Source: Vibrio comitans
GTDB lineage: Bacteria; Pseudomonadota; Gammaproteobacteria; Enterobacterales; Vibrionaceae
Direction: 5' to 3'
Length of the DNA stretch: 64,000 nucleotides
NCBI GenBank assembly: GCA_024346835.1
Contig: AP024866.1
Location: forward strand, 1,488,001-1,552,000
Positions 1-64,000 of this stretch are shown piece by piece. Below the pieces are notes generated by a model. That model was not told the origin of the DNA. It saw only the letters and a program-made list of their open reading frames with translations, and ran no database searches. The position numbers and the translations under genes are program-made. Every line of letters starts with the position of its first letter. Positions within the stretch are counted from its first letter, which is position 1.

Positions 1-573
1 GCGTTTTCAAGTGGTGGCAGTTCGCCTGTATTAATTCGTAACTTAAGGCGTACCTTTGAGGCGGTTTTACCGCAAAATTTAGGTCTATTGGCAGATTTTG
101 CAGCGTCTAAACGCGCCGATATTAAGTCGAGATTACCCGATGTGACCCGCAGGCGATTGTTCTGGGAGTACTTCTTCGAGGCACCTGAGGTAAAAACCTC
201 AGAGTTAAAATCAGAGCTACAAGCTTGCTATGAAAATATGCTAACCAGCAAACAGTTCGAACCTAGTTACTCGGTAAGTTGGATAGAAACGGGCAGTGAC
301 TTTGAAATGCTTACTCTCAAAGCCTTGCGTCTAATGCAGTCGTCGGAAATGGTGCTGTTTTATCATGAGCTAGATGCAGTATTTGCAGAGAGTTGCCGAA
401 GAGACGCTGAGCGGATTTCATGGCGTGAGGTAGCTGAACTTAAAAAGTTACTAGAGGAACAACAGAAGCAGCTCCGCTCAGTGGTGGTATTGCTTCCAGA
501 AGCAAACAAGGCGCTACTGTCAGAGCTTTCTTTATGTTGCGGACCTATAGAAGTATTAGGGTACGCGAGGTAG
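1..573 (+). CDS. Siroheme synthase-like protein (CysG N-terminal type), 5' end outside the window
   Basis: The reading frame is open from base 1, so the start lies upstream. The first residues (AFSSGGSSPVLIRNLRR) match the part of CysG that follows the NAD-binding fold, the precorrin-2 dehydrogenase/sirohydrochlorin ferrochelatase module that makes siroheme for sulfite and nitrite reductases. After the helical segment ending in RRRLFWEYFFEAP comes a stretch (LTLKALRLMQ, then MVLFYHE, then RRDAERI) resembling the start of the CysG uroporphyrinogen methyltransferase (SUMT) domain. The frame stops soon after, without the SUMT RLKGGDPFIFGRG motif. The gene therefore probably keeps only the dehydrogenase/chelatase part plus a vestige of the second domain. 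The family call is firm; retained activity is inferred. Confidence 0.82.
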   Translation, partial: AFSSGGSSPVLIRNLRRTFEAVLPQNLGLLADFAASKRADIKSRLPDVTRRRLFWEYFFEAPEVKTSELKSELQACYENMLTSKQFEPSYSVSWIETGSDFEMLTLKALRLMQSSEMVLFYHELDAVFAESCRRDAERISWREVAELKKLLEEQQKQLRSVVVLLPEANKALLSELSLCCGPIEVLGYAR

Positions 574-660
574 CGAATTACACAGAGCAGCTTACTGCTA
601 GCTAGCTCAATAGGTACCTCCAAAGCCTTGAAACAATTAATCAAAAGAAATGAGGAAGTT

Positions 661-1095
661 ATGTCATCATTTAAAACCCGCTGTCCTTCGTGTGGCGGTT
701 TAAACCGAATTCCTAGTGAACGAGTTTCAGAGGGCGCTAAATGTGGTAAGTGCAAACAAGCGTTACTTGATGGTGCTCCCATTGAGGGAACCAGCGAAAA
801 CTTTGCAGCTTTGCTACAAGGCGATACACCCATAGTCGTTGATTTTTGGGCACCTTGGTGTAATCCGTGTGTAGGGTTTGCGCCAGTCTTTGCTGATGTG
901 GCGAAAGAGCGTGAAGGTTTGGTGCGCTGCGTCAAGATTGATACAGAGGCTCAGCAGCAGTTAGCGGCTCAATTTCAAATCAGAAGCATTCCAACCGTTA
1001 TGGTGTTTAAGAAAGGACAGCGCGTAGATATGCTAAGTGGTGCCTTACCCAAATCTCAGTTTGATCAGTGGTTAAATCAAGCACTTACCAAATAA
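661..1095 (+). CDS. trxC: Thioredoxin 2
   Basis: This is a cytoplasmic thiol-disulfide reductase of 144 residues. The N-terminal zinc ribbon is visible as CPSC near residue 8 and CGKC near residue 28, the feature separating TrxC from TrxA, followed by a thioredoxin fold. The active site reads WCNPC instead of the usual WCGPC; the cis-proline motif (SIPTVMVFKKG) is present. The ATG at 661 is preceded by GAGG; a longer TTG-initiated frame from 628 lacks a good ribosome site and would put extra residues before the zinc ribbon. It stands alone between the siroheme gene and an MFS gene, with a terminator directly downstream. Confidence 0.93.
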   Translation: MSSFKTRCPSCGGLNRIPSERVSEGAKCGKCKQALLDGAPIEGTSENFAALLQGDTPIVVDFWAPWCNPCVGFAPVFADVAKEREGLVRCVKIDTEAQQQLAAQFQIRSIPTVMVFKKGQRVDMLSGALPKSQFDQWLNQALTK

Positions 1096-1102
1096 CCATC
1101 AG

Positions 1103-1130
1103 CGCCCGCAATATCAATTTTCGGGCGTTT
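1103..1130 (+). terminator. Rho-independent terminator of trxC
   Basis: A CGCCCG/CGGGCG stem with a 13-nt loop is followed by TTT, starting 7 bases after the trxC stop. The T-run is short, so strength is uncertain. Confidence 0.65.
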
Positions 1131-1259
1131 CTCCGTCTAGAACACGATTAAAAACTTTTATCGATACTGTAAAAATTAATTGTTTTACTAATCTTTAGAA
1201 TAATCCCATATTCGCGCCTTGAATCCTTCCTTATTAACAATAAACCTAGGCGCAAGACA

Positions 1260-2417
1260 TTGGAAAAAGCACTTCTTCCTGAAGGTGTATCTCGCATCAC
1301 CGTACCTGTTATCGCATTGACATTTTACGCAGTGGCATCGGGCTATTTAATGAGCGTAATTCCTCTTATGTTGAGTCGTTTTAGTATTCCAATGCACTAT
1401 GCAAGTTGGCTTGCGAGTGCTTTTTATGCAGGCTTATTATTCGGTGCCGTCATTGTTGAGCGTATCATTCACAAGGTAGGGCATAGACGCGCTTTCATAG
1501 GGTGCTTAGTAACATTTGCCTTAACGGTTATAGCGTTACCTATGTTTACCAATGGCTTGGTTTGGTTAGTTGCACGTTTTATTGCAGGTGTTGCGGTTGC
1601 GGGAATCTTTGTCATCGTTGAGTCTTGGCTAATGTCTGGCGATGAAGAGTCTCGAATGAAGAGATTGAGTCTCTATATGCTTTCACTGTATGGGGGCTCT
1701 GCTTTTGGACAGCTTGGAATTGGCGTTTTCGGCGTTGATGGAGTTACACCGTTTGTTGCGATTGTTTCGCCAATAGTAGTAGCTGTTTTGGTATTAAAGT
1801 TTGTTGCCTGTACACAACCCAATAGCGAAGAGTCGGCAGCACTCTCAATAAAACAAATTTCGAGACTCAACCATGCGGCAATTATCGGTTGTGTTGTCTC
1901 GGGTCTGACATTGGGAGCCATTTACGGGTTAATGCCGTTAGAACTGACTAATCGTAAAATTGACCACACTGATATAGGCAGTTTGATGGCATTAGTGATC
2001 TTAGGGGGGATGTTGGTTCAGCCTTTGGTTAGCCAGCTTAATAAATTCATGAGCCGCATTATGTTAATGGCTCTACTGTGTATGCTAGGAATGTTTGCTA
2101 TCGGCTTGACGTTTGTTTCATCATCGGTAGCGTTGTTGGCTGGATCCCTATTTTTATTAGGGATGGCAACATTTGGTATTTATCCAGTCGCAATAAATCT
2201 AGGATGCGAAAAGCTTGATGAGCGCTTTATTGTGTCAGCAACACAAGTAATGCTATTTAGCTACAGTATTGGCTCTGTTGCAGGGCCCGTTGTGGCTGAT
2301 GGGTTTCTCTCTCAAGTACATGGTCTATTAGGTTATTTATTTGCCGCGCTTTTAGCAACCTGTATTTACATGCTAGTAGCAGCAAGCAAAACTAAACAGC
2401 AGATGGTGGTAGGCTAG
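1260..2417 (+). CDS. MFS transporter (YcaD-like)
   Basis: A 385-residue membrane protein with about twelve hydrophobic helices and an MFS-type loop between helices 2 and 3 (ERIIHKVGHRRAF). The segment IVESWLMSG after helix 5 is typical of the YcaD branch. The substrate is not known. A TTG start at 1260 is chosen because an AGG lies about 10 bases upstream and no better in-frame ATG precedes the first helix; the start is less certain than the family. The gene is monocistronic, with a hairpin shared with yajQ downstream. Confidence 0.83.
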   Translation: MEKALLPEGVSRITVPVIALTFYAVASGYLMSVIPLMLSRFSIPMHYASWLASAFYAGLLFGAVIVERIIHKVGHRRAFIGCLVTFALTVIALPMFTNGLVWLVARFIAGVAVAGIFVIVESWLMSGDEESRMKRLSLYMLSLYGGSAFGQLGIGVFGVDGVTPFVAIVSPIVVAVLVLKFVACTQPNSEESAALSIKQISRLNHAAIIGCVVSGLTLGAIYGLMPLELTNRKIDHTDIGSLMALVILGGMLVQPLVSQLNKFMSRIMLMALLCMLGMFAIGLTFVSSSVALLAGSLFLLGMATFGIYPVAINLGCEKLDERFIVSATQVMLFSYSIGSVAGPVVADGFLSQVHGLLGYLFAALLATCIYMLVAASKTKQQMVVG

Positions 2418-2425
2418 GCATAAAA

Positions 2426-2447
2426 AACGAGGGCTTGTGCCCTCGTT
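2426..2447 (-). terminator. Terminator of yajQ, probably bidirectional
   Basis: A perfect 9-bp stem (AACGAGGGC/GCCCTCGTT) with a 4-nt loop sits between the convergent MFS gene and yajQ. A run of T follows on the minus strand, so it works best for yajQ; the plus-strand tail is less T-rich. Confidence 0.85.
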
Positions 2448-2471
2448 GGTATTTATGAACTTTGTTTGACG

Positions 2472-2954
2472 TTAGTCTCTGAAGTTCTCGTACTGGAAAG
2501 GCTGACCAAGATCAGAGCTCTTGATCAGTGCGATAGCCGATTGTAGGTCGTCACGTTTTTTACCCGTAATGCGAACTTTCTCGCCTTGAATGCTTGCTTG
2601 AACTTTAAGCTTGGCATCCTTTACTGCTTTAACCAGCTTTTTTGCCATTTCTTTATCGATGCCTTGCTTAAATAGCACGGTTTGGTACCAGTTTTTGCCA
2701 GATGCTTCTTCTTTTTGTGCATCCATCGTATTCACGTCAACGCCACGTCGCGTGAGGTTGCCACGCAAGATATCGCGCATTTGTTGCAACTGGAATTCAG
2801 CTTCAGCAGTCAGTTTTACTTGTTCGTCTTTGTATTCAAAACTTGCTTGTACGCCTCTAAAATCAAAACGGGTAGAAAGCTCACGGTTTGCGTTCTCTAC
2901 CGCGTGTCTTACGTCGACAACTTCGATTTCTGAAACAATATCAAATGAAGGCAT
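2472..2954 (-). CDS. yajQ: YajQ family nucleotide/cyclic di-GMP-binding protein
   Basis: The 160-residue length and sequence match YajQ from its start ([11 protein letters not shown]) to its end, including STRFDFRG and GKKRDDLQ. The family has two ferredoxin-like domains; some members bind cyclic di-GMP and act as effectors, others bind nucleic acid. An AAGGAGAAG ribosome site precedes the ATG. It lies 13 bases downstream of the DAHP synthase gene and is probably cotranscribed with it. Confidence 0.95.
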
Positions 2955-2967
2955 TTACTTCTTCTCC

Positions 2968-4020
2968 TTAAAGTTGAGTTTTAACAGCGTCTGATAAAAT
3001 ATCCAGCATCTCTACTGTGTGTGCCCAGCTTAGGCACGGATCAGTGATTGATTTGCCGTACTGTAATGCAGAAAGATCGTCCATTGGCTGATTACCTTCT
3101 TCAATAAAGCTCTCTGCCATGATGCCTGCAACGTAGGTGCTGCCTGATTTAATCTGGCTTGCGATCTCTTTTGCCACATCGAGTTGTTTACGGTGCTGCT
3201 TTTGGCAGTTTGCGTGACTAAAATCTACAACAAGTCGTTTCGGCAAGCCTACTTCACCTAGAGCGTCACAAGCGCTTTCGATTGATTGTGCATCAAAGTT
3301 TGGACCAGTATCACCACCACGCAGAATCACATGACCGTGAGGGTTACCTGAGGTGCGGTATACCGTCATACGACCATTTTTGTCTGGCGAATAGAAGTAA
3401 TGTGATGCTTTAGAAGCGCGCACTGCGTCTATAGCAATTTTTACACTGCCGTTGGTGCCATTCTTGAAGCCCACAGGACACGAAAGGGCAGACGCCATTT
3501 CACGGTGGATTTGAGACTCGGTTGTACGAGCACCAATCGCGCCCCATGAAATCAGGTCAGTAATGTATTGTCCTGTAATCATGTCTAAGAATTCAGTTGC
3601 GGTAGCTAGACCTAGCTTGTTGATGTCTAGCAGAAGTTTGCGCGCCTTGTTCAAACCAGTTTCTAGTGCGTATGAGCCATCTAGATTTGGATCTGTAATC
3701 AGACCTTTCCAACCGACGATGGTGCGAGGTTTCTCAAAGTAGGTACGCATAACAATGAACAATTGGTCTTTGTATTGCTCTTGAATCGCCGCTAAGCGAG
3801 CCGCGTAATCCATGGCCGCTTCAGTATCATGAATAGAACAAGGTCCAACAATGACCAGTAGTCGTTTGTCCTCGCCTTTTAGGATAGCTTCTATTTGACG
3901 ACGAGACTCTTCAATACGTGCTGCAACATCAGCGGTAAGAGGATGGTTTTGAGATAACTCAGCTGGTGTTGGCATTGGACCGAGTGGTTGAGTGCGCAAC
4001 TCATCAGTTTTTAGAGACAT
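2968..4020 (-). CDS. aroH: 3-deoxy-7-phosphoheptulonate (DAHP) synthase, AroH type
   Basis: Catalyses PEP plus erythrose 4-phosphate to DAHP, the first step of the shikimate pathway. The 350 residues align end to end with class I-alpha DAHP synthases, with GPCSIHD, YFEKPRTIVGWKGL, GARTTESQ and PVGFKNGTNG visible. N-terminal TDELRT, the central SPDKNG-MT-Y-TSGNP stretch and C-terminal GIMAESF resemble the tryptophan-sensitive E. coli AroH more than AroF or AroG. Feedback specificity is inferred from similarity only; many Vibrio annotations call this gene aroG. A strong promoter and a leader hairpin lie upstream; no TrpR operator was recognised. Confidence 0.92.
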   Translation of the reverse strand: MSLKTDELRTQPLGPMPTPAELSQNHPLTADVAARIEESRRQIEAILKGEDKRLLVIVGPCSIHDTEAAMDYAARLAAIQEQYKDQLFIVMRTYFEKPRTIVGWKGLITDPNLDGSYALETGLNKARKLLLDINKLGLATATEFLDMITGQYITDLISWGAIGARTTESQIHREMASALSCPVGFKNGTNGSVKIAIDAVRASKASHYFYSPDKNGRMTVYRTSGNPHGHVILRGGDTGPNFDAQSIESACDALGEVGLPKRLVVDFSHANCQKQHRKQLDVAKEIASQIKSGSTYVAGIMAESFIEEGNQPMDDLSALQYGKSITDPCLSWAHTVEMLDILSDAVKTQL

Positions 4021-4105
4021 AATTTTGTTTTCTTCTTATAGCGAAATTGGGCTAAAGATAGCGGAATTACGACAGGGAATAAACTTCAATACCCCAAAAT
4101 CGAGA

Positions 4106-4131
4106 AATTCTTAGTTATTTGCCTAAGAATT
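4106..4131 (-). promoter_or_regulatory. Inverted repeat in the aroH leader
   Basis: A perfect 9-bp stem (AATTCTTAG/CTAAGAATT) with an 8-nt loop lies between the predicted aroH promoter and the start codon, within the predicted transcript. It could be an RNA hairpin or a protein site; no attenuator peptide or T-run was recognised. Confidence 0.4.
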
Positions 4132-4147
4132 GCACGTTATACAGGCT

Positions 4148-4176
4148 TATAAAGAGTAAGAGACATGCTCAGTCAA
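4148..4176 (-). promoter_or_regulatory. Predicted sigma-70 promoter of aroH-yajQ
   Basis: On the minus strand a TTGACT -35 box (4171-4176) and a TTTATA -10 box (4148-4153) are separated by exactly 17 bases. Transcription would start about 120 bases before the aroH ATG. Confidence 0.65.
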
Positions 4177-4294
4177 GTTAAGGGAGAGTTGAGTGTTTTT
4201 CTTCACCTAAATTTTCGGTTAAGTATTTGAATCGTCGGTGTGAGGTGGTATTTTGAATCAGATAATAGCTACTTAGATCTAGAAAGGGACGCAA

Positions 4295-5164
4295 ATGCCA
4301 AACACGCTAAATTCGGAAATTCTTTTAGGCACTTCATTGCAACAAGTTAACGACGGTGCAGAGCATGTATTGCTGTCGATTGGGGACGTAATTCAAGAGC
4401 GCGTTTTCTTTCACCCAGCGCTTATTGGCCAAGACTCAACACTCAATGATGCGGACAAAATGGCTCTTGAGGCGGTGGTGAATGGTCAAGATCTAAGAGA
4501 GTTCTATCTAGAAGTTTTAAACGAAACGGCAAAAGATCTTAAGCTAGGTGAGCATAAGCGCGTTCGAGTGCAATTGAGCAATTGCGATAGCAGTTCTTTG
4601 TCTACTTTAATTGCCGGCAGCCTAGAAGAGAAAGAGCTAAATCCTATGCTCGGAATGCGCGGTGTTTCCCGCTATGCCTCTAGCTTTTATAAGGCGAGCT
4701 TTGCGGTTGAGTGTCAGTTTATTAAAGAGCTTAGAGAGCAGGGCATTGACGTAGAGATTGTTGTTCCGTTTGTGCGTAGCTTAAGTGACGCAGCTAAGGT
4801 CATTGATAATCTTGCGGAGCAGGGTCTTCCTCGCGGGTTAAACGGTCTTAAGGTTCTATTTGGCGCAGATACGCCGTCTTCTGTATTACTTTCAGAGCGA
4901 CTATTAAAATATTTTGATGGTGTATGCATCGATCTTGCTTCTCTAACTCAACTCACTCTTGGGGTTGACAGAAATAACGAAGCGGTGTCATCTGGCTACA
5001 ACGTGGAGCATGAATCCGTAACTGAGTTACTGTCACTGGTGCTAACACAAGCTAATGCGGCTCGTAAGCCTGCAATTTTGGTTACCGAAGACTTGGTCAG
5101 TAAAGCGAAGCTACAAGAGTTTTTAGTTGAGCACCCGCAATGTGACGTTATTAATCTGGATTGA
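4295..5164 (+). CDS. Stand-alone PEP-synthase-like C-terminal barrel protein, probably non-catalytic
   Basis: The 289 residues match only the C-terminal (beta/alpha)8 barrel of PEP synthase/PPDK: NPMLGMRGVSRY at about 116, IDVEIVVPFVRS at about 151, FDGVCIDLASLTQLTLGVDR at about 207. The swivelling and ATP-grasp domains are absent. Family landmarks have changed: the metal-ligand segment MCEIPS reads FGADTPSS, the SND in GSNDLTQ reads LAS, and the GICG segment carrying the catalytic cysteine is missing. The phosphate-binding arginine segment MRG is kept. PEP binding without phosphotransfer is an inference. It is divergent from aroH, a PEP consumer. AAAGGGACG supports the ATG. Confidence 0.8.
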   Translation: MPNTLNSEILLGTSLQQVNDGAEHVLLSIGDVIQERVFFHPALIGQDSTLNDADKMALEAVVNGQDLREFYLEVLNETAKDLKLGEHKRVRVQLSNCDSSSLSTLIAGSLEEKELNPMLGMRGVSRYASSFYKASFAVECQFIKELREQGIDVEIVVPFVRSLSDAAKVIDNLAEQGLPRGLNGLKVLFGADTPSSVLLSERLLKYFDGVCIDLASLTQLTLGVDRNNEAVSSGYNVEHESVTELLSLVLTQANAARKPAILVTEDLVSKAKLQEFLVEHPQCDVINLD

Positions 5165-5211
5165 GTGACTAGGGTTACTGCTTTGTATTGAGCAAAGTAT
5201 TAGAAAAGACT

Positions 5212-5238
5212 TTGTATTGTTGGGGTAAGGCAATACAA
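5212..5238. repeat. Inverted repeat upstream of cvfB
   Basis: TTGTATTG and CAATACAA form a perfect 8-bp inverted repeat with an 11-nt spacer, ending 31 bases before cvfB. The left arm lies in a ten-base direct repeat, CTTTGTATTG, also present at 5181-5190. There is no T-run, so an operator or leader hairpin is as likely as a terminator. Confidence 0.4.
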
Positions 5239-5269
5239 TCGTCGCGATATCTAAAAACCGAGTAATAAT

Positions 5270-6106
5270 ATGATTAAAATTGGCCAACTTAACTCACTTA
5301 AAATCACCCAAATCACTGACTTTGGTGTTTTTTTAGACGCTTACGATTATGGAAGTGTACTTTTGCCTAAAAAACAGCTCAGTGAGGAGCCTGAAGTTGG
5401 TCAGTTAGTTAAAGCTTTTCTTTATTTTGATTCCGACAACGAACTTTGCGCAACGCGTGAAAACCCAATCGCACAAGTAGGCGAGTGGGGCTTGATGGAA
5501 ATCACCAGCATTAACAGCACGGGTGCATTTGTTAACTGGGGTATAGAAAAGAAAGATTTACTTGTCCCTTACAGTGAGCAGCGCGCGCGTTTTAATGAAG
5601 GCCAAACAATCTTGGTGTATGTCTATACGGACAATGCTAGCGGCCGTATCGTAGGCACCACTAAGTTCAATAAATGGCTTGATAAAACGCCACACCATTA
5701 TAAGTCCAACGACCAAGTAGAACTCTTGATCGCTGAACGCAGTGACTTGGGCTATAAGGCCATCATCAATGGTGAGCACTGGGGCATGATTTTTAGCTCA
5801 GATGTGATTGGCAAGCTATTTATCGGTAAGCGCCTTAAGGGCTACATCAAGCAAGTACGTGAAGACGGCAAGATTGATCTGTCGCTGCAGAAAGTGGGTG
5901 TGGCTAAGATGGATGATCTTAGTGAAAAAGTGATCGATCTACTGAATAAAAAAGACGGTTTCTTACCACTGAACGACAAGTCTTCTCCTGATGCCATCTT
6001 TAAGGTGTTTCGCACCAGTAAAGGAACATTTAAAAAGACCATCGGTGGGCTGTACAAAGCGGGCCTGATCACCATTGAGGCTGATGGGATTCATCTAGTA
6101 AAATAG
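5270..6106 (+). CDS. cvfB: CvfB family S1-like RNA-binding protein
   Basis: A 278-residue protein with several S1-like beta-barrel units: MIKIGQLNSLKITQITDFGVFLDA at the start, a second unit near residue 70 (GLMEITSINSTGAFVNWG), a third near 145-205 (VREDGKIDLSLQ), and a C-terminal winged helix (SKGTFKKTIGGLYKAGLI). This is the CvfB/YitL layout, known in Staphylococcus as an RNA-binding regulator of virulence genes. The role in Vibrio is not established. It is single, plus strand, convergent with rsmF. Confidence 0.88.
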   Translation: MIKIGQLNSLKITQITDFGVFLDAYDYGSVLLPKKQLSEEPEVGQLVKAFLYFDSDNELCATRENPIAQVGEWGLMEITSINSTGAFVNWGIEKKDLLVPYSEQRARFNEGQTILVYVYTDNASGRIVGTTKFNKWLDKTPHHYKSNDQVELLIAERSDLGYKAIINGEHWGMIFSSDVIGKLFIGKRLKGYIKQVREDGKIDLSLQKVGVAKMDDLSEKVIDLLNKKDGFLPLNDKSSPDAIFKVFRTSKGTFKKTIGGLYKAGLITIEADGIHLVK

Positions 6107-6126
6107 CTTATTATTAGCCAAAAAAT

Positions 6127-6151
6127 AGCCTAGGCTATCCTGACCTAGGCT
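6127..6151 (-). terminator. Terminator in the cvfB-rsmF gap
   Basis: An AGCCTAGG/CCTAGGCT stem (8 bp, 9-nt loop) is followed on the minus strand by a run of T. It lies 136 bases beyond the rsmF stop. Two more hairpins with GGCTCT/AGAGCC-type arms occur at about 6159-6178 and 6219-6241, so the whole convergent gap is hairpin-rich. Confidence 0.55.
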
Positions 6152-6286
6152 TAGGGGAATGGCTCTGTGTAAGAGCCTGCGCTAACCGATTAATTGGGTT
6201 AAGTTTAGTACACAAAGGCGCTCTTGCCACATAAGAGCCCCTTTGTTCAAACGCTAAACTGCAGGCTTCTAGTTCATCTCTATGAA

Positions 6287-7717
6287 TTAGAACAAGTTAT
6301 TGTCTCGAACCATTTCTCTTGGCAATCCGTTTTTTATGCGATTGCCAACCCATTTTCCAATACCTATGGTCACACCATCGTAGCGAACCAGTACCTCGCC
6401 TTTACTAGAAGGGACCTCAGGACGGATATCGCGCCCCATATACCATTCACGAGCATCATCGATCGTTAGATCAACGGCATTACTTTCGTTGTGTTGACTC
6501 ATTGCGACTACGCCTTGGTGCTGCCAGCGATAACCTTTCTTATGCGCCTCAGCAAGCTTGATACCGATGCGCTGAAAACGCATTTGGTCGAGTAGCGGTT
6601 CTATCAGCACGGGGAACAACCATATTTCATTGTCGCGCTGCCATAGCGAGTAATTCTCCGATACCTGAATACCTAAAGCGTCAAACAATGACTTGGTGAC
6701 GGTGTCACTATCTTTATTGGACATTCGCAGAAACGGGAATTTCCCTAAACGTTTTTTCACTTTTGGCGCTGCTGCTGAGCCCGTCTTTTTAAACTTGGCT
6801 ATAAAAAAGCCTTCACAGTCATAGATTTGAGGGTATACGTGAATATATCCTTCTGCGGTGAGTGATCGAGAAGCTTCGGGGAAAAGCCCCTCTAAGGATT
6901 CAACTTCGATATCACCTTGAAAGGTTTCTAACAGATGATCGACCACTTGCTGGTTTTCTTGACGATTTAGCGTACAGGTAGAATAAACCAGCGTTCCTCC
7001 TGGCTTTAAGGCATGGAAGGCACTTTCAATTAAGTCTTGTTGGGTATTGGCAATCTCTTCAACCGAAGACAAACTCCAATTCTTCATTGCGTCTGCGTCT
7101 TTACGCAAAGAACCTTCACCAGAGCAAGGTGCATCGAGCAAAATGGCATCAAACTTTTCAGGGAGCCAAGGACCAAACACACGAGCATCAAAATTGGTCA
7201 TCGCCATATTGCCGATGCCACAGCGCATTAAGTTACCAAATAGAATTTTGACTCGGCTTGCTGAAAATTCGTTAGCCACCACTAAACCTTGTTTACCCAT
7301 ATTGGCTGCGATTTGCGTGGTTTTTGAGCCCGGAGCTGCGGCCATATCCAGTACACGAAAATTAGAGTCTACGTTGAGGTCATCGAACAACGCAGTGACT
7401 GGCATCATAGAACTGGCTTCTTGAATGTAGAACAGACCCGCAAGGTGTTGGCTGGTATTTCCAAGTGAAGTCGTTGACTCATCGACGTTATCAAGCCAAA
7501 AGCCTTCACTGCACCAAGGTACAGGTGTCAGTTGCCAACCCATTGCTAATGCCTGAGCTTTAAAGTCTTCAACGGAGATCTTCAGTGTATTGACTCGAAT
7601 GCTACGTTTTAGAGGTCGTTTACAGGCCTCTAGCAATTCATCTAGATCTAGGTGTTTAGGCATTTGTTCTTTCATCAGTTGAACAAACTGCTCAGGGATA
7701 TATACGTTTTGATGCAA
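6287..7717 (-). CDS. rsmF: 16S rRNA (cytosine-1407-C5)-methyltransferase RsmF
   Basis: A 476-residue NOL1/NOP2-family methylase that modifies C1407 of 16S rRNA using S-adenosylmethionine. Visible motifs are the SAM site DMAAAPGSKTTQIA near residue 123, DAPCSGEGS near 194 with the release cysteine, and YSTCTLNRQEN near 245 with the catalytic cysteine. The C-terminal third carries the PUA-like part of YebU. It follows letB at 122 bases in the same direction, as yebS-yebT-yebU in E. coli. A perfect matS site lies inside it at 6696-6708. Confidence 0.95.
   Translation of the reverse strand: MHQNVYIPEQFVQLMKEQMPKHLDLDELLEACKRPLKRSIRVNTLKISVEDFKAQALAMGWQLTPVPWCSEGFWLDNVDESTTSLGNTSQHLAGLFYIQEASSMMPVTALFDDLNVDSNFRVLDMAAAPGSKTTQIAANMGKQGLVVANEFSASRVKILFGNLMRCGIGNMAMTNFDARVFGPWLPEKFDAILLDAPCSGEGSLRKDADAMKNWSLSSVEEIANTQQDLIESAFHALKPGGTLVYSTCTLNRQENQQVVDHLLETFQGDIEVESLEGLFPEASRSLTAEGYIHVYPQIYDCEGFFIAKFKKTGSAAAPKVKKRLGKFPFLRMSNKDSDTVTKSLFDALGIQVSENYSLWQRDNEIWLFPVLIEPLLDQMRFQRIGIKLAEAHKKGYRWQHQGVVAMSQHNESNAVDLTIDDAREWYMGRDIRPEVPSSKGEVLVRYDGVTIGIGKWVGNRIKNGLPREMVRDNNLF
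6696..6708. promoter_or_regulatory. matS site (MatP binding)
   Basis: GTGACGGTGTCAC fits the consensus GTGACRNYGTCAC with no mismatch. It is inside rsmF, as is common for matS, and is one of four perfect sites in the window. Confidence 0.88.
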
Positions 7718-7736
7718 GGTAGGGTTCCTATGAGAA

Positions 7737-7769
7737 AGGCGAGCCTGCGAAGTGTAGCAATGCTCGCCT
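7737..7769. repeat. Inverted repeat between letB and rsmF
   Basis: AGGCGAGC and GCTCGCCT form a perfect 8-bp stem with a 17-nt loop, just upstream of rsmF. A second pair, AGAGGCG/CGCCTCT, lies at about 7799-7829 just after letB. Neither has a convincing T-run; they may be attenuating hairpins within the operon. Confidence 0.4.
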
Positions 7770-7839
7770 TATCTTGGAAGTGTATAGCGAAATAGAACAG
7801 AGGCGTTGATAGTGATGCTCACTCGCCTCTAAATGTTAT

Positions 7840-10482
7840 CTATGGTTTTGGAATAGCGGTTCGCCACTCTAGCCAAGTCGGCTCTGCTTGTTTATACAAG
7901 TAGAAAGAGCGCTCTTCTTCTGCCATTGGTAGTAAATTTTGCTCTTCCGGCGTAGTAAATGCGATACCACCCTTTAGAAGACTATCTACTGTGCCAGCTT
8001 TCACATTTGCACCGCTTAAGCCGATAGAGACGTCAAGACCTGAGACATTCCAGAACAGCGAGTTTTGTCTCACTAAATAGGCGTAGTCTTTGTCCACCTT
8101 AATAGTGATGATGACTCGATCTGCAAGCTCACCCAGTTGAACATCACTTACGTAACCGACTTCCATTTCGCGATAGAGGATAGGGGTATTCTTTGAAACC
8201 GAGCCTTTAACTTCACTTTGCAGATAAAAAGTCACGCCATCTTCTAGAGGAGCTTTCTTAAGCAGAGTAAACTGATTTTTTTTGGCACTTTCGTTACCAG
8301 GTTTAACTTCAATGCTAGGGATGATAGCACTGGCTAAATTCTTAACACCACTGAGGCTAATCTCTGGGCTCACTAGCCATAGTTGGGTTCCCTTAACCGC
8401 AATCTTGGAAACATACTCTGGGTAGATGCGCGCAAGCATTTCAACACCAGTCTTCTCAAATAGAGGAGAGACGAGAGTCACCTCACCAACATCCACACCT
8501 TGATATTTGAGCTTGGTTCCCTTGGTAACAGAGGCATTGTCACTGGCATTGATGCGAATGATTTTTCCAAACTGTCGTGCATCATCTTGATTTGGGTAAA
8601 GCTTATAGTGCTTGCCGAGTTTGCTCTCAACACCAGGCAGAGTATCAAAAGCGATTCCTCCTTGTATTACTCTAGCTAATGGGGCTGCTTTAACTGACAC
8701 GCCCGATAGACCTGCGTCGATTTCTACGCCTGAATGGTTCCAAAAAACAGTATTAGCGTTGATGAGGTGACGGTACTGGTTGTCGAGCTTTATTTTCACT
8801 TCCATGCCAGAGTGGCCTAACTGATAATCCAATACTTTTCCTACGACTAGATTTCTATAAAAGATAGGGGTGCCAACATTCACTGGAGGCATTTCAGAAG
8901 CCAGAAGGGAAATCACTTGGCTTCCAGATTTAGTGTGCTTGGCGAGTTCCGCCAACGCCTCACTCGCATAGAGTGTGTAGCTTGAGTTTATAGACTCATT
9001 ACCTTCTCGAATAAAGCTAATGCTTCCTGCTAACAGGTGCTGTAGGGGAGGCACGTTAACGTTCAGATTGCTTGCATCAAAACTTGCCGATACGGAACTT
9101 GATACAAAGAAGCGGTTTTTAGAGCGTACCAATGCGCGGTATTGAGCGTCAATCAGTACGTTAACCTTAACACCATGATCGTGTAATTGTGACGACGTAA
9201 CGTGACCAACCTGAATGCCCTTGTAAAGTACTGCTGAACCATTGGCCAGTCCAAAGCTATGCTCGGCCATCAAAGACAAAGCTAAGTTGCCGCTGTCTTG
9301 AGTATTAAGCTCGTCTTGTTTGACGGCTTTGAATGAGCGAGTAGCCTCTCCCTCACCAGGGAGTAAGGTCAAGAAATTGCCTGTTACAAAGTTACCTAGG
9401 TTTTCAACACCAGCCAATGACAGAGAAGCTTCTTCGAGTAGAAATTGAGAACCTGAATTCAGCAGATCGTGATAGGCAGGTTCAACCGTTGCTTGGGCGA
9501 TGATGTCCAGTCTATCCTTGCTAAGTTGAACATTGGTAATTTGACCGATTTCAATCCCTCGGTAAATCAGAGGGGCACCGGTTGGATTGATATTGTTGTC
9601 GTCTGGAAGGGTTATCTTAATGGGAATGCCTCGACCTGCCGTAGCTAGGTCAGGGTAGAGTCTAAACTCTGTATCAGATTCTACTCGAGTACCTTGAGCA
9701 GGAGAGTCAACAGCTATTCCGCCACCAATCAATGCAGCAAGGCTTTCAACCCTGACATCAACGCCATCAAAGCCGACTTTTGCATTGATGCCGGATACAT
9801 TCCAGAAACGACTTTCGCTAGTAATGATATGGTCATACTCTTCGTCTATATAAGCCCTTAGAACAACGGATTTACCATCTTCATCGAGATTGAAGCTATA
9901 AACCTCACCGATGGGTATTTTTCTAAATAGGATCTTAGAGCCTACGTTCACTGAGCCAAGGTCTTTACTTCTGAGGGTGAGGCGTAAACCTTCCGAACTA
10001 CCACTGTGTAAGTCTTGAGGGGCCTTAGATAGTGCGGTGAATGCCTTTGGTGGGTTATTAAACCCTTTGGTAGCACTTTGTATGGCGATGTAGTTGCCTG
10101 ACACTAGCGCATCTAATCCAGATACACCCGTTAGGCTGGCTGTTGGTTTAACTAGCCAAAATTGCGTGTCGTCTCCTAACAGTTGCAGCGCATCAGAATA
10201 GAGCTCGGCATCTACATAGATCCCATTGAGGTCTTCTGCCAACTCAAGCTTGCGCACCATCCCAACTTCCAACCCTTGAAAGCGTATCGTCGTTCTTCCT
10301 GCAATCAACCCTTGAGCATTGGCAAAATGAATACGAACTTGCTGGCCAGCTTCGCTGATGCTTTTGTACATTAGCCAGCCACCAAGCAGAAGCGCAACAA
10401 TAGGCAGGGCCCAAAGAGGTGAGAGTCCTGTGGAGCGCTTTACCTTTGGTTTAGGTAAGGATGAGTGATTTTGCTCTGTCAT
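7840..10482 (-). CDS. letB: LetB intermembrane lipid transport protein (seven MCE domains)
   Basis: An 880-residue inner-membrane-anchored periplasmic protein, like E. coli YebT/LetB at 877. After a short basic N-terminus there is one membrane helix (residues 20-40, PLWALPIVALLLGGWLMY), then seven MCE repeats, recognisable by endings such as GLDALVSGNY, SLAALIGGGIAV, ENLGNFVTGNF, PLQHLLAGSI, PLARVIQGGIAF, NLASAIIPSI and TVDSLLKGGIAF. LetB hexamers stack MCE rings into a tunnel that moves lipids between the membranes. Its ATG overlaps the letA stop by four bases, indicating translational coupling. Confidence 0.95.
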   Translation of the reverse strand: MTEQNHSSLPKPKVKRSTGLSPLWALPIVALLLGGWLMYKSISEAGQQVRIHFANAQGLIAGRTTIRFQGLEVGMVRKLELAEDLNGIYVDAELYSDALQLLGDDTQFWLVKPTASLTGVSGLDALVSGNYIAIQSATKGFNNPPKAFTALSKAPQDLHSGSSEGLRLTLRSKDLGSVNVGSKILFRKIPIGEVYSFNLDEDGKSVVLRAYIDEEYDHIITSESRFWNVSGINAKVGFDGVDVRVESLAALIGGGIAVDSPAQGTRVESDTEFRLYPDLATAGRGIPIKITLPDDNNINPTGAPLIYRGIEIGQITNVQLSKDRLDIIAQATVEPAYHDLLNSGSQFLLEEASLSLAGVENLGNFVTGNFLTLLPGEGEATRSFKAVKQDELNTQDSGNLALSLMAEHSFGLANGSAVLYKGIQVGHVTSSQLHDHGVKVNVLIDAQYRALVRSKNRFFVSSSVSASFDASNLNVNVPPLQHLLAGSISFIREGNESINSSYTLYASEALAELAKHTKSGSQVISLLASEMPPVNVGTPIFYRNLVVGKVLDYQLGHSGMEVKIKLDNQYRHLINANTVFWNHSGVEIDAGLSGVSVKAAPLARVIQGGIAFDTLPGVESKLGKHYKLYPNQDDARQFGKIIRINASDNASVTKGTKLKYQGVDVGEVTLVSPLFEKTGVEMLARIYPEYVSKIAVKGTQLWLVSPEISLSGVKNLASAIIPSIEVKPGNESAKKNQFTLLKKAPLEDGVTFYLQSEVKGSVSKNTPILYREMEVGYVSDVQLGELADRVIITIKVDKDYAYLVRQNSLFWNVSGLDVSIGLSGANVKAGTVDSLLKGGIAFTTPEEQNLLPMAEEERSFYLYKQAEPTWLEWRTAIPKP

Positions 10483-11753
10483 GAAAAAGTGTCACCAGTT
10501 GAGGTTGAATGCTTGTGAGTATGGTTTTTCCAAATCAAACGTGGATCTAAGGCATCTGCAGAAAACATAGTAAAGACGACCACGATGCCAAATGCGACCG
10601 CACCGTAGCCAGGTGTGAAATTAAGTACTTGTCCTCTATCGACTAAGGTTAGCATGATAGACATAACAAAGAGATCTACCATTGACCATTTACCTATCCA
10701 TTTCACTATATAAAACAGCATCATACGTTGTCTATGGAAAACGGAGCGCTTGAAATGAATACAAAGTAACAAATAGAGAATGCCGAGTATCTTGGCAACG
10801 GGGACCACAATACTGGCAATAAAGATGATGATGGCTATCACTAGCATGTCATTGTTTACTAGGGATATAACCCCAGAGAAAATCGTATCCTCGAGGCGAG
10901 CACCGTTGGTAAACAATATTGATATTGGAATCACATTAGCGGGAATTAGGGCAATAGTGGCAACGATAAGATAGGCCCAAGTGGCTTGGAGTGACTGCTT
11001 GGGCGTTCGCTTCATTTTGTTATGGCAACGTACGCAATGTTCTGTATCAGTTTGTACTAAATGGCACTGTGGGCAATCTTGTAGTTCATTTAGGTCTACT
11101 GTATCGCTAACTGGGCGCTCTAGACTTTGAATTTCATCTAGCCTTTGCCAATATTTTCTTGGGCTCACGCGCATGACTAATGCCAAGCATACCAGCTGCA
11201 GTACCACTAACACAGGAAGTGCTAAGCCAAAGATAAGGTCACTGTAATCGGTAAGTTTAAAACAGCAGATGGCGATACTGACGATGTATACGTCTATCAT
11301 CATCCAATGCTTAAGATGATAAATGCCATACATACTCCAGCGCATTAACGGGGTATTGTTCTTCTTTAGCGCCAGATTGCCTGTAAGTACACAAACGCAG
11401 TGAGCAAGTGGCACTAAGAAACCGCAAAAAAGCACTAGAAAGCCAACAAACGCAAAACCTTCATCTATCAGCAGAAATACGCCATCTAACAGTGTGGCAC
11501 TTATGTATTCGCCAAATAGGCGTATTGATAGAAAAGGATAAAGGACGACAGGGACAAAGAGTAAAAGCCCCACAGTGGCAAGGGCAACGTCTCCGGAGCA
11601 AGAGTGTCTGTGTCCACGATAGAGTTGCGTTTCACAGCGGGGACAATACGCATCTTGATTATCATTGATAGGCGTCGAAGACACGGCTAATCCGCAGCCC
11701 TGACATAGGCGCAGTTCGGAATTAGTAGTGATTGCATTGTGGATTGTGGCCAT
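10479..11753 (-). CDS. letA: LetA, PqiA-family inner-membrane partner of LetB
   Basis: A 424-residue polytopic membrane protein of the PqiA family. Two similar halves each start with a zinc-ribbon-like pair of CxxC motifs (CQGC and CPRC near residues 17-40; CPQC and CVRC near 228-245) followed by about four helices. In E. coli LetA works with the LetB tunnel in lipid transfer across the periplasm. The gene is first in letA-letB(-rsmF) and divergent from msrC, leaving a 179-bp intergenic stretch for both promoters. Confidence 0.94.
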   Translation of the reverse strand: MATIHNAITTNSELRLCQGCGLAVSSTPINDNQDAYCPRCETQLYRGHRHSCSGDVALATVGLLLFVPVVLYPFLSIRLFGEYISATLLDGVFLLIDEGFAFVGFLVLFCGFLVPLAHCVCVLTGNLALKKNNTPLMRWSMYGIYHLKHWMMIDVYIVSIAICCFKLTDYSDLIFGLALPVLVVLQLVCLALVMRVSPRKYWQRLDEIQSLERPVSDTVDLNELQDCPQCHLVQTDTEHCVRCHNKMKRTPKQSLQATWAYLIVATIALIPANVIPISILFTNGARLEDTIFSGVISLVNNDMLVIAIIIFIASIVVPVAKILGILYLLLCIHFKRSVFHRQRMMLFYIVKWIGKWSMVDLFVMSIMLTLVDRGQVLNFTPGYGAVAFGIVVVFTMFSADALDPRLIWKNHTHKHSTSTGDTFS

Positions 11754-11932
11754 GCAGTTTATCGTACCTAGATTATATCGACAGCTACGCTAGCACATTT
11801 ATTGGCGTAGATGGTTTAGATTCAATGATTTATCGGTTACAGTTTGCAGTATATACGCAATCTTGGATATTGAGTCCTATTGTGAAGGATTTCAAAGAGT
11901 TTGGTTACAATTTCAATACAGGTAACAAAAAA

Positions 11933-12406
11933 GTGGACATCAAAGACTACCAAAGAGTAACGCTACAGGTTGAGGCATTAATTAGCGGTGAAACTAACCT
12001 GGTTGCAAACCTAGCGAATATAAGCGCCGTACTAAATATGGAATTGGCGAATATCAATTGGGTGGGTTTCTATCTCAAAGAGGGCGATCAATTAGTGCTA
12101 GGGCCTTTTCAGGGTAACCCTGCATGCGTTCGTATCAATTGGGGTAAAGGTGTATGTGGTACAGCAGCTGCAACAAATACGGTTCAACGCATTAAAGATG
12201 TACACCAGTTTGAGGGGCATATTGCCTGTGATGCAGCCAGCAATTCAGAAATTGTTATTCCATTTTCAATCAATGGAGAGGTGGCTGGTGTTCTAGATAT
12301 TGACAGTCCACTACATGACCGCTTTAGCGAAATCGACGAACAAGGGTTAGTATTGTTGATGGATATGGTCGAAAAAATGCTCAATGAGCCAATTAACTCT
12401 AAGTAA
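11933..12406 (+). CDS. msrC: Free methionine-(R)-sulfoxide reductase (GAF domain)
   Basis: A cytoplasmic 157-residue GAF-domain enzyme that reduces free methionine-R-sulfoxide. The three family cysteines are present in NPACVRI, GVCGTAA and HIACDAAS, and the GAF end VLDIDSPLHDRF is intact. The frame is open upstream to 11732, but a GTG at 11933 with AGGT nine bases before it gives the normal family start (DIKDYQRVTLQ), and the upstream region overlaps the start of letA. In E. coli the same neighbourhood is prc-proQ-yebR(msrC)-yebS-yebT. Confidence 0.92.
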   Translation: MDIKDYQRVTLQVEALISGETNLVANLANISAVLNMELANINWVGFYLKEGDQLVLGPFQGNPACVRINWGKGVCGTAAATNTVQRIKDVHQFEGHIACDAASNSEIVIPFSINGEVAGVLDIDSPLHDRFSEIDEQGLVLLMDMVEKMLNEPINSK

Positions 12407-12505
12407 AGTACCACTCGGGAGTGGTTTTTACTTGTCATGTCTTTATAATAGCGCTGAATATTATTGAGAATCTCGCGCAAGAGTCGCGTTTAATCAGGAA
12501 CCCGC

Positions 12506-13135
12506 ATGGAAAACACCGAAAAATTAAAAACCAGTAAAGAAGTGATTGCTTATATTGCCGAATGCTTCCCTAAGTGCTTTACTTTAGAAGGCGAAGCTAA
12601 GCCACTGAAAATTGGTATTTTTCAGGATTTAGCAGAACGTCTAAGTGAAGATTCTAAAGTGAGCAAGACTCAACTTAGAGCAGCACTAAGACAATACACT
12701 TCATCTTGGCGCTACCTACATGGCGTTAAAGCTGGTGCGGTACGTGTTGACCTAGATGGCAACGACTGTGGCGTACTAGAACAAGAACATGTGGACCATG
12801 CGCAACAAGCACTTGCTGAAAGCAAGGCTCGCGTAGCGGCTCGCAGAAAAGAACAGGCTGATAAAGCCCGTGAAGAGCAAAAAGCAAAACGCGCTCAAGC
12901 TAAAAAAGCAGCTCCGGCTCGCAAGCCTAAGCCAAGAGCAGAACAACCTAAGCAAGCCCCAGTAGAAACACGCGCATTGAACAACGATGAAATTACTGTT
13001 GGTAACAATGTGAATGTTAACATGGGTAAAGGCAACATGGCTGCGACCATTGTTGAAGTAAACAAGGATGATGTGCGAGTGCAACTCAATAATGGCCTGC
13101 AAATGGTCGTTAAGGCGGAGCATCTTCGCGCTTAA
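12506..13135 (+). CDS. proQ: RNA chaperone ProQ
   Basis: A 209-residue global RNA-binding protein. Residues 1-115 form the FinO/ProQ domain ([32 protein letters not shown]); residues about 120-155 are a Lys/Ala/Arg-rich linker; residues about 160-209 are the Tudor-like C-terminal domain ([20 protein letters not shown]). It lies 18 bases before prc, as in E. coli, where ProQ binds structured 3' ends and affects osmoregulation and mRNA stability. The region 12407-12505 holds a likely promoter but no clear boxes. Confidence 0.95.
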
Positions 13136-13153
13136 AAGGAGTTTATCCTGCGA

Positions 13154-15160
13154 ATGAAAATGCGTTCAAAGATTACGCTGATTGCAGCTAGCGTTATGCT
13201 AGCTGCCTCTGCAAATGCTGTCGAAGCAAACCTCACGGTAAAAGACTTACCTGTTCTCACCCCTGAAGTTCAGCACCAAACTGCTGCTAAACGAGTGACT
13301 TCACGTTTTACTCGCTCTCATTACAAGCAATTCAAATTAGACGACCAGTTTTCAGCAGAGATTTTCGATCGATATCTGAATATGTTGGATTTTAGTCGCA
13401 ATCTATTTACTCAATCTGAAGTAGATGGTTTTGATACCTATAGACCCCAACTTGATGATGCTCTAAAAGAGGGTGATAACACCATTGCCTTTGAGATGTA
13501 TAACATTTCAATGAGAAAGCGCTTTGAACGTTACGCGTACGCTCTTGAGCTACTTGATGATGAAATCAAGTTTGATGTTGATGAATCTATAGCGCTGGAC
13601 CGCAGTGAAGAAGCTTGGCCGACAGATTCAAAGGAAATTGATGAGTTATGGCGTAAGCGAGTAAAGTACGACGCGCTTAATTTGGCTCTGACTGACAAAG
13701 AATGGCCAGAAATCAAAGAGATTTTAACGAAACGCTACAACAATGCGATGAAGCGAATTTCACAATCTCAAAGCGAAGACGTGTTTCAGCTGTACATGAA
13801 CGCATTTGCTCGTCAGGTTGATCCTCATACTAGTTATCTTTCACCACGTAATGCCGATACTTTCCAATCAGAGATGAATCTATCTCTAGAGGGAATTGGT
13901 GCCGTGTTGCAGATGACGGATGATTACACGGTTATTCGCTCACTGGTTGCTGGTGGTCCTGCCGCTGGTAGTAAAGAGTTGGGTGAAGGCGATCGAATTG
14001 TTGGTGTTGGCCAAGATGGTAAAGAGATAGTCGATGTTATTGGCTGGCGTCTTGATGATGTCGTTGACCTTATCAAGGGACCAAAAGGTACCAAGGTTAA
14101 TCTGCAAATCTTGCCTGAAGGCAAAGATGCTAAAACACGCGTTGTTACTATCGTTCGCGATAAAGTTCGTTTAGAAGATAGAGCGGTTAAGTCTGAGATC
14201 ATAGAAAAAGACGGTAAAAAATTTGGCGTTCTTGAAGTACCAAGTTTTTACGTGGGACTTTCAAAAGATACAGACAAATTGATTACTGAGCTTAAAGAGA
14301 AGAATGTTGACGGCATTTTAGTGGACCTACGCAATAACGGCGGTGGTGCATTGAGTGAAGCAACCGCACTCTCTGGATTGTTTATCACCAGTGGACCAGT
14401 CGTCCAGGTTAGAGACAGTTATGGCCGTATCAATGTTAATGCAGACAACGGTAATGCCATTAGTTATGACGGTCCATTGACAGTTCTGGTTAATCGCTAC
14501 AGTGCGTCGGCGTCTGAAATTTTTGCTGCAGCTATGCAAGATTACGGACGTGCGGTTATTCTTGGCGAAAATTCGTTTGGTAAAGGCACGGTACAGCAGC
14601 ATCGCTCGTTGAATCATATTTACGATTTGTTTGACAACGAATTGGGATATGTACAATACACCATTCAAAAATTCTATAGAATTGACGGTGGTAGTACGCA
14701 AAACAAAGGCGTGATCCCAGACATTCATTATCCAACACCTATCGACCCTGCTGAAACAGGTGAGAGTGTGGAAGATAATGCACTACCTTGGGATAGCATT
14801 GAGCCTGCTAAGTACACTAAACTGAGTGACGAATCGGCACTGATCAAGAAATTGACTGACCAACATGTCAAGCGTATTCAAAATGACATGGAATTTGGTT
14901 TCATCGAAGACGATATAGTTCGCTATAAAGAAGAGAAGGACTCGAATGAGCTTTCTTTGAATCTTAAGACCCGTGAGCAAGAGTCTGAGAAACGCGAAGT
15001 ATTGCGCCTTGAGCGAATCAATGAGCGCCAAAAAGCGAATGGTGAAGAGGCCTTTAAATCACTCGACGATGTGCCAAGTGATTATAAGGCGCCAGATGCT
15101 TATCTTGATGAATCGATTTCAATCATGGTTGATATGTTATCAGATAGCTCAAACAGCTAG
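13154..15160 (+). CDS. prc: Carboxy-terminal processing protease Prc (Tsp)
   Basis: A 668-residue periplasmic S41 protease. A signal peptide (ITLIAASVMLAASANA) is followed by an N-terminal helical domain, a PDZ domain at about 230-310 (LEGIGAVLQ, VGVGQDG), and the S41 core with GGALSEATALSG, nucleophile Ser in YSASASEIFAAAMQDYG and Lys in GENSFGKGTVQQ. The C-terminal DUF3340-type helical part follows. Prc degrades SsrA-tagged and misfolded periplasmic proteins and regulates murein hydrolases. AAGGAG is upstream; a strong terminator follows. Confidence 0.96.
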   Translation: MKMRSKITLIAASVMLAASANAVEANLTVKDLPVLTPEVQHQTAAKRVTSRFTRSHYKQFKLDDQFSAEIFDRYLNMLDFSRNLFTQSEVDGFDTYRPQLDDALKEGDNTIAFEMYNISMRKRFERYAYALELLDDEIKFDVDESIALDRSEEAWPTDSKEIDELWRKRVKYDALNLALTDKEWPEIKEILTKRYNNAMKRISQSQSEDVFQLYMNAFARQVDPHTSYLSPRNADTFQSEMNLSLEGIGAVLQMTDDYTVIRSLVAGGPAAGSKELGEGDRIVGVGQDGKEIVDVIGWRLDDVVDLIKGPKGTKVNLQILPEGKDAKTRVVTIVRDKVRLEDRAVKSEIIEKDGKKFGVLEVPSFYVGLSKDTDKLITELKEKNVDGILVDLRNNGGGALSEATALSGLFITSGPVVQVRDSYGRINVNADNGNAISYDGPLTVLVNRYSASASEIFAAAMQDYGRAVILGENSFGKGTVQQHRSLNHIYDLFDNELGYVQYTIQKFYRIDGGSTQNKGVIPDIHYPTPIDPAETGESVEDNALPWDSIEPAKYTKLSDESALIKKLTDQHVKRIQNDMEFGFIEDDIVRYKEEKDSNELSLNLKTREQESEKREVLRLERINERQKANGEEAFKSLDDVPSDYKAPDAYLDESISIMVDMLSDSSNS

Positions 15161-15183
15161 TGTTGTTGAAAACTAAAATGAAT

Positions 15184-15210
15184 AGGTGGCTTATTAGCCA
15201 CCTTTTTTTA
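15184..15210 (+). terminator. Terminator of proQ-prc
   Basis: A perfect 8-bp stem AGGTGGCT/AGCCACCT with loop TATT is followed by a T-run, 23 bases after the prc stop. Confidence 0.93.
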
Positions 15211-15253
15211 TGTGGTTACTTTACGTCTCTGAATAGGTTTTGGAAATTTAAAG

Positions 15254-15269
15254 TGTGATTTAGATCAAA
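15254..15269. promoter_or_regulatory. Possible CRP/FNR-type site
   Basis: TGTGATTTAGATCAAA has one perfect CRP half (TGTGA-N6-TCA) and nine of ten FNR-box positions (GTGAT-N4-ATCAA against TTGAT-N4-ATCAA). It lies 64 bases before the ATG of the following gene. Which regulator binds, if any, cannot be told from sequence. Confidence 0.45.
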
Positions 15270-15332
15270 ATTCTTCGCATTATCGTAGAAGAGTACCTAA
15301 GCTTTAAATGTTTTGGGGAAAACTAAGGAATA

Positions 15333-15995
15333 ATGATGCGCAGAATTTTGTTTATCTTCTTCTTGGTCGCGCTACAGTCGTTTAGTGTTGGTGCTAGTGA
15401 AAATAAAGAACCGAGCTTTGATTATCCCTTCTTACTAGGGGAATGGTTTATTACCAATCCGGCACCAGAGTCAACACAGGATAACTTTTTAACTATCCGA
15501 TTAAGCTTTGACTCAAACTACTACTTCACAATAGATATTCAGAAGAAAGATTATTCGGTAGAACGCTGGGAAGGTCTGTACAACGCCAGTGACGATACCA
15601 TAGTACTTGGTCTGAATACGTCGACTCCCCAAATCTACGCGTACAAAACGACCCACAATCGCCTGAACCTTAATGGCATTACCTTTCATAAAGCGCTCTC
15701 GAAACCTTTAGCGGGTATTTGGTCGAGCCAGGTATTGGCAGGCGAGGATATTCTAGCCAGTAATGTTCAAAAGCTTGACCTGATACTTCAGCCTGATTTT
15801 GTGTTCATGTTTCGTGCTAGCGGAGAGCAGGGACAAGAGTCGATCAAGCGTGGCATCTATTACATAGAAAACGATCACTTGGTGTTGCTGTATGAAAACG
15901 GCGAAACACAATCTAGCTACAGTCTAAATGATGACACCTTGACTCTGTCTGGAACCGGAACCGATATGTACGCAGAATTAGCACGAATGCGATGA
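15333..15995 (+). CDS. Conserved hypothetical secreted protein
   Basis: A 220-residue protein with a signal peptide (MMRRILFIFFLVALQSFSVGAS). The mature part looks like two related beta-rich modules: FLLGEWFITNP..LTIRLSFDSNYYFTIDI with a threonine/asparagine-rich end, and AGIWSSQV..LDLILQPDFVFMFRA ending YSLNDDTLTLSGTGT. Each has the strand pattern of small lipocalin-like or META-like folds, but no family is firmly recognised. AGGAATA precedes the ATG. It sits between prc and pepN, flanked by terminators, so it is probably transcribed alone, perhaps from a promoter near the CRP/FNR-like site. Confidence 0.75.
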   Translation: MMRRILFIFFLVALQSFSVGASENKEPSFDYPFLLGEWFITNPAPESTQDNFLTIRLSFDSNYYFTIDIQKKDYSVERWEGLYNASDDTIVLGLNTSTPQIYAYKTTHNRLNLNGITFHKALSKPLAGIWSSQVLAGEDILASNVQKLDLILQPDFVFMFRASGEQGQESIKRGIYYIENDHLVLLYENGETQSSYSLNDDTLTLSGTGTDMYAELARMR

Positions 15996-16013
15996 ATATA
16001 GGTTCAAGAATAT

Positions 16014-16036
16014 GGCACCGTTTAGGTGCCTTTTTT
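16014..16036 (+). terminator. Rho-independent terminator
   Basis: GGCACC/GGTGCC stem with a 5-nt loop and six T, 18 bases after the stop at 15995. Confidence 0.92.
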
Positions 16037-16236
16037 ATGCTTTGAAGTTTAATTGGTTAACGATATTAATGAGTCGTATTAATTAAACAACTCTGGATGA
16101 GTGCTAAATAAACAACAGTCAGTACAAGGTGCATATCGCCTCTAATTTATTAAGTTCAAACGAGGGTAGTACTTGTAATTTTTTCCATAAACATAGACCC
16201 TAATCCCTCTACAACATCATTACATAGGAAGTAGGA

Positions 16237-18840
16237 ATGAAAGACGCAGCTCCTGTTCAGCCTGTCGCTAAATATCGCAAAGATTACACCACACCTTCTC
16301 ACAATATTCTTGATATCGATCTGGTGTTTAAACTGCATCAAACACAAACGGTAGTGGTAGCAACATCGACTGTGTTAGCCAATGACGGCGCGACGAGTTT
16401 AAGTTTGGTTGGCGAACACCTTGAGCTTAAAGCAGTTTGCATCGATGGTGTTGATTGGAGTGATTATGAACTTAATGACGAAGGTTTGGTGATTTCAAAC
16501 TTGCCCGATCAATTTGATATGTCCATCACTACAGAACTAAACCCATCAGCGAACACCGCCCTCGAGGGATTGTATCTTTCAGATGGAGCGTTTTGCACTC
16601 AATGTGAAGCGGAAGGCTTCAGACGCATTACTTACTTTCTCGATAGACCCGATGTATTAGCTAAATACACCACCACAATAGAAGCCGACAAGGAAGGTTT
16701 TCCATTCCTATTAAGTAACGGCAACAAGATTGCAGAGGGTGAGCTAGAGAACGGCCGACACTGGGTGAAATGGCAAGACCCACATCCAAAGCCGAGTTAT
16801 TTGTTCGCTTTGGTCGCTGGTTATTTTGATCAGCTGGTGGATAGCTTTACCACTCGCTCCGGCCGTAACGTTGCTTTAGAGATTTTTGTTGATAAGGGAA
16901 ACCTTAACAGAGCTCATCATGCCATGCTCAGCCTTAAGAACTCGATGAAGTGGGATGAAGAGCGATTCGACCTAGAGTATGACCTTGATATCTACATGAT
17001 CGTAGCAGTGGACTTCTTCAATATGGGGGCGATGGAAAACAAAGGGCTTAATGTCTTTAATTCAAAGTACGTCCTTGCCGATCAGGCCTCTGCAACAGAT
17101 AAAGATTATCTTGGTATCGAAGCCGTTATCGGCCATGAATATTTTCACAACTGGACAGGCAACCGAGTGACTTGCCGAGATTGGTTCCAGTTGAGTTTAA
17201 AAGAAGGGTTAACGGTATTTAGGGACCAGGAGTTTTCCAGTGATCTAGGATCTCGTCCAGTCAACCGAATCAACAATGTACGCATTATTCGCGGGCCACA
17301 GTTCGCTGAAGATGCAAGCCCAATGTCACACCCAATTCGTCCGGATAAAGTGATAGAGATGAATAACTTCTATACATTGACCGTATATGAAAAGGGCAGT
17401 GAAGTGATTCGAATGATTCATACCTTGTTGGGAGAAGAAAGTTTCCAATCAGGCATGAAGCTGTATTTTGAACGCCATGACGGCACTGCGGCGACATGTG
17501 ATGACTTCGTATCGGCTATGCAAGATGCATCCGGTGTCGATTTGAGCCTATTTAAGCGCTGGTACAGTCAATCAGGTACTCCTGTTGTGACGGTAACTGA
17601 TGAATATGACGCTATTCGCAAGACCTATACGTTGAATATTCGCCAATACACAGCGCCAACAGCCACACAAGAGGATAAGCTGCCTCTACATATACCGTTT
17701 GATATTGAGCTGTATCGACAAGACGGTTCTGTTATCCCGTTAGTTACCGACGCAAAGCCCGTTGATTCACTTCTGCAGATTACCAAAGAATCTCATAGCT
17801 TTGTGTTTGAGCAAGTTGATGAAAAGCCAACCCCTTCGTTACTTAGAGAGTTTACCGCTCCTGTAAAACTTGAGTACGACTATGAAGAGTCTCAGCTAGT
17901 TCACTTAATGAAGTGTTCTACCAATGAAGTGTCGCGTTGGGATGCAGGCCAGACACTGTTAGCTCAATATATAAAGCATGCGGTTAATGAGGGAGTCGAC
18001 ATAGAACTCTCTGATGATGTGATCAATTCGTTTAAAGCTTTACTGACGGATGAGGGCTTAGACAAAGCCTTTGTAGCAGAAGCACTTACATTGCCTCCTC
18101 ACAGCGAAGTGAGCGGTTGGTTTGATACCATAGATGTAGATGGCATTTCAAAGGCTTTGAAACAGCTTAAATTAGCAGTTGCGAAAGGGCTTGAAAGCGA
18201 ACTACTAGCGACATACCAATCACTGAGCGGTGGTGAGTATGACATTTCTCATCAGAGCATTGCTAAGCGGGCTCTGCGCAATACCTGCCTCGGCTTTTTA
18301 TCTTGTTTAGAAGAGCATCAGTCTCTTGCCGAGCAGCACTTTGAAGCCAGTGATAACATGACTGACACCATAGGGGCACTATCAGCGGCAAATCAATCTG
18401 ATCTAGCAAGTCGTGAAGATCTGATGAATGCATTTAGTGGACGCTGGAGCCACGACGGACTGGTAATGGACAAGTGGTTTATGCTGCAGGGTTCTAAACC
18501 AAGCTCCGATGTGTTGTCAAAAGTGAAATCGGCCATGGAGCACAGCGCTTTTAGCATGCAGAACCCTAATAGAGTTCGCAGCGTGCTGGGCTCATTTTTT
18601 AGTAATCCTTACGGCTTCCATGCTATAGACGGCAGTGGCTATGAATTTGCTGGGGAAATGTTAGCAAGGCTAAATACGACTAACCCACAAGTGGCATCGC
18701 GTTTAATCGATCCAATGCTGAAATTTGCTCGATATGACGAGCAGCGCAAGCAATTAATGCGTCAACAATTAGAGGTATTGCGTGATACTCCTAACTTGGC
18801 CAAAGATCTGTTTGAAAAAGTTGAAGCTGCACTTAAATAA
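16237..18840 (+). CDS. pepN: Aminopeptidase N
   Basis: A cytosolic M1-family zinc aminopeptidase of 867 residues, the usual PepN length. The exopeptidase motif GAMEN (in NMGAMENKGLN) and the zinc motif HEYFH with downstream Glu (IGHEYFHNWTGNR..LSLKEGLTVFRDQEF) are intact. The ERAP/ARM-like C-terminal half is complete. It removes N-terminal residues from peptides. The start is the ATG at 16237 after TAGGAAGTAGGA. Its upstream gap contains AT-rich repeats and no clear operator. Confidence 0.96.
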   Translation: MKDAAPVQPVAKYRKDYTTPSHNILDIDLVFKLHQTQTVVVATSTVLANDGATSLSLVGEHLELKAVCIDGVDWSDYELNDEGLVISNLPDQFDMSITTELNPSANTALEGLYLSDGAFCTQCEAEGFRRITYFLDRPDVLAKYTTTIEADKEGFPFLLSNGNKIAEGELENGRHWVKWQDPHPKPSYLFALVAGYFDQLVDSFTTRSGRNVALEIFVDKGNLNRAHHAMLSLKNSMKWDEERFDLEYDLDIYMIVAVDFFNMGAMENKGLNVFNSKYVLADQASATDKDYLGIEAVIGHEYFHNWTGNRVTCRDWFQLSLKEGLTVFRDQEFSSDLGSRPVNRINNVRIIRGPQFAEDASPMSHPIRPDKVIEMNNFYTLTVYEKGSEVIRMIHTLLGEESFQSGMKLYFERHDGTAATCDDFVSAMQDASGVDLSLFKRWYSQSGTPVVTVTDEYDAIRKTYTLNIRQYTAPTATQEDKLPLHIPFDIELYRQDGSVIPLVTDAKPVDSLLQITKESHSFVFEQVDEKPTPSLLREFTAPVKLEYDYEESQLVHLMKCSTNEVSRWDAGQTLLAQYIKHAVNEGVDIELSDDVINSFKALLTDEGLDKAFVAEALTLPPHSEVSGWFDTIDVDGISKALKQLKLAVAKGLESELLATYQSLSGGEYDISHQSIAKRALRNTCLGFLSCLEEHQSLAEQHFEASDNMTDTIGALSAANQSDLASREDLMNAFSGRWSHDGLVMDKWFMLQGSKPSSDVLSKVKSAMEHSAFSMQNPNRVRSVLGSFFSNPYGFHAIDGSGYEFAGEMLARLNTTNPQVASRLIDPMLKFARYDEQRKQLMRQQLEVLRDTPNLAKDLFEKVEAALK

Positions 18841-18871
18841 TTGCATAACAAACAATCGCTTATGAATGAAT

Positions 18872-18901
18872 AGGCTTAGCATGACGCTAAGCCTTTTTTT
18901 G
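18872..18901 (+). terminator. Terminator of pepN
   Basis: A perfect 9-bp stem AGGCTTAGC/GCTAAGCCT with loop ATGAC and a seven-T tail. Confidence 0.94.
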
Positions 18902-19102
18902 TTCTATATTCAAGGGAAAGATTTGCTTATTAACAGTTTCGTCACATATTGAAGATTTTTAGAGAATGCGGCTTTAATTATGTAACGATGATGAAATAAA
19001 AAACCTACAATAGCGCCAATAGGCAGATTTATCTGCTTGTGAGACGTGATTTACTAGCCTTGCATTAACATAACAATAAAAATCTCTGACGGAGTGTGCC
19101 CC

Positions 19103-22100
19103 ATGAATGCACGTGAACCCTTAGTCCCTGTACTACTTGAAAAAGTCTATCAACTGATCGAAGACAAGCTTGATACGCAGCACCAGACCGTGGTGACTAA
19201 GCTTGCGCAACATCTATTTAGTAACATCTCTCATGATGACTTAGTGTCTCGAAATGAATCTGATTTGTATGGTGCGGTTGTAAGCCTATGGCAACATATG
19301 AAAGAGAAGGATCTGGATGATTTATCGGTAAAGGTATTTAACCCGACCTTGAGCCGACATGGCTGGCAGTCAACCCACACCATTGTTGAGATCATCTTAC
19401 CGGACATGTCCTTCTTAGTTGACTCGATTAAAATGACACTGTCACGTATGGGACTATCAAGTCATATCATGTTGCATGGACCAGCCAAGCTGCATTTAAA
19501 AAATGGCAAAGTGTTTGATATTAATAACAAAGCTCTTGATGGCCAACTGCAGTCAGTGTTCCATATTGAGGTAGATAGACTCTCTAGTAAGAGTCAGATG
19601 GATGACCTGCAACAAGAGCTAGAGAGTGTAGTGCGTGATACCCATTCTGTTGTGAACGATTGGCAACCCATGACGGACGCTTTAAAGAAAGTCGTTAAGC
19701 AAGTGAAAGGCCTTGAGAAAGTAAAAGGCATAGACAACAAGCACATTGAAGAATCCCTAGAGTTTTTAAATTGGCTTGGTGATCATAACTTCACCTTGAT
19801 GGGCTATAAAGAGTACCGACTAGTAGAAGCGAATGATGAACAAATCTTGGAGCCAACTGAAGACGCAGGACTTGGTTTATTTACGGATCAATCTCGCGTA
19901 CGAGCGACTAAGCTTTCTAATTTTTCCGAGTCTGCTAGAGAAGAGGCCACTAAGCCTTATATCCTTATTCTGACTAAAGGCAATCGTCCATCTCGTATCC
20001 ATCGACCTGCTTATAATGACTACATCGGTATTAAAACCTTTGATAAGCAAGGTAAGGTGATTGGAGAGCATCGATTTACTGGCCTTTATACTTCAGCGGT
20101 ATATAACCAAAGCGTTGAGAGTATTCCACTTGTACGCAACAAGGTAGCTCGTATTCTCGAAGGCAGTGGCTTTTTGAAGGGGTCATATGCGTTCAAAGCA
20201 CTACACAACATCTTAGAAACCTACCCTAGAGACGAATTACTACAAGCTAGCGAAGATGAGCTTTTGTACATTGGGATGGGCGTTGTGCAGATGCAAGATC
20301 GAGATATGATCCGACTGTTTGTGCGTAAAGACCCATTTGGTCGCTTCTTGAGCTGTATGGTGTATGTCACCAAAGAGCGCTATAACACCGAGCTCCGCCG
20401 TCAAACTCAGCGCATTTTTAAGCGCGCATTTAATACTGACAAAGAGGTTGAATTTACAACGTATTTCTCTGAAAGCCCTCTGGCTCGCACCCATTACATT
20501 GTGCGCGTTGAAGACAGCAACCTAACCTTTGATACTAAGAGCATTGAGCAAGACTTGATGGAGGCATCTTCGACTTGGGGAGATAGATTAGAGCAAGCTG
20601 TTGTGTCTAGCTTAGGTGAAAGCCGTGGCTTGCCTTTAGCGAAACGCTATATGGAAGCGTTTCCAAGATCCTATCAAGAAGCTGTACTACCAAATGCAGC
20701 CGTTGCAGATATTGAACGTTTAGAGCTTCTAAATGAATTTAATCAGTTAGGAATGCTGTTCTACAGACCGCAAGAAGAACTCATCGATTCCAAGGTCGTT
20801 CACCTTAAGCTTTATCATAAGCACACGCCCATTCATTTGTCGGATGTCATGCCTATGCTGGAGAACTTTGACTTAAGAGTTATTGGTGAGTCTCCATATC
20901 AAGTAGAGACCAATAACGGTGAGACGTATTGGATCTTAGATTTCTCAATGCTCCATAAAGGCAGTAATGCGGTTGATTTCAATAAGGTAAGGGATCGTTT
21001 CCAACAAGCATTTGCCGGTGTATGGAAAGGAGAATTAGAGAACGATGGCTTTAATCGACTCATTTTAGGCGCGGGACTTACGGGTGTCGAGACCACAATT
21101 CTGCGCGCTTACGCTAAGTATATGCGCCAGGTTGGTTTTCCTTTCAGTCAGCACTACATCGGAGATACGTTAGCCGCGCATCCTAAGCTTGCTAATAATT
21201 TGGTGACACTGTTTGAAAAACGCTTCCTTCCAAAAAATAACGGTGATGATGCGTCTCAGTTGAAAGTGATCAAACAGATCAAAGATCAGCTGGAGAAGGT
21301 AGAGAGTCTCGATGATGATCGTATCGTGCGTCGTTATGTAGAGATGATTCGTGCAACGCTACGCACTAACTACTATCAGCAAACAAATGATGGCGATCGT
21401 AAGCCGTGTTTAGCATTAAAACTGAGTCCTAAGAAAATTCCAGAGATCCCTAAACCGGTGCCAGAGTTTGAGATGTTCGTTTACTCACCGGATGTTGAAG
21501 GTGTACATCTTCGCGGGGGCAAAGTAGCACGTGGCGGTTTACGTTGGTCGGATAGACAAGAGGATTTTCGAACCGAAGTACTTGGGCTGGTTAAAGCGCA
21601 GCAAGTAAAAAATACGGTGATATTACCGGTGGGTGCAAAAGGCGGGTTCGTTTGTAAGAAACAACATACGCTAACAGGAAGAGACGAAATCTTTGCTGAA
21701 GGTCAGCGTTGCTACCGTATGTTCATCAGTTCTTTGTTAGATGTTGCTGACAATATTGTAGACGGTAACCTAGTACCGCCAATTAATGTTGTTCGCCATG
21801 ACGAAGATGACTCTTATCTAGTCGTTGCGGCCGATAAAGGTACGGCTACGTTTTCTGATATAGCGAACAGCGTGTCTGAAGAATACAACTTCTGGTTAGG
21901 GGATGCATTTGCATCAGGTGGTTCAAATGGCTATGACCATAAAGTCATGGGGATCACGGCAAAAGGGGGCTGGGAATCAGTTAAACGTCATTTCCGTGAG
22001 CTGGGTGTTAACTGTCAAACGACTAACTTTACGGTTATCGGTGTTGGTGACATGGCTGGTGATGTGTTTGGTAATGGCATGTTGCTATCAAAACATATCT

Positions 22101-23947
22101 TGCTACAAGCTGCGTTTAACCACCTTCATATTTTCATTGATCCAAATCCTGATGCGGCAAGTTCTTACAAAGAGCGAGAGCGTTTATTCAACACCCCAAG
22201 AACTGGCTGGGATGACTACGATAAGTCATTGATATCAAAGGGCGGCGGTGTTTTCTCCAGAAAAGCCAAATCCGTGACGCTGTCACCTGAAATCAAAGCT
22301 ATGCTAGGCGTTGACGAAGATGCAATGGCGCCAAATGAGCTCATAAAGCATATCTTAATGATGCAAGTCGACCTGTTGTGGAATGGCGGAATCGGCACCT
22401 ATGTTAAATCGAGTAAAGAAAGCCACTCAGAAGTAGGCGATAGAGCCAATGATTCACTGCGAATAAACGGCAATCAATTGCGTGCAAAAGTAGTCGGTGA
22501 AGGTGGTAACCTTGGGTTAACTCAACTTGGTCGCATTGAATTTGCACTTAACGGTGGCCGCGTCAATACAGACTTTATTGACAATGTGGGCGGAGTAGAT
22601 AGCTCTGACAATGAGGTTAACATTAAGATTTTGCTAAATGGCCTAGTGCAAAACAGCGATCTTACCTTAAAACAAAGAAATGAAATCCTAGATTCGATGG
22701 AACAAGACGTATCTGAAATCGTCTTGCACGATGCTTACTGTCAATCAGAGTCAATCTCTGTGACAGAGGAGCAAGGTGTCAATGGTATGAAAGAGCAGAT
22801 GCGCTTCATTCATACTATGGAAAAAGCAGGGCATTTAGATAGACAACTTGAATATATTCCTGACGATGAACAACTTCAAGAGCGAGAGAAACAGGGCGTT
22901 GGGCTAAGTAGACCAGAGCTTTCTGTGCTGGTGGCCTATGGCAAAATGCTGTTAAAAGAGCAGCTTGCTACTGACGCAATTGCAAATGACAAGTATCACT
23001 CTCGTATGCTGGTGGAATACTTCCCTGATAGGTTACGACGTAACTATTCTACCAGTATGGACTCGCATCCACTGCGTAGTGAAATAATTGCAACGGCACT
23101 TGCTAATGAGATAGTCAATGAAATGGGCTGCAATTTTGTCACTCGTCTTCAAGAAGAGACGGGAGCCAATGTTGTTGATATAGCGAATGCTTTTGCCGCG
23201 TCAAAAGAGTTGTTTAAATTCTCTGAAGTGTTTAGCAAAATTCGCGAACACGATAATCGCATCGACACCAGCGTTCAATACCAATTGATGGTCGTGATAC
23301 GCCGCACGTTGAGACGATTAACTCGTTGGATGTTACGAAACCGATCACACAATAGTAGTGTTGAACAGTTGGTCGAACGCTTTAAAGCTGATGTGGAAGT
23401 GATCGTTAGTAAGCTAGATCAATTCTTGGTGCCAAGTGAAGTTGAACAGCATCAAAGCATTGCACAGCAATGGATTGAGAAGGGGGTTGATAAGTCATTG
23501 GCAAATTACTTAGCGAGACTTTCAAGCTTATACTGCTGTTACGATATTTCCCTGGCGGCCAAAGAGTGTGGCACAACCATCGAGCGTACAGCAAAACTCT
23601 ACTTCTACTTAGGTGATCGATTGTCACTGCACTGGTTCCTTGATCAAATCAATAATCAGGTAGTGGATAATAACTGGCAGGCCTTAGCCCGTGCAGCCTT
23701 TAGAGAGGATCTTGATTGGCAGCAACGTCAGTTGACTGTGCAAGTGTTGAAATGTAATTGTGGTGATTCACCGCTTTCAGAAGAAGAGACCATAGAAAAC
23801 TGGATCGTTAACAATCGCATTGCTTTGCAACGTTGGGAGAACACCTTGAACGAGTTTAAGGTAGGTAATGTGCATGAATTTGCTAAATTTTCCGTTGCTT
23901 TGAGAGAGTTGATGCTTTTGAACTTGAATTGTGAAGCTACAAAGTAA
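19103..23947 (+). CDS. gdhB: NAD-specific glutamate dehydrogenase, large (GDH-180) class
   Basis: A 1,614-residue enzyme converting glutamate and NAD to 2-oxoglutarate, ammonia and NADH, feeding amino-acid carbon into the TCA cycle. The large class has regulatory N- and C-terminal regions around a central catalytic core. The core motifs are VARGGLRWSDRQEDFRTE near residue 808, LPVGAKGGFVCKK near 840, and VGEGGNLGLTQLGRIEFAL near 1131. The ATG at 19103 is chosen because GGAG lies eight bases before it; a GTG nine bases earlier overlaps that site. It is monocistronic, terminators on both sides, with a matS site at 22274. Confidence 0.95.
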   Translation: MNAREPLVPVLLEKVYQLIEDKLDTQHQTVVTKLAQHLFSNISHDDLVSRNESDLYGAVVSLWQHMKEKDLDDLSVKVFNPTLSRHGWQSTHTIVEIILPDMSFLVDSIKMTLSRMGLSSHIMLHGPAKLHLKNGKVFDINNKALDGQLQSVFHIEVDRLSSKSQMDDLQQELESVVRDTHSVVNDWQPMTDALKKVVKQVKGLEKVKGIDNKHIEESLEFLNWLGDHNFTLMGYKEYRLVEANDEQILEPTEDAGLGLFTDQSRVRATKLSNFSESAREEATKPYILILTKGNRPSRIHRPAYNDYIGIKTFDKQGKVIGEHRFTGLYTSAVYNQSVESIPLVRNKVARILEGSGFLKGSYAFKALHNILETYPRDELLQASEDELLYIGMGVVQMQDRDMIRLFVRKDPFGRFLSCMVYVTKERYNTELRRQTQRIFKRAFNTDKEVEFTTYFSESPLARTHYIVRVEDSNLTFDTKSIEQDLMEASSTWGDRLEQAVVSSLGESRGLPLAKRYMEAFPRSYQEAVLPNAAVADIERLELLNEFNQLGMLFYRPQEELIDSKVVHLKLYHKHTPIHLSDVMPMLENFDLRVIGESPYQVETNNGETYWILDFSMLHKGSNAVDFNKVRDRFQQAFAGVWKGELENDGFNRLILGAGLTGVETTILRAYAKYMRQVGFPFSQHYIGDTLAAHPKLANNLVTLFEKRFLPKNNGDDASQLKVIKQIKDQLEKVESLDDDRIVRRYVEMIRATLRTNYYQQTNDGDRKPCLALKLSPKKIPEIPKPVPEFEMFVYSPDVEGVHLRGGKVARGGLRWSDRQEDFRTEVLGLVKAQQVKNTVILPVGAKGGFVCKKQHTLTGRDEIFAEGQRCYRMFISSLLDVADNIVDGNLVPPINVVRHDEDDSYLVVAADKGTATFSDIANSVSEEYNFWLGDAFASGGSNGYDHKVMGITAKGGWESVKRHFRELGVNCQTTNFTVIGVGDMAGDVFGNGMLLSKHILLQAAFNHLHIFIDPNPDAASSYKERERLFNTPRTGWDDYDKSLISKGGGVFSRKAKSVTLSPEIKAMLGVDEDAMAPNELIKHILMMQVDLLWNGGIGTYVKSSKESHSEVGDRANDSLRINGNQLRAKVVGEGGNLGLTQLGRIEFALNGGRVNTDFIDNVGGVDSSDNEVNIKILLNGLVQNSDLTLKQRNEILDSMEQDVSEIVLHDAYCQSESISVTEEQGVNGMKEQMRFIHTMEKAGHLDRQLEYIPDDEQLQEREKQGVGLSRPELSVLVAYGKMLLKEQLATDAIANDKYHSRMLVEYFPDRLRRNYSTSMDSHPLRSEIIATALANEIVNEMGCNFVTRLQEETGANVVDIANAFAASKELFKFSEVFSKIREHDNRIDTSVQYQLMVVIRRTLRRLTRWMLRNRSHNSSVEQLVERFKADVEVIVSKLDQFLVPSEVEQHQSIAQQWIEKGVDKSLANYLARLSSLYCCYDISLAAKECGTTIERTAKLYFYLGDRLSLHWFLDQINNQVVDNNWQALARAAFREDLDWQQRQLTVQVLKCNCGDSPLSEEETIENWIVNNRIALQRWENTLNEFKVGNVHEFAKFSVALRELMLLNLNCEATK
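22274..22286. promoter_or_regulatory. matS site (MatP binding)
   Basis: GTGACGCTGTCAC, perfect match to GTGACRNYGTCAC, inside gdhB, about 14 kb left of dif. Confidence 0.88.
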
Positions 23948-23954
23948 ATAATAC

Positions 23955-23982
23955 AGCCCCGTTTACACGGGGCTTTTTTTTA
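23955..23982 (+). terminator. Terminator of gdhB
   Basis: AGCCCCGT/ACGGGGCT stem of 8 bp with loop TTAC and a run of eight T, directly after gdhB and just before pyrD. Confidence 0.94.
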
Positions 23983-23993
23983 TCGGAGGCACA

Positions 23994-25004
23994 ATGCTCT
24001 ACCGTCTTGCCAGAACTGGCTTATTTCAATTCGACGCCGAAACGGCGCACGATCTCGCAATTAACTATCTTCCAAAAATTACCGGCACTCCTCTCGATCT
24101 TTTCTATCGTCAAAAACTGCCACATCGTCCTGTTGAATGTATGGGTCTAACCTTCAGAAACCCAGTGGGTTTGGCTGCGGGTCTAGACAAAAATGCAGAA
24201 TGTATTGAAGCATTTGATGCGATGGGCTTTGGTTACGTAGAAGTGGGTACAGTGACACCACGTCCTCAACCAGGTAATGATAAACCTCGTATGTTCCGCT
24301 TGTTAGAAGCGGAGGGTATCATCAACCGTATGGGCTTCAATAACCAAGGTGTTGATGCGCTAGTAGAAAATGTTAAGAAGGCTAAATTTGATTGCATTCT
24401 TGGCATTAACATAGGCAAGAATAAAGATACGCCAATCGAAGAAGGTAACAGTGACTACCTGATTTGTATGGAAAAAGTGTATCAGTATGCTGACTATATC
24501 GCGGTCAATATTTCTTCACCGAATACGCCGGATCTTCGCTCACTTCAATATGGTGAGGCGTTAGATTCACTACTAGGTGACTTAAAAGCCAAACAAGAAG
24601 AACTTAATGAGTTACACGGTAACTATGTACCTGTAGCACTTAAGATTGCTCCAGACTTGAGTGATGATGAAATTGTTCAGATCTGTGACTCACTGCGTAA
24701 GCACAGCATTGATGGTGTCATCGCCACTAACACTACGTTAGATCGTTCAATTGTTTCTGGTATGAAGCATGCCGATGAAGCAGGCGGTTTAAGTGGACGC
24801 CCAGTGCAACTTCGCAGTACTGAAGTAGTTGCTAAGCTGCACCATGAATTGGGTGATGAGATCCCAATTATTGGTGTTGGTGGTATCGATTCTTACGTTT
24901 CGGCAAAAGAAAAGATGCAAGCTGGTGCTAAGTTGGTGCAGGTTTACTCGGGCTTTATCTATAAAGGTCCAAATTTGGTTGGTGATATCGTTAAGAATCT
25001 GTAA
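23994..25004 (+). CDS. pyrD: Dihydroorotate dehydrogenase (quinone), class 2
   Basis: A 336-residue FMN enzyme of the inner-membrane face oxidising dihydroorotate to orotate with quinone as acceptor, the fourth step of pyrimidine synthesis. The N-terminal helical quinone tunnel ([22 protein letters not shown]) marks class 2. [12 protein letters not shown], the active-site serine in [14 protein letters not shown], and the FMN-phosphate loop GVGGIDS with YSGFIYKGP are all present. TCGGAGGCACA precedes the ATG. Followed by zapC as in enterobacteria. Confidence 0.96.
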
Positions 25005-25040
25005 TCAATTTGCATTAAAACCAATTGTTTAGCGAATGGA

Positions 25041-25069
25041 AAGGGGAATTGTTTTCCCCTTTTTTTTTC
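25041..25069 (+). terminator. Terminator of pyrD
   Basis: AAGGGGAA/TTCCCCTT stem, 5-nt loop, then a T-run of eight or more, about 36 bases after the pyrD stop. Confidence 0.93.
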
Positions 25070-25164
25070 GTCTCCTGTTAGTAGAATTATCGGAAAGTAA
25101 CGTGGACCCTTTAAAGGGATGGTGTAGCGCCTTACTTAAACCGAGTTTAAAACAGGACAGAGTT

Positions 25165-25707
25165 ATGCTTAAGCTAAGCGATACATGGAATTGGTACTAC
25201 GATGAGGATAAATCCTCTCTGATGCTTGAGATTAGCGAAGATATGGTATTTCGCTCTGATCTCCCCCGTAAAGTTCTTATCGAATCTGCATTTACAGCAC
25301 AGCCGTTTTCAGTTGAAGACGCGGACATCTATCATGTATTCCAAGACTCTGTTAAGGGCCTCCCTTTATCTATTCCAAGACAAGCTGAGCTAGTACTTAA
25401 AGCAGTAACAGTTAAGCGCTTCCATAAGCCTGTGCAGCCAAAAAGCTGGTTTTTTGAAACCCAGTCAGCAGGATATCAGCCACAGGAAGGGGAGATTGTT
25501 GAGTTGCAAAACGAATTCAATACCGGGCACTTTATGGTGGTTGAATCGTCAGAAACCGCAAGCATCGTTATATCAGTAAGCACAGAAGACTTTTATCTTA
25601 CAGGGAGTAAAGTCATGTCGTTCTGTGAGCCTATCAAGGTAATGCACGACCGAATGCGCTCAGCCAATGCAATGTTCTGTCAAAGCCACATTCAAATGGT
25701 TTCGTAG
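25165..25707 (+). CDS. zapC: Cell division protein ZapC
   Basis: A 180-residue cytoplasmic protein that stabilises FtsZ bundling at the Z-ring. The ATG at 25165 gives the family start (MLKLSDTWNWYYDEDKSSLML) and follows ACAGGACAGAG; the longer open frame upstream runs through the pyrD terminator and is not credible. The position just after pyrD matches E. coli pyrD-zapC (ycbW). A long-stem terminator follows. Confidence 0.93.
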   Translation: MLKLSDTWNWYYDEDKSSLMLEISEDMVFRSDLPRKVLIESAFTAQPFSVEDADIYHVFQDSVKGLPLSIPRQAELVLKAVTVKRFHKPVQPKSWFFETQSAGYQPQEGEIVELQNEFNTGHFMVVESSETASIVISVSTEDFYLTGSKVMSFCEPIKVMHDRMRSANAMFCQSHIQMVS

Positions 25708-25750
25708 CTTGCGCTAATTCGTATCATCAAACGTTAATTGCTATTCCCCA

Positions 25751-25785
25751 AGGTCGTTTTAGAGTCTCTCTAAAGCGGCCTTTTT
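25751..25785 (+). terminator. Terminator of zapC
   Basis: A 14-bp stem (left arm 25751-25764, right arm 25768-25781, two G-T wobbles) with a TCT loop and five T. Confidence 0.92.
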
Positions 25786-26239
25786 CTTTGTCTAAATACC
25801 CATCAGATTGAGTATTCCAATCTCACAGTTTTTCCAATCCACCTTAATTAATCGCAATTAGTGTGAGGTTAGGTGTTGCAAGTGCACATTTTTTAAATTC
25901 TTTTTCGTGGTCATTTCTCCCATAACGTGGCATTTGAATGGGTGATTACCTATTTTATTTCCCTTTTTAGTGGCTTTTGTAAGTAACTTTCAGCCGAAAA
26001 AGCACCCTGGTATATACCAAATATAACGTGAATAAGTATTCACTAGCGGCTTGGGGCTCATTTAGTGGTAAAAAACAGAGATAAATAGCTGGACGCAGAG
26101 ATAAGCATGTTGAAACTAAACCAACACAAACTAGTGCTCTAGAAATGAACAATTAGCGCTAATAAACGGAGAAATTTCGGAATTTACAATTAGAAGGGTT
26201 TATAATTAACGCCATTTTATTAGCAGCTTAGTGATTAAC
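25786..26239. other. Gene-free AT-rich region upstream of rlmKL
   Basis: No ORF with a plausible ribosome site was found in these 454 bases. Visible details are a GGTATATACC palindrome at about 26009-26018, TTAGCGCTAA at about 26152-26161, and a TATAAT box at 26201-26206 that could serve rlmKL but lacks a good -35 at normal spacing. A small RNA cannot be excluded. Confidence 0.5.
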
Positions 26240-28369
26240 ATGCATCAATACCTTGCGGTAACGGCCAATGGTTTAGAAAATTTATTGGTAGAAGAACTTA
26301 AGAACTTGGGAATTGAAGACCCAAAACCTGTGCAAGCAGGGGTGCGATTTAAAGCAGACTTAGAACAGATCTATAGAGCTTGTTTGTCTAGCCGCACCGC
26401 TTCTCGTTTTGTACGTGTTCTCGCGGAATTTAAATGCCAAGACGATATGGATTTATATCTGTCGTGCATGTCCGTTCGTTGGCCGAACCTTTTTGACGCA
26501 AACAAATCTATTATCGTGGACTTCAACGGTACCAACCGTGAAATACGCAATAGCCAATATGGTGCGATGAAGGTTAAAGACGCCATCGTTGATACCTTTA
26601 CCAAAGCTAACTTGCCTCGACCTGAGATCAACAAAGATCGTCCAGATCTTCGTATTCATGTTCGTCTACATAGAGAAGATGCCATTTTGGGTATCGATAT
26701 GGTGGGGCAAGGGCTCAACCAGCGTGGCTATCGAACAGAGGCGGGTCGTGCGCCGTTGCGTGAGACGCTAGCTGCATCGATAGTGATGAGAAGTGGTTGG
26801 GACAAGCAATCTCCGCTTATCGACCCTATGTGTGGCTCAGGCACTTTGTTGATTGAAGCTGTTATGTTGGCTGCAAATGTAGTCCCTGGTCATGCTCGCA
26901 CTAGCTGGAGCTTAGAGAACCTAAAAGATTTCGATTATGCACTGTGGGCTGAAGTAAAATCTGAAGCTAAAGTCGTGGGCCGTCGTGGTATCAACAAGTT
27001 TGAAGTACCAGTGATTGGCTACGATAACGACCCTCGTGTACTAGAAACAGCGAAAAAGAATGCGGTAAGAGCGGGCATTGAAGGTTTGATTGATTTTCGT
27101 CTAGGCGATGCAACACAAATTGAAGCGCCTAAAGACGCGCCTACAGGCACGATTATTTGTAACCCTCCTTATGGTGAGCGTCTAAGTACTGAACCTGGAT
27201 TGATTGCACTTTATTCTGAGTTTGGTGCACAGATGAAGGCACAATTTGGTGGTTGGAATGCGTCGATCTTCTCAAGTTCTGATGAATTGCTGAGCTGTCT
27301 TCGCATGCGCGCAGATAAGCAATATAAAGTAAATAATGGCGCCCTGAACTGTTTGCAGAAGAACTACGGCATCTCTGCGAAAGCAGCGTCTAATACGGAC
27401 GCGGCAAAGACTGATGCTATTGTGGCACCAGATTTTGCAAACCGTTTGAAAAAGAACATTGGCAAAATTGGTAAATGGGCGAAGAAAGAACACCTAGATT
27501 GTTACCGAATTTACGATGCCGATCTTCCTGACTACAACGTTGCTATTGACGTATATCCAGAGCACCTTGTTATTCAAGAGTACGCGGCTCCAAAGACTAT
27601 CGATCCAGAAGTGGCTAAGCGTAGGCTTACTGACATTATTCGAGCCTCTATTCAAGTCACTGGGGTAGAAGCCAATAATGTGGTGCTTAAGGTTCGTCAG
27701 AGACAAAAAGGGACCAGTCAATATCAAAAATTGGCGCAAAAATCTCATCAGATGCAAGTGAACGAATATGGTGTTCAGTTAAAAGTGAACCTGTTCGATT
27801 ACTTAGACACGGGGTTATTCCTAGATCACAAACTGACTCGCCGCAAGATAGGTCAGATGGCGGCAGGGTGTGACTTCCTTAACCTATTTGCCTACACAGG
27901 CAGTGCGACCGTTCATGCCGCTGTAGGCGGCGCTAAATCAACCACTACGGTTGATATGTCTAATACTTATCTGGATTGGGCAAAAGAGAACCTAGCCATT
28001 AACGGTATCAAGGGTAAGCAGCACCAATTCGTGCAAGCGGACTGTTTACAGTGGCTTGAGACGGCGACGGGTCAGTACGATCTTATCTTTATCGATCCGC
28101 CTACATTCTCAAATTCTAAGAGAATGAAGCAAACATTTGATATTCAACGCGATCACATACAGTTGATGACACACCTAAAGAGACTGCTACGTCCTGAAGG
28201 AACAATTGTATTCTCTAACAATAAGCGCCAATTCAAAATGGATCTGGATGCGATCAAAGAATTAGGCCTTAGAGCGCAGAATATTTCTGATAAGACACTG
28301 CCACTGGACTTTGCTCGCAACAAGCACATTCACAACTGCTGGTTGGTCTCTCTAGAGAAGAATGCGTAG
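26240..28369 (+). CDS. rlmL: Bifunctional 23S rRNA methyltransferase RlmKL (m2G2445/m7G2069)
   Basis: A 709-residue fusion of two methylases. The N-terminal half has a THUMP domain (residues about 1-160, [24 protein letters not shown]) and the RlmL domain with [13 protein letters not shown] and catalytic NPPYGER. The C-terminal half is RlmK with [23 protein letters not shown] and [11 protein letters not shown]. It modifies G2445 and G2069 in helix 74 of 23S rRNA. The start is the ATG at 26240; a GTG nine bases earlier is possible but gives no family match. The stop overlaps the next gene by one base. Confidence 0.95.
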
Positions 28370-28608
28370 TGAGCGTAATCTTATACAGTACTGAAGGGTG
28401 CCATCTCTGTGAGCAAGCACATAAGCTGTTGCTCACAGTGGGGGTGGAGCCTCAAGTCGTTGATATTGCATTTGATGATGAGCTGTTTTCACGTTACGGG
28501 GTCACAATTCCCGTGGTTCATCTTGACAATTCAGAGCTTAACTGGCCCTTCAACTTACAACAATTACAACAGTGGTTAGAGAATAATGGCATTACTTACC
28601 ATTCATAA
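28369..28608 (+). CDS. Glutaredoxin-like small thiol protein
   Basis: A 79-residue protein of the glutaredoxin-like (DUF836/YbbN-small) type. The redox motif CHLC lies near residue 11 (STEGCHLCEQA) and the cis-proline in TIPVVHLDN. The GTG start shares its first base with the rlmKL stop (TAGTG), and the 3' end overlaps uup by 23 bases, so all three genes are probably cotranslated. The substrate is unknown; in E. coli rlmL and uup are adjacent without this gene. Confidence 0.85.
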   Translation: MSVILYSTEGCHLCEQAHKLLLTVGVEPQVVDIAFDDELFSRYGVTIPVVHLDNSELNWPFNLQQLQQWLENNGITYHS

Positions 28609-30499
28609 TGGTCAATTGGCATTCGGTGATATCCCTTTATTGGATAACGCAGACTTCCAACTTCAAGAAAAAGAGCGCGTCTGTTTAGTCGGTCGAAACG
28701 GTGCTGGTAAATCTACCTTGATGAAAGTCATCGCAGGTGACGTGCAAATGGACGATGGCCATATGCAGATCACACAAGATGTGGTTGTATCGCGTCTTGA
28801 GCAAGATCCACCAAGAAATCAAGAAGGTACGGTTCTTGATTACGTTTCACAGGGCCTAGCCGAAATAGGTAACCAGCTTAAGATCTATCAAGATCAGCTG
28901 GATCTTGTTGCTGAAGACCCTAGTGAAAAGAACATTAACCGTTTATCTAAGATCCAAGAGCAACTAGAGCACAGTGGTGCGTGGCGCTTTGAAAGCCGTA
29001 TCACTAACGTATTAGAGGCTTTAGGTTTAGACGGTCATACCTTGCTAACGGACCTCTCTGGCGGTTGGCAACGTAAGGCAGCGCTCGCTCGTGCATTAGT
29101 GTGTGATCCGGACGTGTTGCTTCTTGATGAGCCTACCAACCACTTGGATGTCACAACCATTGAGTGGCTAGAGACGTTTTTGAAGGATTTTCGCGGTTCT
29201 ATCATCTTTATCTCGCACGACAGAAGCTTCATACAGTCTATGGCGACTCGAATTGTCGATTTAGATAGGGGAAGACTTTCGTCATTCCCTGGCAACTACC
29301 AGCAATATCTTATTGATAAAGAAGAAGCGATACGTGTAGAAGAGGCGCAGAACGCTGAGTTTGATAAAAAGCTAGCGCAAGAAGAGACATGGATTCGCCA
29401 GGGCATTAAAGCTCGTCGTACCCGTAACGAAGGTCGTGTAAGAGCACTTAAGCAGTTACGTCGTGAGCGTAAAGAGCGCATCGAAGTTCAGGGTAAGGCC
29501 AATATTCAAATCGACGATGGTGCACGCAGTGGCAAGATTGTCTTTGAAGCGCAAAACCTTAGCTACCAGATTGATGGTCAGCAAATTGTTGACGATTTCA
29601 GCTTTACGGTGATGCGAGGCGATAAGATTGCTCTGATTGGGCCTAACGGTTGTGGTAAGAGTACTTTACTTAAACTCATGTTAGGTCAACTAGAAGCTGA
29701 CTCAGGCCGCTTACACTGCGGTACTAAGCTTGAAGTGGCCTATTTTGATCAGTATCGTGAAGCTCTAGACCCAGAAAAGACAGTAATAGACAACCTTGCT
29801 GATGGTAAACAGGAAGTCATGGTTGGGGGCAGGGAACGTCACGCGCTTAGCTATCTTCAAGACTTTTTGTTCTCGCCTCGTCGTGCCCGTTCTCCGGTTA
29901 AAGCGCTGTCTGGCGGTGAGAAGAACCGCCTATTATTAGCTAGAATCTTCTTAAGATCGAACAATTTGTTGGTTCTCGATGAGCCAACCAATGATTTAGA
30001 TATAGAAACTTTGGAACTTTTAGAGGATTTGCTTGCCAACTATCAGGGAACGTTACTTTTGGTGAGCCACGATCGTGAGTTTGTCGATAATACAGTAATG
30101 GCGAGTTGGATCTTTGAAGGCAATGGCCGTATCGAAGAGTTTGTTGGTGGCTACCATGACGCTCAGCAGCAACGAGCACAAGCTAAAGCCACTAGGCAGG
30201 AGTTTGTTGCGAGTACGTCTGATGTTGTGGTTAAAGAGAAAGCAACAAGTAAACCAAGTCGCAATACCAGTAAAAAGTTGTCGTATAAGTTGCAACGTGA
30301 GTTAGAATCGCTACCACAGCTTCTTGAACAACTTGAAGAACAATTAGAAGGCCTACAGGAAAGGGTTAATGACCCTGCATTTTTTGCACTTCCAGTAGAG
30401 GAAACACAGCCTGTGCTAGAGGAGCTAGCCTCCAAGGAACAGGAACTAGAAATAGCATTTGAGCGCTGGGAAGAGCTCGAAGCAATGCAGCAGGAATAA
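28586..30499 (+). CDS. uup: ABC-F ATPase Uup
   Basis: A soluble 637-residue protein with two ABC domains and no membrane part. Walker A motifs GRNGAGKST (near 36) and GPNGCGKST (near 351), signatures LSGGWQRKA and LSGGEKNRL, Walker B LLLDEPTNHLD and LVLDEPTNDLD, and the inter-domain P-site linker (RQGIKARRTRNEGRVRAL) are present. The C-terminal coiled coil (about 560-637), which binds DNA in Uup, distinguishes it from EttA. It is linked to ribosome function and precise transposon excision. Confidence 0.94.
   Translation: MALLTIHNGQLAFGDIPLLDNADFQLQEKERVCLVGRNGAGKSTLMKVIAGDVQMDDGHMQITQDVVVSRLEQDPPRNQEGTVLDYVSQGLAEIGNQLKIYQDQLDLVAEDPSEKNINRLSKIQEQLEHSGAWRFESRITNVLEALGLDGHTLLTDLSGGWQRKAALARALVCDPDVLLLDEPTNHLDVTTIEWLETFLKDFRGSIIFISHDRSFIQSMATRIVDLDRGRLSSFPGNYQQYLIDKEEAIRVEEAQNAEFDKKLAQEETWIRQGIKARRTRNEGRVRALKQLRRERKERIEVQGKANIQIDDGARSGKIVFEAQNLSYQIDGQQIVDDFSFTVMRGDKIALIGPNGCGKSTLLKLMLGQLEADSGRLHCGTKLEVAYFDQYREALDPEKTVIDNLADGKQEVMVGGRERHALSYLQDFLFSPRRARSPVKALSGGEKNRLLLARIFLRSNNLLVLDEPTNDLDIETLELLEDLLANYQGTLLLVSHDREFVDNTVMASWIFEGNGRIEEFVGGYHDAQQQRAQAKATRQEFVASTSDVVVKEKATSKPSRNTSKKLSYKLQRELESLPQLLEQLEEQLEGLQERVNDPAFFALPVEETQPVLEELASKEQELEIAFERWEELEAMQQE
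29827..29834 (+). other. KOPS-type octamer (FtsK orienting sequence)
   Basis: GGGCAGGG on the plus strand, left of dif, fits GGGNAGGG and points toward dif as FtsK translocation requires. It lies in uup. Confidence 0.6.
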
Positions 30500-30505
30500 G
30501 ATATT

Positions 30506-32428
30506 TTGAATTGCAGTCGTATCTTTAAACTTTCAGCCGTAGCCACTTTGGTTATGGCGTCTTATAGTGCAAGTGCCAATCTTTACAACGTTGAAGTGGT
30601 TGCCGTACCCGATGGTCTCGGTCTTGAGTCTTATGGCAGTGCCATTGATGAAAGTGGCAATGTTGCCGGCGATACCAAAACGGGTACTGACGGTATTCCG
30701 TTTCGTGATGAAGCGCCTTTTGGCCTTGATAACACCTTCATCTACCAAGATTTTGACGATATAGAAAGCTACTGTTATCGCCAACTAGGCTATAACAGTT
30801 GTGAGAACTGGGCTACACGTCAATGGAAAGGCATCAATGATAGTGGTGGTTTAGAGCGTGAGCGTGAAGCTTACTACTGGGGCTACACCGCGAATGCGAA
30901 AGGCTTTTCCAATGGGGCACAGTTATTTACGACTGAACCGTCTCAAGACTACCAACCAGGCGGCGGTAGTTGGGTAGCCGACTCTAACAATGTTGTTATT
31001 AACAAATTTAGTGTTGACGGAGAAGTTATGGGCACCACGAGCAGTGGCTACTATAACTTCGGCAACTATGGTCTTGCATTCCGAGAGCGTGGGTTCGTCG
31101 GAACAACGATTTTACCACCGGCCACAACCTTCAACGGTGAGACAGTAAGTACTATTGTTACTCAAATGGGTCGCACCATGGCGTTTGACTCATTCAGCTA
31201 TGGTGGCGCAACATACATCGTTGGCAGTGCATCGGTTGCGCCATTTGATTATGGAGACAGCGACAAAGATTATAACGGCCGTGATGTAGGTAAGTGCTTT
31301 AGTGGGGATGCGCCGATAGCAGATCCTGGAGCAGAAGATTACTGCCAGAATTTCGCTTTTTCTACAAAGGGATTTATCTGGAGCAGTGATGGTTCAACGG
31401 GAGTATCTGTAGCCCCATGGAGTACGTCCGATACTGGGGCAACACGCGACCAAAAATCTTATATGTCTAGTGTGCGTGGCGCGGTAGTACCTGACAGTAC
31501 GTTAATTGCAAATGAAGACGGCTCGGCAGCAGATCCAACTGCGTATGAAGGCAAGCCGGTTCTTGTTGGCTATAACACCTTGCGTGACGACAATAACTTG
31601 CTAATGCAGGCGGCAGTTTACTATCCAAATGATGGCTTAGACCTTACTCAAGACGACCAATGGACTTCCAAGTTTATTGCTAGAGCTTATGTAGAAGATG
31701 ATGGCGATTACATTTACGCTAATACTCGTGCGACAGATATCAATAACAACTTGATGGTTATTGGTGAATCAAAGCGTAGTGGTTTCTACCCAGAAAACGG
31801 GGCAGCTGCAAACCGTATATTTGTTGCTGATGCAAATGCAGATTCGCCTTCAGCTACCTACTTATCGGAAACTGGAGAGTCTATCTTCTTTACAGGCTCG
31901 GGCGGTGAGGCCAAAGCGGTAAATAACTACAATGAAATGGTAGGTATTATCGATGCAGAAACAGCGCGTGAATACAACGGTAAGCAGCGTAGACATCGCG
32001 GCTTTATCAACCCGTATGATTTTGATGTAGGTACACACGCTACTCGTCGTGCGCTTTTCCAAAATCGTGCTTGGTGGCTTGATGACCTAACTAACGACGA
32101 TGATGCTTCGGGAAACAATAACCAATACCGTATTATCGCCGCATCAGATATCAATGATAAAGGTGAAATCGCAGCAACAGCCCTGTACTGTGCCGGTGGT
32201 TATGATAATACTGGTCATAACGCATATTGTGATGGCGGAACTGGAACTGAGGAAATTGTAGCTGTTAAGTTGGTACCTACGGTTGATCTCAATTCACCTG
32301 ATGCAACAGCAACCATTACACCTCGTAGTGTAGAACAAGAAGCGATAGAACGTCAGGGGGGTAGCATTGCACCGTGGATGTTAGGTTTACTTGGTCTAGT
32401 AGGCCTTCGCAGACGATATAAGAAGTAA
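30506..32428 (+). CDS. DUF3466 family secreted protein with GlyGly-CTERM-type tail
   Basis: A 640-residue protein with a signal peptide (IFKLSAVATLVMASYSASA). The body has repeated segments of the type GSAIDESGNVAGD, GFSNGAQ, AVNNYNEMVGI and ASDINDKGEIAATA, like HAF-type beta-propeller repeats. The C-terminus reads GGSIAPWMLGLLGLVGLRRRYKK: Gly-Gly, hydrophobic helix, basic cluster. This GlyGly-CTERM pattern is processed by rhombosortase before type II secretion in Vibrio-like bacteria, suggesting a surface-delivered product. The start is TTG at 30506 with AGGA about 11 bases upstream. Function unknown. Confidence 0.86.
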   Translation: MNCSRIFKLSAVATLVMASYSASANLYNVEVVAVPDGLGLESYGSAIDESGNVAGDTKTGTDGIPFRDEAPFGLDNTFIYQDFDDIESYCYRQLGYNSCENWATRQWKGINDSGGLEREREAYYWGYTANAKGFSNGAQLFTTEPSQDYQPGGGSWVADSNNVVINKFSVDGEVMGTTSSGYYNFGNYGLAFRERGFVGTTILPPATTFNGETVSTIVTQMGRTMAFDSFSYGGATYIVGSASVAPFDYGDSDKDYNGRDVGKCFSGDAPIADPGAEDYCQNFAFSTKGFIWSSDGSTGVSVAPWSTSDTGATRDQKSYMSSVRGAVVPDSTLIANEDGSAADPTAYEGKPVLVGYNTLRDDNNLLMQAAVYYPNDGLDLTQDDQWTSKFIARAYVEDDGDYIYANTRATDINNNLMVIGESKRSGFYPENGAAANRIFVADANADSPSATYLSETGESIFFTGSGGEAKAVNNYNEMVGIIDAETAREYNGKQRRHRGFINPYDFDVGTHATRRALFQNRAWWLDDLTNDDDASGNNNQYRIIAASDINDKGEIAATALYCAGGYDNTGHNAYCDGGTGTEEIVAVKLVPTVDLNSPDATATITPRSVEQEAIERQGGSIAPWMLGLLGLVGLRRRYKK

Positions 32429-32469
32429 TTATTTAAGTTTTTTATAGGCGTTAAACAATTAGTTAACTC

Positions 32470-32505
32470 AGGACAACATCACAAATTGTGGGTTGTCCTT
32501 TTTTT
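32470..32505 (+). terminator. Terminator of the uup-DUF3466 transcript
   Basis: AGGACAAC/GTTGTCCT stem with an internal CACAA/TTGTG pairing, followed by seven T. Confidence 0.9.
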
Positions 32506-32671
32506 CACCTTGAGAAAACGCAGTTTATAGACGAATCTTATATGGGTGCTTTGAGATTCTTTGAACGTAGATGCTTCAGCAAACTATAACAGACTGATAT
32601 ATCCATTACCCACGAACGAAGAAGCTTACAGCGCCCTTAGTTTGTTTATTGAAAGGTTAGAGGATTTAACT

Positions 32672-32845
32672 ATGAAGAGACAAAAACGCGACCGTCTTGA
32701 GAGAGCACAGTCCCAAGGTTACAAAGCGGGGCTTAATGGTCGCTCGAGCGATACTTGCCCATATCAGCAAACCGATGCCAAATCACAATGGTTGGGCGGT
32801 TGGAGAGACGCGAAAGGTGACATGGAATCCGGTCTATATAAATAA
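32672..32845 (+). CDS. rmf: Ribosome modulation factor
   Basis: A 57-residue basic protein that dimerises 70S ribosomes into inactive 100S particles in stationary phase. MKRQKRDRLERAQSQGYKAG and the end WLGGWRDAKGDMESGLYK match Rmf over its full length. The ATG at 32672 follows AGAGG; the open frame extending to 32561 has no family match and is leader. The 166 bases before it may carry a stress-controlled promoter, but no clear boxes were recognised. Convergent with fabA, as in E. coli rmf-fabA. Confidence 0.96.
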   Translation: MKRQKRDRLERAQSQGYKAGLNGRSSDTCPYQQTDAKSQWLGGWRDAKGDMESGLYK

Positions 32846-32852
32846 CCTCATC

Positions 32853-32881
32853 AAAACAGGCCCCATCAGGGGTCTTGTTTT
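32853..32881 (+). terminator. Terminator of rmf
   Basis: AAAACAGGCCCC/GGGGTCTTGTTTT imperfect stem with loop ATCA, eight bases after the rmf stop. Confidence 0.82.
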
Positions 32882-32988
32882 AATGGCCCTAACGCACTAT
32901 AACTAAATATATAAAACTAAGAATATTATATAAATAACCATTTTTGTATAAAAACAATCTAATAGGACGTGAGAGAAGGGGATAACAA

Positions 32989-33015
32989 AAAGCCACGACA
33001 CTAGGTCATGGCTTT
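32989..33015 (-). terminator. Terminator of fabA
   Basis: AGCCACGAC/GTCATGGCT stem (one mismatch on the plus strand) with a 5-nt loop; on the minus strand it is followed by TTTTTG. It lies 24 bases after the fabA stop. Confidence 0.88.
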
Positions 33016-33038
33016 AGTAGAAAAGATTTGAATCAGTT

Positions 33039-33569
33039 TTAGAACTTAGAGGTATCTTGGAAAAGACCAACTTTAAGATCTTTAGCAACGTAAATTTCTT
33101 TACCGTCTACTAGTACGCGACCGTCAGCCATACCCATAACCAGTTTACGATTAACTACGCGCTTCATGTTGATTTCGTAGGTTACTTTCTTCGCAGTAGG
33201 AAGAATCTGGCCTGTGAATTTAACTTCACCTACACCAAGTGCACGACCTTTACCTTCGCCGCCAATCCAGCCAAGGAAGAAACCAACCAATTGCCACATT
33301 GCATCTAGACCAAGACAGCCTGGCATTACAGGGTCACCTGGGAAGTGGCAATCAAAAAACCAAAGGTCTGGAGTAATATCTAGTTCTGCAGTAATAAGAC
33401 CTTTGCCAAACTCACCTTCAGTCTGTGACATTTTAGTCACGCGGTCCATCATCAGCATGTTAGGAGCTGGTAATTGAGGACCTTGAGGGCCAAATAGCTC
33501 ACCACGGCTTGATGCTAATAGGTCGTCACGATCATATGAGTTTGCGATATCGCAAGGTTTTTGTTGCAT
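33039..33569 (-). CDS. fabA: 3-hydroxydecanoyl-ACP dehydratase/isomerase
   Basis: A 176-residue cytosolic hot-dog-fold enzyme that dehydrates 3-hydroxydecanoyl-ACP and isomerises the product to cis-3-decenoyl-ACP, the branch point to unsaturated fatty acids. The active-site His is in [12 protein letters not shown] and the Asp in [17 protein letters not shown] and KFTGQILP are also present. The start at 33569 is preceded by GGAGA; an in-frame ATG 33 bases earlier would add a foreign-looking extension. It is 67 bases after lonH in the same direction. Confidence 0.96.
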
Positions 33570-33636
33570 TGTATTGAGTCTCCAGATTTTTTGAACCTGC
33601 ATCTTATGTGATGCGGTATAGTACTTACAACTCCGA

Positions 33637-35280
33637 TCAGTCTCTAAACAGCACTCTTTTTAAGCGATCAAGTAAACTTTCGCTGATATCGTGCTGATTG
33701 AGTCTGTCGATGCGTTCGGCGATTTTATTTAAGATGGTGTCGTCACTGTCACCACTGAAATCTTGCCCTGTAATAATAGGCAGTGCTTGATGAACGTCTT
33801 CAACGCTCCAGATATGGAACTTGCCTTGTTTAATCGCATCTACAACATCTTTGTGTAATGACAGATGTCTCAGGTTTGATTTAGGCAAGATAACACCCTG
33901 ATCTCCAGTTAAACCCTGATGTGCACAGACATAGAAGAAACCTTCGATTTTCTCATTGAGGCCTCCAACAGCTTGAACGCGTCCAAATTGGTCAACTGCG
34001 CCCGTCACAGCAATGTTCTGTTTGATTTCATAACCAGATAAGGCACTCACAAATGCACACAGCTCTGCTAAAGAGGCACTATCTCCATCTACTTCACTGT
34101 ACGATTGTTCGAATACAATTGAAGCCGAGTAAGGCAAAGGCTCATCGAGATCAAGTGCACTACTTAGGAAGGCCTGCATAATCATCATGCCCTTGGCATG
34201 CAAGTTTCCGCCTAGTTCTGCCTTACGCTCAACATCAGATACGTCACCATCACCAAAGTGAATAACACAGGAGATACGAGCAGGCTCACCATAGGAAACA
34301 GGATGCCCAGGGATATCAATCACTGTTAAACCATTTACCTGGCCAACCTGGCTCCCTTGGGTCTGTATCAAAACTTGACCATCAAGAATATCGTCCAGAG
34401 CTCTATTAGGAAGGTAAGATTCTCGGTAGTAGCGAGCTTCAAGTGCTGCATCTATGTGCTTGGCTTCAATAGTGTCCGAATTAGACTCTAGTGCTGCTTC
34501 TCGCAGCAAAGCGCGAATCCAAGAGGCGGAGAGTGGAGCAAAGTGTTGTTCTTCACATACGCGTGCGCCGGCAGTTAGGAAGCTGTGTATTGCCTCTGCT
34601 GACATGTCTGGCAAACCCGCGCTGCGCACAAGACTCGCCACATATCCCAAATAGATTGGAGCGGTCGTTGTATCGACGCGAATGTCCATTTCGACTTCTG
34701 TAAACATAGTGTGGGAAGACGAGAAAGCGGGGTCTAGATAATCTAGGTCAGCTAACTGATTGCGATCACCAACAATAATGAGCTTCACTGAGCTCTTAAA
34801 TCGTTGCTTAGGAGAAAAACCATTCTTGCTTGCTGCGACTCTAGCAACGTCTTCGCCAGCCAGTAGTGCACGAATTGCCAACAAAGTTGTAGGCTGAGAC
34901 AGCACCGCATTGGCAGAAATAATCAGATAACCATCAGTGTGCTTTTCAAACAAGCCTACTGAGGATTGTACATCACCAGAATCAGTGACAATGTAACTTC
35001 CTAATAGCTCTTCTGCTACAATGGACTCCGTATGGTGAACAGACTTTTCTGTTAACCGAGAAAGGATAGAGGCGACATCTTTCTTCACCGACACGGTATC
35101 AGAGCCGTTGATTGCCAACAAAGGCGCATCATCTGCTAGAGCTACAAATCGCCTTAGACTAGCGTCTAGTCGAGGCTGCAATGAGATAAAAGGGGCTTCT
35201 TGGTATTGAAACAGAGATAGACCAGAGTCTATAACTTGATCGTGCTGTGGAGTTGCGAGTTGCCAATCTATCGATTTCAT
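33637..35280 (-). CDS. lonH: Lon-like protease, LonH/YcbZ type
   Basis: A 547-residue S16-family protein. The C-terminal protease domain has the Ser-Lys dyad: Ser in [15 protein letters not shown] and Lys in [12 protein letters not shown]. The N-terminal AAA-like part has no clear Walker A motif ([12 protein letters not shown] is the closest), as in YcbZ/LonH proteins, which are divergent from true Lon. The lonH-fabA order and divergence from matP match E. coli ycbZ-fabA/matP. Substrates are unknown. Confidence 0.88.
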
Positions 35281-35451
35281 AAAAACTTACTAAAATATAC
35301 TATCTGCTTAGTATACCTAAGCTATTAACAGATAACCCGAAAAATAGTGTACTTGATGCATTTCGGTGCGCCTAATTTAGACTTGGTTACATCAAATTGT
35401 GCTTTACGACAAATATGCAAGGTCTTTGCATTGTCAAATTGAACGACTAGG

Positions 35452-35464
35452 GTTACGCTGTCAC
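35452..35464. promoter_or_regulatory. Near-match matS (12/13) in front of matP
   Basis: GTTACGCTGTCAC differs from GTGACRNYGTCAC only at position 3 (T for G). It ends 38 bases before the matP ATG, in the lonH-matP divergent gap. Whether MatP binds it is unknown. Confidence 0.4.
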
Positions 35465-35502
35465 TGTATGTCTTAAATTTAAATGGACTTAGATTAACAA
35501 TC

Positions 35503-35952
35503 ATGAAATATCAACAACTTGAAAACCTAGAATGCGGTTGGAAGTGGAACTACTTAGTTAAAAAATGGAAAGAAGGTGAGAAAGTCACTCGTCATCTTGA
35601 CAGCAGTGCTGACGCTGCAGCAGTAGAGTTACTCCGTGCTATCGAACATGAACCCGTTCAAGTGTTGGAGTGGATTGATAATCACATGTCTCTTGAGTTA
35701 GACAACAAACTCAAACAAGCCATAAGGGCTAAACGAAAGCGTCATTTCAACGCAGAACAAGTGCACACTCGAAAAAAATCCATCGATTTGGATTATCGAG
35801 TTTGGGAAAAACTCTCTCATAGAGCCAATGAACTGGGTTGTACATTATCTGATGCCATTGAGTATCTACTTAGTGAAGCTCAGCGCAGTGAAAAAGCCAA
35901 CGAAAAGGTAAACTTGCTCAAAGAAGACCTCAGCAAACTGTTATCAGACTAA
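35503..35952 (+). CDS. matP: Macrodomain Ter protein MatP
   Basis: A 149-residue DNA-binding protein that organises the terminus by binding matS and bridging distant sites, and links Ter to the divisome through ZapB. The N-terminus (MKYQQLENLECGWKWNYLVKKWKEGE) and C-terminal ribbon-helix-helix/coiled-coil (KKSIDLDYRVWEKLSHRANELGCTLSDAIEYLL) match MatP over its length. The gene is about 370 bp from dif and the window has four perfect matS sites, so protein, targets and resolution site are seen together. Confidence 0.96.
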   Translation: MKYQQLENLECGWKWNYLVKKWKEGEKVTRHLDSSADAAAVELLRAIEHEPVQVLEWIDNHMSLELDNKLKQAIRAKRKRHFNAEQVHTRKKSIDLDYRVWEKLSHRANELGCTLSDAIEYLLSEAQRSEKANEKVNLLKEDLSKLLSD

Positions 35953-35977
35953 TACGCACTCAATGTAGGAGGCATTA

Positions 35978-36277
35978 ATGTTATATGTCATTTTGATCGC
36001 GGCAGCGCTTATCTTTGCGATCGTACTTTACGATAAACCGAAAATGAAGCTAACGTTTAAAGAAGGCGAAGTTAGCTCACACACAGGGCAAGTAGACAAA
36101 TCGTTTCTTCACAAGTGCAAAGACATTGCTCGTAAAAATCCATTCAGTGGAACGATGAAGGTTTATAAGTCTAGAGAGCAATTCAGAGTTAAATTTTCTA
36201 AGAGCGTACCCAATAAAACACGCCACATTTTACGTAGCGCGTTGCCAGGCGCGAAAAATCACGCTCATAAGCGCTAG
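35978..36277 (+). CDS. DUF3634 family small membrane protein
   Basis: A 99-residue protein with one N-terminal membrane helix (LYVILIAAALIFAIVLYD) and a basic cytoplasmic part (GKVYKSREQFRVKFSKSVPNKTRH-type) ending HAHKR. It matches the DUF3634 family common in Vibrio; function unknown. AGGAGG precedes the ATG. It follows matP by 25 bases and is likely cotranscribed; its stop is 47 bases before dif. Confidence 0.85.
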   Translation: MLYVILIAAALIFAIVLYDKPKMKLTFKEGEVSSHTGQVDKSFLHKCKDIARKNPFSGTMKVYKSREQFRVKFSKSVPNKTRHILRSALPGAKNHAHKR

Positions 36278-36324
36278 AGGCGGGATTTAAGCTCTATATC
36301 TGCTATCCACTAAGCTTTAATTTA

Positions 36325-36352
36325 AGTGCATATTATGTATATTATGTTAAAT
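36325..36352 (+). other. dif: dif site (XerC/XerD chromosome dimer resolution)
   Basis: The 28-bp site has a XerC arm AGTGCATATTA, a 6-bp centre TGTATA and a XerD arm TTATGTTAAAT. The XerD arm and centre equal those of E. coli dif, and the XerC arm differs by two bases from the Vibrio cholerae chromosome 1 arm as I recall it. It is the only copy in the window and lies beside matP, among matS sites and converging KOPS. The XerD arm is on the right. Confidence 0.93.
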
Positions 36353-36372
36353 AAGGTTTTATGAGTAGGTGT

Positions 36373-36543
36373 TTAGCCCCTATAACTCGTCCCTCTCTTA
36401 TCCTTAGTTCTCTTTTTACACTGTGAGACTTTGCGCAGTTGTTTATGCGTTAAGAACTTTTCTGAGTCTCGATAAGTTCTAATTGTTGAATCGACCAAAA
36501 CACCCGTTCGTGCATTGCTTCGAGACGTTTGAACAGGCCTCAT
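36373..36543 (-). CDS. Doubtful 56-residue basic ORF beside dif
   Basis: An open frame (start MRPVQTSRSNARTG, end KRGTSYRG) with about a third basic residues lies between dif and the lipoprotein gene. There is no convincing ribosome site, codon use is ordinary, and no family is recognised. It could be a chance frame or the remnant of a lost element at dif. Confidence 0.2.
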   Translation of the reverse strand: MRPVQTSRSNARTGVLVDSTIRTYRDSEKFLTHKQLRKVSQCKKRTKDKRGTSYRG

Positions 36544-36582
36544 TCTTTTGCATAGTCCTGCATCTAGCTATCAGAAACTAAC

Positions 36583-36607
36583 AAGCCAAGTCTCATCAAC
36601 TTGGCTT
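36583..36607 (-). terminator. Hairpin after the lipoprotein gene
   Basis: AAGCCAAGT/ACTTGGCTT, perfect 9-bp stem with a 7-nt loop, 36 bases after the stop of the minus-strand gene. The T-run is poor on the minus strand, so termination is only likely. Confidence 0.5.
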
Positions 36608-36642
36608 TAAAAAATGAACTGTCTTGATTATCTCACTCAGAC

Positions 36643-37626
36643 TTACTCGATAAGTTTCACTTCTCTAATTTTGAAGTCTGCAAAGTAAACCTCATCATGG
36701 TCCTGGTTTAATAGATGTTCAGATTTAAGCGAACGATAAATACCCCATTTAGGCCTTACAAAATTTCCATCACGTCCATCTAACCCTGAGCGCCACATTT
36801 CTATGTTGCTCTCATTAATTTCAATCATTGGCTTAGATTCACCCAGCGGCGTTAACGTCATGTATAGATTCCCAGACTCTTTATAATCAACACGCACAAA
36901 GGCTTCAATCCATTGCCCTGCAATATCATGTGCCCAATCTACATCATTCATCTTAGTTGTATGAATCAGTGTGTTGTTTTCTGTACCCGTGCGATCCTTG
37001 TTGTAATGCACGTGTCTTACTTCTAGGCCACTTTGATTATTGCGTACATTAGCAGTAATTGTGAGTAACGGACTGCTTGTACTGACAAAGTCCTCGCTAT
37101 TCTTCTCAGCAACAGATTTCAACTGAAATAGATGGGTAAAATGCTTGGTTACTTTAAGGTTATCATCGATTTTGAATTTCCAACTGTACTCAAAGGTCGT
37201 GCCTAGATAGCCTTTTAATTTATCGGGCGATTTATCATAGGCTTTTATCTCATTTCTCTGACGATCAACGCGTCCTTTATCACGGTCACCATCTTCAAAA
37301 TGCATAATAAATTTAAAGTGGTTACCAATCACTTCGTCGTATTCTTCAACAATATGTCTGCCACCATCGGGGTCGTTGTTTGAATAGAGATCTGGTGCTT
37401 CAATAGTGCCTTTACCCAAGATACTTTCGATTAATGCATAGGTTTCCATGCCTTGTGGACCGTCTGAATTAAGCTCTGTAGAGCTAATGACTCTATATCG
37501 ACCGGATTCATCGATTGGGTAATCGGCGTATTGATTGGGATTATTCGACTCGGGAGAGTTAACGCTGCTTGTTCCACAGCCACTTAAGGCCAGCACAATG
37601 GTACTAGCAACAATAGTTCTTAACAT
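36643..37626 (-). CDS. Lipoprotein, polysaccharide-lyase-like (jelly-roll fold)
   Basis: A 327-residue predicted lipoprotein: lipobox LALSGC after a hydrophobic segment, with a Ser/Asn/Pro-rich linker. The body contains RQRNEIKAYD, TFEYSWKFKID, FTHLFQLK and PKWGIYRSL, a strand pattern seen in concanavalin-A-like lyases of the heparin-lyase/PL20 kind. I cannot assign substrate or PL family. The start at 37626 puts the ATG at the signal peptide; the frame also opens at 37680 without a better ribosome site. It is a likely accessory gene next to dif, perhaps for uronic-acid polymers. Confidence 0.7.
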   Translation of the reverse strand: MLRTIVASTIVLALSGCGTSSVNSPESNNPNQYADYPIDESGRYRVISSTELNSDGPQGMETYALIESILGKGTIEAPDLYSNNDPDGGRHIVEEYDEVIGNHFKFIMHFEDGDRDKGRVDRQRNEIKAYDKSPDKLKGYLGTTFEYSWKFKIDDNLKVTKHFTHLFQLKSVAEKNSEDFVSTSSPLLTITANVRNNQSGLEVRHVHYNKDRTGTENNTLIHTTKMNDVDWAHDIAGQWIEAFVRVDYKESGNLYMTLTPLGESKPMIEINESNIEMWRSGLDGRDGNFVRPKWGIYRSLKSEHLLNQDHDEVYFADFKIREVKLIE

Positions 37627-38001
37627 AAGGGCACTTTTTAGAGTATGAGATAGATATGAAATAGAAATCAAAGATATCATTGCAGCAGTCCATCTAGTCT
37701 TATCATATTTAAAGAGTGTTACACGACTTGCATTTTCTGTGCTTCATATTATTTGAAACACGATCCAAGTCTAAAATGGCGCCTATCAAGCTATTAGCAG
37801 CTTAAGCTCCATATTCCGGGACACTAAAAGAATATTTACAGCATTCAGAGTTATTTTAGTGGTTCTATTATCTACCAAAGCACGTTTAGTTATAGTGCAT
37901 TAAGGTTTATAAAGGATGTGTTAACTACTACAAATCAACACTCTACAACTAAACATTACTCCTTTATAATCACTCACTTGCTCTTCATTACGGGAATACC
38001 T
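37627..38001. other. Gene-free region between divergent genes
   Basis: AT-rich, 375 bases. It must contain promoters for the lipoprotein and the transporter. No operator or RNA gene recognised. The open frame of the transporter extends to a GTG at 37918, but AAAGG is only two bases from it. Confidence 0.5.
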
Positions 38002-39183
38002 GTGTCTCTTACACGCAATCACTACCTAGCTCTAGGTGGAATATTACTGCTCGCTGCCAATTTACGTGGTCCCTTTACAAGTTTGGCCCCTTTGCTTGAT
38101 CAGATCATGGAAGAGTTGCACCTAAGCTCCACGATTCTAGGAATGCTTTCTTCGTTACCACTGCTCTCTTTCGCCTTAATTTCACCATTAGCTTTGACCG
38201 TGCTCACTCGATTTGGCTTAAAGAAGAGCGTTTGCCTCGCACTATTTTCTATCTTCTTTGGGGTGTGTTTACGCTCATTTGGAAGTGTTGCAACCTTATA
38301 CTTAGGCACTGTGTTCATTGGCGCAGGTATCGCTATTGGTAATGTTCTTTTGCCTGTAGCCGTTAAGATGAACTTTCCAACACGTATCGCCGTGATGACG
38401 TCCCTATATACCTTTACCATGGGAATTGGCTCGACACTTTCTTCTGCTTCTATGGTTCCGTTGTCACACCTAACAGTAAGTCCTCTAACTGGTTGGCAAT
38501 TTGCACTCTTGTTTAATTTGTTATTTGTGACTTTAGCTTTGGTTTTCTGGTTTCGAACTAAAGAAACCAAGGGGCAAAATAGTCAGCATAGAGGAGTAAG
38601 CATCAAGCAGCTTCTTAGTAGCGGCATAGCATGGCAGGTAACATTAGCACTTGGATTAAACTCATTTACTTTCTATTCATTTGCCAGTTGGCTTCCCAAG
38701 ATTCTGCTAGACCAAGGTATGACAGAAGTAGAAGCTGGGTATATATACGGGTTGTTGCAGTTTGCGACAATCTGGCCCGGTCTTGTACTCATCCCCTTCC
38801 TATCAAGACTTAAAAGCACCAAAGTTCTATTTTTGTTCACCGCAATAGGCACCGTAGCAGCTACATTTGGACTGATCTGGCTACCAAGCATCGCCATTTT
38901 CTGGACCCTTATGTTTGGTTTTTGCAACTGTTCTACCTTTGTTATCGGTTTATCGTTTGTTGGTCTAAGAAGTAACAATGCCTCTCAAGCAGCGGCTTTA
39001 TCCGCAATGTCTCAAAGCTTCGGTTACGGAATTGCAACAATGGGACCACCGCTTCTTGGTTACTTGCACCAAGTTACCGGAAATTGGAATGCTTCTTTAA
39101 TGGTGATAGCGATCGCAGGTGGGTTTTGTGCATTATTCGGAGCGTTAAGCGCAAGAGATGTAAAGATGAGCCTACCGTCGTAG
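38002..39183 (+). CDS. CynX/NimT-type MFS transporter
   Basis: A 393-residue membrane protein with about twelve helices. The start LALGGILLLAANLRGPFTSLAPLL is typical of the CynX (cyanate)/NimT (2-nitroimidazole) branch, whose members are often exporters; the substrate here is unknown. GTG at 38002 is chosen because GGGAA lies five bases upstream and the family usually begins just before this helix; the frame could start at 37918. No linked regulator gene is visible. Confidence 0.84.
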   Translation: MSLTRNHYLALGGILLLAANLRGPFTSLAPLLDQIMEELHLSSTILGMLSSLPLLSFALISPLALTVLTRFGLKKSVCLALFSIFFGVCLRSFGSVATLYLGTVFIGAGIAIGNVLLPVAVKMNFPTRIAVMTSLYTFTMGIGSTLSSASMVPLSHLTVSPLTGWQFALLFNLLFVTLALVFWFRTKETKGQNSQHRGVSIKQLLSSGIAWQVTLALGLNSFTFYSFASWLPKILLDQGMTEVEAGYIYGLLQFATIWPGLVLIPFLSRLKSTKVLFLFTAIGTVAATFGLIWLPSIAIFWTLMFGFCNCSTFVIGLSFVGLRSNNASQAAALSAMSQSFGYGIATMGPPLLGYLHQVTGNWNASLMVIAIAGGFCALFGALSARDVKMSLPS

Positions 39184-39198
39184 ATAACGTGCTAGATA

Positions 39199-39567
39199 TC
39201 ACTTATCGTTAACATTTACCCGCAGCGCTTGCTCGTAATTTCTTACAATAAAAGTAAACTGACTGCTACTATCAACCGCAATAAACTCTGAAATATGATG
39301 GCTTTCTCCCTGATATTCTACGAAGTCGTCGTTTTCAGGTTTTGACATCCTAGTCACACGGAATGCTGTCTTTTCAGCGTCCAATTCAAGCAAATAGTCG
39401 CTACTGTTGAACTCAAATCGACACGAATCCACCGCTATACAACTAGTTTCACTCATTGAATTGTTATCACTATGTTCAATTGTTCGCCAAGTGAAGGCAG
39501 CGATAAGCACAGCAAATGTCACAATAATTTGAATTAAACGCCCTTTGGTCAATTTTTCTGCGGCCAT
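39199..39567 (-). CDS. Hypothetical single-pass membrane protein
   Basis: A 122-residue protein with one N-terminal membrane helix (LIQIIVTFAVLIAAFTW) and an extracytoplasmic part with two cysteines (TSCIAVDSCRFEF) that could form a disulfide. GGAGT lies six bases before the ATG at 39567, which is preferred over a start 21 bases upstream. No family is recognised. It is divergent from the cbb3 oxidase genes; a link with oxidase assembly is only positional. Confidence 0.75.
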   Translation of the reverse strand: MAAEKLTKGRLIQIIVTFAVLIAAFTWRTIEHSDNNSMSETSCIAVDSCRFEFNSSDYLLELDAEKTAFRVTRMSKPENDDFVEYQGESHHISEFIAVDSSSQFTFIVRNYEQALRVNVNDK

Positions 39568-39823
39568 TAAATGACTCCTTTGTAACAAACTTCAAACTTT
39601 TTACATTAAATAGGAAAACTCTATTCATTCCTATAGTTAAGTCTCTGTCATTCAAATGTTAATTCCGTATAATTCATGTTGTTAATACCATCATTAAAAT
39701 GGATTTTAGGAAGTCGAGCGTTTTTGACTCATTTTCCTCGGATTTTGTTGGTATTTGTCGTTGCGTCAACTTGTTGGCGTTGTGTTGGAAAAGTGTAGTT
39801 AATAATAAATTGGAAGCATGCAA

Positions 39824-41254
39824 ATGAGCCAAGAAAAGCAGCTTGAACAAAACTACAACTACACCGTTGTTCGTCAATTTACCCTAGTTACCATTCTTTG
39901 GGGTATTGTCGGCATGGGTGTGGGTGTTTTGATTGCCGCTCAGTTGGTTTGGCCACAGCTTAACTTTGATACGCCGTGGTTAACCTACTCTCGTCTACGA
40001 CCGCTTCATACGAACGCGGTTATTTTTGCGTTTGGTACAAGCGCCCTATTCGCCACATCTTATTATGTGGTACAGCGCACCTGTCAAGCGCGCCTATTTG
40101 GTGGCCCACTAGTGGCATTCACCTTCTGGGGCTGGCAAGCGATTATTTTAGCCGCTGCTATTTCATTGCCACTGGGATTCACATCCGGCAAAGAATACGC
40201 AGAACTAGAGTGGCCAATCGATATCGCTATCGCTATCGTTTGGGTGGCTTACGCTATCGTGTTCTTCGGAACTATGGTTAAGCGTAAAACATCGCATATT
40301 TACGTAGCCAACTGGTTCTTCGGGGCCTTTATCCTCACTGTTGCGGTATTGCACATCGTAAACAGCATGGCAATTCCAGTCTCCCCTATGAAGTCATACT
40401 CGATGTACTCCGGTGCCGTCGATGCCATGATTCAATGGTGGTATGGACACAATGCTGTTGGCTTCCTTTTGACTGCTGGTTTCCTTGGTATGATGTATTA
40501 CTTCGTACCAAAGCAAGCTGAACGACCTGTTTATTCTTACCGTCTTTCTATCGTTCACTTCTGGGCTCTTGTCTCTCTTTACATTTGGGCTGGTCCGCAC
40601 CACCTTCACTACACAGCACTTCCAGACTGGACACAGTCTATTGGTATGGTGATGTCACTGGTTCTGTTTGCTCCATCATGGGGTGGCATGATCAACGGTA
40701 TCATGACGCTGTCTGGTGCTTGGCATAAACTGCGCTACGACCCAATTTTGCGATTCTTAATTGTTTCTTTGTCTTTCTACGGTATGTCTACCTTTGAAGG
40801 ACCAATGATGTCGATCAAAACAGTTAACGCATTGTCTCACTACACCGACTGGACTATTGGTCACGTGCACTCTGGTGCGTTAGGTTGGGTTGCAATGGTG
40901 TCTATCGGTTCGGTTTATCACCTTGTTCCTAAGCTATTCGGTCAAGAGCGCATGTACTCAGTAAGCTTGATCAATGTTCACTTCTGGCTAGCGACTGTAG
41001 GTACCGTACTTTACATCGTAGCGATGTGGATCTCTGGCGTAATGCAAGGCCTAATGTGGCGCAGTGTTAACCCAGATGGCACCCTAACCTACAGCTTCGT
41101 TGAATCAGTTCAGGCGTCTTACCCGTACTACACGGTTCGCTTTATCGGCGGCGCTATCTTCTTGGCAGGTATGTTCCTAATGGCTTACAACACCTACAAG
41201 ACCATCGCTGCACCAAAGGACAGTCTTAAAGCTGTTCCTCAACCGGCACAATAG
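39824..41254 (+). CDS. ccoN: cbb3-type cytochrome c oxidase subunit I
   Basis: The catalytic subunit of the high-affinity terminal oxidase used at low oxygen: 476 residues, about twelve helices. Conserved histidines for the low-spin heme and the heme-copper centre are in [41 protein letters not shown] and [12 protein letters not shown]. The ATG at 39824 is used because GGAAG lies seven bases before it; an ATG six bases earlier is too close. First gene of ccoNOQP. No clear FNR box was found in the 256 bp upstream. Confidence 0.96.
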
Positions 41255-41265
41255 GAGATTTTGAT

Positions 41266-41886
41266 ATGGCTAACAATTCAAAAAATCGCCACGAGCTCGT
41301 TGAGAAAAACGTTGGACTACTGGCAATTTTGATTGTATTTGCAATCAGCTTAGGGGCATTAGTTGAGATCACTCCACTGATTTTCCAAAAGCAAACTACT
41401 GAGCCGGTACAGAACCTTCGCGTGTATTCTGCACTAGAGATGGAAGGTCGTGACGTCTACATCCGTGAAGGTTGTAACGTATGTCACAGTCAAATGATTC
41501 GTCCATTCCGTTCTGAAACAGAGCGTTACGGTCACTACTCAGTCGCAGGTGAAAGCGTTTGGGAGCATCCTTTCCTTTGGGGCTCAAAACGTACTGGTCC
41601 TGATTTAGCACGTGTAGGCGGACGTTACTCTGATGAATGGCATCGCGTTCACTTGATTAATCCACGTGAGCTTGTGCCTGAATCAAACATGCCTGGCTTC
41701 CCTTGGTTAGAAGAAAACGTATTGGACGGCAAGTTGACGCAGAAGAAACTAGAGATCTTCAAGAACAACTTTGGCGTACCATATACTGACGAGCAAGTTG
41801 CTTCTGCGTCTTCCGACGTAGCAGGCAAAACAGAGATGGATGCTCTGATTGCTTATCTTCAGTCTCTCGGCCATGCGATGAAGTAA
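41266..41886 (+). CDS. ccoO: cbb3-type cytochrome c oxidase subunit II (monoheme)
   Basis: A 206-residue membrane-anchored periplasmic cytochrome. An N-terminal helix ([18 protein letters not shown]) is followed by the heme-binding CNVCH in [15 protein letters not shown], with the axial methionine probably in ESNMPGFPW. It transfers electrons from CcoP to CcoN. GGAGA precedes the ATG, 11 bases after ccoN. Confidence 0.96.
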
Positions 41887-41895
41887 GGAGTGAAT

Positions 41896-42069
41896 ATGGA
41901 TATCAGTGTTATTCACAGCATCTGGACAGTTCTACTATTTGTCTGTTTTGGCGGCGTTGTGTGGTGGGCTTTCGGTAAAAACCGCAAAGCGCGCTTCGAA
42001 GAGGATGCAAATCTTATATTTGCGGACGAACAAAGTCAGAAGAAAGACCAGCAAGGAGAGACTAAATAA
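41896..42069 (+). CDS. ccoQ: cbb3-type oxidase small subunit CcoQ
   Basis: A 57-residue one-helix protein: MDISVIHSIWTVLLFVC, then GGVVWWAFGKNRKARFEEDA and a charged tail. CcoQ stabilises the cbb3 complex against oxygen. AAGGAG lies before the ATG, and the stop overlaps the ccoP start (TAATG), showing tight coupling. Confidence 0.92.
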   Translation: MDISVIHSIWTVLLFVCFGGVVWWAFGKNRKARFEEDANLIFADEQSQKKDQQGETK

Positions 42070-43046
42070 TGACTACATTTTGGAGTCTTTGGATTACCTT
42101 CATCACAGTGGGAACTTTGGTAGGTGTTGCTATCATCCTTCGCTGGTGTGTCAAGGACAGAATGGGGGTTGCTCCAGGTGATGATATGGGACACGAATAC
42201 GATGGTATTCGTGAGCTCAACAGTGACCTACCTAAGTGGTGGACTTACCTGTTCGTTTCTACTTTCATCTTTGCAATCGTTTATCTTGCACTCTACCCAG
42301 GTCTAGGCAACTACAAAGGCCTACTAGGCTGGCAGAGTTCAGACCAAACGGTAACCAGTATTGAAGAGTCAAAAGCATCAATTGCTCGTGCTCAAGAAAA
42401 CAAGCAACTGGTTCAATACGCAAAAGAACTTGAAGATGCCGACGCTTACTTCGGTGAAGCGTTCAGAAAACTCGCGATGACCGACGACGGTAGTGGCTTA
42501 CGCCCTATCCCAGAAATTGCAGAGAATGAAGAGGCAGTAAAAGTTGGACAGCGTTTGTTCCTACAAAACTGTTCTCAGTGTCACGGTTCTGATGCACGTG
42601 GTCAGCTTGGCTTCCCTAACCTAACTGATAACGCTTGGCTGTACGGCGGAGAGCCCGAAGCTATCGTTACTACAGTGATGGACGGCCGAATTGGCGAAAT
42701 GCCAGCTTGGATTGACGTGCTAGGGGAAGAAGGCGTTAAAGAAGTCGTTAGCTACACCCTTTCACTATCTGGTCGTAAAGTTAACGCTCGCGAAGCAGCA
42801 GCAGGTAAATCTCGCTTTGTCGTATGTGCCGCATGTCATGGTACAGATGGTAAAGGTAACCCTGCGGTTGGTGCACCTGACCTAACTGATAATAACTGGT
42901 TATACGGCGATTCAAGAGCTGCAGTAACGGAAACAGTAACTAACGGTCGTATGGGCGTTATGCCTGCTTGGAAAGACATTATGGGCGAAGAGAAGGTACA
43001 ACTTGTCTCTGCTTATGTTTGGAGTCTAACCAACCAAGATAATTAG
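42069..43046 (+). CDS. ccoP: cbb3-type cytochrome c oxidase subunit III (diheme)
   Basis: A 325-residue protein with two N-terminal helices and two cytochrome c domains, heme sites CSQCH (near residue 168) and CAACH (near 255). It takes electrons from soluble cytochrome c or bc1. The DNLTDN-type repeats (PNLTDNAWLYGG and PDLTDNNWLYGD) show that the heme domains arose by duplication. Followed by a terminator-like hairpin, though the assembly genes continue 84 bases later. Confidence 0.96.
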   Translation: MTTFWSLWITFITVGTLVGVAIILRWCVKDRMGVAPGDDMGHEYDGIRELNSDLPKWWTYLFVSTFIFAIVYLALYPGLGNYKGLLGWQSSDQTVTSIEESKASIARAQENKQLVQYAKELEDADAYFGEAFRKLAMTDDGSGLRPIPEIAENEEAVKVGQRLFLQNCSQCHGSDARGQLGFPNLTDNAWLYGGEPEAIVTTVMDGRIGEMPAWIDVLGEEGVKEVVSYTLSLSGRKVNAREAAAGKSRFVVCAACHGTDGKGNPAVGAPDLTDNNWLYGDSRAAVTETVTNGRMGVMPAWKDIMGEEKVQLVSAYVWSLTNQDN

Positions 43047-43061
43047 TAACAACTCAATAAC

Positions 43062-43088
43062 AGCCCCTACCCAAAGGGGCTGACTTTT
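43062..43088 (+). terminator. Terminator-like hairpin after ccoP (contains a KOPS octamer)
   Basis: AGCCCCT/AGGGGCT stem with a 6-nt loop and a T-rich tail. It would make the structural genes more abundant than the assembly genes. The same bases at 43065-43072 read CCCTACCC, a KOPS (GGGTAGGG) on the minus strand pointing to dif. Confidence 0.75.
43065..43072 (-). other. KOPS-type octamer
   Basis: GGGTAGGG on the minus strand, right of dif, oriented toward dif. Confidence 0.55.
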
Positions 43089-43130
43089 CTTTACAATCAT
43101 CCTTTCATTTTTCAATTAGAGAACTTTTTT

Positions 43131-43610
43131 ATGGTAAAGCCTTGGTATAAGCAGTTTTGGGCTTGGTTCATACTCCTGTTAATCCTAACCACCGTTTTCG
43201 GTACGTTACTACGGGTGTATATTTTGTCTCAACATACCGTTTCTTTGGTTTCCGAGGATTACTATAAAAAAGGTAAAGGCATCAACATCGACCTGTCTAA
43301 GGTGAGTGTGGCGCAAGATCTCAACCTTTCTGCAATGGTGTACTCTAGCGAAACTGATATCGTCATTGAGTTAAGCAAAGGTGAGCTTAGTAACTTCCCT
43401 GCACTTAATGTGGAGTTTTCACACCGTACATTGCCTGACAGAGACTTTAACTACCTAGCTACCGCCAACCCTTCTGGCACGTACAAGATTCACTTGGAAG
43501 AACCGCTGCAAGGCCCATGGTTTATTGAACTACGACCTCATGACAAGCAATGGTTAATTCAAGGTCGAATGACCTTTCCAAGTTCCACTCCAGCACCATT
43601 AATGAACTGA
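43131..43610 (+). CDS. ccoH: FixH/CcoH family cbb3 oxidase assembly protein
   Basis: A 159-residue protein with one N-terminal helix (FWAWFILLLILTTVFGTLLRVYI) and a periplasmic beta-rich domain. SEDYYKKGKGINIDLSK is typical of FixH. The protein is needed for stability and maturation of the cbb3 complex. It lies between ccoP and the copper ATPase gene, 5 bases before ccoI. A ccoG (fixG) gene, often next to it, is not in this cluster. Confidence 0.88.
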   Translation: MVKPWYKQFWAWFILLLILTTVFGTLLRVYILSQHTVSLVSEDYYKKGKGINIDLSKVSVAQDLNLSAMVYSSETDIVIELSKGELSNFPALNVEFSHRTLPDRDFNYLATANPSGTYKIHLEEPLQGPWFIELRPHDKQWLIQGRMTFPSSTPAPLMN

Positions 43611-43615
43611 TTATT

Positions 43616-46057
43616 ATGGAAAAATCGTGTTATCACTGCGGTGAAGATGTACCAGAGAACACGAACTATCGCGTCACGATTCTAAAAGAGTCGAGAGAGA
43701 TGTGTTGCCCAGGTTGTGAATCTGTGGCGCAGACGATCGTAGATAGTGGTTTAAGCTCTTACTATCAGTACCGTACAGAGAAAGCGGAGCGAGTCGATCT
43801 CGTTCCAGATCAGTTGCAAGCGTTGATCCATTACGATAATGAGCAAGTGCAATCTGAGTTTGTGCGCAATGATGAAAACACCTCGGAAGTGACATTGTCA
43901 CTAGATGGTGTATCTTGCGCTGCATGTGCTTGGCTAATTGAAAAGCAAATGAACGCACACCAAGGTGTCGTTCGTATCCGGGTCAACACTGCTACTCACA
44001 GGGCACTATTATCTTGGGATAAAACCCAAACTAAGCTGAGTGAGTTGTTGAGTGTAATCCACAAACTAGGCTACAAAGCCGCCCCTTTCGAAGCCGACAA
44101 ACAAGAAGAAACTTATTATCGAGCAATGAAGCAATACCTATACAAACTAGGTATTGCAGGATTGGCGACTATGCAGGTGATGATGCTTGCGGTCGCCTTG
44201 TATCTTGAGGTCTTTGGTAATTTAGAGCCTGAATTCAAGCATTACTTCAGAGTGGTTAGTCTGATTTTCGCAACACCCGTTCTGTTGTACTCAGCTCTGC
44301 CCTTTTACATGAACGCGTGGCGAAGCCTAAAAGCCAGAACCCTTGGGATGGACGTTCCCGTTTCTATCGCGCTAATATTCGCCTACTTCGCAAGCCTTAT
44401 CGCGACCATTACACAAAGTGGTGAAGTGTTTTTTGAATCCATCTCAATGTTTACCTTCTTCTTACTACTAGGAAGATTTCTTGAGATGCGAGCACGGCGT
44501 AAAGCCGCAGCAGCCAGTGCCAACTTGCTGAAGCTTGTCCCTGCTATGGCAACACTAGAAGATGGTAATCAAGTTCCGGTTAAAACTCTGAGCATTGGAG
44601 ACCGCGTGCGAGTACTTGCCGGCGAGCATGTTCCTGCAGATGGTTATGTATTAGATAAAGCGGTATTTGTTGACGAATCTATGCTGACTGGCGAATCTTT
44701 GCATGTTAAGAAAAGCACCGGCGAGACCGTGTATGCCGGTACAATCAACGGTGAGCAAACCTTTACCTTAGAAGTTGCCTGCCGCAAGCAAGAAAGCATG
44801 ATTGCGAATATAGTTAGACTTCAGGATGAGGCTCAAGCAACCAAGCCAAAGATCGCCGAAATAGCGGATATAGTTGCGCGTTATTTTGTCGCCGCAATCT
44901 TAATTATCTCAGCTTGCACCTACTTCTACTGGCAACAAAATCAACCAGAAGACGCATTTTGGATCATGCTAGCCGTACTGGTTGCTACCTGCCCTTGTGC
45001 CCTTTCTTTGGCAACCCCAACGGCCATCACTTGCTCTACCTCAAGAATGGGCGACCTGGGTATATTATTGCGAAAATCCCATGCCATTGAGACGCTGTGT
45101 AAAATCAATCACGTTATCGTTGATAAGACTGGCACACTAACAGAAGGCAAAGTCTCGCTGTCTAATGTTGCTACTTTTGGCCAGTGGCAAGAATCACAAG
45201 TGCTCGCCATTGCTTCCGCCCTCGAAGCCCACGCCAACCACCCAATCGCCGTAGCATTTAGGCCGCATATTGATAGCTCAGTATCCGCTGAAAAAGTAGA
45301 GAACCATATTGGCTCTGGCCTCACGGGGTTGGTCAATGAGCTTGATTGCAAGATAGGCAGTTATAAGTTTGTTTGTGACGGCACCATTGCAAATACGCCA
45401 CATACGGTTTATTTGTCTATCAATGGCGAGTTGGCCGCTACCTTTACCTACAGCGACCCAATAAGAGAAAGCAGTCAAAGCTTCATCCAATCTCTTAAAG
45501 ACTTAGGTATCCGCACTACTCTACTCACTGGAGATAACGAAATAAATGCGGCGCCTGTCGCTCGTCAGCTTGGCATAGATGAGCTCAAATCCGGAGTAAG
45601 CCCAGAAGGCAAGCTCAACTACTTCAATAGCTTACCGAAGAAAGACGTATCACTAATGATCGGTGATGGTATTAATGATGCCCCAACCCTTGCCGGCGCC
45701 CATCTTTCTGTCGCTATGGGCGGCGGGACTGATGTCGCTAAGTCCTCAGCAGATATGGTACTTTTGGGCGATAAGTTAGACAAATTAATCGAGGCTCGTA
45801 CCCTTGCTCTTAAAACACGTAAGATTATTAGGGAGAACCTAGCTTGGTCGCTAGGTTACAACCTGCTTATTCTGCCACTTGCGGTTTGCGGATTAGTCGC
45901 ACCTTATATTGCAGTGGTGGGCATGTCAGCAAGCTCCATCATCGTAGTTACTAACTCACTGAGATTACTAAATAAACATGGAAAGTCTATACATTCTGAT
46001 CCCCATAGCAATCATACTGGTCGCCGTAGCAGTGGCCGTATTTCTATGGGCAGTTAA
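43616..46057 (+). CDS. ccoI: Copper-translocating P1B-ATPase CcoI (FixI)
   Basis: An 813-residue inner-membrane ATPase that supplies copper for the cbb3 centre. It has an N-terminal cysteine-rich domain (CYHCGE and CCPGC), an HMA domain (SCAACAWLIEKQ), eight helices with the transport motif CPCALSLATP, the phosphorylation site DKTGTLTEG, and the hinge MIGDGINDAPTLAGA. The ATG at 43616 starts the cysteine-rich domain; an upstream in-frame ATG lies inside ccoH. The last 26 codons overlap ccoS in another frame, giving a Ser/His-rich tail (SDPHSNHTGRRSSGR). A matS site lies at 43889. Confidence 0.94.
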   Translation: MEKSCYHCGEDVPENTNYRVTILKESREMCCPGCESVAQTIVDSGLSSYYQYRTEKAERVDLVPDQLQALIHYDNEQVQSEFVRNDENTSEVTLSLDGVSCAACAWLIEKQMNAHQGVVRIRVNTATHRALLSWDKTQTKLSELLSVIHKLGYKAAPFEADKQEETYYRAMKQYLYKLGIAGLATMQVMMLAVALYLEVFGNLEPEFKHYFRVVSLIFATPVLLYSALPFYMNAWRSLKARTLGMDVPVSIALIFAYFASLIATITQSGEVFFESISMFTFFLLLGRFLEMRARRKAAAASANLLKLVPAMATLEDGNQVPVKTLSIGDRVRVLAGEHVPADGYVLDKAVFVDESMLTGESLHVKKSTGETVYAGTINGEQTFTLEVACRKQESMIANIVRLQDEAQATKPKIAEIADIVARYFVAAILIISACTYFYWQQNQPEDAFWIMLAVLVATCPCALSLATPTAITCSTSRMGDLGILLRKSHAIETLCKINHVIVDKTGTLTEGKVSLSNVATFGQWQESQVLAIASALEAHANHPIAVAFRPHIDSSVSAEKVENHIGSGLTGLVNELDCKIGSYKFVCDGTIANTPHTVYLSINGELAATFTYSDPIRESSQSFIQSLKDLGIRTTLLTGDNEINAAPVARQLGIDELKSGVSPEGKLNYFNSLPKKDVSLMIGDGINDAPTLAGAHLSVAMGGGTDVAKSSADMVLLGDKLDKLIEARTLALKTRKIIRENLAWSLGYNLLILPLAVCGLVAPYIAVVGMSASSIIVVTNSLRLLNKHGKSIHSDPHSNHTGRRSSGRISMGS
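43889..43901. promoter_or_regulatory. matS site (MatP binding)
   Basis: GTGACATTGTCAC, perfect match to GTGACRNYGTCAC, within ccoI, about 7.5 kb right of dif. Confidence 0.88.
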
Positions 46058-46166
46058 GACGGAGCAATTTGAAGATCTTGATCGACAAGGACACAATATC
46101 CTATTCGAAGAAGATGACATCCCGTCAGACAAAAGCGACAAATCCAAGGGCAACAAATCGCAATGA
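45978..46166 (+). CDS. ccoS: cbb3-type oxidase assembly protein CcoS
   Basis: A 62-residue single-helix protein (MESLYILIPIAIILVAVAVAV, then FLWAVKTEQFEDLDRQG) matching CcoS/FixS, needed for cofactor insertion into cbb3 oxidase. It overlaps ccoI by 80 bases and the next gene by 4 bases (ATGA). Confidence 0.93.
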   Translation: MESLYILIPIAIILVAVAVAVFLWAVKTEQFEDLDRQGHNILFEEDDIPSDKSDKSKGNKSQ

Positions 46167-46822
46167 GTAACATAGATTGGTTAGGCGCCTTTCTTATTGG
46201 ATTAGCGGGTGCTGGTCACTGTATGGGAATGTGCGGCGGAATAGCCAGTGCCGTAGCTTTAAATGGACGCCAAAGTTCGTTCCAAATTACTCTGTTGTAT
46301 AACTTTGGACGCATAACTTCCTATCTTGTCATAGGTGCATTAATCGGTGGCACTGTGGCAAGTAGTGTCAGCGTTTTTGATTCAACCCACTTTTTAACCA
46401 TTTTGCGCGCTATTGCTGCCGTAATGATACTGCTATTAGGCTTATATTTAGCTCAATGGTGGAATGGCTTATTAAGAATTGAAAAGTTAGGACAGTACTT
46501 ATGGAAGTTCCTGTCACCTATTGCGGCCAAGATGATTCCTTTACGTTCCCCTTGGTATGCCTACCCAGTTGGAATGGTTTGGGGCTGGATCCCATGTGGG
46601 ATGGTGTACTCAATGTTGAGTTGGGCCGCGGTCTCCGGCAGTGCAATTAATGGCTTGCTGATTATGGGCTGCTTTGGATTAGGAACCCTACCTGCAATGA
46701 TTCTGATTGGCGCGGGATCAGCTAAATATTCCCAGTTTTTCCGCTCTTCAATCATTCGCCGCGTGATTGGTAGTTTAATGATAGCTTATTCAATCTACTC
46801 AATATTTTTGTTGGTAAAGTAG
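46163..46822 (+). CDS. TauE/SafE family membrane protein of the cbb3 cluster
   Basis: A 219-residue polytopic membrane protein. GAGHCMGMCGGIASAVAL near residue 16 and a second motif GMVWGWIPCGMVYSML near 137 are typical of the TauE/SafE-like, DsbD-related proteins found after ccoS in gammaproteobacteria. The paired cysteines (GMCGG, IPCG) suggest copper or thiol handling during oxidase assembly. Role inferred from context. Confidence 0.85.
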   Translation: MSNIDWLGAFLIGLAGAGHCMGMCGGIASAVALNGRQSSFQITLLYNFGRITSYLVIGALIGGTVASSVSVFDSTHFLTILRAIAAVMILLLGLYLAQWWNGLLRIEKLGQYLWKFLSPIAAKMIPLRSPWYAYPVGMVWGWIPCGMVYSMLSWAAVSGSAINGLLIMGCFGLGTLPAMILIGAGSAKYSQFFRSSIIRRVIGSLMIAYSIYSIFLLVK

Positions 46823-46898
46823 ACAAAGGAATTGGTTAACTATCTGATATAACTATCGTTTATATGACTACCCATTTAGGGTTGAAAGTGCTAATATA

Positions 46899-46912
46899 TT
46901 GACGTAAATCAA
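46899..46912. promoter_or_regulatory. FNR box upstream of fnr
   Basis: TTGACGTAAATCAA matches TTGAT-N4-ATCAA at nine of ten defined positions. Its end is 21 bases before the fnr start codon, a position that would allow negative autoregulation, as known for E. coli fnr. Confidence 0.75.
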
Positions 46913-46933
46913 TTATATGTATATCTATTAAAT

Positions 46934-47683
46934 ATGATTAATATTGAGAAACCAGCAACAAAGCGCATACAGTCCGGTGGTTGTGCTATTCACTGCCAAG
47001 ATTGCAGTATTTCACAGCTTTGCATTCCATTTACGCTGAATGACACAGAGCTAGATCAACTCGACCAGATTATAGAGCGTAAGAAGCCTATTCAAAAAAG
47101 CCAAGAGCTTTTCAAGGCTGGTGACGAGTTGAAATCCTTGTATGCCATCCGTTCAGGCACAATTAAAAGCTACACTATAACTGAACAAGGCGACGAGCAG
47201 ATTACAGCGTTCCACCTCGCTGGCGATTTGGTTGGTTTCGATGCGATCAACACCCAATCACACCCAAGCTTTGCACAAGCTTTGGAAACCTCTATGGTGT
47301 GTGAGATCCCTTACGAAATCCTTGATGATTTGTCAGGTAAGATGCCGAAGCTTCGCCAACAAATCATGCGTTTGATGAGTAGTGAAATCAAAGGCGACCA
47401 AGATATGATTTTGCTGTTATCAAAGAAGAATGCAGAAGAGCGCCTAGCCGCCTTCTTGTATAACCTATCTGAGCGTTTTTCTCAGCGTGGTTTCAGCCCA
47501 AGAGAATTCCGATTGACCATGACACGTGGTGATATTGGTAACTACCTTGGCCTGACAGTTGAAACCATCAGTCGTCTACTAGGTCGTTTCCAAAAATCAG
47601 ATATTCTTGCTGTTAAAGGTAAGTACATCACTATTAACGACCACGATGCTCTAGCAAAACTAGCAGGCGCTTGCCGTAGCTAA
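46934..47683 (+). CDS. fnr: Oxygen-sensing transcription regulator FNR
   Basis: A 249-residue cytoplasmic regulator of the CRP/FNR family, nearly identical to E. coli FNR over long stretches. The [4Fe-4S] cysteines are at about 21, 24, 30 and in the sensor domain (SMVCEIP); the N-terminal motif is [16 protein letters not shown]. The DNA-binding helix-turn-helix with recognition residues E-SR ([15 protein letters not shown]) is intact. It activates anaerobic and microaerobic genes. Being next to the cbb3 oxidase genes suggests shared oxygen control. Confidence 0.97.
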
Positions 47684-47692
47684 CCTACTCTA

Positions 47693-47718
47693 GAAGTGAC
47701 TCTTAGCTGAGTCACTTC
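47693..47718 (+). terminator. Hairpin after fnr
   Basis: A perfect 10-bp stem GAAGTGACTC/GAGTCACTTC with a 6-nt loop, ten bases after the stop. It lacks a good T-run, so it may stabilise the 3' end rather than terminate efficiently. Confidence 0.65.
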
Positions 47719-47852
47719 AAATTCCTCATTTATTTCTTCTAAATCACTAATAAATCACTCTTTTTTCGTCTAATCTTAGATTGCAATCTAACACTTTTCT
47801 TCACAGTAGAGTTATATTGTACTTATCGTCAATAGAATGAAACGGGTGGTCT

Positions 47853-48800
47853 ATGAGTATATACAACAACATTCTGGTTGTTGCCAATATCGACGCAGAG
47901 CAGCAGCCAGCCTTGGCTCGAGCCATGCAAATCGGAAAGAAAAGTAAGTCACCAAGTAAGATTACTTTTTTCCTCGCAATATATGACTTTTCTTATGAAA
48001 TGACATCTATGCTCTCCCCTGATGAAAGAAACGCGATGCGCGCTGGTGTTATACATCAGCGTGAACAGTGGATGAAAGAAGTTGCAGAGCCATACAGAGA
48101 TGATGAACACATCGAACTCGACATTAAAGTGGTTTGGCACAATAGGCCTTACGAAGCCATCATCAGTGAAGTGTTCGCTAAAGACTATGAGCTTGTGGTC
48201 AAGACGACGCGTCAGCACGACCTTCTAGAATCTGTATTGTTTACTCCAACAGATTGGCACCTACTTAGAAAATGTCCATGTGCGGTATTGCTGGTTAAAA
48301 ACCATGATTGGCCAGAAAAAGGTCATGTCGTAGTCTCCGTTCACGTTGGGTCAGAGAATGAGGCTCACCTTGAACTCAACCATAGAATGGTTGAACAAGC
48401 ACTCGACCTCTCTGGTCGATTAGAAGCCGAACTGCATTTAGTTAACTCTTACCCTATCACGCCTCCAAACATTACCGTCGAATTACCTGAATTTGATCCT
48501 ACTATCTACACTGACTCAGTTCGCGGCCATCACCTAAAAAGTATGAAAGCTCTTCGACAAGAATATGGTATCGCTGAAGAACAAACTATTGTTGAGCAAG
48601 GCCTACCGCAAGACGTAATACCCAAAGCCGTTGAAGATCTTGGTGCAGGTTTAGTTGTACTTGGCACTTCTGGAAGAACAGGCTTATCTGCGGTGTTCCT
48701 TGGCAACACAGCGGAAAATATCATTGATGAAATTAACTGTGACGTGTTGGCTCTCAAACCTAGTGGATACGTCAGTCCATTGGATCCACACGGCAGCTAG
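47853..48800 (+). CDS. uspE: Universal stress protein E
   Basis: A 315-residue cytoplasmic protein of two tandem Usp domains (about 1-150 and 155-305). The second has the ATP-binding loop GTSGRTGLSAVFLGNTAENI; the first is more degenerate (KTTRQHDLLESVLFTPTDWHLLRKCPC). It acts in stress resistance and motility in E. coli, where it also neighbours fnr. GGTGG precedes the ATG. Confidence 0.95.
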   Translation: MSIYNNILVVANIDAEQQPALARAMQIGKKSKSPSKITFFLAIYDFSYEMTSMLSPDERNAMRAGVIHQREQWMKEVAEPYRDDEHIELDIKVVWHNRPYEAIISEVFAKDYELVVKTTRQHDLLESVLFTPTDWHLLRKCPCAVLLVKNHDWPEKGHVVVSVHVGSENEAHLELNHRMVEQALDLSGRLEAELHLVNSYPITPPNITVELPEFDPTIYTDSVRGHHLKSMKALRQEYGIAEEQTIVEQGLPQDVIPKAVEDLGAGLVVLGTSGRTGLSAVFLGNTAENIIDEINCDVLALKPSGYVSPLDPHGS

Positions 48801-48824
48801 TTTCAATAAACTAGAGTTCAAGTT

Positions 48825-48850
48825 AAAAGCGGTGGTAACACCGCTTTTTT
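48825..48850 (+). terminator. Terminator of uspE
   Basis: A perfect 10-bp stem AAAAGCGGTG/CACCGCTTTT with loop GTAA and further T. Confidence 0.92.
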
Positions 48851-48934
48851 ATGTTCGCTGTTTTTTCACTGGAAACTGCCTAGAATATCCGTATCATACG
48901 CACTCTCTTTTTAATCAAGTATCCGGATAGTTAA

Positions 48935-49861
48935 ATGAGCGAACAAGTTCAAGAGCGCACTAAGGCACAACAATACAACTTCAACAAGTTGCAAAAGCGT
49001 CTTCGTCGTGACACAGGCAACGCAATCAGAGACTTCAACATGATTGAAGAAGGCGATCGCATTATGGTTTGTCTATCTGGCGGTAAAGACAGCTTTACCA
49101 TGCTTGAGATCTTGATGAGCCTAAAGAAAAGCGCGCCAATCGATTTTTCTTTAATAGCCGTTAACCTTGACCAAAAGCAGCCAGGTTTCCCTGACCATAT
49201 TCTTCCAGAATATCTTGAGACCCTTGGCATTGAGTACAAGATTGTAGAAGAAGACACCTACTCTATCGTTCAAGACAAAATCCCTGAAGGTAAGACGACT
49301 TGTTCTCTATGTTCTCGTCTGCGTCGCGGTATCTTATATCGCACAGCTAAAGAACTTGGCGCAACCAAAATTGCTCTTGGCCATCACCGTGATGACATCC
49401 TAGAAACATTGTTCTTGAACATGTTCCATGGTGGCAAAATGAAGGCAATGCCACCAAAGTTGGTTTCAGATAATGGCGAACACGTTGTAATTCGTCCGCT
49501 GGCTTACTGTCGTGAAAAAGACATCATCAAGTTTGCCGATATGCGTGAATACCCAATCATTCCATGTAACCTTTGTGGTTCACAGCCAAACTTGCAGCGT
49601 CAAAATATCAAGCAGATGCTAAACAGCTGGGATAAGCAATTCCCAGGTCGCATAGAAACAATGTTCCGCGCCATGCAGAACGTAGTCCCTAGTCACCTAG
49701 CAGATTTTGAGCTATTCGATTTTAAATCCGTCGATAAAGATTCTGGGGTGATTAATGGCGGTGACATTGGCTTTGATAAAGAAGAAATGCCTGTAGCAAC
49801 TACAAAAAACGAGCCAATGGAGTTTGACCCAAAACTTCAATTAGACGTGACTAACGTTTAA
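48935..49861 (+). CDS. ttcA: tRNA 2-thiocytidine(32) synthetase TtcA
   Basis: A 308-residue PP-loop enzyme that thiolates C32 of certain tRNAs with an iron-sulfur cluster. The PP-loop [14 protein letters not shown] is near residue 46 and the two CxxC motifs are [12 protein letters not shown] and CNLCGSQ. Complete and flanked by terminators. Confidence 0.96.
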
Positions 49862-49880
49862 TACTTTCGTACAAATAGCA

Positions 49881-49915
49881 AAAGGCCGGAGACTCATTGC
49901 TCCGGCCTTTTTTAT
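49881..49915. terminator. Bidirectional terminator
   Basis: A perfect 11-bp stem AAAGGCCGGAG/CTCCGGCCTTT with an 8-nt loop and T-runs, between convergent ttcA and the DUF2987 gene. Confidence 0.92.
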
Positions 49916-49922
49916 ATCTGAT

Positions 49923-50570
49923 TTATTGTTCGATATATGGCATAACTCGTTGAGTTTGCTCAGATATGTTAGCGGTGACACCGTCACTAAGATCCGCCAG
50001 CTTGAGGATGGCTTTACCTTGTTCGCTTACCGGAACAGCCTTACCATTAGAAAGCATAATTTGATTCACGGTATCAGGTGTGAACTCTAATGTGACACCT
50101 TCAATATCTGGGGTAAACCAACTAGAGAACATCCCGCCTAGACCGCCAAGCACAGTTTTCATTTGAGAAGTTTTACTCTCTAACTCTGAATACCCTACTA
50201 CACCACTTAAAGGCTCTTTAGTTAAAACAACCAAGGAGTAATCACAACGCGCTTCTTTTTGCGTGTGAATGTAAACTAATGGATTCGCACTTTTCAGATT
50301 GCTATCCAAAGGTACGTTCACTTCTCCGTTATCACTAATAGACAACTCTTCATAATGCTCTTCTTTCTCCATCCAAGCCTTTTCTATTGAACATGGCTGT
50401 TTGGTTTCAAAGTTAGTGAAGAAGAGTCCTACTTTGACATCTTGTTGTGGCTCTTTCAGATTATGTTTTAGTGGCGAATACAGTTTGCTGTAGGTAAACA
50501 TGTATTCCTCAGCCTGTGCTGTATTTAGGCCCATGACCAATAGCGCCGCGGTCAATATACGACATTTCAT
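49923..50570 (-). CDS. DUF2987 family secreted protein
   Basis: A 215-residue protein with a signal peptide (MKCRILTAALLVMGLNTAQA) and mature start EEYMFTYSKLYSPLK, matching the DUF2987 family of Vibrio and Shewanella. The rest is beta-rich with two cysteines (QPCSIE and ARCDYS) that may pair. Function unknown. It follows the membrane-protein gene by 14 bases in the same direction. A matS site lies at 49975. Confidence 0.84.
   Translation of the reverse strand: MKCRILTAALLVMGLNTAQAEEYMFTYSKLYSPLKHNLKEPQQDVKVGLFFTNFETKQPCSIEKAWMEKEEHYEELSISDNGEVNVPLDSNLKSANPLVYIHTQKEARCDYSLVVLTKEPLSGVVGYSELESKTSQMKTVLGGLGGMFSSWFTPDIEGVTLEFTPDTVNQIMLSNGKAVPVSEQGKAILKLADLSDGVTANISEQTQRVMPYIEQ
49975..49987. promoter_or_regulatory. 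matS site (MatP binding)
   Basis: GTGACACCGTCAC, perfect match to GTGACRNYGTCAC, inside the DUF2987 gene, about 13.6 kb right of dif. Confidence 0.88.
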
Positions 50571-50584
50571 TTTAAACGATTATC

Positions 50585-51448
50585 CTATGCATCAAATGTG
50601 TTTGAGCCGCCTCGATGGGTACCCGAACTTGGAGGCGTGTTGTCATCGTCAGAATCATTAAAGTGATCGTCATTCTCCGACTCTTGTTTTGATGCATCTT
50701 GTGTGGCAACAACCTGCAAGCGAATACCAAACATATTACGGTAAATAATACCTTTAGCATGGAAGAAAAACGGTACTGCGATAACTAGACCTAGACCATA
50801 CAGCATCATCCCAGCAACGAATGCAAACATGGTCACAAGATAGATAACCGCAATAGAGAAGATACGTTTATTGACCGCACGCATCGATGTCCACAGCGCT
50901 TTTATTGGAGTCAGACGCTTTTCACAGACCAATAAAACAGCATTGCTAAACGCAAGAGACAGATAAAGAGATAAGAACGGAAGCAATGCACCAGCAATCG
51001 CTTGAGACAATAGGTTAAGCATAGTGACCAGAATAACGGGCATCATAAAAGGCAAACCTTTGGTGATGTGTCTAGTCTCAGTTCTTAAGCCTGCTGCATG
51101 ACTCATTGCCATTAACGCAACACCGGCATAGATAGGTGCCGCTACTACTTCATAACTGAAGTTGGCAACGAAGATCGATTGGAAAATTCCTGGCTCCATA
51201 GATTCAGGGTCTTGGAACATATTTAAGATTGCTGAGAGATCACCAATTTGCAGTTTAAGTGCAACGATAAAAATAACAGCTTGGATGGCGATAAGCAGGA
51301 TAACAGCTGGAGAAAAAGACAAAAAGTTACGCATCGTCAGTTGCCATGCTTCACTAATTACACTAGCGGGTTTTAATTCATAATCCCCGGCCAATGCCTT
51401 ATCTACGCTACCACCAAGGTTGAAGTTTTTCTCTATCGGATCGCTCAT
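50585..51448 (-). CDS. Hypothetical polytopic inner-membrane protein
   Basis: A 287-residue protein with about six helices and the layout of YciC-like (UPF0259) or glycerophosphoryl-diester-related membrane domains: ISEAWQLTMRNFLSFSPAVILLIAIQ near the start and a helical core ending VPFFFHAKGIIYRNMFG. The C-terminus is unstructured and acidic (DDHFNDSDDDN), then GGSNTFDA. No function is assigned. It is first of a two-gene unit with the DUF2987 gene. Confidence 0.75.
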   Translation of the reverse strand: MSDPIEKNFNLGGSVDKALAGDYELKPASVISEAWQLTMRNFLSFSPAVILLIAIQAVIFIVALKLQIGDLSAILNMFQDPESMEPGIFQSIFVANFSYEVVAAPIYAGVALMAMSHAAGLRTETRHITKGLPFMMPVILVTMLNLLSQAIAGALLPFLSLYLSLAFSNAVLLVCEKRLTPIKALWTSMRAVNKRIFSIAVIYLVTMFAFVAGMMLYGLGLVIAVPFFFHAKGIIYRNMFGIRLQVVATQDASKQESENDDHFNDSDDDNTPPSSGTHRGGSNTFDA

Positions 51449-51716
51449 TGAATCTTTAGGTCCTTGCCTTTAAAAGAAAATATTCTGGCGCAAGTATACC
51501 TGCAAACTGGCATTACGGCATAGTCTTAAGCATAAGGTCCTATCACTTAACGGTGTTTTACTAAACAAATAAACTATCTGCACCTTTCCTCGTACAAATA
51601 TTCATCAAGTACAGTATTTGCACCCGATCTTAAGAAGCCTCTTTAAGTGCAAACCCTTGCACTTCTGTTATACTCGCGCCCTAAAAGATACTTAAGGGAA
51701 AGCTAACGTTACAACT
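51449..51716. promoter_or_regulatory. Divergent promoter region
   Basis: The 268 bases between divergent genes hold a TATACT box at 51669-51674 that could be a -10 for the solute-binding gene, without a matching -35 at 17 bases. TTGCAC occurs just upstream at 51657-51662, too close to be its -35. No operator recognised. Confidence 0.35.
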
Positions 51717-52781
51717 ATGGCTCTACTAATGCGATTCACTCAGACCTTTGCCCTTCTATCCATGTTCTTTAGCATTTCTGTTTTTTCTGAGTCAGAACAA
51801 ACATTTGAAGAAGAAACGGTTGACGCTATCACCCCACGTGCCGTCAGTATTTATCTTCCTAAAGATCTGATCCCATCGACAGTTCTATCTGAGTTTACGG
51901 CGCAAACTGGTATTGTCGTAGAGCAGCGCATTTATGATATCGACACACCACATCGTATCAGCGTCACTGACTATTCAGCCGTAGATCTAACGTTGATCCC
52001 GTACAGTCATTTCCCAGCACAAGCAGAATTTAATAACCACTTTAAGCCGATACCAAAAGGTACGCTTTCCAACGCAGGCTCAATTAAGCCCGAGTTAAAT
52101 CGAATCGAGCTTGCGCCTTACTTCCAATATTCACTACCTTTGATGGTTCAAGGCATGGGTATAGCAACAAACTCTAAAATGTTGCCACCCTCGATGCTTT
52201 CTCATTGGATAGATCTCCATGATGAACAATGGACGGGACAGTTACTGATTTTAGATGATGCACAAACACTGGTCTCTATTGCACTACTTGGAATGGGCTA
52301 TCCCATCAATAACGCTACAGACACGCAATTGGAGCAATCAAAGCAATGGCTTCTCGACATGAGAAACAATGCAGCTTTTTTGTCTAAGCACGACCCAGAA
52401 ATGCACTTTCTGTCTGGACAAGTTTCAGTTGGAATATTGAGTAATGATCATGCTTATATCGGAAACTTAGAAGATGCTGATATCGCCATTGAATGGCCTA
52501 CTGAAGGCGCTATATTAGACGTATATGCGTTATCTATTAACATAGAAAGCGATGCAGATGAGGATGCTCTTTTGCTAATGAACTTCCTAATGGACAAAAC
52601 GACTCAATCTCAGATCGCGCTCCACTCAGGCTTAACGCCAGCAGTTGATGGGCTTTCTACAGAGAGTCAACTGCTACAACTGCTTTCTGCTGAAGCAATT
52701 GAAAATGGCCACTTCAAACTCAACTCGCCTGATAGCCGCCAAAGATACGAGCAACTATTTCTAGAAGTTAAAATGCGCTAG
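51717..52781 (+). CDS. Extracellular solute-binding protein, PotD-like
   Basis: A 354-residue periplasmic protein with a signal peptide (FALLSMFFSISVFS). Two-lobed features of spermidine/putrescine-binding PotD are visible: VSIYLPKDLIPSTVLSEFTAQTGIVVEQRIYD at the start, PLMVQGMGIATNS in the middle, WPTEGAILDVYALSI and MNFLMDKTTQSQIALHSGLTPA at the end. No permease or ATPase genes are adjacent, so it is an orphan binding protein or serves a transporter elsewhere. The start is the first ATG; a second is at 51729. Confidence 0.85.
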   Translation: MALLMRFTQTFALLSMFFSISVFSESEQTFEEETVDAITPRAVSIYLPKDLIPSTVLSEFTAQTGIVVEQRIYDIDTPHRISVTDYSAVDLTLIPYSHFPAQAEFNNHFKPIPKGTLSNAGSIKPELNRIELAPYFQYSLPLMVQGMGIATNSKMLPPSMLSHWIDLHDEQWTGQLLILDDAQTLVSIALLGMGYPINNATDTQLEQSKQWLLDMRNNAAFLSKHDPEMHFLSGQVSVGILSNDHAYIGNLEDADIAIEWPTEGAILDVYALSINIESDADEDALLLMNFLMDKTTQSQIALHSGLTPAVDGLSTESQLLQLLSAEAIENGHFKLNSPDSRQRYEQLFLEVKMR

Positions 52782-52792
52782 TCTGCGGCAGG

Positions 52793-53503
52793 TTAAGAAA
52801 GTAGCTCTTCGACCAATTTAGGCACTTCAATACCTGCGGGACCATAACGCTTTTCTTCAAATTCACTCTGTACAGCACTCGGCTCTAGATTGATTTCTAT
52901 GGTGTGTGCACCGTGCATTTTCGCATCATGCACAAAGCCTGCAGCCGGGTACACCACTCCAGATGTGCCGATAGAAACAAAAAGATCAGCCTCTTCGATA
53001 GCAGCATAGATTCTATCCATCTGCAGTGGCATCTCCCCAAACCACACAATATGGGGCCTCATTTGATGTGGGATCTGACAGCAGTGGCACAGATCACCAT
53101 CATTAAGATCCGTCAGTTGCTCAACCACTTGACCCGACTCGCTACAGCGAGCCTTCAGTAGTTCACCATGCATATGCACTATGTTATTGGTGCCGCCTCT
53201 TTCGTGAAGATTGTCTATGTTCTGCGTTACTACAGTAACATTTCCATCTAGCATCTCTTCCAAGCGCCCCAAGGCTTTATGCGCAGCATTTGGCTGGATA
53301 GATTCAGACAGAAGCTTCTGCCGACGCATATTGTAAAAGGAGTGCACCAACACCGGGTCTTTAGCAAAGCCTTCTGGCGTGGCAACATCCTCAATACGAT
53401 GATTCTCCCAAAGCCCATCTTGTGCTCTGAACGTTTGTATTCCCGATTCCGCTGAGATACCCGCGCCGGTTAACACAACAATGTTTTTGTATGGAAAGTT
53501 CAT
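52793..53503 (-). CDS. cobB: NAD-dependent protein deacylase CobB (sirtuin)
   Basis: A 236-residue class III sirtuin. [20 protein letters not shown] (NAD binding), catalytic His in IVHMHGEL, the TQNID motif, four zinc cysteines (ARCSES and LCHCCQ) and [13 protein letters not shown] are present. The FYNMRRQ segment has the Tyr and Arg that let class III sirtuins remove succinyl groups as well as acetyl. It controls acetyl-CoA synthetase and other proteins. The start at 53503 follows GAGG; an ATG 18 bases upstream is less likely. Confidence 0.95.
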
Positions 53504-53697
53504 ATTGAGGCCTCGAAGCAATTGCTAATGAATTGTTAACAAAGATTAACATTCATACAAGGGGTAAATAAAGAGACTGAGATCTCATCTTTAAGTGAAA
53601 TGTTTTACATCTAATTCAATGTTTTTTCACAAAAAATTTCGTGAAACACATTCTCTGCACTAAACTTTTCAAGGAATCAAACGGACAAGAGAGAATC

Positions 53698-56043
53698 ATG
53701 CGTTCAAAACTATTCTTCCTTCCCCTGCTCCTAGCTTTATTTTCTTTTGGTGCTTCTGCCAACTGGGAATATGACTTAGCAGATGAACCGAATATTGATA
53801 AGGTCTCTATCAGCATCGCGACTGAAATCGACAAATTACCTGAGCCGCTATTCATGACGCGAGAAGATCGCGACAAGGTTAATCAGTTGATGGAAGCGGT
53901 GATTACAGAGCAACTTAAACATGCCGATCAATTCGCTGAGCAGATAAAAGCCTACAACAAAGATGGTAGCGATGAAAACTGGCAAACCGCCGAACGCTCA
54001 TGGTTGACTCTAAGTAGTCTTAGCAAAAGTAAAGCTGACTTGCTTGCCCTAGCGAGTAGCTCAACCAAAGACCTAATCGCCGGATTTGGACCCTCCGGTG
54101 TTATCCAGTTTAAGCAAGAATGGTATATAACCCGTCTCAATGGCGAGTTCTTGGTGCATCTGCAAATCCGTAGTTTTAAAGCTCTGATCAAAGACATCTT
54201 TATCTCACCGATCCCAGTAATGTGGGCAGCGCTTAAGGTCTTGTTCATTTACTTTGCTTTGACTTGGTGGCTTGCTAATAGCAAACGCTTCATTGAAGCC
54301 TTCAAAAATGCTCAAGTTCAGCATGGTACTCGCCCTCCTCTTTGGATGCGCTTAATTTGGTACATAAGCCGCGCAAATAGAGCAATAGCCGTACTTATCG
54401 CAATTACACTCTCTTTGCGAGTGCTATCTTCGATACCGAGCCTAAGTCAACTTATCGTCCTTGAAATCTTCACTTGGTGGATATTGGGTGGCTCAATCGC
54501 AATTAGCTTTATCCTCGAATTTGCTTATCGCAACAGTCGTAGTTCCAGCAAAGAAATTGTCGCGCTACGTTTGTCGACGATACGTTGGTACGTTTGGAGT
54601 TTCATCTTTGTTGGCGTGATTTTGCAAATCTCACAGCGAATGGTCGGCAAAGGCACCATTTATTATTGGATATCTAGCCTCGTATTCTTCTGGTTTGTGT
54701 TGATTACGATTAATGTATTGCGTAAATGGCGCCCTATCGTGTTTCGTCGCATCGCTAAGATGCCAGATAAACCACTTTGGATTGTATGGGCTGAAAAGAA
54801 CGAAAAGACCTTTTTACTCAACATCATCGCGACCGTATTAGGTATTGTCTGGATCTTTACCGCTACGTGCCAAGGCATGATTGTGGCAAAACTGTCCAAT
54901 TTCACCTTCTTTAGCCAAGGTTTAGCCTACCTATTCAAAATAGAAGTAGCCAAGCAGAATGAAAGTGAAATGCAGTCACAAAATTTTGTTCGAATTAAGG
55001 GAGACGAAACCTTCAAATACGTCACTCCTGGTCATGAAGACAGCACCTTAATTGACTACGCGACAGAAGAGTTCAAGCAAGTCTCACGATACGTACTGTC
55101 AAACAACCCTGCAGTTTGCGTTGTATCCGGCGAGCGCGGTATAGGCACTACTACCTTCCTTAAGCAGTTACTTCACAAGGTCAAGAATGCCACGCCAATC
55201 TATCTCAACTGCCCTTATGCAGGTTACTCAGCACTCATTGAGGAGTTTGCCGAGCAGCTAGGCCTTGAAAGAGAAGCTGGCGAGATCCAAATCCTTAACC
55301 ACCTTCGAAAAAGTAATGAAAGCTACCTCATTGCACTCGATAACGGTCAACGTTTGGTCAAACCAATGGTGGGTGGACTCAACGGCTTGATTCGGTTTAC
55401 TAACTTATTGCGCCGTTCTAAGAAAAACCACCGCGCTGTACTGGCCATCGAAAAAGCAAGCTGGCGTTTTGTTGATAGAGCTCGTGGAGAAAGGCTACTG
55501 TTCGATTGGGTCTCTTTCTTACCAAACTGGAATGAAGCGCAGGTAGCTCAGTTGCTTGAGTCTCGCATTAATCAATCAGATGAGTATCGACTCTCATTTG
55601 AAGGTCTTGTGGTACCAAAACAGTGGGATCACGGCAATATCAGCGAAGAAGACCGTGCTCGAAATGGCTTCTACCGCATCCTTTGGCATTATGCAGATGG
55701 TAACCCAACAGTAGCGCTTAGATTCTTCAGGCTATCTCTACGCCGTAATAAAAATGACGACAGTATCGTAGTCAGGTTATTTAGAGCACCAGAGTCAGAA
55801 GAGCTCGAAAAAATGCCTAAGCCAATGTTGGCTGTACTTCGCTCTATCGTGCAATTGGAAGTGGCAAACCAAGAGGAACTGTCTGAATGTACACAGCTTA
55901 GCCACTCTGAAGTGCTCGGTACACTGCGTTACTTCCAAAGTCGTGGCTACATCGAGTGGAGTGACGATAAGGCTAAAATCTCAGATCACTGGTATCGCCA
56001 TGTCACCAATGTCCTTCACCGTCAGCATTTACTGGTAAAATAA
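53698..56043 (+). CDS. Membrane-anchored AAA/STAND-like protein with degenerate P-loop
   Basis: A 781-residue protein. A signal peptide (FFLPLLLALFSFGASA) is followed by a helical periplasmic region (about 20-170), six membrane helices (about 180-410), and a cytosolic ATPase-like region (about 430-690) ending in a winged-helix part. The P-loop at residues 478-485 reads GERGIGTT, with Thr where the Walker Lys belongs, and the Walker B-like segment is LIALDNGQ (542-551) with Asn where Asp or Glu is expected. ATP hydrolysis is therefore doubtful, nucleotide binding possible. Its stop is one base before the MscS gene. The ATG at 53698 is chosen over one at 53641 because GAGAGA precedes it and it starts the signal peptide. 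Confidence 0.78.
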   Translation: MRSKLFFLPLLLALFSFGASANWEYDLADEPNIDKVSISIATEIDKLPEPLFMTREDRDKVNQLMEAVITEQLKHADQFAEQIKAYNKDGSDENWQTAERSWLTLSSLSKSKADLLALASSSTKDLIAGFGPSGVIQFKQEWYITRLNGEFLVHLQIRSFKALIKDIFISPIPVMWAALKVLFIYFALTWWLANSKRFIEAFKNAQVQHGTRPPLWMRLIWYISRANRAIAVLIAITLSLRVLSSIPSLSQLIVLEIFTWWILGGSIAISFILEFAYRNSRSSSKEIVALRLSTIRWYVWSFIFVGVILQISQRMVGKGTIYYWISSLVFFWFVLITINVLRKWRPIVFRRIAKMPDKPLWIVWAEKNEKTFLLNIIATVLGIVWIFTATCQGMIVAKLSNFTFFSQGLAYLFKIEVAKQNESEMQSQNFVRIKGDETFKYVTPGHEDSTLIDYATEEFKQVSRYVLSNNPAVCVVSGERGIGTTTFLKQLLHKVKNATPIYLNCPYAGYSALIEEFAEQLGLEREAGEIQILNHLRKSNESYLIALDNGQRLVKPMVGGLNGLIRFTNLLRRSKKNHRAVLAIEKASWRFVDRARGERLLFDWVSFLPNWNEAQVAQLLESRINQSDEYRLSFEGLVVPKQWDHGNISEEDRARNGFYRILWHYADGNPTVALRFFRLSLRRNKNDDSIVVRLFRAPESEELEKMPKPMLAVLRSIVQLEVANQEELSECTQLSHSEVLGTLRYFQSRGYIEWSDDKAKISDHWYRHVTNVLHRQHLLVK

Positions 56044-56044
56044 T

Positions 56045-56929
56045 ATGCAAAGATTTTTATACCTTGTTCTATTAACTACATTCAGTAGTCTCTCGTACGC
56101 GATGACAGAAGTACCTGACGTTTCGGCTATTCAAGATTTTGCCAGTTTAGTTCGCTGGGGGGGCGTTCTATTTTCTGTGCTTATCATTGCCTGTACTTGG
56201 TTACTACTCAGATTCATTGATTCCCTTGTAGAAAGTGTTAGTGCGCAATTTGTACAGTACCGAATGATTTTGCAAAAAGCGCAATCCTTCCTGCAGTTCT
56301 TCATCTACATTACTGCTGGTATTGTGGTGTTCATGATCAGCTTCAGAATCAACGACCATATATTGGCCCTAATTGGTGGTACTCTTGCCGTTTCGGTGGG
56401 CTTTGCATTAAAGGATCTCGCCGCTTCATTCATCGCAGGCTTAACAGTAATGATAGACCGCCCCTTCCAAGTAGGTGACCGCGTCACGTTCGAAGGCAAC
56501 TACGGAGACATTATTACCATCGGATTGCGCTCAGTTCGCATGCGTACCCTGAATGATGACATCATTACGATTCCTAATAACAAATTCCTTAATGAAGTCA
56601 CCGTCAGTGGCAACTATGGTGCGTTAGATATGCAAGTGGTCATCCCCTTCTTTATCGGAATGGATCAAGACATCGATCTGGCAAGAAACCTAATTCAAGA
56701 AGCCGCATCATCGAGTCGTTACATACATCTTCCCAAACCTGTTGTTGTTTTGGTCAAACAAACCATCACCGAGAACTATTTAGCAATACAATTGACCTGT
56801 AAGGCCTATGTTGTCGATACCGGATATGAGAAACTGTTCGAAACTGATATCACGCTGCGTGTAATGAAAGAGTTCAAGAAAAACGGCATTACTCCACCGC
56901 GCATTGCTGTGAGTTCACAACCAGCTTAA
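56045..56929 (+). CDS. MscS-family mechanosensitive channel
   Basis: A 294-residue inner-membrane protein. A possible cleaved leader (MQRFLYLVLLTTFSSLSYA) is followed by three helices; the pore helix region reads LALIGGTLAVSVGFALKDLAASFIAG, and the beta-domain follows as DRPFQVGDRVTFEGNYGDI with PNNKFLNEVT. This is the MscS core with an enlarged N-terminus. It begins one base after the AAA-like gene, so the two proteins are probably made in fixed ratio and may form one complex. Confidence 0.9.
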   Translation: MQRFLYLVLLTTFSSLSYAMTEVPDVSAIQDFASLVRWGGVLFSVLIIACTWLLLRFIDSLVESVSAQFVQYRMILQKAQSFLQFFIYITAGIVVFMISFRINDHILALIGGTLAVSVGFALKDLAASFIAGLTVMIDRPFQVGDRVTFEGNYGDIITIGLRSVRMRTLNDDIITIPNNKFLNEVTVSGNYGALDMQVVIPFFIGMDQDIDLARNLIQEAASSSRYIHLPKPVVVLVKQTITENYLAIQLTCKAYVVDTGYEKLFETDITLRVMKEFKKNGITPPRIAVSSQPA

Positions 56930-56966
56930 CCGTCGATAATTCGTCGAATACTAAACAGAGAATACA

Positions 56967-57227
56967 ATGGCAAGAACGATTCAATACGTATACAACAAAC
57001 AACACAAAGAACTACTGTTCTCTTATCAAGAGCACCGCAATATTCATGAAGCAGTTGCCGAAGCTGAGGGGATCGACCTAAAAGAGTTCCTTAAGATGGA
57101 ACAACAAATCGAAGCGGTATCTGATACAAAAGCCGTTCGTGATTATCGTGACAACTACTTCAGAAAGTTGGGCTTTGGCAAAATTACGCTAAAACCAAAA
57201 GAGAATAAGCCGATTGGCAAAAAATAA
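56967..57227 (+). CDS. Hypothetical 86-residue cytosolic protein of the AAA-MscS unit
   Basis: A soluble, charged protein (start MARTIQYVYNKQHKELLFSY, end KENKPIGKK) with a predicted helical centre and basic C-terminus. No family is recognised. It lies 37 bases after the channel gene in the same direction, and a strong terminator follows, so it is the last gene of a three-gene operon. AACAGAGA precedes the ATG. Confidence 0.75.
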   Translation: MARTIQYVYNKQHKELLFSYQEHRNIHEAVAEAEGIDLKEFLKMEQQIEAVSDTKAVRDYRDNYFRKLGFGKITLKPKENKPIGKK

Positions 57228-57231
57228 CACT

Positions 57232-57256
57232 AGGGGCCTGATGGCCCCTTTTTTAT
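57232..57256 (+). terminator. Terminator of the AAA-MscS unit
   Basis: AGGGGCC/GGCCCCT stem of 7 bp with loop TGAT and six T, five bases after the stop at 57227. Confidence 0.94.
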
Positions 57257-57262
57257 TGGCGT

Positions 57263-57306
57263 TTGTCTAAAACCACGCAGTACTGTATAAATACACAGTA
57301 CTGCGT
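57263..57306 (+). promoter_or_regulatory. SOS (LexA) box within a strong promoter
   Basis: The 20 bases 57281-57300 (TACTGTATAAATACACAGTA) match the LexA consensus at 18 positions and contain CTGT-N8-ACAG. The palindrome extends to 12-bp arms at 57275-57306. On the plus strand TTGTCT (57263-57268) and TATAAA (57286-57291) are 17 bases apart, so the box covers the -10 region. The first coding gene downstream is on the other strand, so the target is unclear. Confidence 0.8.
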
Positions 57307-57394
57307 AATTTTGAGAGTTTTCTTTGCGTTAAAGAAAATTTCTTTCGCCTAAATACGACAATGCCCCGAATAATCGAGGCATTATTATTATCGC
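57298..57394 (+). ncRNA. Candidate SOS-induced small RNA or micro-ORF transcript
   Basis: A transcript from the LexA-box promoter would run through an AAAGAAA/TTTCTTT hairpin (about 57331-57345) and end near an ATGCC-CGA/TCG-GGCAT hairpin at 57361-57382 with a T-rich tail. It also contains a 20-codon frame at 57361-57423 (MPRIIEALLLSQSLIKEPYR) without a ribosome site, and would be antisense to the 3' end of the neighbouring minus-strand gene. No expression evidence is available. Confidence 0.3.
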
Positions 57395-57403
57395 AAAGTC
57401 TAA

Positions 57404-57778
57404 TTAAAGAGCCTTATAGATAACCTTATTTCCTGACAACTGTTCTCTTTGAACAAGATTCTCAGTCAGCAATTTTTTCAGTGCGCCGGTTGCCCAAGAA
57501 GCCGCTTTAGCCTCTTCTTGACCTGCCTCTAGACCGATCCCTTTAGGGTTGATGCCTTCAGCGTTGGCAACAACGATATCAAGTACCTGTTGCTGCTTTG
57601 GAGTAAGTGCAATGTCTGAAGCCTTCACTTCTACATTGTCTTCAACCTTAACGGTTGCAGTCGCTACTGCTGGTTTTGTTGCAGCTTTAACTACTGGCTT
57701 AGAAGCAGCAGTTTTAGCGCTAGTTCTGATGCGCTTTTGCAGCTTCATCTGCACGTTACGTTTATGTGCAAGTCTCAT
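57404..57778 (-). CDS. Small basic protein with Lys/Ala-rich tail and winged-helix-like C-terminus
   Basis: A 124-residue protein. Residues 1-45 are Lys/Ala/Val-rich with histone-like composition (KTAASKPVVKAATKPAVATA); residues about 55-124 look like a small helix-turn-helix (ALTPKQQQVLDIVVANAEGINPKGIGLEAGQ, TGALKKLLTENLVQREQL) resembling MarR-like or Mu-C-type wHTH domains. This suggests a DNA-associated protein; the family is not recognised with confidence. GGGG lies about 9 bases before the ATG. It is convergent with the SOS-box transcript. Confidence 0.72.
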   Translation of the reverse strand: MRLAHKRNVQMKLQKRIRTSAKTAASKPVVKAATKPAVATATVKVEDNVEVKASDIALTPKQQQVLDIVVANAEGINPKGIGLEAGQEEAKAASWATGALKKLLTENLVQREQLSGNKVIYKAL

Positions 57779-58121
57779 TAAATGATTCCCCTGTTCACTG
57801 CTTCTCAGCAGGCATGAAAATTTGAAGCGTGTTTATAGCAAAATAGCGCTCAAATTTGTAGATTTTTGCTTCTGAAAGAACCGAAAATTACATTTATTGA
57901 ATAAACCGAACAGGATACTTAACAATTCATATTCATCTGATTAATCTAAGTACTGAACTCTGGACAAAATTAGAGCGACTCAATGTACGAGCAATTAAGA
58001 CTGCCAGAAAAGCAATCGCATGCTAACTCAAAGCAAAAGGTGAACATTTTTTTTAATCGCTACATGTTTTAGGTACAGGTTAAATTTTATTATCAAATCC
58101 TACGAAATAGGAAAATTGAGA
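57779..58121. other. Mostly gene-free region
   Basis: AT-rich. A 29-codon frame at 57983-58072 (MYEQLRLPEKQSHANSKQK) has a weak ribosome site and no known family. It is mentioned only because it has an acceptable length and codon use; I do not call it a gene. Confidence 0.35.
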
Positions 58122-58262
58122 ATGATCATTTTAGCCATAATAGCAGCGGTAACATTAGGTTTAAGTCTTTGGACTTACAAAGCATATCGAGCAGAGTTAA
58201 CAGATTTAAAGGCTACCTATGAGACAATAGAAAAACAAAAAAAGAGCGCCGAAGCGCTCTAG
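58122..58262 (+). CDS. Candidate small membrane protein
   Basis: A 46-residue frame: one helix (MIILAIIAAVTLGLSLWTY) followed by a coiled-coil-like segment (AELTDLKATYETIEKQKK). It is preceded by AGGAAAATTGAG. Its last codons form part of the terminator of the minus-strand nagK gene. The transmembrane-plus-coiled-coil design is common in real small proteins, but no family is recognised. Confidence 0.5.
   Translation: MIILAIIAAVTLGLSLWTYKAYRAELTDLKATYETIEKQKKSAEAL
58236..58260 (-). terminator. Terminator of nagK
   Basis: On the minus strand an AGAGCGC/GCGCTCT stem with a TTCG loop is followed by a T-run. It lies 28 bases after the nagK stop and overlaps the small plus-strand ORF. Confidence 0.9.
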
Positions 58263-58288
58263 TTTCTATATGCTGTTTAAGCGGAAGC

Positions 58289-59197
58289 TTATCGAATGTT
58301 CAAGAATGCTGCGCCGCGCACACCGCCTGAATCGCCGTGTTTCGCCTTAATAATTTTAGGGCACTTAGCCACTGGCATTAAGTACTTTGGCACACGCTTT
58401 GGCATTTCTTCGTATATCAACTCGAAGTTTGATAGCCCGCCGCCCAGAGAAACCACGTGTGGGTCGTAAGCGGTGAAGATGTTCGCAAAACAAATCGCTA
58501 GCAGCTCCATAAAGCGCTCTACGTGTTCTACTGCTTTTTCTTCACCCTCGTTATAAGCTGTAATGATGTCGATAGCTTTCTTCTTCTCACCATAGTAGTG
58601 ATCGTAGATCAGCTCGAATCCGCGACCAGAAAGGTAGCTGTCTAAACAGCCTTTCTTACCACAACCACAGCCTAGCAAAGGCGCATTTTCGCCTAGGTGG
58701 AACCATGCATCGATAGGAAGACGAGTGTGGCCAACCTCTCCTGCTACGTGGTTGCGACCAGAGAAAACCTTGCCTTCATGAATAATGCCACCACCGAAAC
58801 CAGTGCCAAGAATCAAGCCCATTACAGACTCTTCATCTTTCAATTCATCATCCCATGCTTCAGACAGAGCAAAACAGTTCGCATCATTTTCAATCTTAAC
58901 GCTGCGTCCAATGCGAGCTTCGAGATCAGCACGTAAAGGCTTACCTTTTGCTGCTGGTACGTTTACCGTCAAGATAGTGTTGTCTTCTGCATCTTCCATA
59001 CCAGGAAGACCAAATCCAATAAGACCTTCTACACCAAAATGCGCATCGTATTTTTCTACCAAACCAGCCAATGTTTCAACTAGCTTTGCATAGTCATCAC
59101 CTGGTGTTGGCACTCGTTCTGTCGCTAAACGCTCCAGACTCTCATTAAACGCACCAAATTCAATCTTAGTGCCGCCCACATCAAAGCCATAAAACAT
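58289..59197 (-). CDS. nagK: N-acetylglucosamine kinase (ROK family)
   Basis: A 302-residue cytoplasmic kinase that phosphorylates GlcNAc recovered from murein turnover. The ATP/ROK start [12 protein letters not shown], catalytic Asp region [21 protein letters not shown], zinc motif [17 protein letters not shown] and GGGLSNFE are intact. In E. coli nagK is next to cobB; here about 4.8 kb (AAA-MscS unit and small genes) separates them in the same relative order. Confidence 0.95.
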
Positions 59198-59346
59198 CAG
59201 TCATCTCCTAAACTAAACCGTATAATTCATTGAAAAATAATTCGTATTATCCCGATCTTCTGGCATACATACCGTGATGACTGCCATAAAAAAAAGTCAG
59301 CTCAGTCTATTCGGTTAAACTCCGTTCGCAGATGTAACTAAAAAAC

Positions 59347-60066
59347 TTATTTTGATAGATAGTGATTAAGCACTGGACGGCTAAAATCTCTCTTTTCTCT
59401 TGTTTTGCTCAGCATGTAGCTTTCTTTGAACACCTCAAACCATGATTGCAACTCATCACTGGCATTGTTTAAACCAAACTCTTGAAAAACAAGAGACGCT
59501 ACCTCGCAAGTGGCTAGATGTTGTTCATGTTCTGATTTTCTCATTACATATTCAGAGATTTTTTCTGGTTGAATAGACATGACGGGGAAATGATGTAAAT
59601 ACTCCGACTTTCTATAAATCCTACGCGCCTCACGCCAACTGGCATCTAGGAAAATAAATAGCGGTATCTTGTCCTGAACAAAGCTTAGTCTCTCATCAGG
59701 AACAAGCGCATTAGAATCAAATAGATAATTTTCTGGAAATATCAGAATGGGCTGATACCTTGTATCTTGTAATAGCGACAACATTTGGGCATCAGGTTCT
59801 GTACGGTTCCATTGATACGCATGAGCATCTTCACAGATATCAGCGATGAGTCGTCCTGTGTTGCTCGGTTTTAATACTTCGTTGTCCGAGTAAATTAGCA
59901 GGCATGCAAAACCTGTATGAGCCTGGGGCTGATGAGCGCAAATACAATACTGCTGCGCGATACGACAATGTGGGCAACGCTCTACCTTAGATCCCCTAGC
60001 GCTAAACGGTTTGGTAGATTGTTTCAGTCTGTACTCAACGAGTTTATGAACGGCATGTACACGCAT
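59347..60066 (-). CDS. tapT: tRNA-uridine aminocarboxypropyltransferase TapT (DTW domain)
   Basis: A 239-residue protein of the DTW family that adds an acp group to uridine 47 of tRNA. The start resembles E. coli YfiP/TapT (PFSARGSKVERCPHC), with three zinc-like cysteines (CPHCRIAQQYCIC), KPSNTGRLIADI, RTEP and the DTW motif as DASW in FIFLDASWREARR. The start at 60066 is preceded by AGGG at six bases; a longer frame from 60126 would add a hydrophobic stretch not found in the family. Confidence 0.88.
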   Translation of the reverse strand: MRVHAVHKLVEYRLKQSTKPFSARGSKVERCPHCRIAQQYCICAHQPQAHTGFACLLIYSDNEVLKPSNTGRLIADICEDAHAYQWNRTEPDAQMLSLLQDTRYQPILIFPENYLFDSNALVPDERLSFVQDKIPLFIFLDASWREARRIYRKSEYLHHFPVMSIQPEKISEYVMRKSEHEQHLATCEVASLVFQEFGLNNASDELQSWFEVFKESYMLSKTREKRDFSRPVLNHYLSK

Positions 60067-60144
60067 TTTTCGCCCTACTGCGTAAAAGGAAGTAAGAGTA
60101 ATGAAGCACACTAGAATTGTCATCACCTTGGAGAAAAATATTTA

Positions 60145-60930
60145 ATGGACGTTGCATCCATAAGGTTAAGTGTTTTTATCGTAGTGCTGTGTATCTGCGC
60201 ACTAGTAGAAGCTCTGAAACCCAAACGCCCACTGACCCAGCCAAAAGGTTTTCGTTGGCTAAATAATCTCAGTTTAACCGGATTTAACTCAGTAATTTTA
60301 GTGATCACCATGCCGCTATTGGCGGTAGAGGCTGCGCTCTGGGCCGAGCAAAACCAAATTGGATTGCTATATTGGCTATCAGTCCCTTTACCTATCGCAA
60401 CTGCGCTTGCAGTTATAGCGCTGGACTGCGCCATCTACTGGCAACATCGCTTGTTTCACCGCATTCCAATGCTTTGGAGCCTGCATAAAGTCCATCATGC
60501 AGACCAAGACATCGACGTCACCACTGGCGCACGCTTTCACCCTATTGAAATCTGGTTGTCTATGTGGATAAAGATTGGCTTAGTTTTCGCCCTTGGTGTT
60601 CCACCTGTTGCGGTTATTATTTTTGAGATTGTGCTTAATGCCAGCGCTATGTTCAATCACAGTAATATGCGCCTGCCTTTGTCCTTAGACAGAGTACTGC
60701 GCAAATGGCTAGTGACACCAGATATGCACAGAGTCCACCACTCCACAATAAGGCAAGAGACAGACTCCAACTATGGATTTTGTCTTTCAATTTGGGATCG
60801 CATGTTCCAAAGTTATATAGATCAACCGAAGTTGGGCCATCAAAACATGAATATTGGGATTGGTGTTTTCCGTAAGCCTCAAGAGCAACGAATTGATAAA
60901 ATGCTGACTCAGCCTTTCAGGAAGAATTAA
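60145..60930 (+). CDS. Sterol desaturase/fatty acid hydroxylase family protein
   Basis: A 261-residue membrane protein with about four helices and the di-iron histidine boxes HRLFH (about 109), HKVHH (about 118) and MHRVHH (about 196), typical of the C5 sterol desaturase/fatty-acid hydroxylase superfamily. The bacterial substrate is unknown, probably a membrane lipid. The stop overlaps the next ATG by one base. Confidence 0.9.
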   Translation: MDVASIRLSVFIVVLCICALVEALKPKRPLTQPKGFRWLNNLSLTGFNSVILVITMPLLAVEAALWAEQNQIGLLYWLSVPLPIATALAVIALDCAIYWQHRLFHRIPMLWSLHKVHHADQDIDVTTGARFHPIEIWLSMWIKIGLVFALGVPPVAVIIFEIVLNASAMFNHSNMRLPLSLDRVLRKWLVTPDMHRVHHSTIRQETDSNYGFCLSIWDRMFQSYIDQPKLGHQNMNIGIGVFRKPQEQRIDKMLTQPFRKN

Positions 60931-61439
60931 TGACACGCCTACATAGCTCAAAATTACTACTTATTACATTAGCTACGCTATTAACAGCCTGTGCGTCTGG
61001 CCCTGAAACGAATTCTCAAGCGCGAGTAAACACCAATCAGATTGACCAGCAAATTGACGATAAAGTTTCCAAGCAAAAAAGTGATGAGCTATTTCGATTT
61101 TACAAAGTGTGGCACCAGACCCCCTACCGGCTTGGTGGGACAACACAAAACGGCATAGATTGCTCCGCATTCACGCAAATTGCCTATTCACAATTATTCA
61201 CGCAACCTCTGCCAAGAACGACGGAATTACAAAGCCAGGTCGGCAAGGAAGTCGATTATGACGATAGACGTTTTGGTGACTTGGTTTTCTTTAAAACAGG
61301 CTTCAATACCCGACATGTAGGGATTTATGTGGAAGACAACAGCTTCATGCATGCCTCTACGTCTCGCGGCGTCATTATCTCGCGCCTTGACTCTCCTTAC
61401 TGGGCCGATGTGTTTTGGCAAATTCGCCGTGTAAATTAG
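60930..61439 (+). CDS. NlpC/P60 family lipoprotein (MepS/NlpC-like)
   Basis: A 169-residue outer-membrane lipoprotein (lipobox LLTACA) with a C40 peptidase domain. Catalytic Cys is in NGIDCSAFTQ, His in TRHVGIYVED, and the end HASTSRGVIISRL matches MepS closely. It is likely a murein endopeptidase that cuts D-Glu-mDAP cross-links. Coupled to the desaturase-like gene by TAATG. Confidence 0.9.
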   Translation: MTRLHSSKLLLITLATLLTACASGPETNSQARVNTNQIDQQIDDKVSKQKSDELFRFYKVWHQTPYRLGGTTQNGIDCSAFTQIAYSQLFTQPLPRTTELQSQVGKEVDYDDRRFGDLVFFKTGFNTRHVGIYVEDNSFMHASTSRGVIISRLDSPYWADVFWQIRRVN

Positions 61440-61461
61440 TTAATTAGGCAAACACGTAGAA

Positions 61462-61584
61462 TTATAGAGAATCAACGTCTGGTCCTATAAAAATCAAACC
61501 AATATCATCTGCGTATAGCTCTTTCATTAGTTGGCATAAATAAGCGCTAGTGCGTCCACCTGAAAAGCTTACAACTTTCTTCAT
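61462..61584 (-). pseudogene. Truncated PP-loop (PAPS reductase-like) gene remnant
   Basis: A 40-codon frame starting MKKVVSFSGGRTSAYLCQLMKELY with GAGGAC in front of the ATG. The PP-loop SGGRTSAYL is typical of phosphoadenosine-phosphosulfate-reductase-like or phage adenine-nucleotide-alpha-hydrolase proteins, which are 200 residues or more. The frame stops after DVDSL, so only the nucleotide-binding start survives, probably the relic of a mobile element. Confidence 0.6.
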
Positions 61585-61847
61585 TGCTAATGTCCTCAGG
61601 ATATTAGCAATCCTTTATATGTTCAATTGGCTGTTTTGGTTAAACCCCTTTACCTTTTCGGAGTCATTTAGAATGATTTTGGTGTCTAGTTGCTAGACGT
61701 AAAAAGCGAATATTTCATTAATTTTTAAAGCATTTTTTCCCTTCAACCTAATGCAGCGATATAATAGAGCCAACAAGAAAAGTTTGGGCCCGAACGCTTC
61801 TGTTGACGTTGTTTAGAAGACTTTATTGAATGAATCTAGGAGATAAA

Positions 61848-61961
61848 ATGAAATTTAGCGTTAACTTCAACTTAGAAGTAGATAATGCAGTAATGCTCAA
61901 AACCATTGGCTTGCTCAGCACATTTATAGCTTCAATGGGCTTTGTGATTAGCAACATGTAA
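61848..61961 (+). CDS. Small one-helix membrane protein
   Basis: A 37-residue frame: MKFSVNFNLEVDNAVMLKTI, then a hydrophobic segment (GLLSTFIASMGFVIS) ending NM. TAGGAGATAAA is an excellent ribosome site, a TATAAT box lies at 61760-61765, and a terminator follows, so the whole looks like a functional monocistronic unit. Family not recognised. Confidence 0.68.
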   Translation: MKFSVNFNLEVDNAVMLKTIGLLSTFIASMGFVISNM

Positions 61962-61969
61962 GTAGATCT

Positions 61970-61996
61970 GGGCTGATTCAGTCAGCCCTACCTTTC
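61970..61996 (+). terminator. Terminator of the 37-residue protein gene
   Basis: GGGCTGA/TCAGCCC stem of 7 bp with a 5-nt loop and a moderately T-rich tail (ACCTTTCT). Confidence 0.65.
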
Positions 61997-62365
61997 TATT
62001 GAATCAGGACCGACGATTATCATTGAGAAATGAGAATAGGACTCTCACATGTACTACACATCATATTTGATAAGCAGTGTTTGCTATACACTTACTTAAC
62101 CAGATGTATTTTGGACATAAAAGTCGCTGAGGTTGTACCGCTACCAGAGGGGACAGCTAGTAGGATTACCTGATTGACCTTTCTGGAATAAAGCCATTCC
62201 AATTCACTTACTCTATCGTTCTATGCTTTCTTGCAAATTCGGCATGTAAATTAGCAATTCCTACAAAAAGTTTTTGATCCAGACTAGGTAATACCACTCT
62301 ACTGCTATTACCTAGCGAGAATTAGCCTAAACTTAATTACGTGAGGATCAGCTGAGGCGTAAATT
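61989..62365. other. Region without recognised gene; contains an inverted repeat
   Basis: The only clear structure is a perfect 10-bp inverted repeat, CTAGGTAATA/TATTACCTAG (62284-62293 and 62306-62315, 12-nt spacer), about 50 bases before the fructosamine kinase gene. It has no T-run. A 47-codon frame at 62030-62173 has no support. Confidence 0.5.
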
Positions 62366-63238
62366 ATGTGGCAGGCGATAACCCAACAGCTTTCAGACAT
62401 ATTGATGTTTGAATTCAAGATTGAAGAAAAGAGGCGCATTACTTCCGGTGATATTAGCGAAAGCTATATGATCAGCGATGGTGAGCAGCGCTACTTTATT
62501 AAGATCAATAGTAAAGAGTTTCTTGCCAGCTTTTCAGCCGAAGTTGATAACCTTAATGAACTGAGACTGTCTAATACCGTATCGACCCCGGAGATCGTGC
62601 ACTTTGGCTCGACTAAAGAAGCGTCCTTTTTAATTCTCAACTACCTCCCTACCCATCCGCTATCTAATCACGAAGCCAGTTACCAGTTTGGCCAAGACGT
62701 CGCGCGATTACACTCTTGGGGTGATCAACAAGAGTACGGCTTTGATAACGACAATTACATTGGCGCAACTGTGCAGCCCAATCGCTGGCACAAAAAGTGG
62801 TGCCAATTTTTTGCTGAGCAACGCATTGGATGGCAACTGCAACTGCTTAAAGAGAAAGGCATAGAATTCGGAAACTTGGAAGAAATCATAGATAGCGTCA
62901 AGTTCTCGCTTTCGAATCACCACCCAAAACCGGCTTTATTGCATGGTGATTTATGGCATGGCAACTGCGCTGAGTCTCCATTTGGACCCATTTGTTATGA
63001 TCCTGCCTGTTATTGGGGAGATAGAGAGTGTGATATCGCAATGACCGAGTTATTTGGGGGATTTCCTGATGCCTTCTATCAAGGCTATAAGAGTATCAAA
63101 CCCCTGCTGGAAGGTTATGAAGAGCGCAAAAACACCTATAATCTTTACCATGTGCTGAACCATTGCAATCTCTTTGGCGGACACTATTTGAATGACGCGC
63201 AACTGAGGATAGACGAACTACTCAAACAATATGCGTGA
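62366..63238 (+). CDS. Fructosamine kinase family protein
   Basis: A 290-residue APH-like kinase. Conserved residues include KINSKEF (ATP lysine region), LLHGDLWHGNCA (catalytic loop with Asp) and YDPACYWGDRECDIAM (metal-binding Asp region). The family phosphorylates glycated amines (ketosamine repair); the substrate of the bacterial form (YniA-like) is not established. Its stop lies 29 bases before the CPXCG gene. Confidence 0.92.
   Translation: MWQAITQQLSDILMFEFKIEEKRRITSGDISESYMISDGEQRYFIKINSKEFLASFSAEVDNLNELRLSNTVSTPEIVHFGSTKEASFLILNYLPTHPLSNHEASYQFGQDVARLHSWGDQQEYGFDNDNYIGATVQPNRWHKKWCQFFAEQRIGWQLQLLKEKGIEFGNLEEIIDSVKFSLSNHHPKPALLHGDLWHGNCAESPFGPICYDPACYWGDRECDIAMTELFGGFPDAFYQGYKSIKPLLEGYEERKNTYNLYHVLNHCNLFGGHYLNDAQLRIDELLKQYA
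62647..62654 (-). other. KOPS-type octamer
   Basis: GGGTAGGG on the minus strand, right of dif and oriented toward it, inside the fructosamine kinase gene. Confidence 0.55.
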
Positions 63239-63267
63239 ATACTGAACCCAGCGTCAGGAGCACCATT

Positions 63268-63471
63268 ATGAAAGAATATGCTGAAAGACATGTTTCTTGC
63301 CCTCACTGTGGCCAACATATTACCGTTCCCTTAGATACGACTCAGGGCAATCAAGATTTCTATGATGATTGCCCTGCCTGTTGCCACTCTATCCATCTCA
63401 GCATGGAATTAGATGAGGTAAGAGATAAAGTCGAATTGAAGATTGATGCTGACGACGAGCAAATCTTCTAA
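63268..63471 (+). CDS. CPXCG motif-containing cysteine-rich protein
   Basis: A 67-residue zinc-ribbon-like protein with CPHCG (near 10) and CPAC (near 36). It matches the Cys-rich CPXCG family; function unknown. AGGAGC lies before the ATG at 63268; the frame is open to 63235, but that start overlaps the previous gene and lacks a ribosome site. Its stop overlaps the convergent ribE stop by four bases. Confidence 0.87.
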
Positions 63472-64000
63472 AGTGCTTTTTGAGCTAACACTCGCTCCAC
63501 AGTATCAACGATTGCCTGTGTTTGAGGGTCAACCTCAAGGTTTACTCTGTCGCCCACTTTACGTTGCCCAAACAAGGTACGAGTAAGGGTCTCGGGGATA
63601 AGATTCACGCTGAACCGATTATCGTTCACTTCTGCAATGGTTAACGAACATCCATCAAGACCTATATACCCTTTCTTTAAGATATAACGAAGACTATCCG
63701 AATCAGCCTCAAACCAAATAGCTTGGTTATTAGGGCTTTTAACAATATCTACGATCGTTACTGTTCCCGAAATATGGCCAGACATATTATGCCCACCAAT
63801 CTCGTCACCAAAGCGTGCAGCGCGCTCTACGTTGACATAGTCGCCAGGTTTAAGCTCACCTAAATTTGTCAGGTCTAACGTTGCTTTCATCAGATCAAAT
63901 GTGACTATATTGCCATCAGCTTTAGTCACAGTTAAACAACACCCATTGTGAGCAATAGACGCCCCAACGGATATGTTGTCACTCAGCGCATCGGGTAATT
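63468..64000 (-). CDS. ribE: Riboflavin synthase subunit alpha, 5' end outside the window
   Basis: The frame is open to the window edge, beyond the GTG at 63929, and reads [23 protein letters not shown] before it, matching the first barrel of riboflavin synthase; HNGCCLTVT and [10 protein letters not shown] are the two repeats of the lumazine-binding fold. The two-barrel structure ends with [15 protein letters not shown]. The enzyme dismutates two 6,7-dimethyl-8-ribityllumazine molecules to riboflavin. The N-terminus is missing. Confidence 0.93.

What the first reader, a model, noticed from the sequence alone, without database searches (positions are those of the whole stretch)
53698..57227. 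Operon of a membrane AAA-like protein lacking the Walker lysine, an MscS channel and a small protein
The first protein combines a signal peptide, periplasmic helical domain, six helices and a cytosolic ATPase-like domain with P-loop GERGIGTT (no Lys) and Walker B-like LDNG, plus a winged helix. One base later an MscS-type channel starts, then an 86-residue soluble protein and a terminator. A nucleotide- or ligand-sensing module coupled to a channel suggests gating by an internal signal (osmotic, redox or phage-induced). I know of no described system with this exact composition; this is the best candidate for an undescribed system in the window.
Basis: partly seen in the sequence, partly recalled or inferred. 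Interest (0 to 1): 0.75.

Follow-up and report, generated by a model that had tools for sequence, protein, structure and literature searches.

The report
Membrane channel with disarmed ATPase partner
A bacterial gene for an MscS-type membrane channel sits one base behind a gene for an ATPase-like protein that lacks two residues normally needed to burn ATP; every relative of that protein scored above our cut-off has such a channel gene beside it, and the protein is predicted to act as a sensing switch that would likely open or shut the channel.

Summary
Gene A (53698-56043) has a signal-like segment, six hydrophobic segments, a Cdc6/Orc1-like AAA+ domain (model level) and a winged helix; its P-loop is GERGIGTT, its Walker B LDN. 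Gene B (56045-56929) is an MscS channel. Gene C (DUF2960) is an independent neighbour: present in 96 of 99 genus genomes, beside B in 12 of 58.
A and B are inseparable. In the genus both occur in the same 59 of 99 genomes, always adjacent. Outside it, 20 of 20 loci with an A homologue above about 50 bits have MscS adjacent; 0 of 22 weaker AAA_22 hits examined do. Partnered channels form one clade (100/100) holding one channel without a partner.
Distant relatives keep the Walker lysine; on the tree it changed about six times (five forced). In the Vibrio/Shewanella clade the other P-loop residues are invariant (115 of 115) while lysine is never present. One class of partners shows no recognisable P-loop, yet still sits beside MscS.
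Best reading: a dedicated AAA+ regulatory partner of an MscS channel, here probably binding a ligand without hydrolysing ATP. Docking, ligand and gating are untested.

The parts
53698..56043 (+). gene A: 781-aa membrane protein with Cdc6/Orc1-like AAA+ domain and winged helix, catalytically degenerate
53698..53754 (+). signal-like hydrophobic N-terminus of A (residues 1-19)
   Evidence: hydropathy; helix 2-19 in the model
54193..54894 (+). membrane region of A: six hydrophobic segments, residues 166-399
   Evidence: 166-193, 226-250, 251-273, 287-305, 318-343, 369-399
55129..55152 (+). P-loop of A, GERGIGTT (residues 478-485), Lys replaced by Thr484
55324..55344 (+). Walker B of A up to LDN (residues 543-549), Asn in place of the catalytic Glu
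55795..56031 (+). C-terminal winged-helix region of A (about residues 700-778)
   Evidence: secondary structure; structural matches reach residue 778-781; MarR_2 weak in relatives
56045..56929 (+). gene B: 294-aa MscS-family channel, dedicated partner
   Evidence: PF00924 61 bits and PF21082 25.5 bits, both over cut-off; best solved relative MscK 7uw5 E 3e-16; partner clade

Best explanation
Genes A and B form a conserved two-gene module in which a protein predicted to be a membrane-anchored, Cdc6/Orc1-like AAA+ protein likely docks on its own dedicated MscS-family channel and would control the channel's opening according to a bound nucleotide or other cytosolic ligand. Shown by calls: the pairing and its depth, the single clade of partnered channels, the fold class of the ATPase domain (at model level) and the repeated loss of catalytic residues. 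Inferred: A meets the cytosolic part of the MscS heptamer; partners without any hydrophobic segment suggest that AAA domain plus winged helix is the essential part and the membrane domain a tether. Inferred: in the Vibrio/Shewanella branch, which lacks both the Walker A Lys and the Walker B Glu, A binds its ligand without hydrolysing it and works as a passive switch rather than a motor, since the rest of the P-loop is invariant. Untested: the ligand, the direction of gating and the physiological signal.
For: Genus: A in 59 of 99 genomes, B orthologue in the same 59, all adjacent on one strand. Outside the genus: 17 of 17 A homologues above about 50 bits have MscS adjacent, plus 3 of 3 plasmid-borne ones; 0 of 22 weaker AAA_22 hits examined do. 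Converse: beyond the profile's own 8 members, 8 of the next 9 MscS hits have an A-core homologue directly upstream and 0 of 13 lower ones do. 29 partnered channels plus L149 form one clade, 100/100, and the main groups recur in the ATPase tree. P-loop invariant except for the lysine position in 115 of 115. Partners without hydrophobic segments: 7 of 7 of the L023-L027, L096, L097 group.
Against: No complex, ligand or gating was shown. The P-loop-less class shows that nucleotide binding cannot be needed everywhere, which favours a scaffold role at least there. L149 shows that one channel of the clade does without an adjacent partner. 40 of 99 genus genomes lack both genes, and above the cut-off only 7 of 368 other class genomes have A, so the module is dispensable. 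pTM of the full model is 0.49, so the placement of domains is unknown.
Confidence: 0.55

Rival explanations
1. A is a structural or assembly subunit of the channel: its ATPase fold survives only as a scaffold, and nothing is sensed.
For: Repeated loss of Lys and, in one class, of the whole P-loop while the pairing stays.
Against: In the window's own clade the P-loop residues other than Lys, and Walker B D548 N549, are identical in 115 of 115 sequences, more than the mean conservation of the region (0.83) would give; 89 of 238 family rows keep Lys.
Confidence: 0.25
2. A is a membrane-bound DNA-binding regulator (winged helix) that reports the state of the channel to the genome.
For: C-terminal winged-helix region and Cdc6/Orc1/TnsC-like fold, families that bind DNA; weak MarR_2 and HTH_24 matches in relatives.
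Against: Winged helices are also a standard structural part of the Cdc6 and STAND class (recalled); the adjacent gene kept across all lineages is only the channel; DNA binding was not tested.
Confidence: 0.08
3. The pair is a defence or abortive module in which a STAND-like sensor opens a pore upon phage infection.
Against: In the genus it sits at a conserved place between a Sir2-like gene and DUF2960; no match in phage records; no repeat-type sensor domain was recognised by Pfam.
Confidence: 0.07
4. A and B are neighbours without functional link.
For: Operon neighbours can be stable within one genus.
Against: Linkage holds down to 14-23% overall identity, in Gamma- and Alphaproteobacteria and at different places, with co-presence or co-absence in 99 of 99 genus genomes and a control of 0 of 22.
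Confidence: 0.03

Closest known systems
MscS family, in particular MscK and MscM of E. coli
   Same: B is an MscS channel; its best solved relative is MscK (7uw5, E 3e-16). MscK and MscM also carry long N-terminal helical and membrane extensions.
Orc1/Cdc6 initiators and TnsC (AAA+)
   Different: A is predicted to sit in the membrane, is linked to a channel gene, and lacks Walker A Lys and Walker B Glu.
STAND NTPases / NLR resistosomes, Avs
   Different: No Pfam STAND model reaches its cut-off; no repeat sensor domain recognised; a separate channel protein instead of a built-in effector.
Nucleotide-controlled channels: bCNG (MscS with a cyclic-nucleotide domain) and KtrAB (RCK ring under a potassium channel) (both recalled)
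   Same: A channel put under control of a cytosolic ligand-binding module, which is how the pair is proposed to work.
   Different: There the sensor is a cNMP-binding or RCK domain; here it is a separate AAA+ type protein, often catalytically dead.

Membership tests
MscS channel family (gene B) | MscS beta-domain and C-terminal domain over curated cut-offs | tested here: met
   PF00924 61.0 against 20.2 bits; PF21082 25.5 against 21 bits
MscS channel family (gene B) | tension-gated conductance | not testable with these tools
   needs patch clamp
Orc1/Cdc6-type AAA+ (gene A) | AAA+ core plus winged-helix fold | tested here: met
Orc1/Cdc6-type AAA+ (gene A) | Walker A GxxxxGK[ST] | tested here: not met
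   GERGIGTT; Lys in 0 of 115 of the clade; Lys kept in 89 of 238 family rows
Orc1/Cdc6-type AAA+ (gene A) | Walker B acidic pair (D-E) | tested here: not met
   D548 N549 in 115 of 115; E in 17 of 238 family rows
Orc1/Cdc6-type AAA+ (gene A) | origin or DNA binding | not tested
   no binding data
STAND NTPase (gene A) | match to a STAND/NACHT/NB-ARC model over its cut-off | tested here: not met
   nSTAND5 15.9 against 34, nSTAND3 14.8 against 27.2 bits; relatives below cut-off too
STAND NTPase (gene A) | C-terminal repeat or superstructure sensor domain | tested here: inconclusive
   A ends with the winged helix; no repeat family listed by Pfam
MscK/MscM | extension and pore in one polypeptide | tested here: not met
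   two genes, stop at 56041-56043 and new ATG at 56045
MscK/MscM | pore domain groups with MscK/MscM | tested here: not met
   B in the partner clade (100/100); E. coli MscK and MscM in the other part of the tree
MscK/MscM | shared fold of the N-terminal membrane part | tested here: inconclusive
cyclic-nucleotide-gated MscS (bCNG) | cNMP-binding domain on the channel | tested here: not met
   no such Pfam match in B
known anti-phage systems | clear match to a PADLOC model | tested here: not met
   only PDC-S27 E 5e-4 (17 bits) and MkoB E 0.02 for A; none for B and C

The most novel reading that the evidence does not exclude
A whole clade of MscS channels is governed by AAA+ partner proteins, a channel type not found described here, and evolution has disarmed the partner's ATPase again and again (Lys state changed at least five times on the tree; no P-loop left in one class), turning a putative AAA+ motor into a passive ligand-sensing gatekeeper of a mechanosensitive pore.
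Probability: 0.5. Interest if true: 0.86.

Novelty: new variant of a known kind. Interest (0 to 1): 0.72.

Why it matters
MscS channels are usually thought of as self-sufficient tension valves (recalled). A clade that is tied to an AAA+ partner would mean that such valves can be put under cytosolic control by a protein related to replication initiators. Because the same partnership exists with intact, Lys-less and P-loop-less partners, it is a natural series for asking what a nucleotide-binding fold still does once hydrolysis is gone. It would also give a role to an 'AAA family ATPase / ATP-binding protein' found in 59 of 99 sampled species of the window's genus.

Tried and rejected
Gene C (DUF2960) as a third member: rejected. 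Sequencing slip as cause of the missing lysine: rejected. Substitution rates: NG86 dS is saturated for A in five of five comparisons and for B in three of five; only B against L050 and L051 gave values (dN/dS about 0.02), so no rate claim is made for A. Homology of A's membrane part to MscK: a weak lead only (MscK/MscM-type Pfam domains were not listed). A profile search of solved structures with A gave only AAA-type matches, best a Cdc6 at E 4e-5. Genome-contig scan: 2 loci, both paired. Phages: no match; plasmids: 3 records, all under 60% identity. Neighbours outside Pseudomonadota (for example the Polyangiaceae protein P0170) could not be seen. Papers: 10 searches; seven gave nothing, three listed 11 papers, none about this pair by title and start of abstract; I saw listings only and opened no paper. 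The library lacks most subscription journals.

Rows dropped or faulty: one search held a one-base row (L017:1-1) entered by mistake, which emptied its list of invariant columns; that alignment was not used again. The second MscS tree left out other_L006 and other_L008 (very long branches) and six near-duplicate genus partners. The ATPase tree used 85 of 238 rows. Of the matches only the 30 that came with loci were examined, and the 8 best of these were rows of the profile itself. Of the weak hits only the 22 with loci were examined. Of 10 A/B-less stretches fetched, 5 held both flanking genes.

Full report
WHAT IS THERE. Gene A runs 53698-56043 (781 aa), gene B 56045-56929 (294 aa), gene C 56967-57227 (86 aa). 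A stem followed by a T run lies at 57232-57249. A passes the Pfam AAA_22 cut-off, B passes two MscS models, C passes DUF2960. Hydropathy of A shows an N-terminal signal-like segment and six further segments between residues 166 and 399.

DEGENERATE ACTIVE SITE. A's P-loop is GERGIGTT and its Walker B LIALDN. In 115 distinct sequences of the Vibrio/Shewanella clade, G478 E479 R480 G481 G483 T485 and D548 N549 are identical in all, while position 484, the place of the lysine, is T 76, A 19, S 13, V 7 and never K. The loop is strictly kept but the lysine is excluded, and the catalytic glutamate is asparagine. I infer loss of hydrolysis with possible retention of ligand binding; neither was measured.

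THE PAIR IS INSEPARABLE. In 99 sampled genomes of the genus A is found in 59 and the B orthologue in the same 59; in all 59 they share contig and strand and are adjacent, with 4-165 bases between alignment edges. In four of these A is broken in the assembly (G513, G601, G565, G521; contamination 4-7%), which may be assembly error. Outside the genus, order, class and phylum searches and one scan of named genomes gave 17 loci with an A homologue above about 50 bits (the weakest 49.3, 55); all 17 have an MscS gene adjacent on the same strand. Three plasmid records, Novosphingobium (2) and Caulobacter (1), add 3 of 3. As an internal control, the 22 weaker AAA_22 hits that came with loci (21-37 bits) have no MscS within the stretch held, up to 1.5 kb on each side. 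The module is uncommon at this depth: 7 of 368 other class genomes pass about 50 bits, and 40 of 99 genus genomes lack both genes.

THE CONVERSE. A profile of partner MscS proteins over 369 class genomes shows a clear break: 8 hits above 350 bits, 9 at 138-203 bits, the rest at 119 or less. The 8 best are rows of the profile itself, so their partners prove nothing new; that no other channel scores above 204 bits is the informative part. Of the 9 next, 8 have directly upstream a protein homologous to the A core; the exception is L149. Of the 13 lower ones that came with loci, 0 do. In the MscS tree, all 29 partnered channels plus L149 form one clade with 100/100 support against 22 other MscS proteins, including E. 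coli MscS, MscK and MscM (a smaller tree gave 96/93 for 27 partners against 11 others). The main groups of the channel tree recur in the ATPase tree. Six channel residues (R73, Y153, D171, N190, G192, R272; numbering of B) are present in 29 of 29 partnered channels and in 1-4 of 25 others; they are candidates for a partner-specific surface, or simply marks of common descent.

THE LYSINE WAS LOST REPEATEDLY. Over 238 family rows, some of them duplicates, the position is K 89, T 92, A 23, S 13, V 9, R 4, M 3, L 3, I 2; the Walker B acid is N in 198, E in 17, D in 17. Thalassotalea/Colwellia relatives and the relatives of about 1000 residues keep the lysine, as do the three plasmid copies. On an ATPase tree built without that column, Lys/no-Lys needs 6 changes, 5 of them forced by starred branches (quick method, several long branches, so the count is approximate, and it cannot tell gain from loss). 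The 8 partners of the 138-203-bit channels (307-416 aa) go further: the A-core profile finds them with E 1e-6 to 8e-17, but none of them aligns over the P-loop, and the Walker B Asp is replaced in the 4 that align there.

ARCHITECTURES. Partners come as membrane proteins of 670-1143 residues, or without any clear hydrophobic segment: 7 of 7 of the group L023-L027, L096 and L097 (392-428 aa, one of 791 aa) have none, and the P-loop-less ones have none or one. The constant part is therefore AAA core plus winged helix plus MscS; the membrane and periplasmic part is an accessory, plausibly a tether.

GENE C. DUF2960 is in 96 of 99 genus genomes, which includes 37 of the 40 without A-B. It lies within 500 bp of B in 12 of 58 genomes and 8.4-16.9 kb away in the other 46 (one genome has it on another contig). 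In 5 of 10 A/B-less stretches fetched, both flanks are present: the Sir2-like gene of the window's 52793-53521 (named from my reading of its sequence) and DUF2960 lie 3.7-6.4 kb apart with no A-B match between them. DUF2960 is a flank gene.

MECHANISM. I commit to this: A docks on the cytosolic side of the B heptamer and biases its gate according to a bound ligand, most simply a nucleotide. In lineages with an intact site this could be an ATP/ADP cycle; in the window's lineage it would be occupancy alone. The strongest objection is the P-loop-less class, which shows that nucleotide binding is not needed everywhere; there the partner may be a scaffold or sense something else.

NOVELTY. Each half belongs to a known family. 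Ten paper searches listed nothing that describes the pair; only listings were seen. Public names for A are 'AAA family ATPase', 'ATP-binding protein' and once 'cdc6-related protein'. I rate it a new variant of a known kind, an MscS channel with an AAA+ partner; if control by A is shown it would be a new channel type.

Noticed in passing
P0214 (protein): A 1671-residue metagenomic protein joins a Na+/H+ exchanger domain (PF00999) to a distant AAA core of this family (25% over 35%; P-loop GEPGSGRT): the same module fused to another ion-flux protein.
   Followed up: partly
L165:3236-7658 (Caulobacter plasmid pNIBR24541): An A homologue with intact GERGAGKT is followed by two MscS-annotated genes in tandem, the second only distantly similar to the partner clade (26 bits).
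   Followed up: no
L149 (G385:C24:15242-15988 with flanks): The only channel examined within the partner clade that has no recognisable A homologue beside it; the partner may be lost or lie elsewhere.
   Followed up: partly
window 56967-57227: DUF2960, of unknown function, is near-universal in the genus (96 of 99) and found in none of 14 control genomes; one paper search on its name gave nothing.
   Followed up: partly
G513:C29, G601:C30, G565:C35, G521:C2: Gene A is broken in four genus assemblies (contamination 4-7%) while B is whole in three of them; decay or assembly error cannot be told apart here.
   Followed up: no
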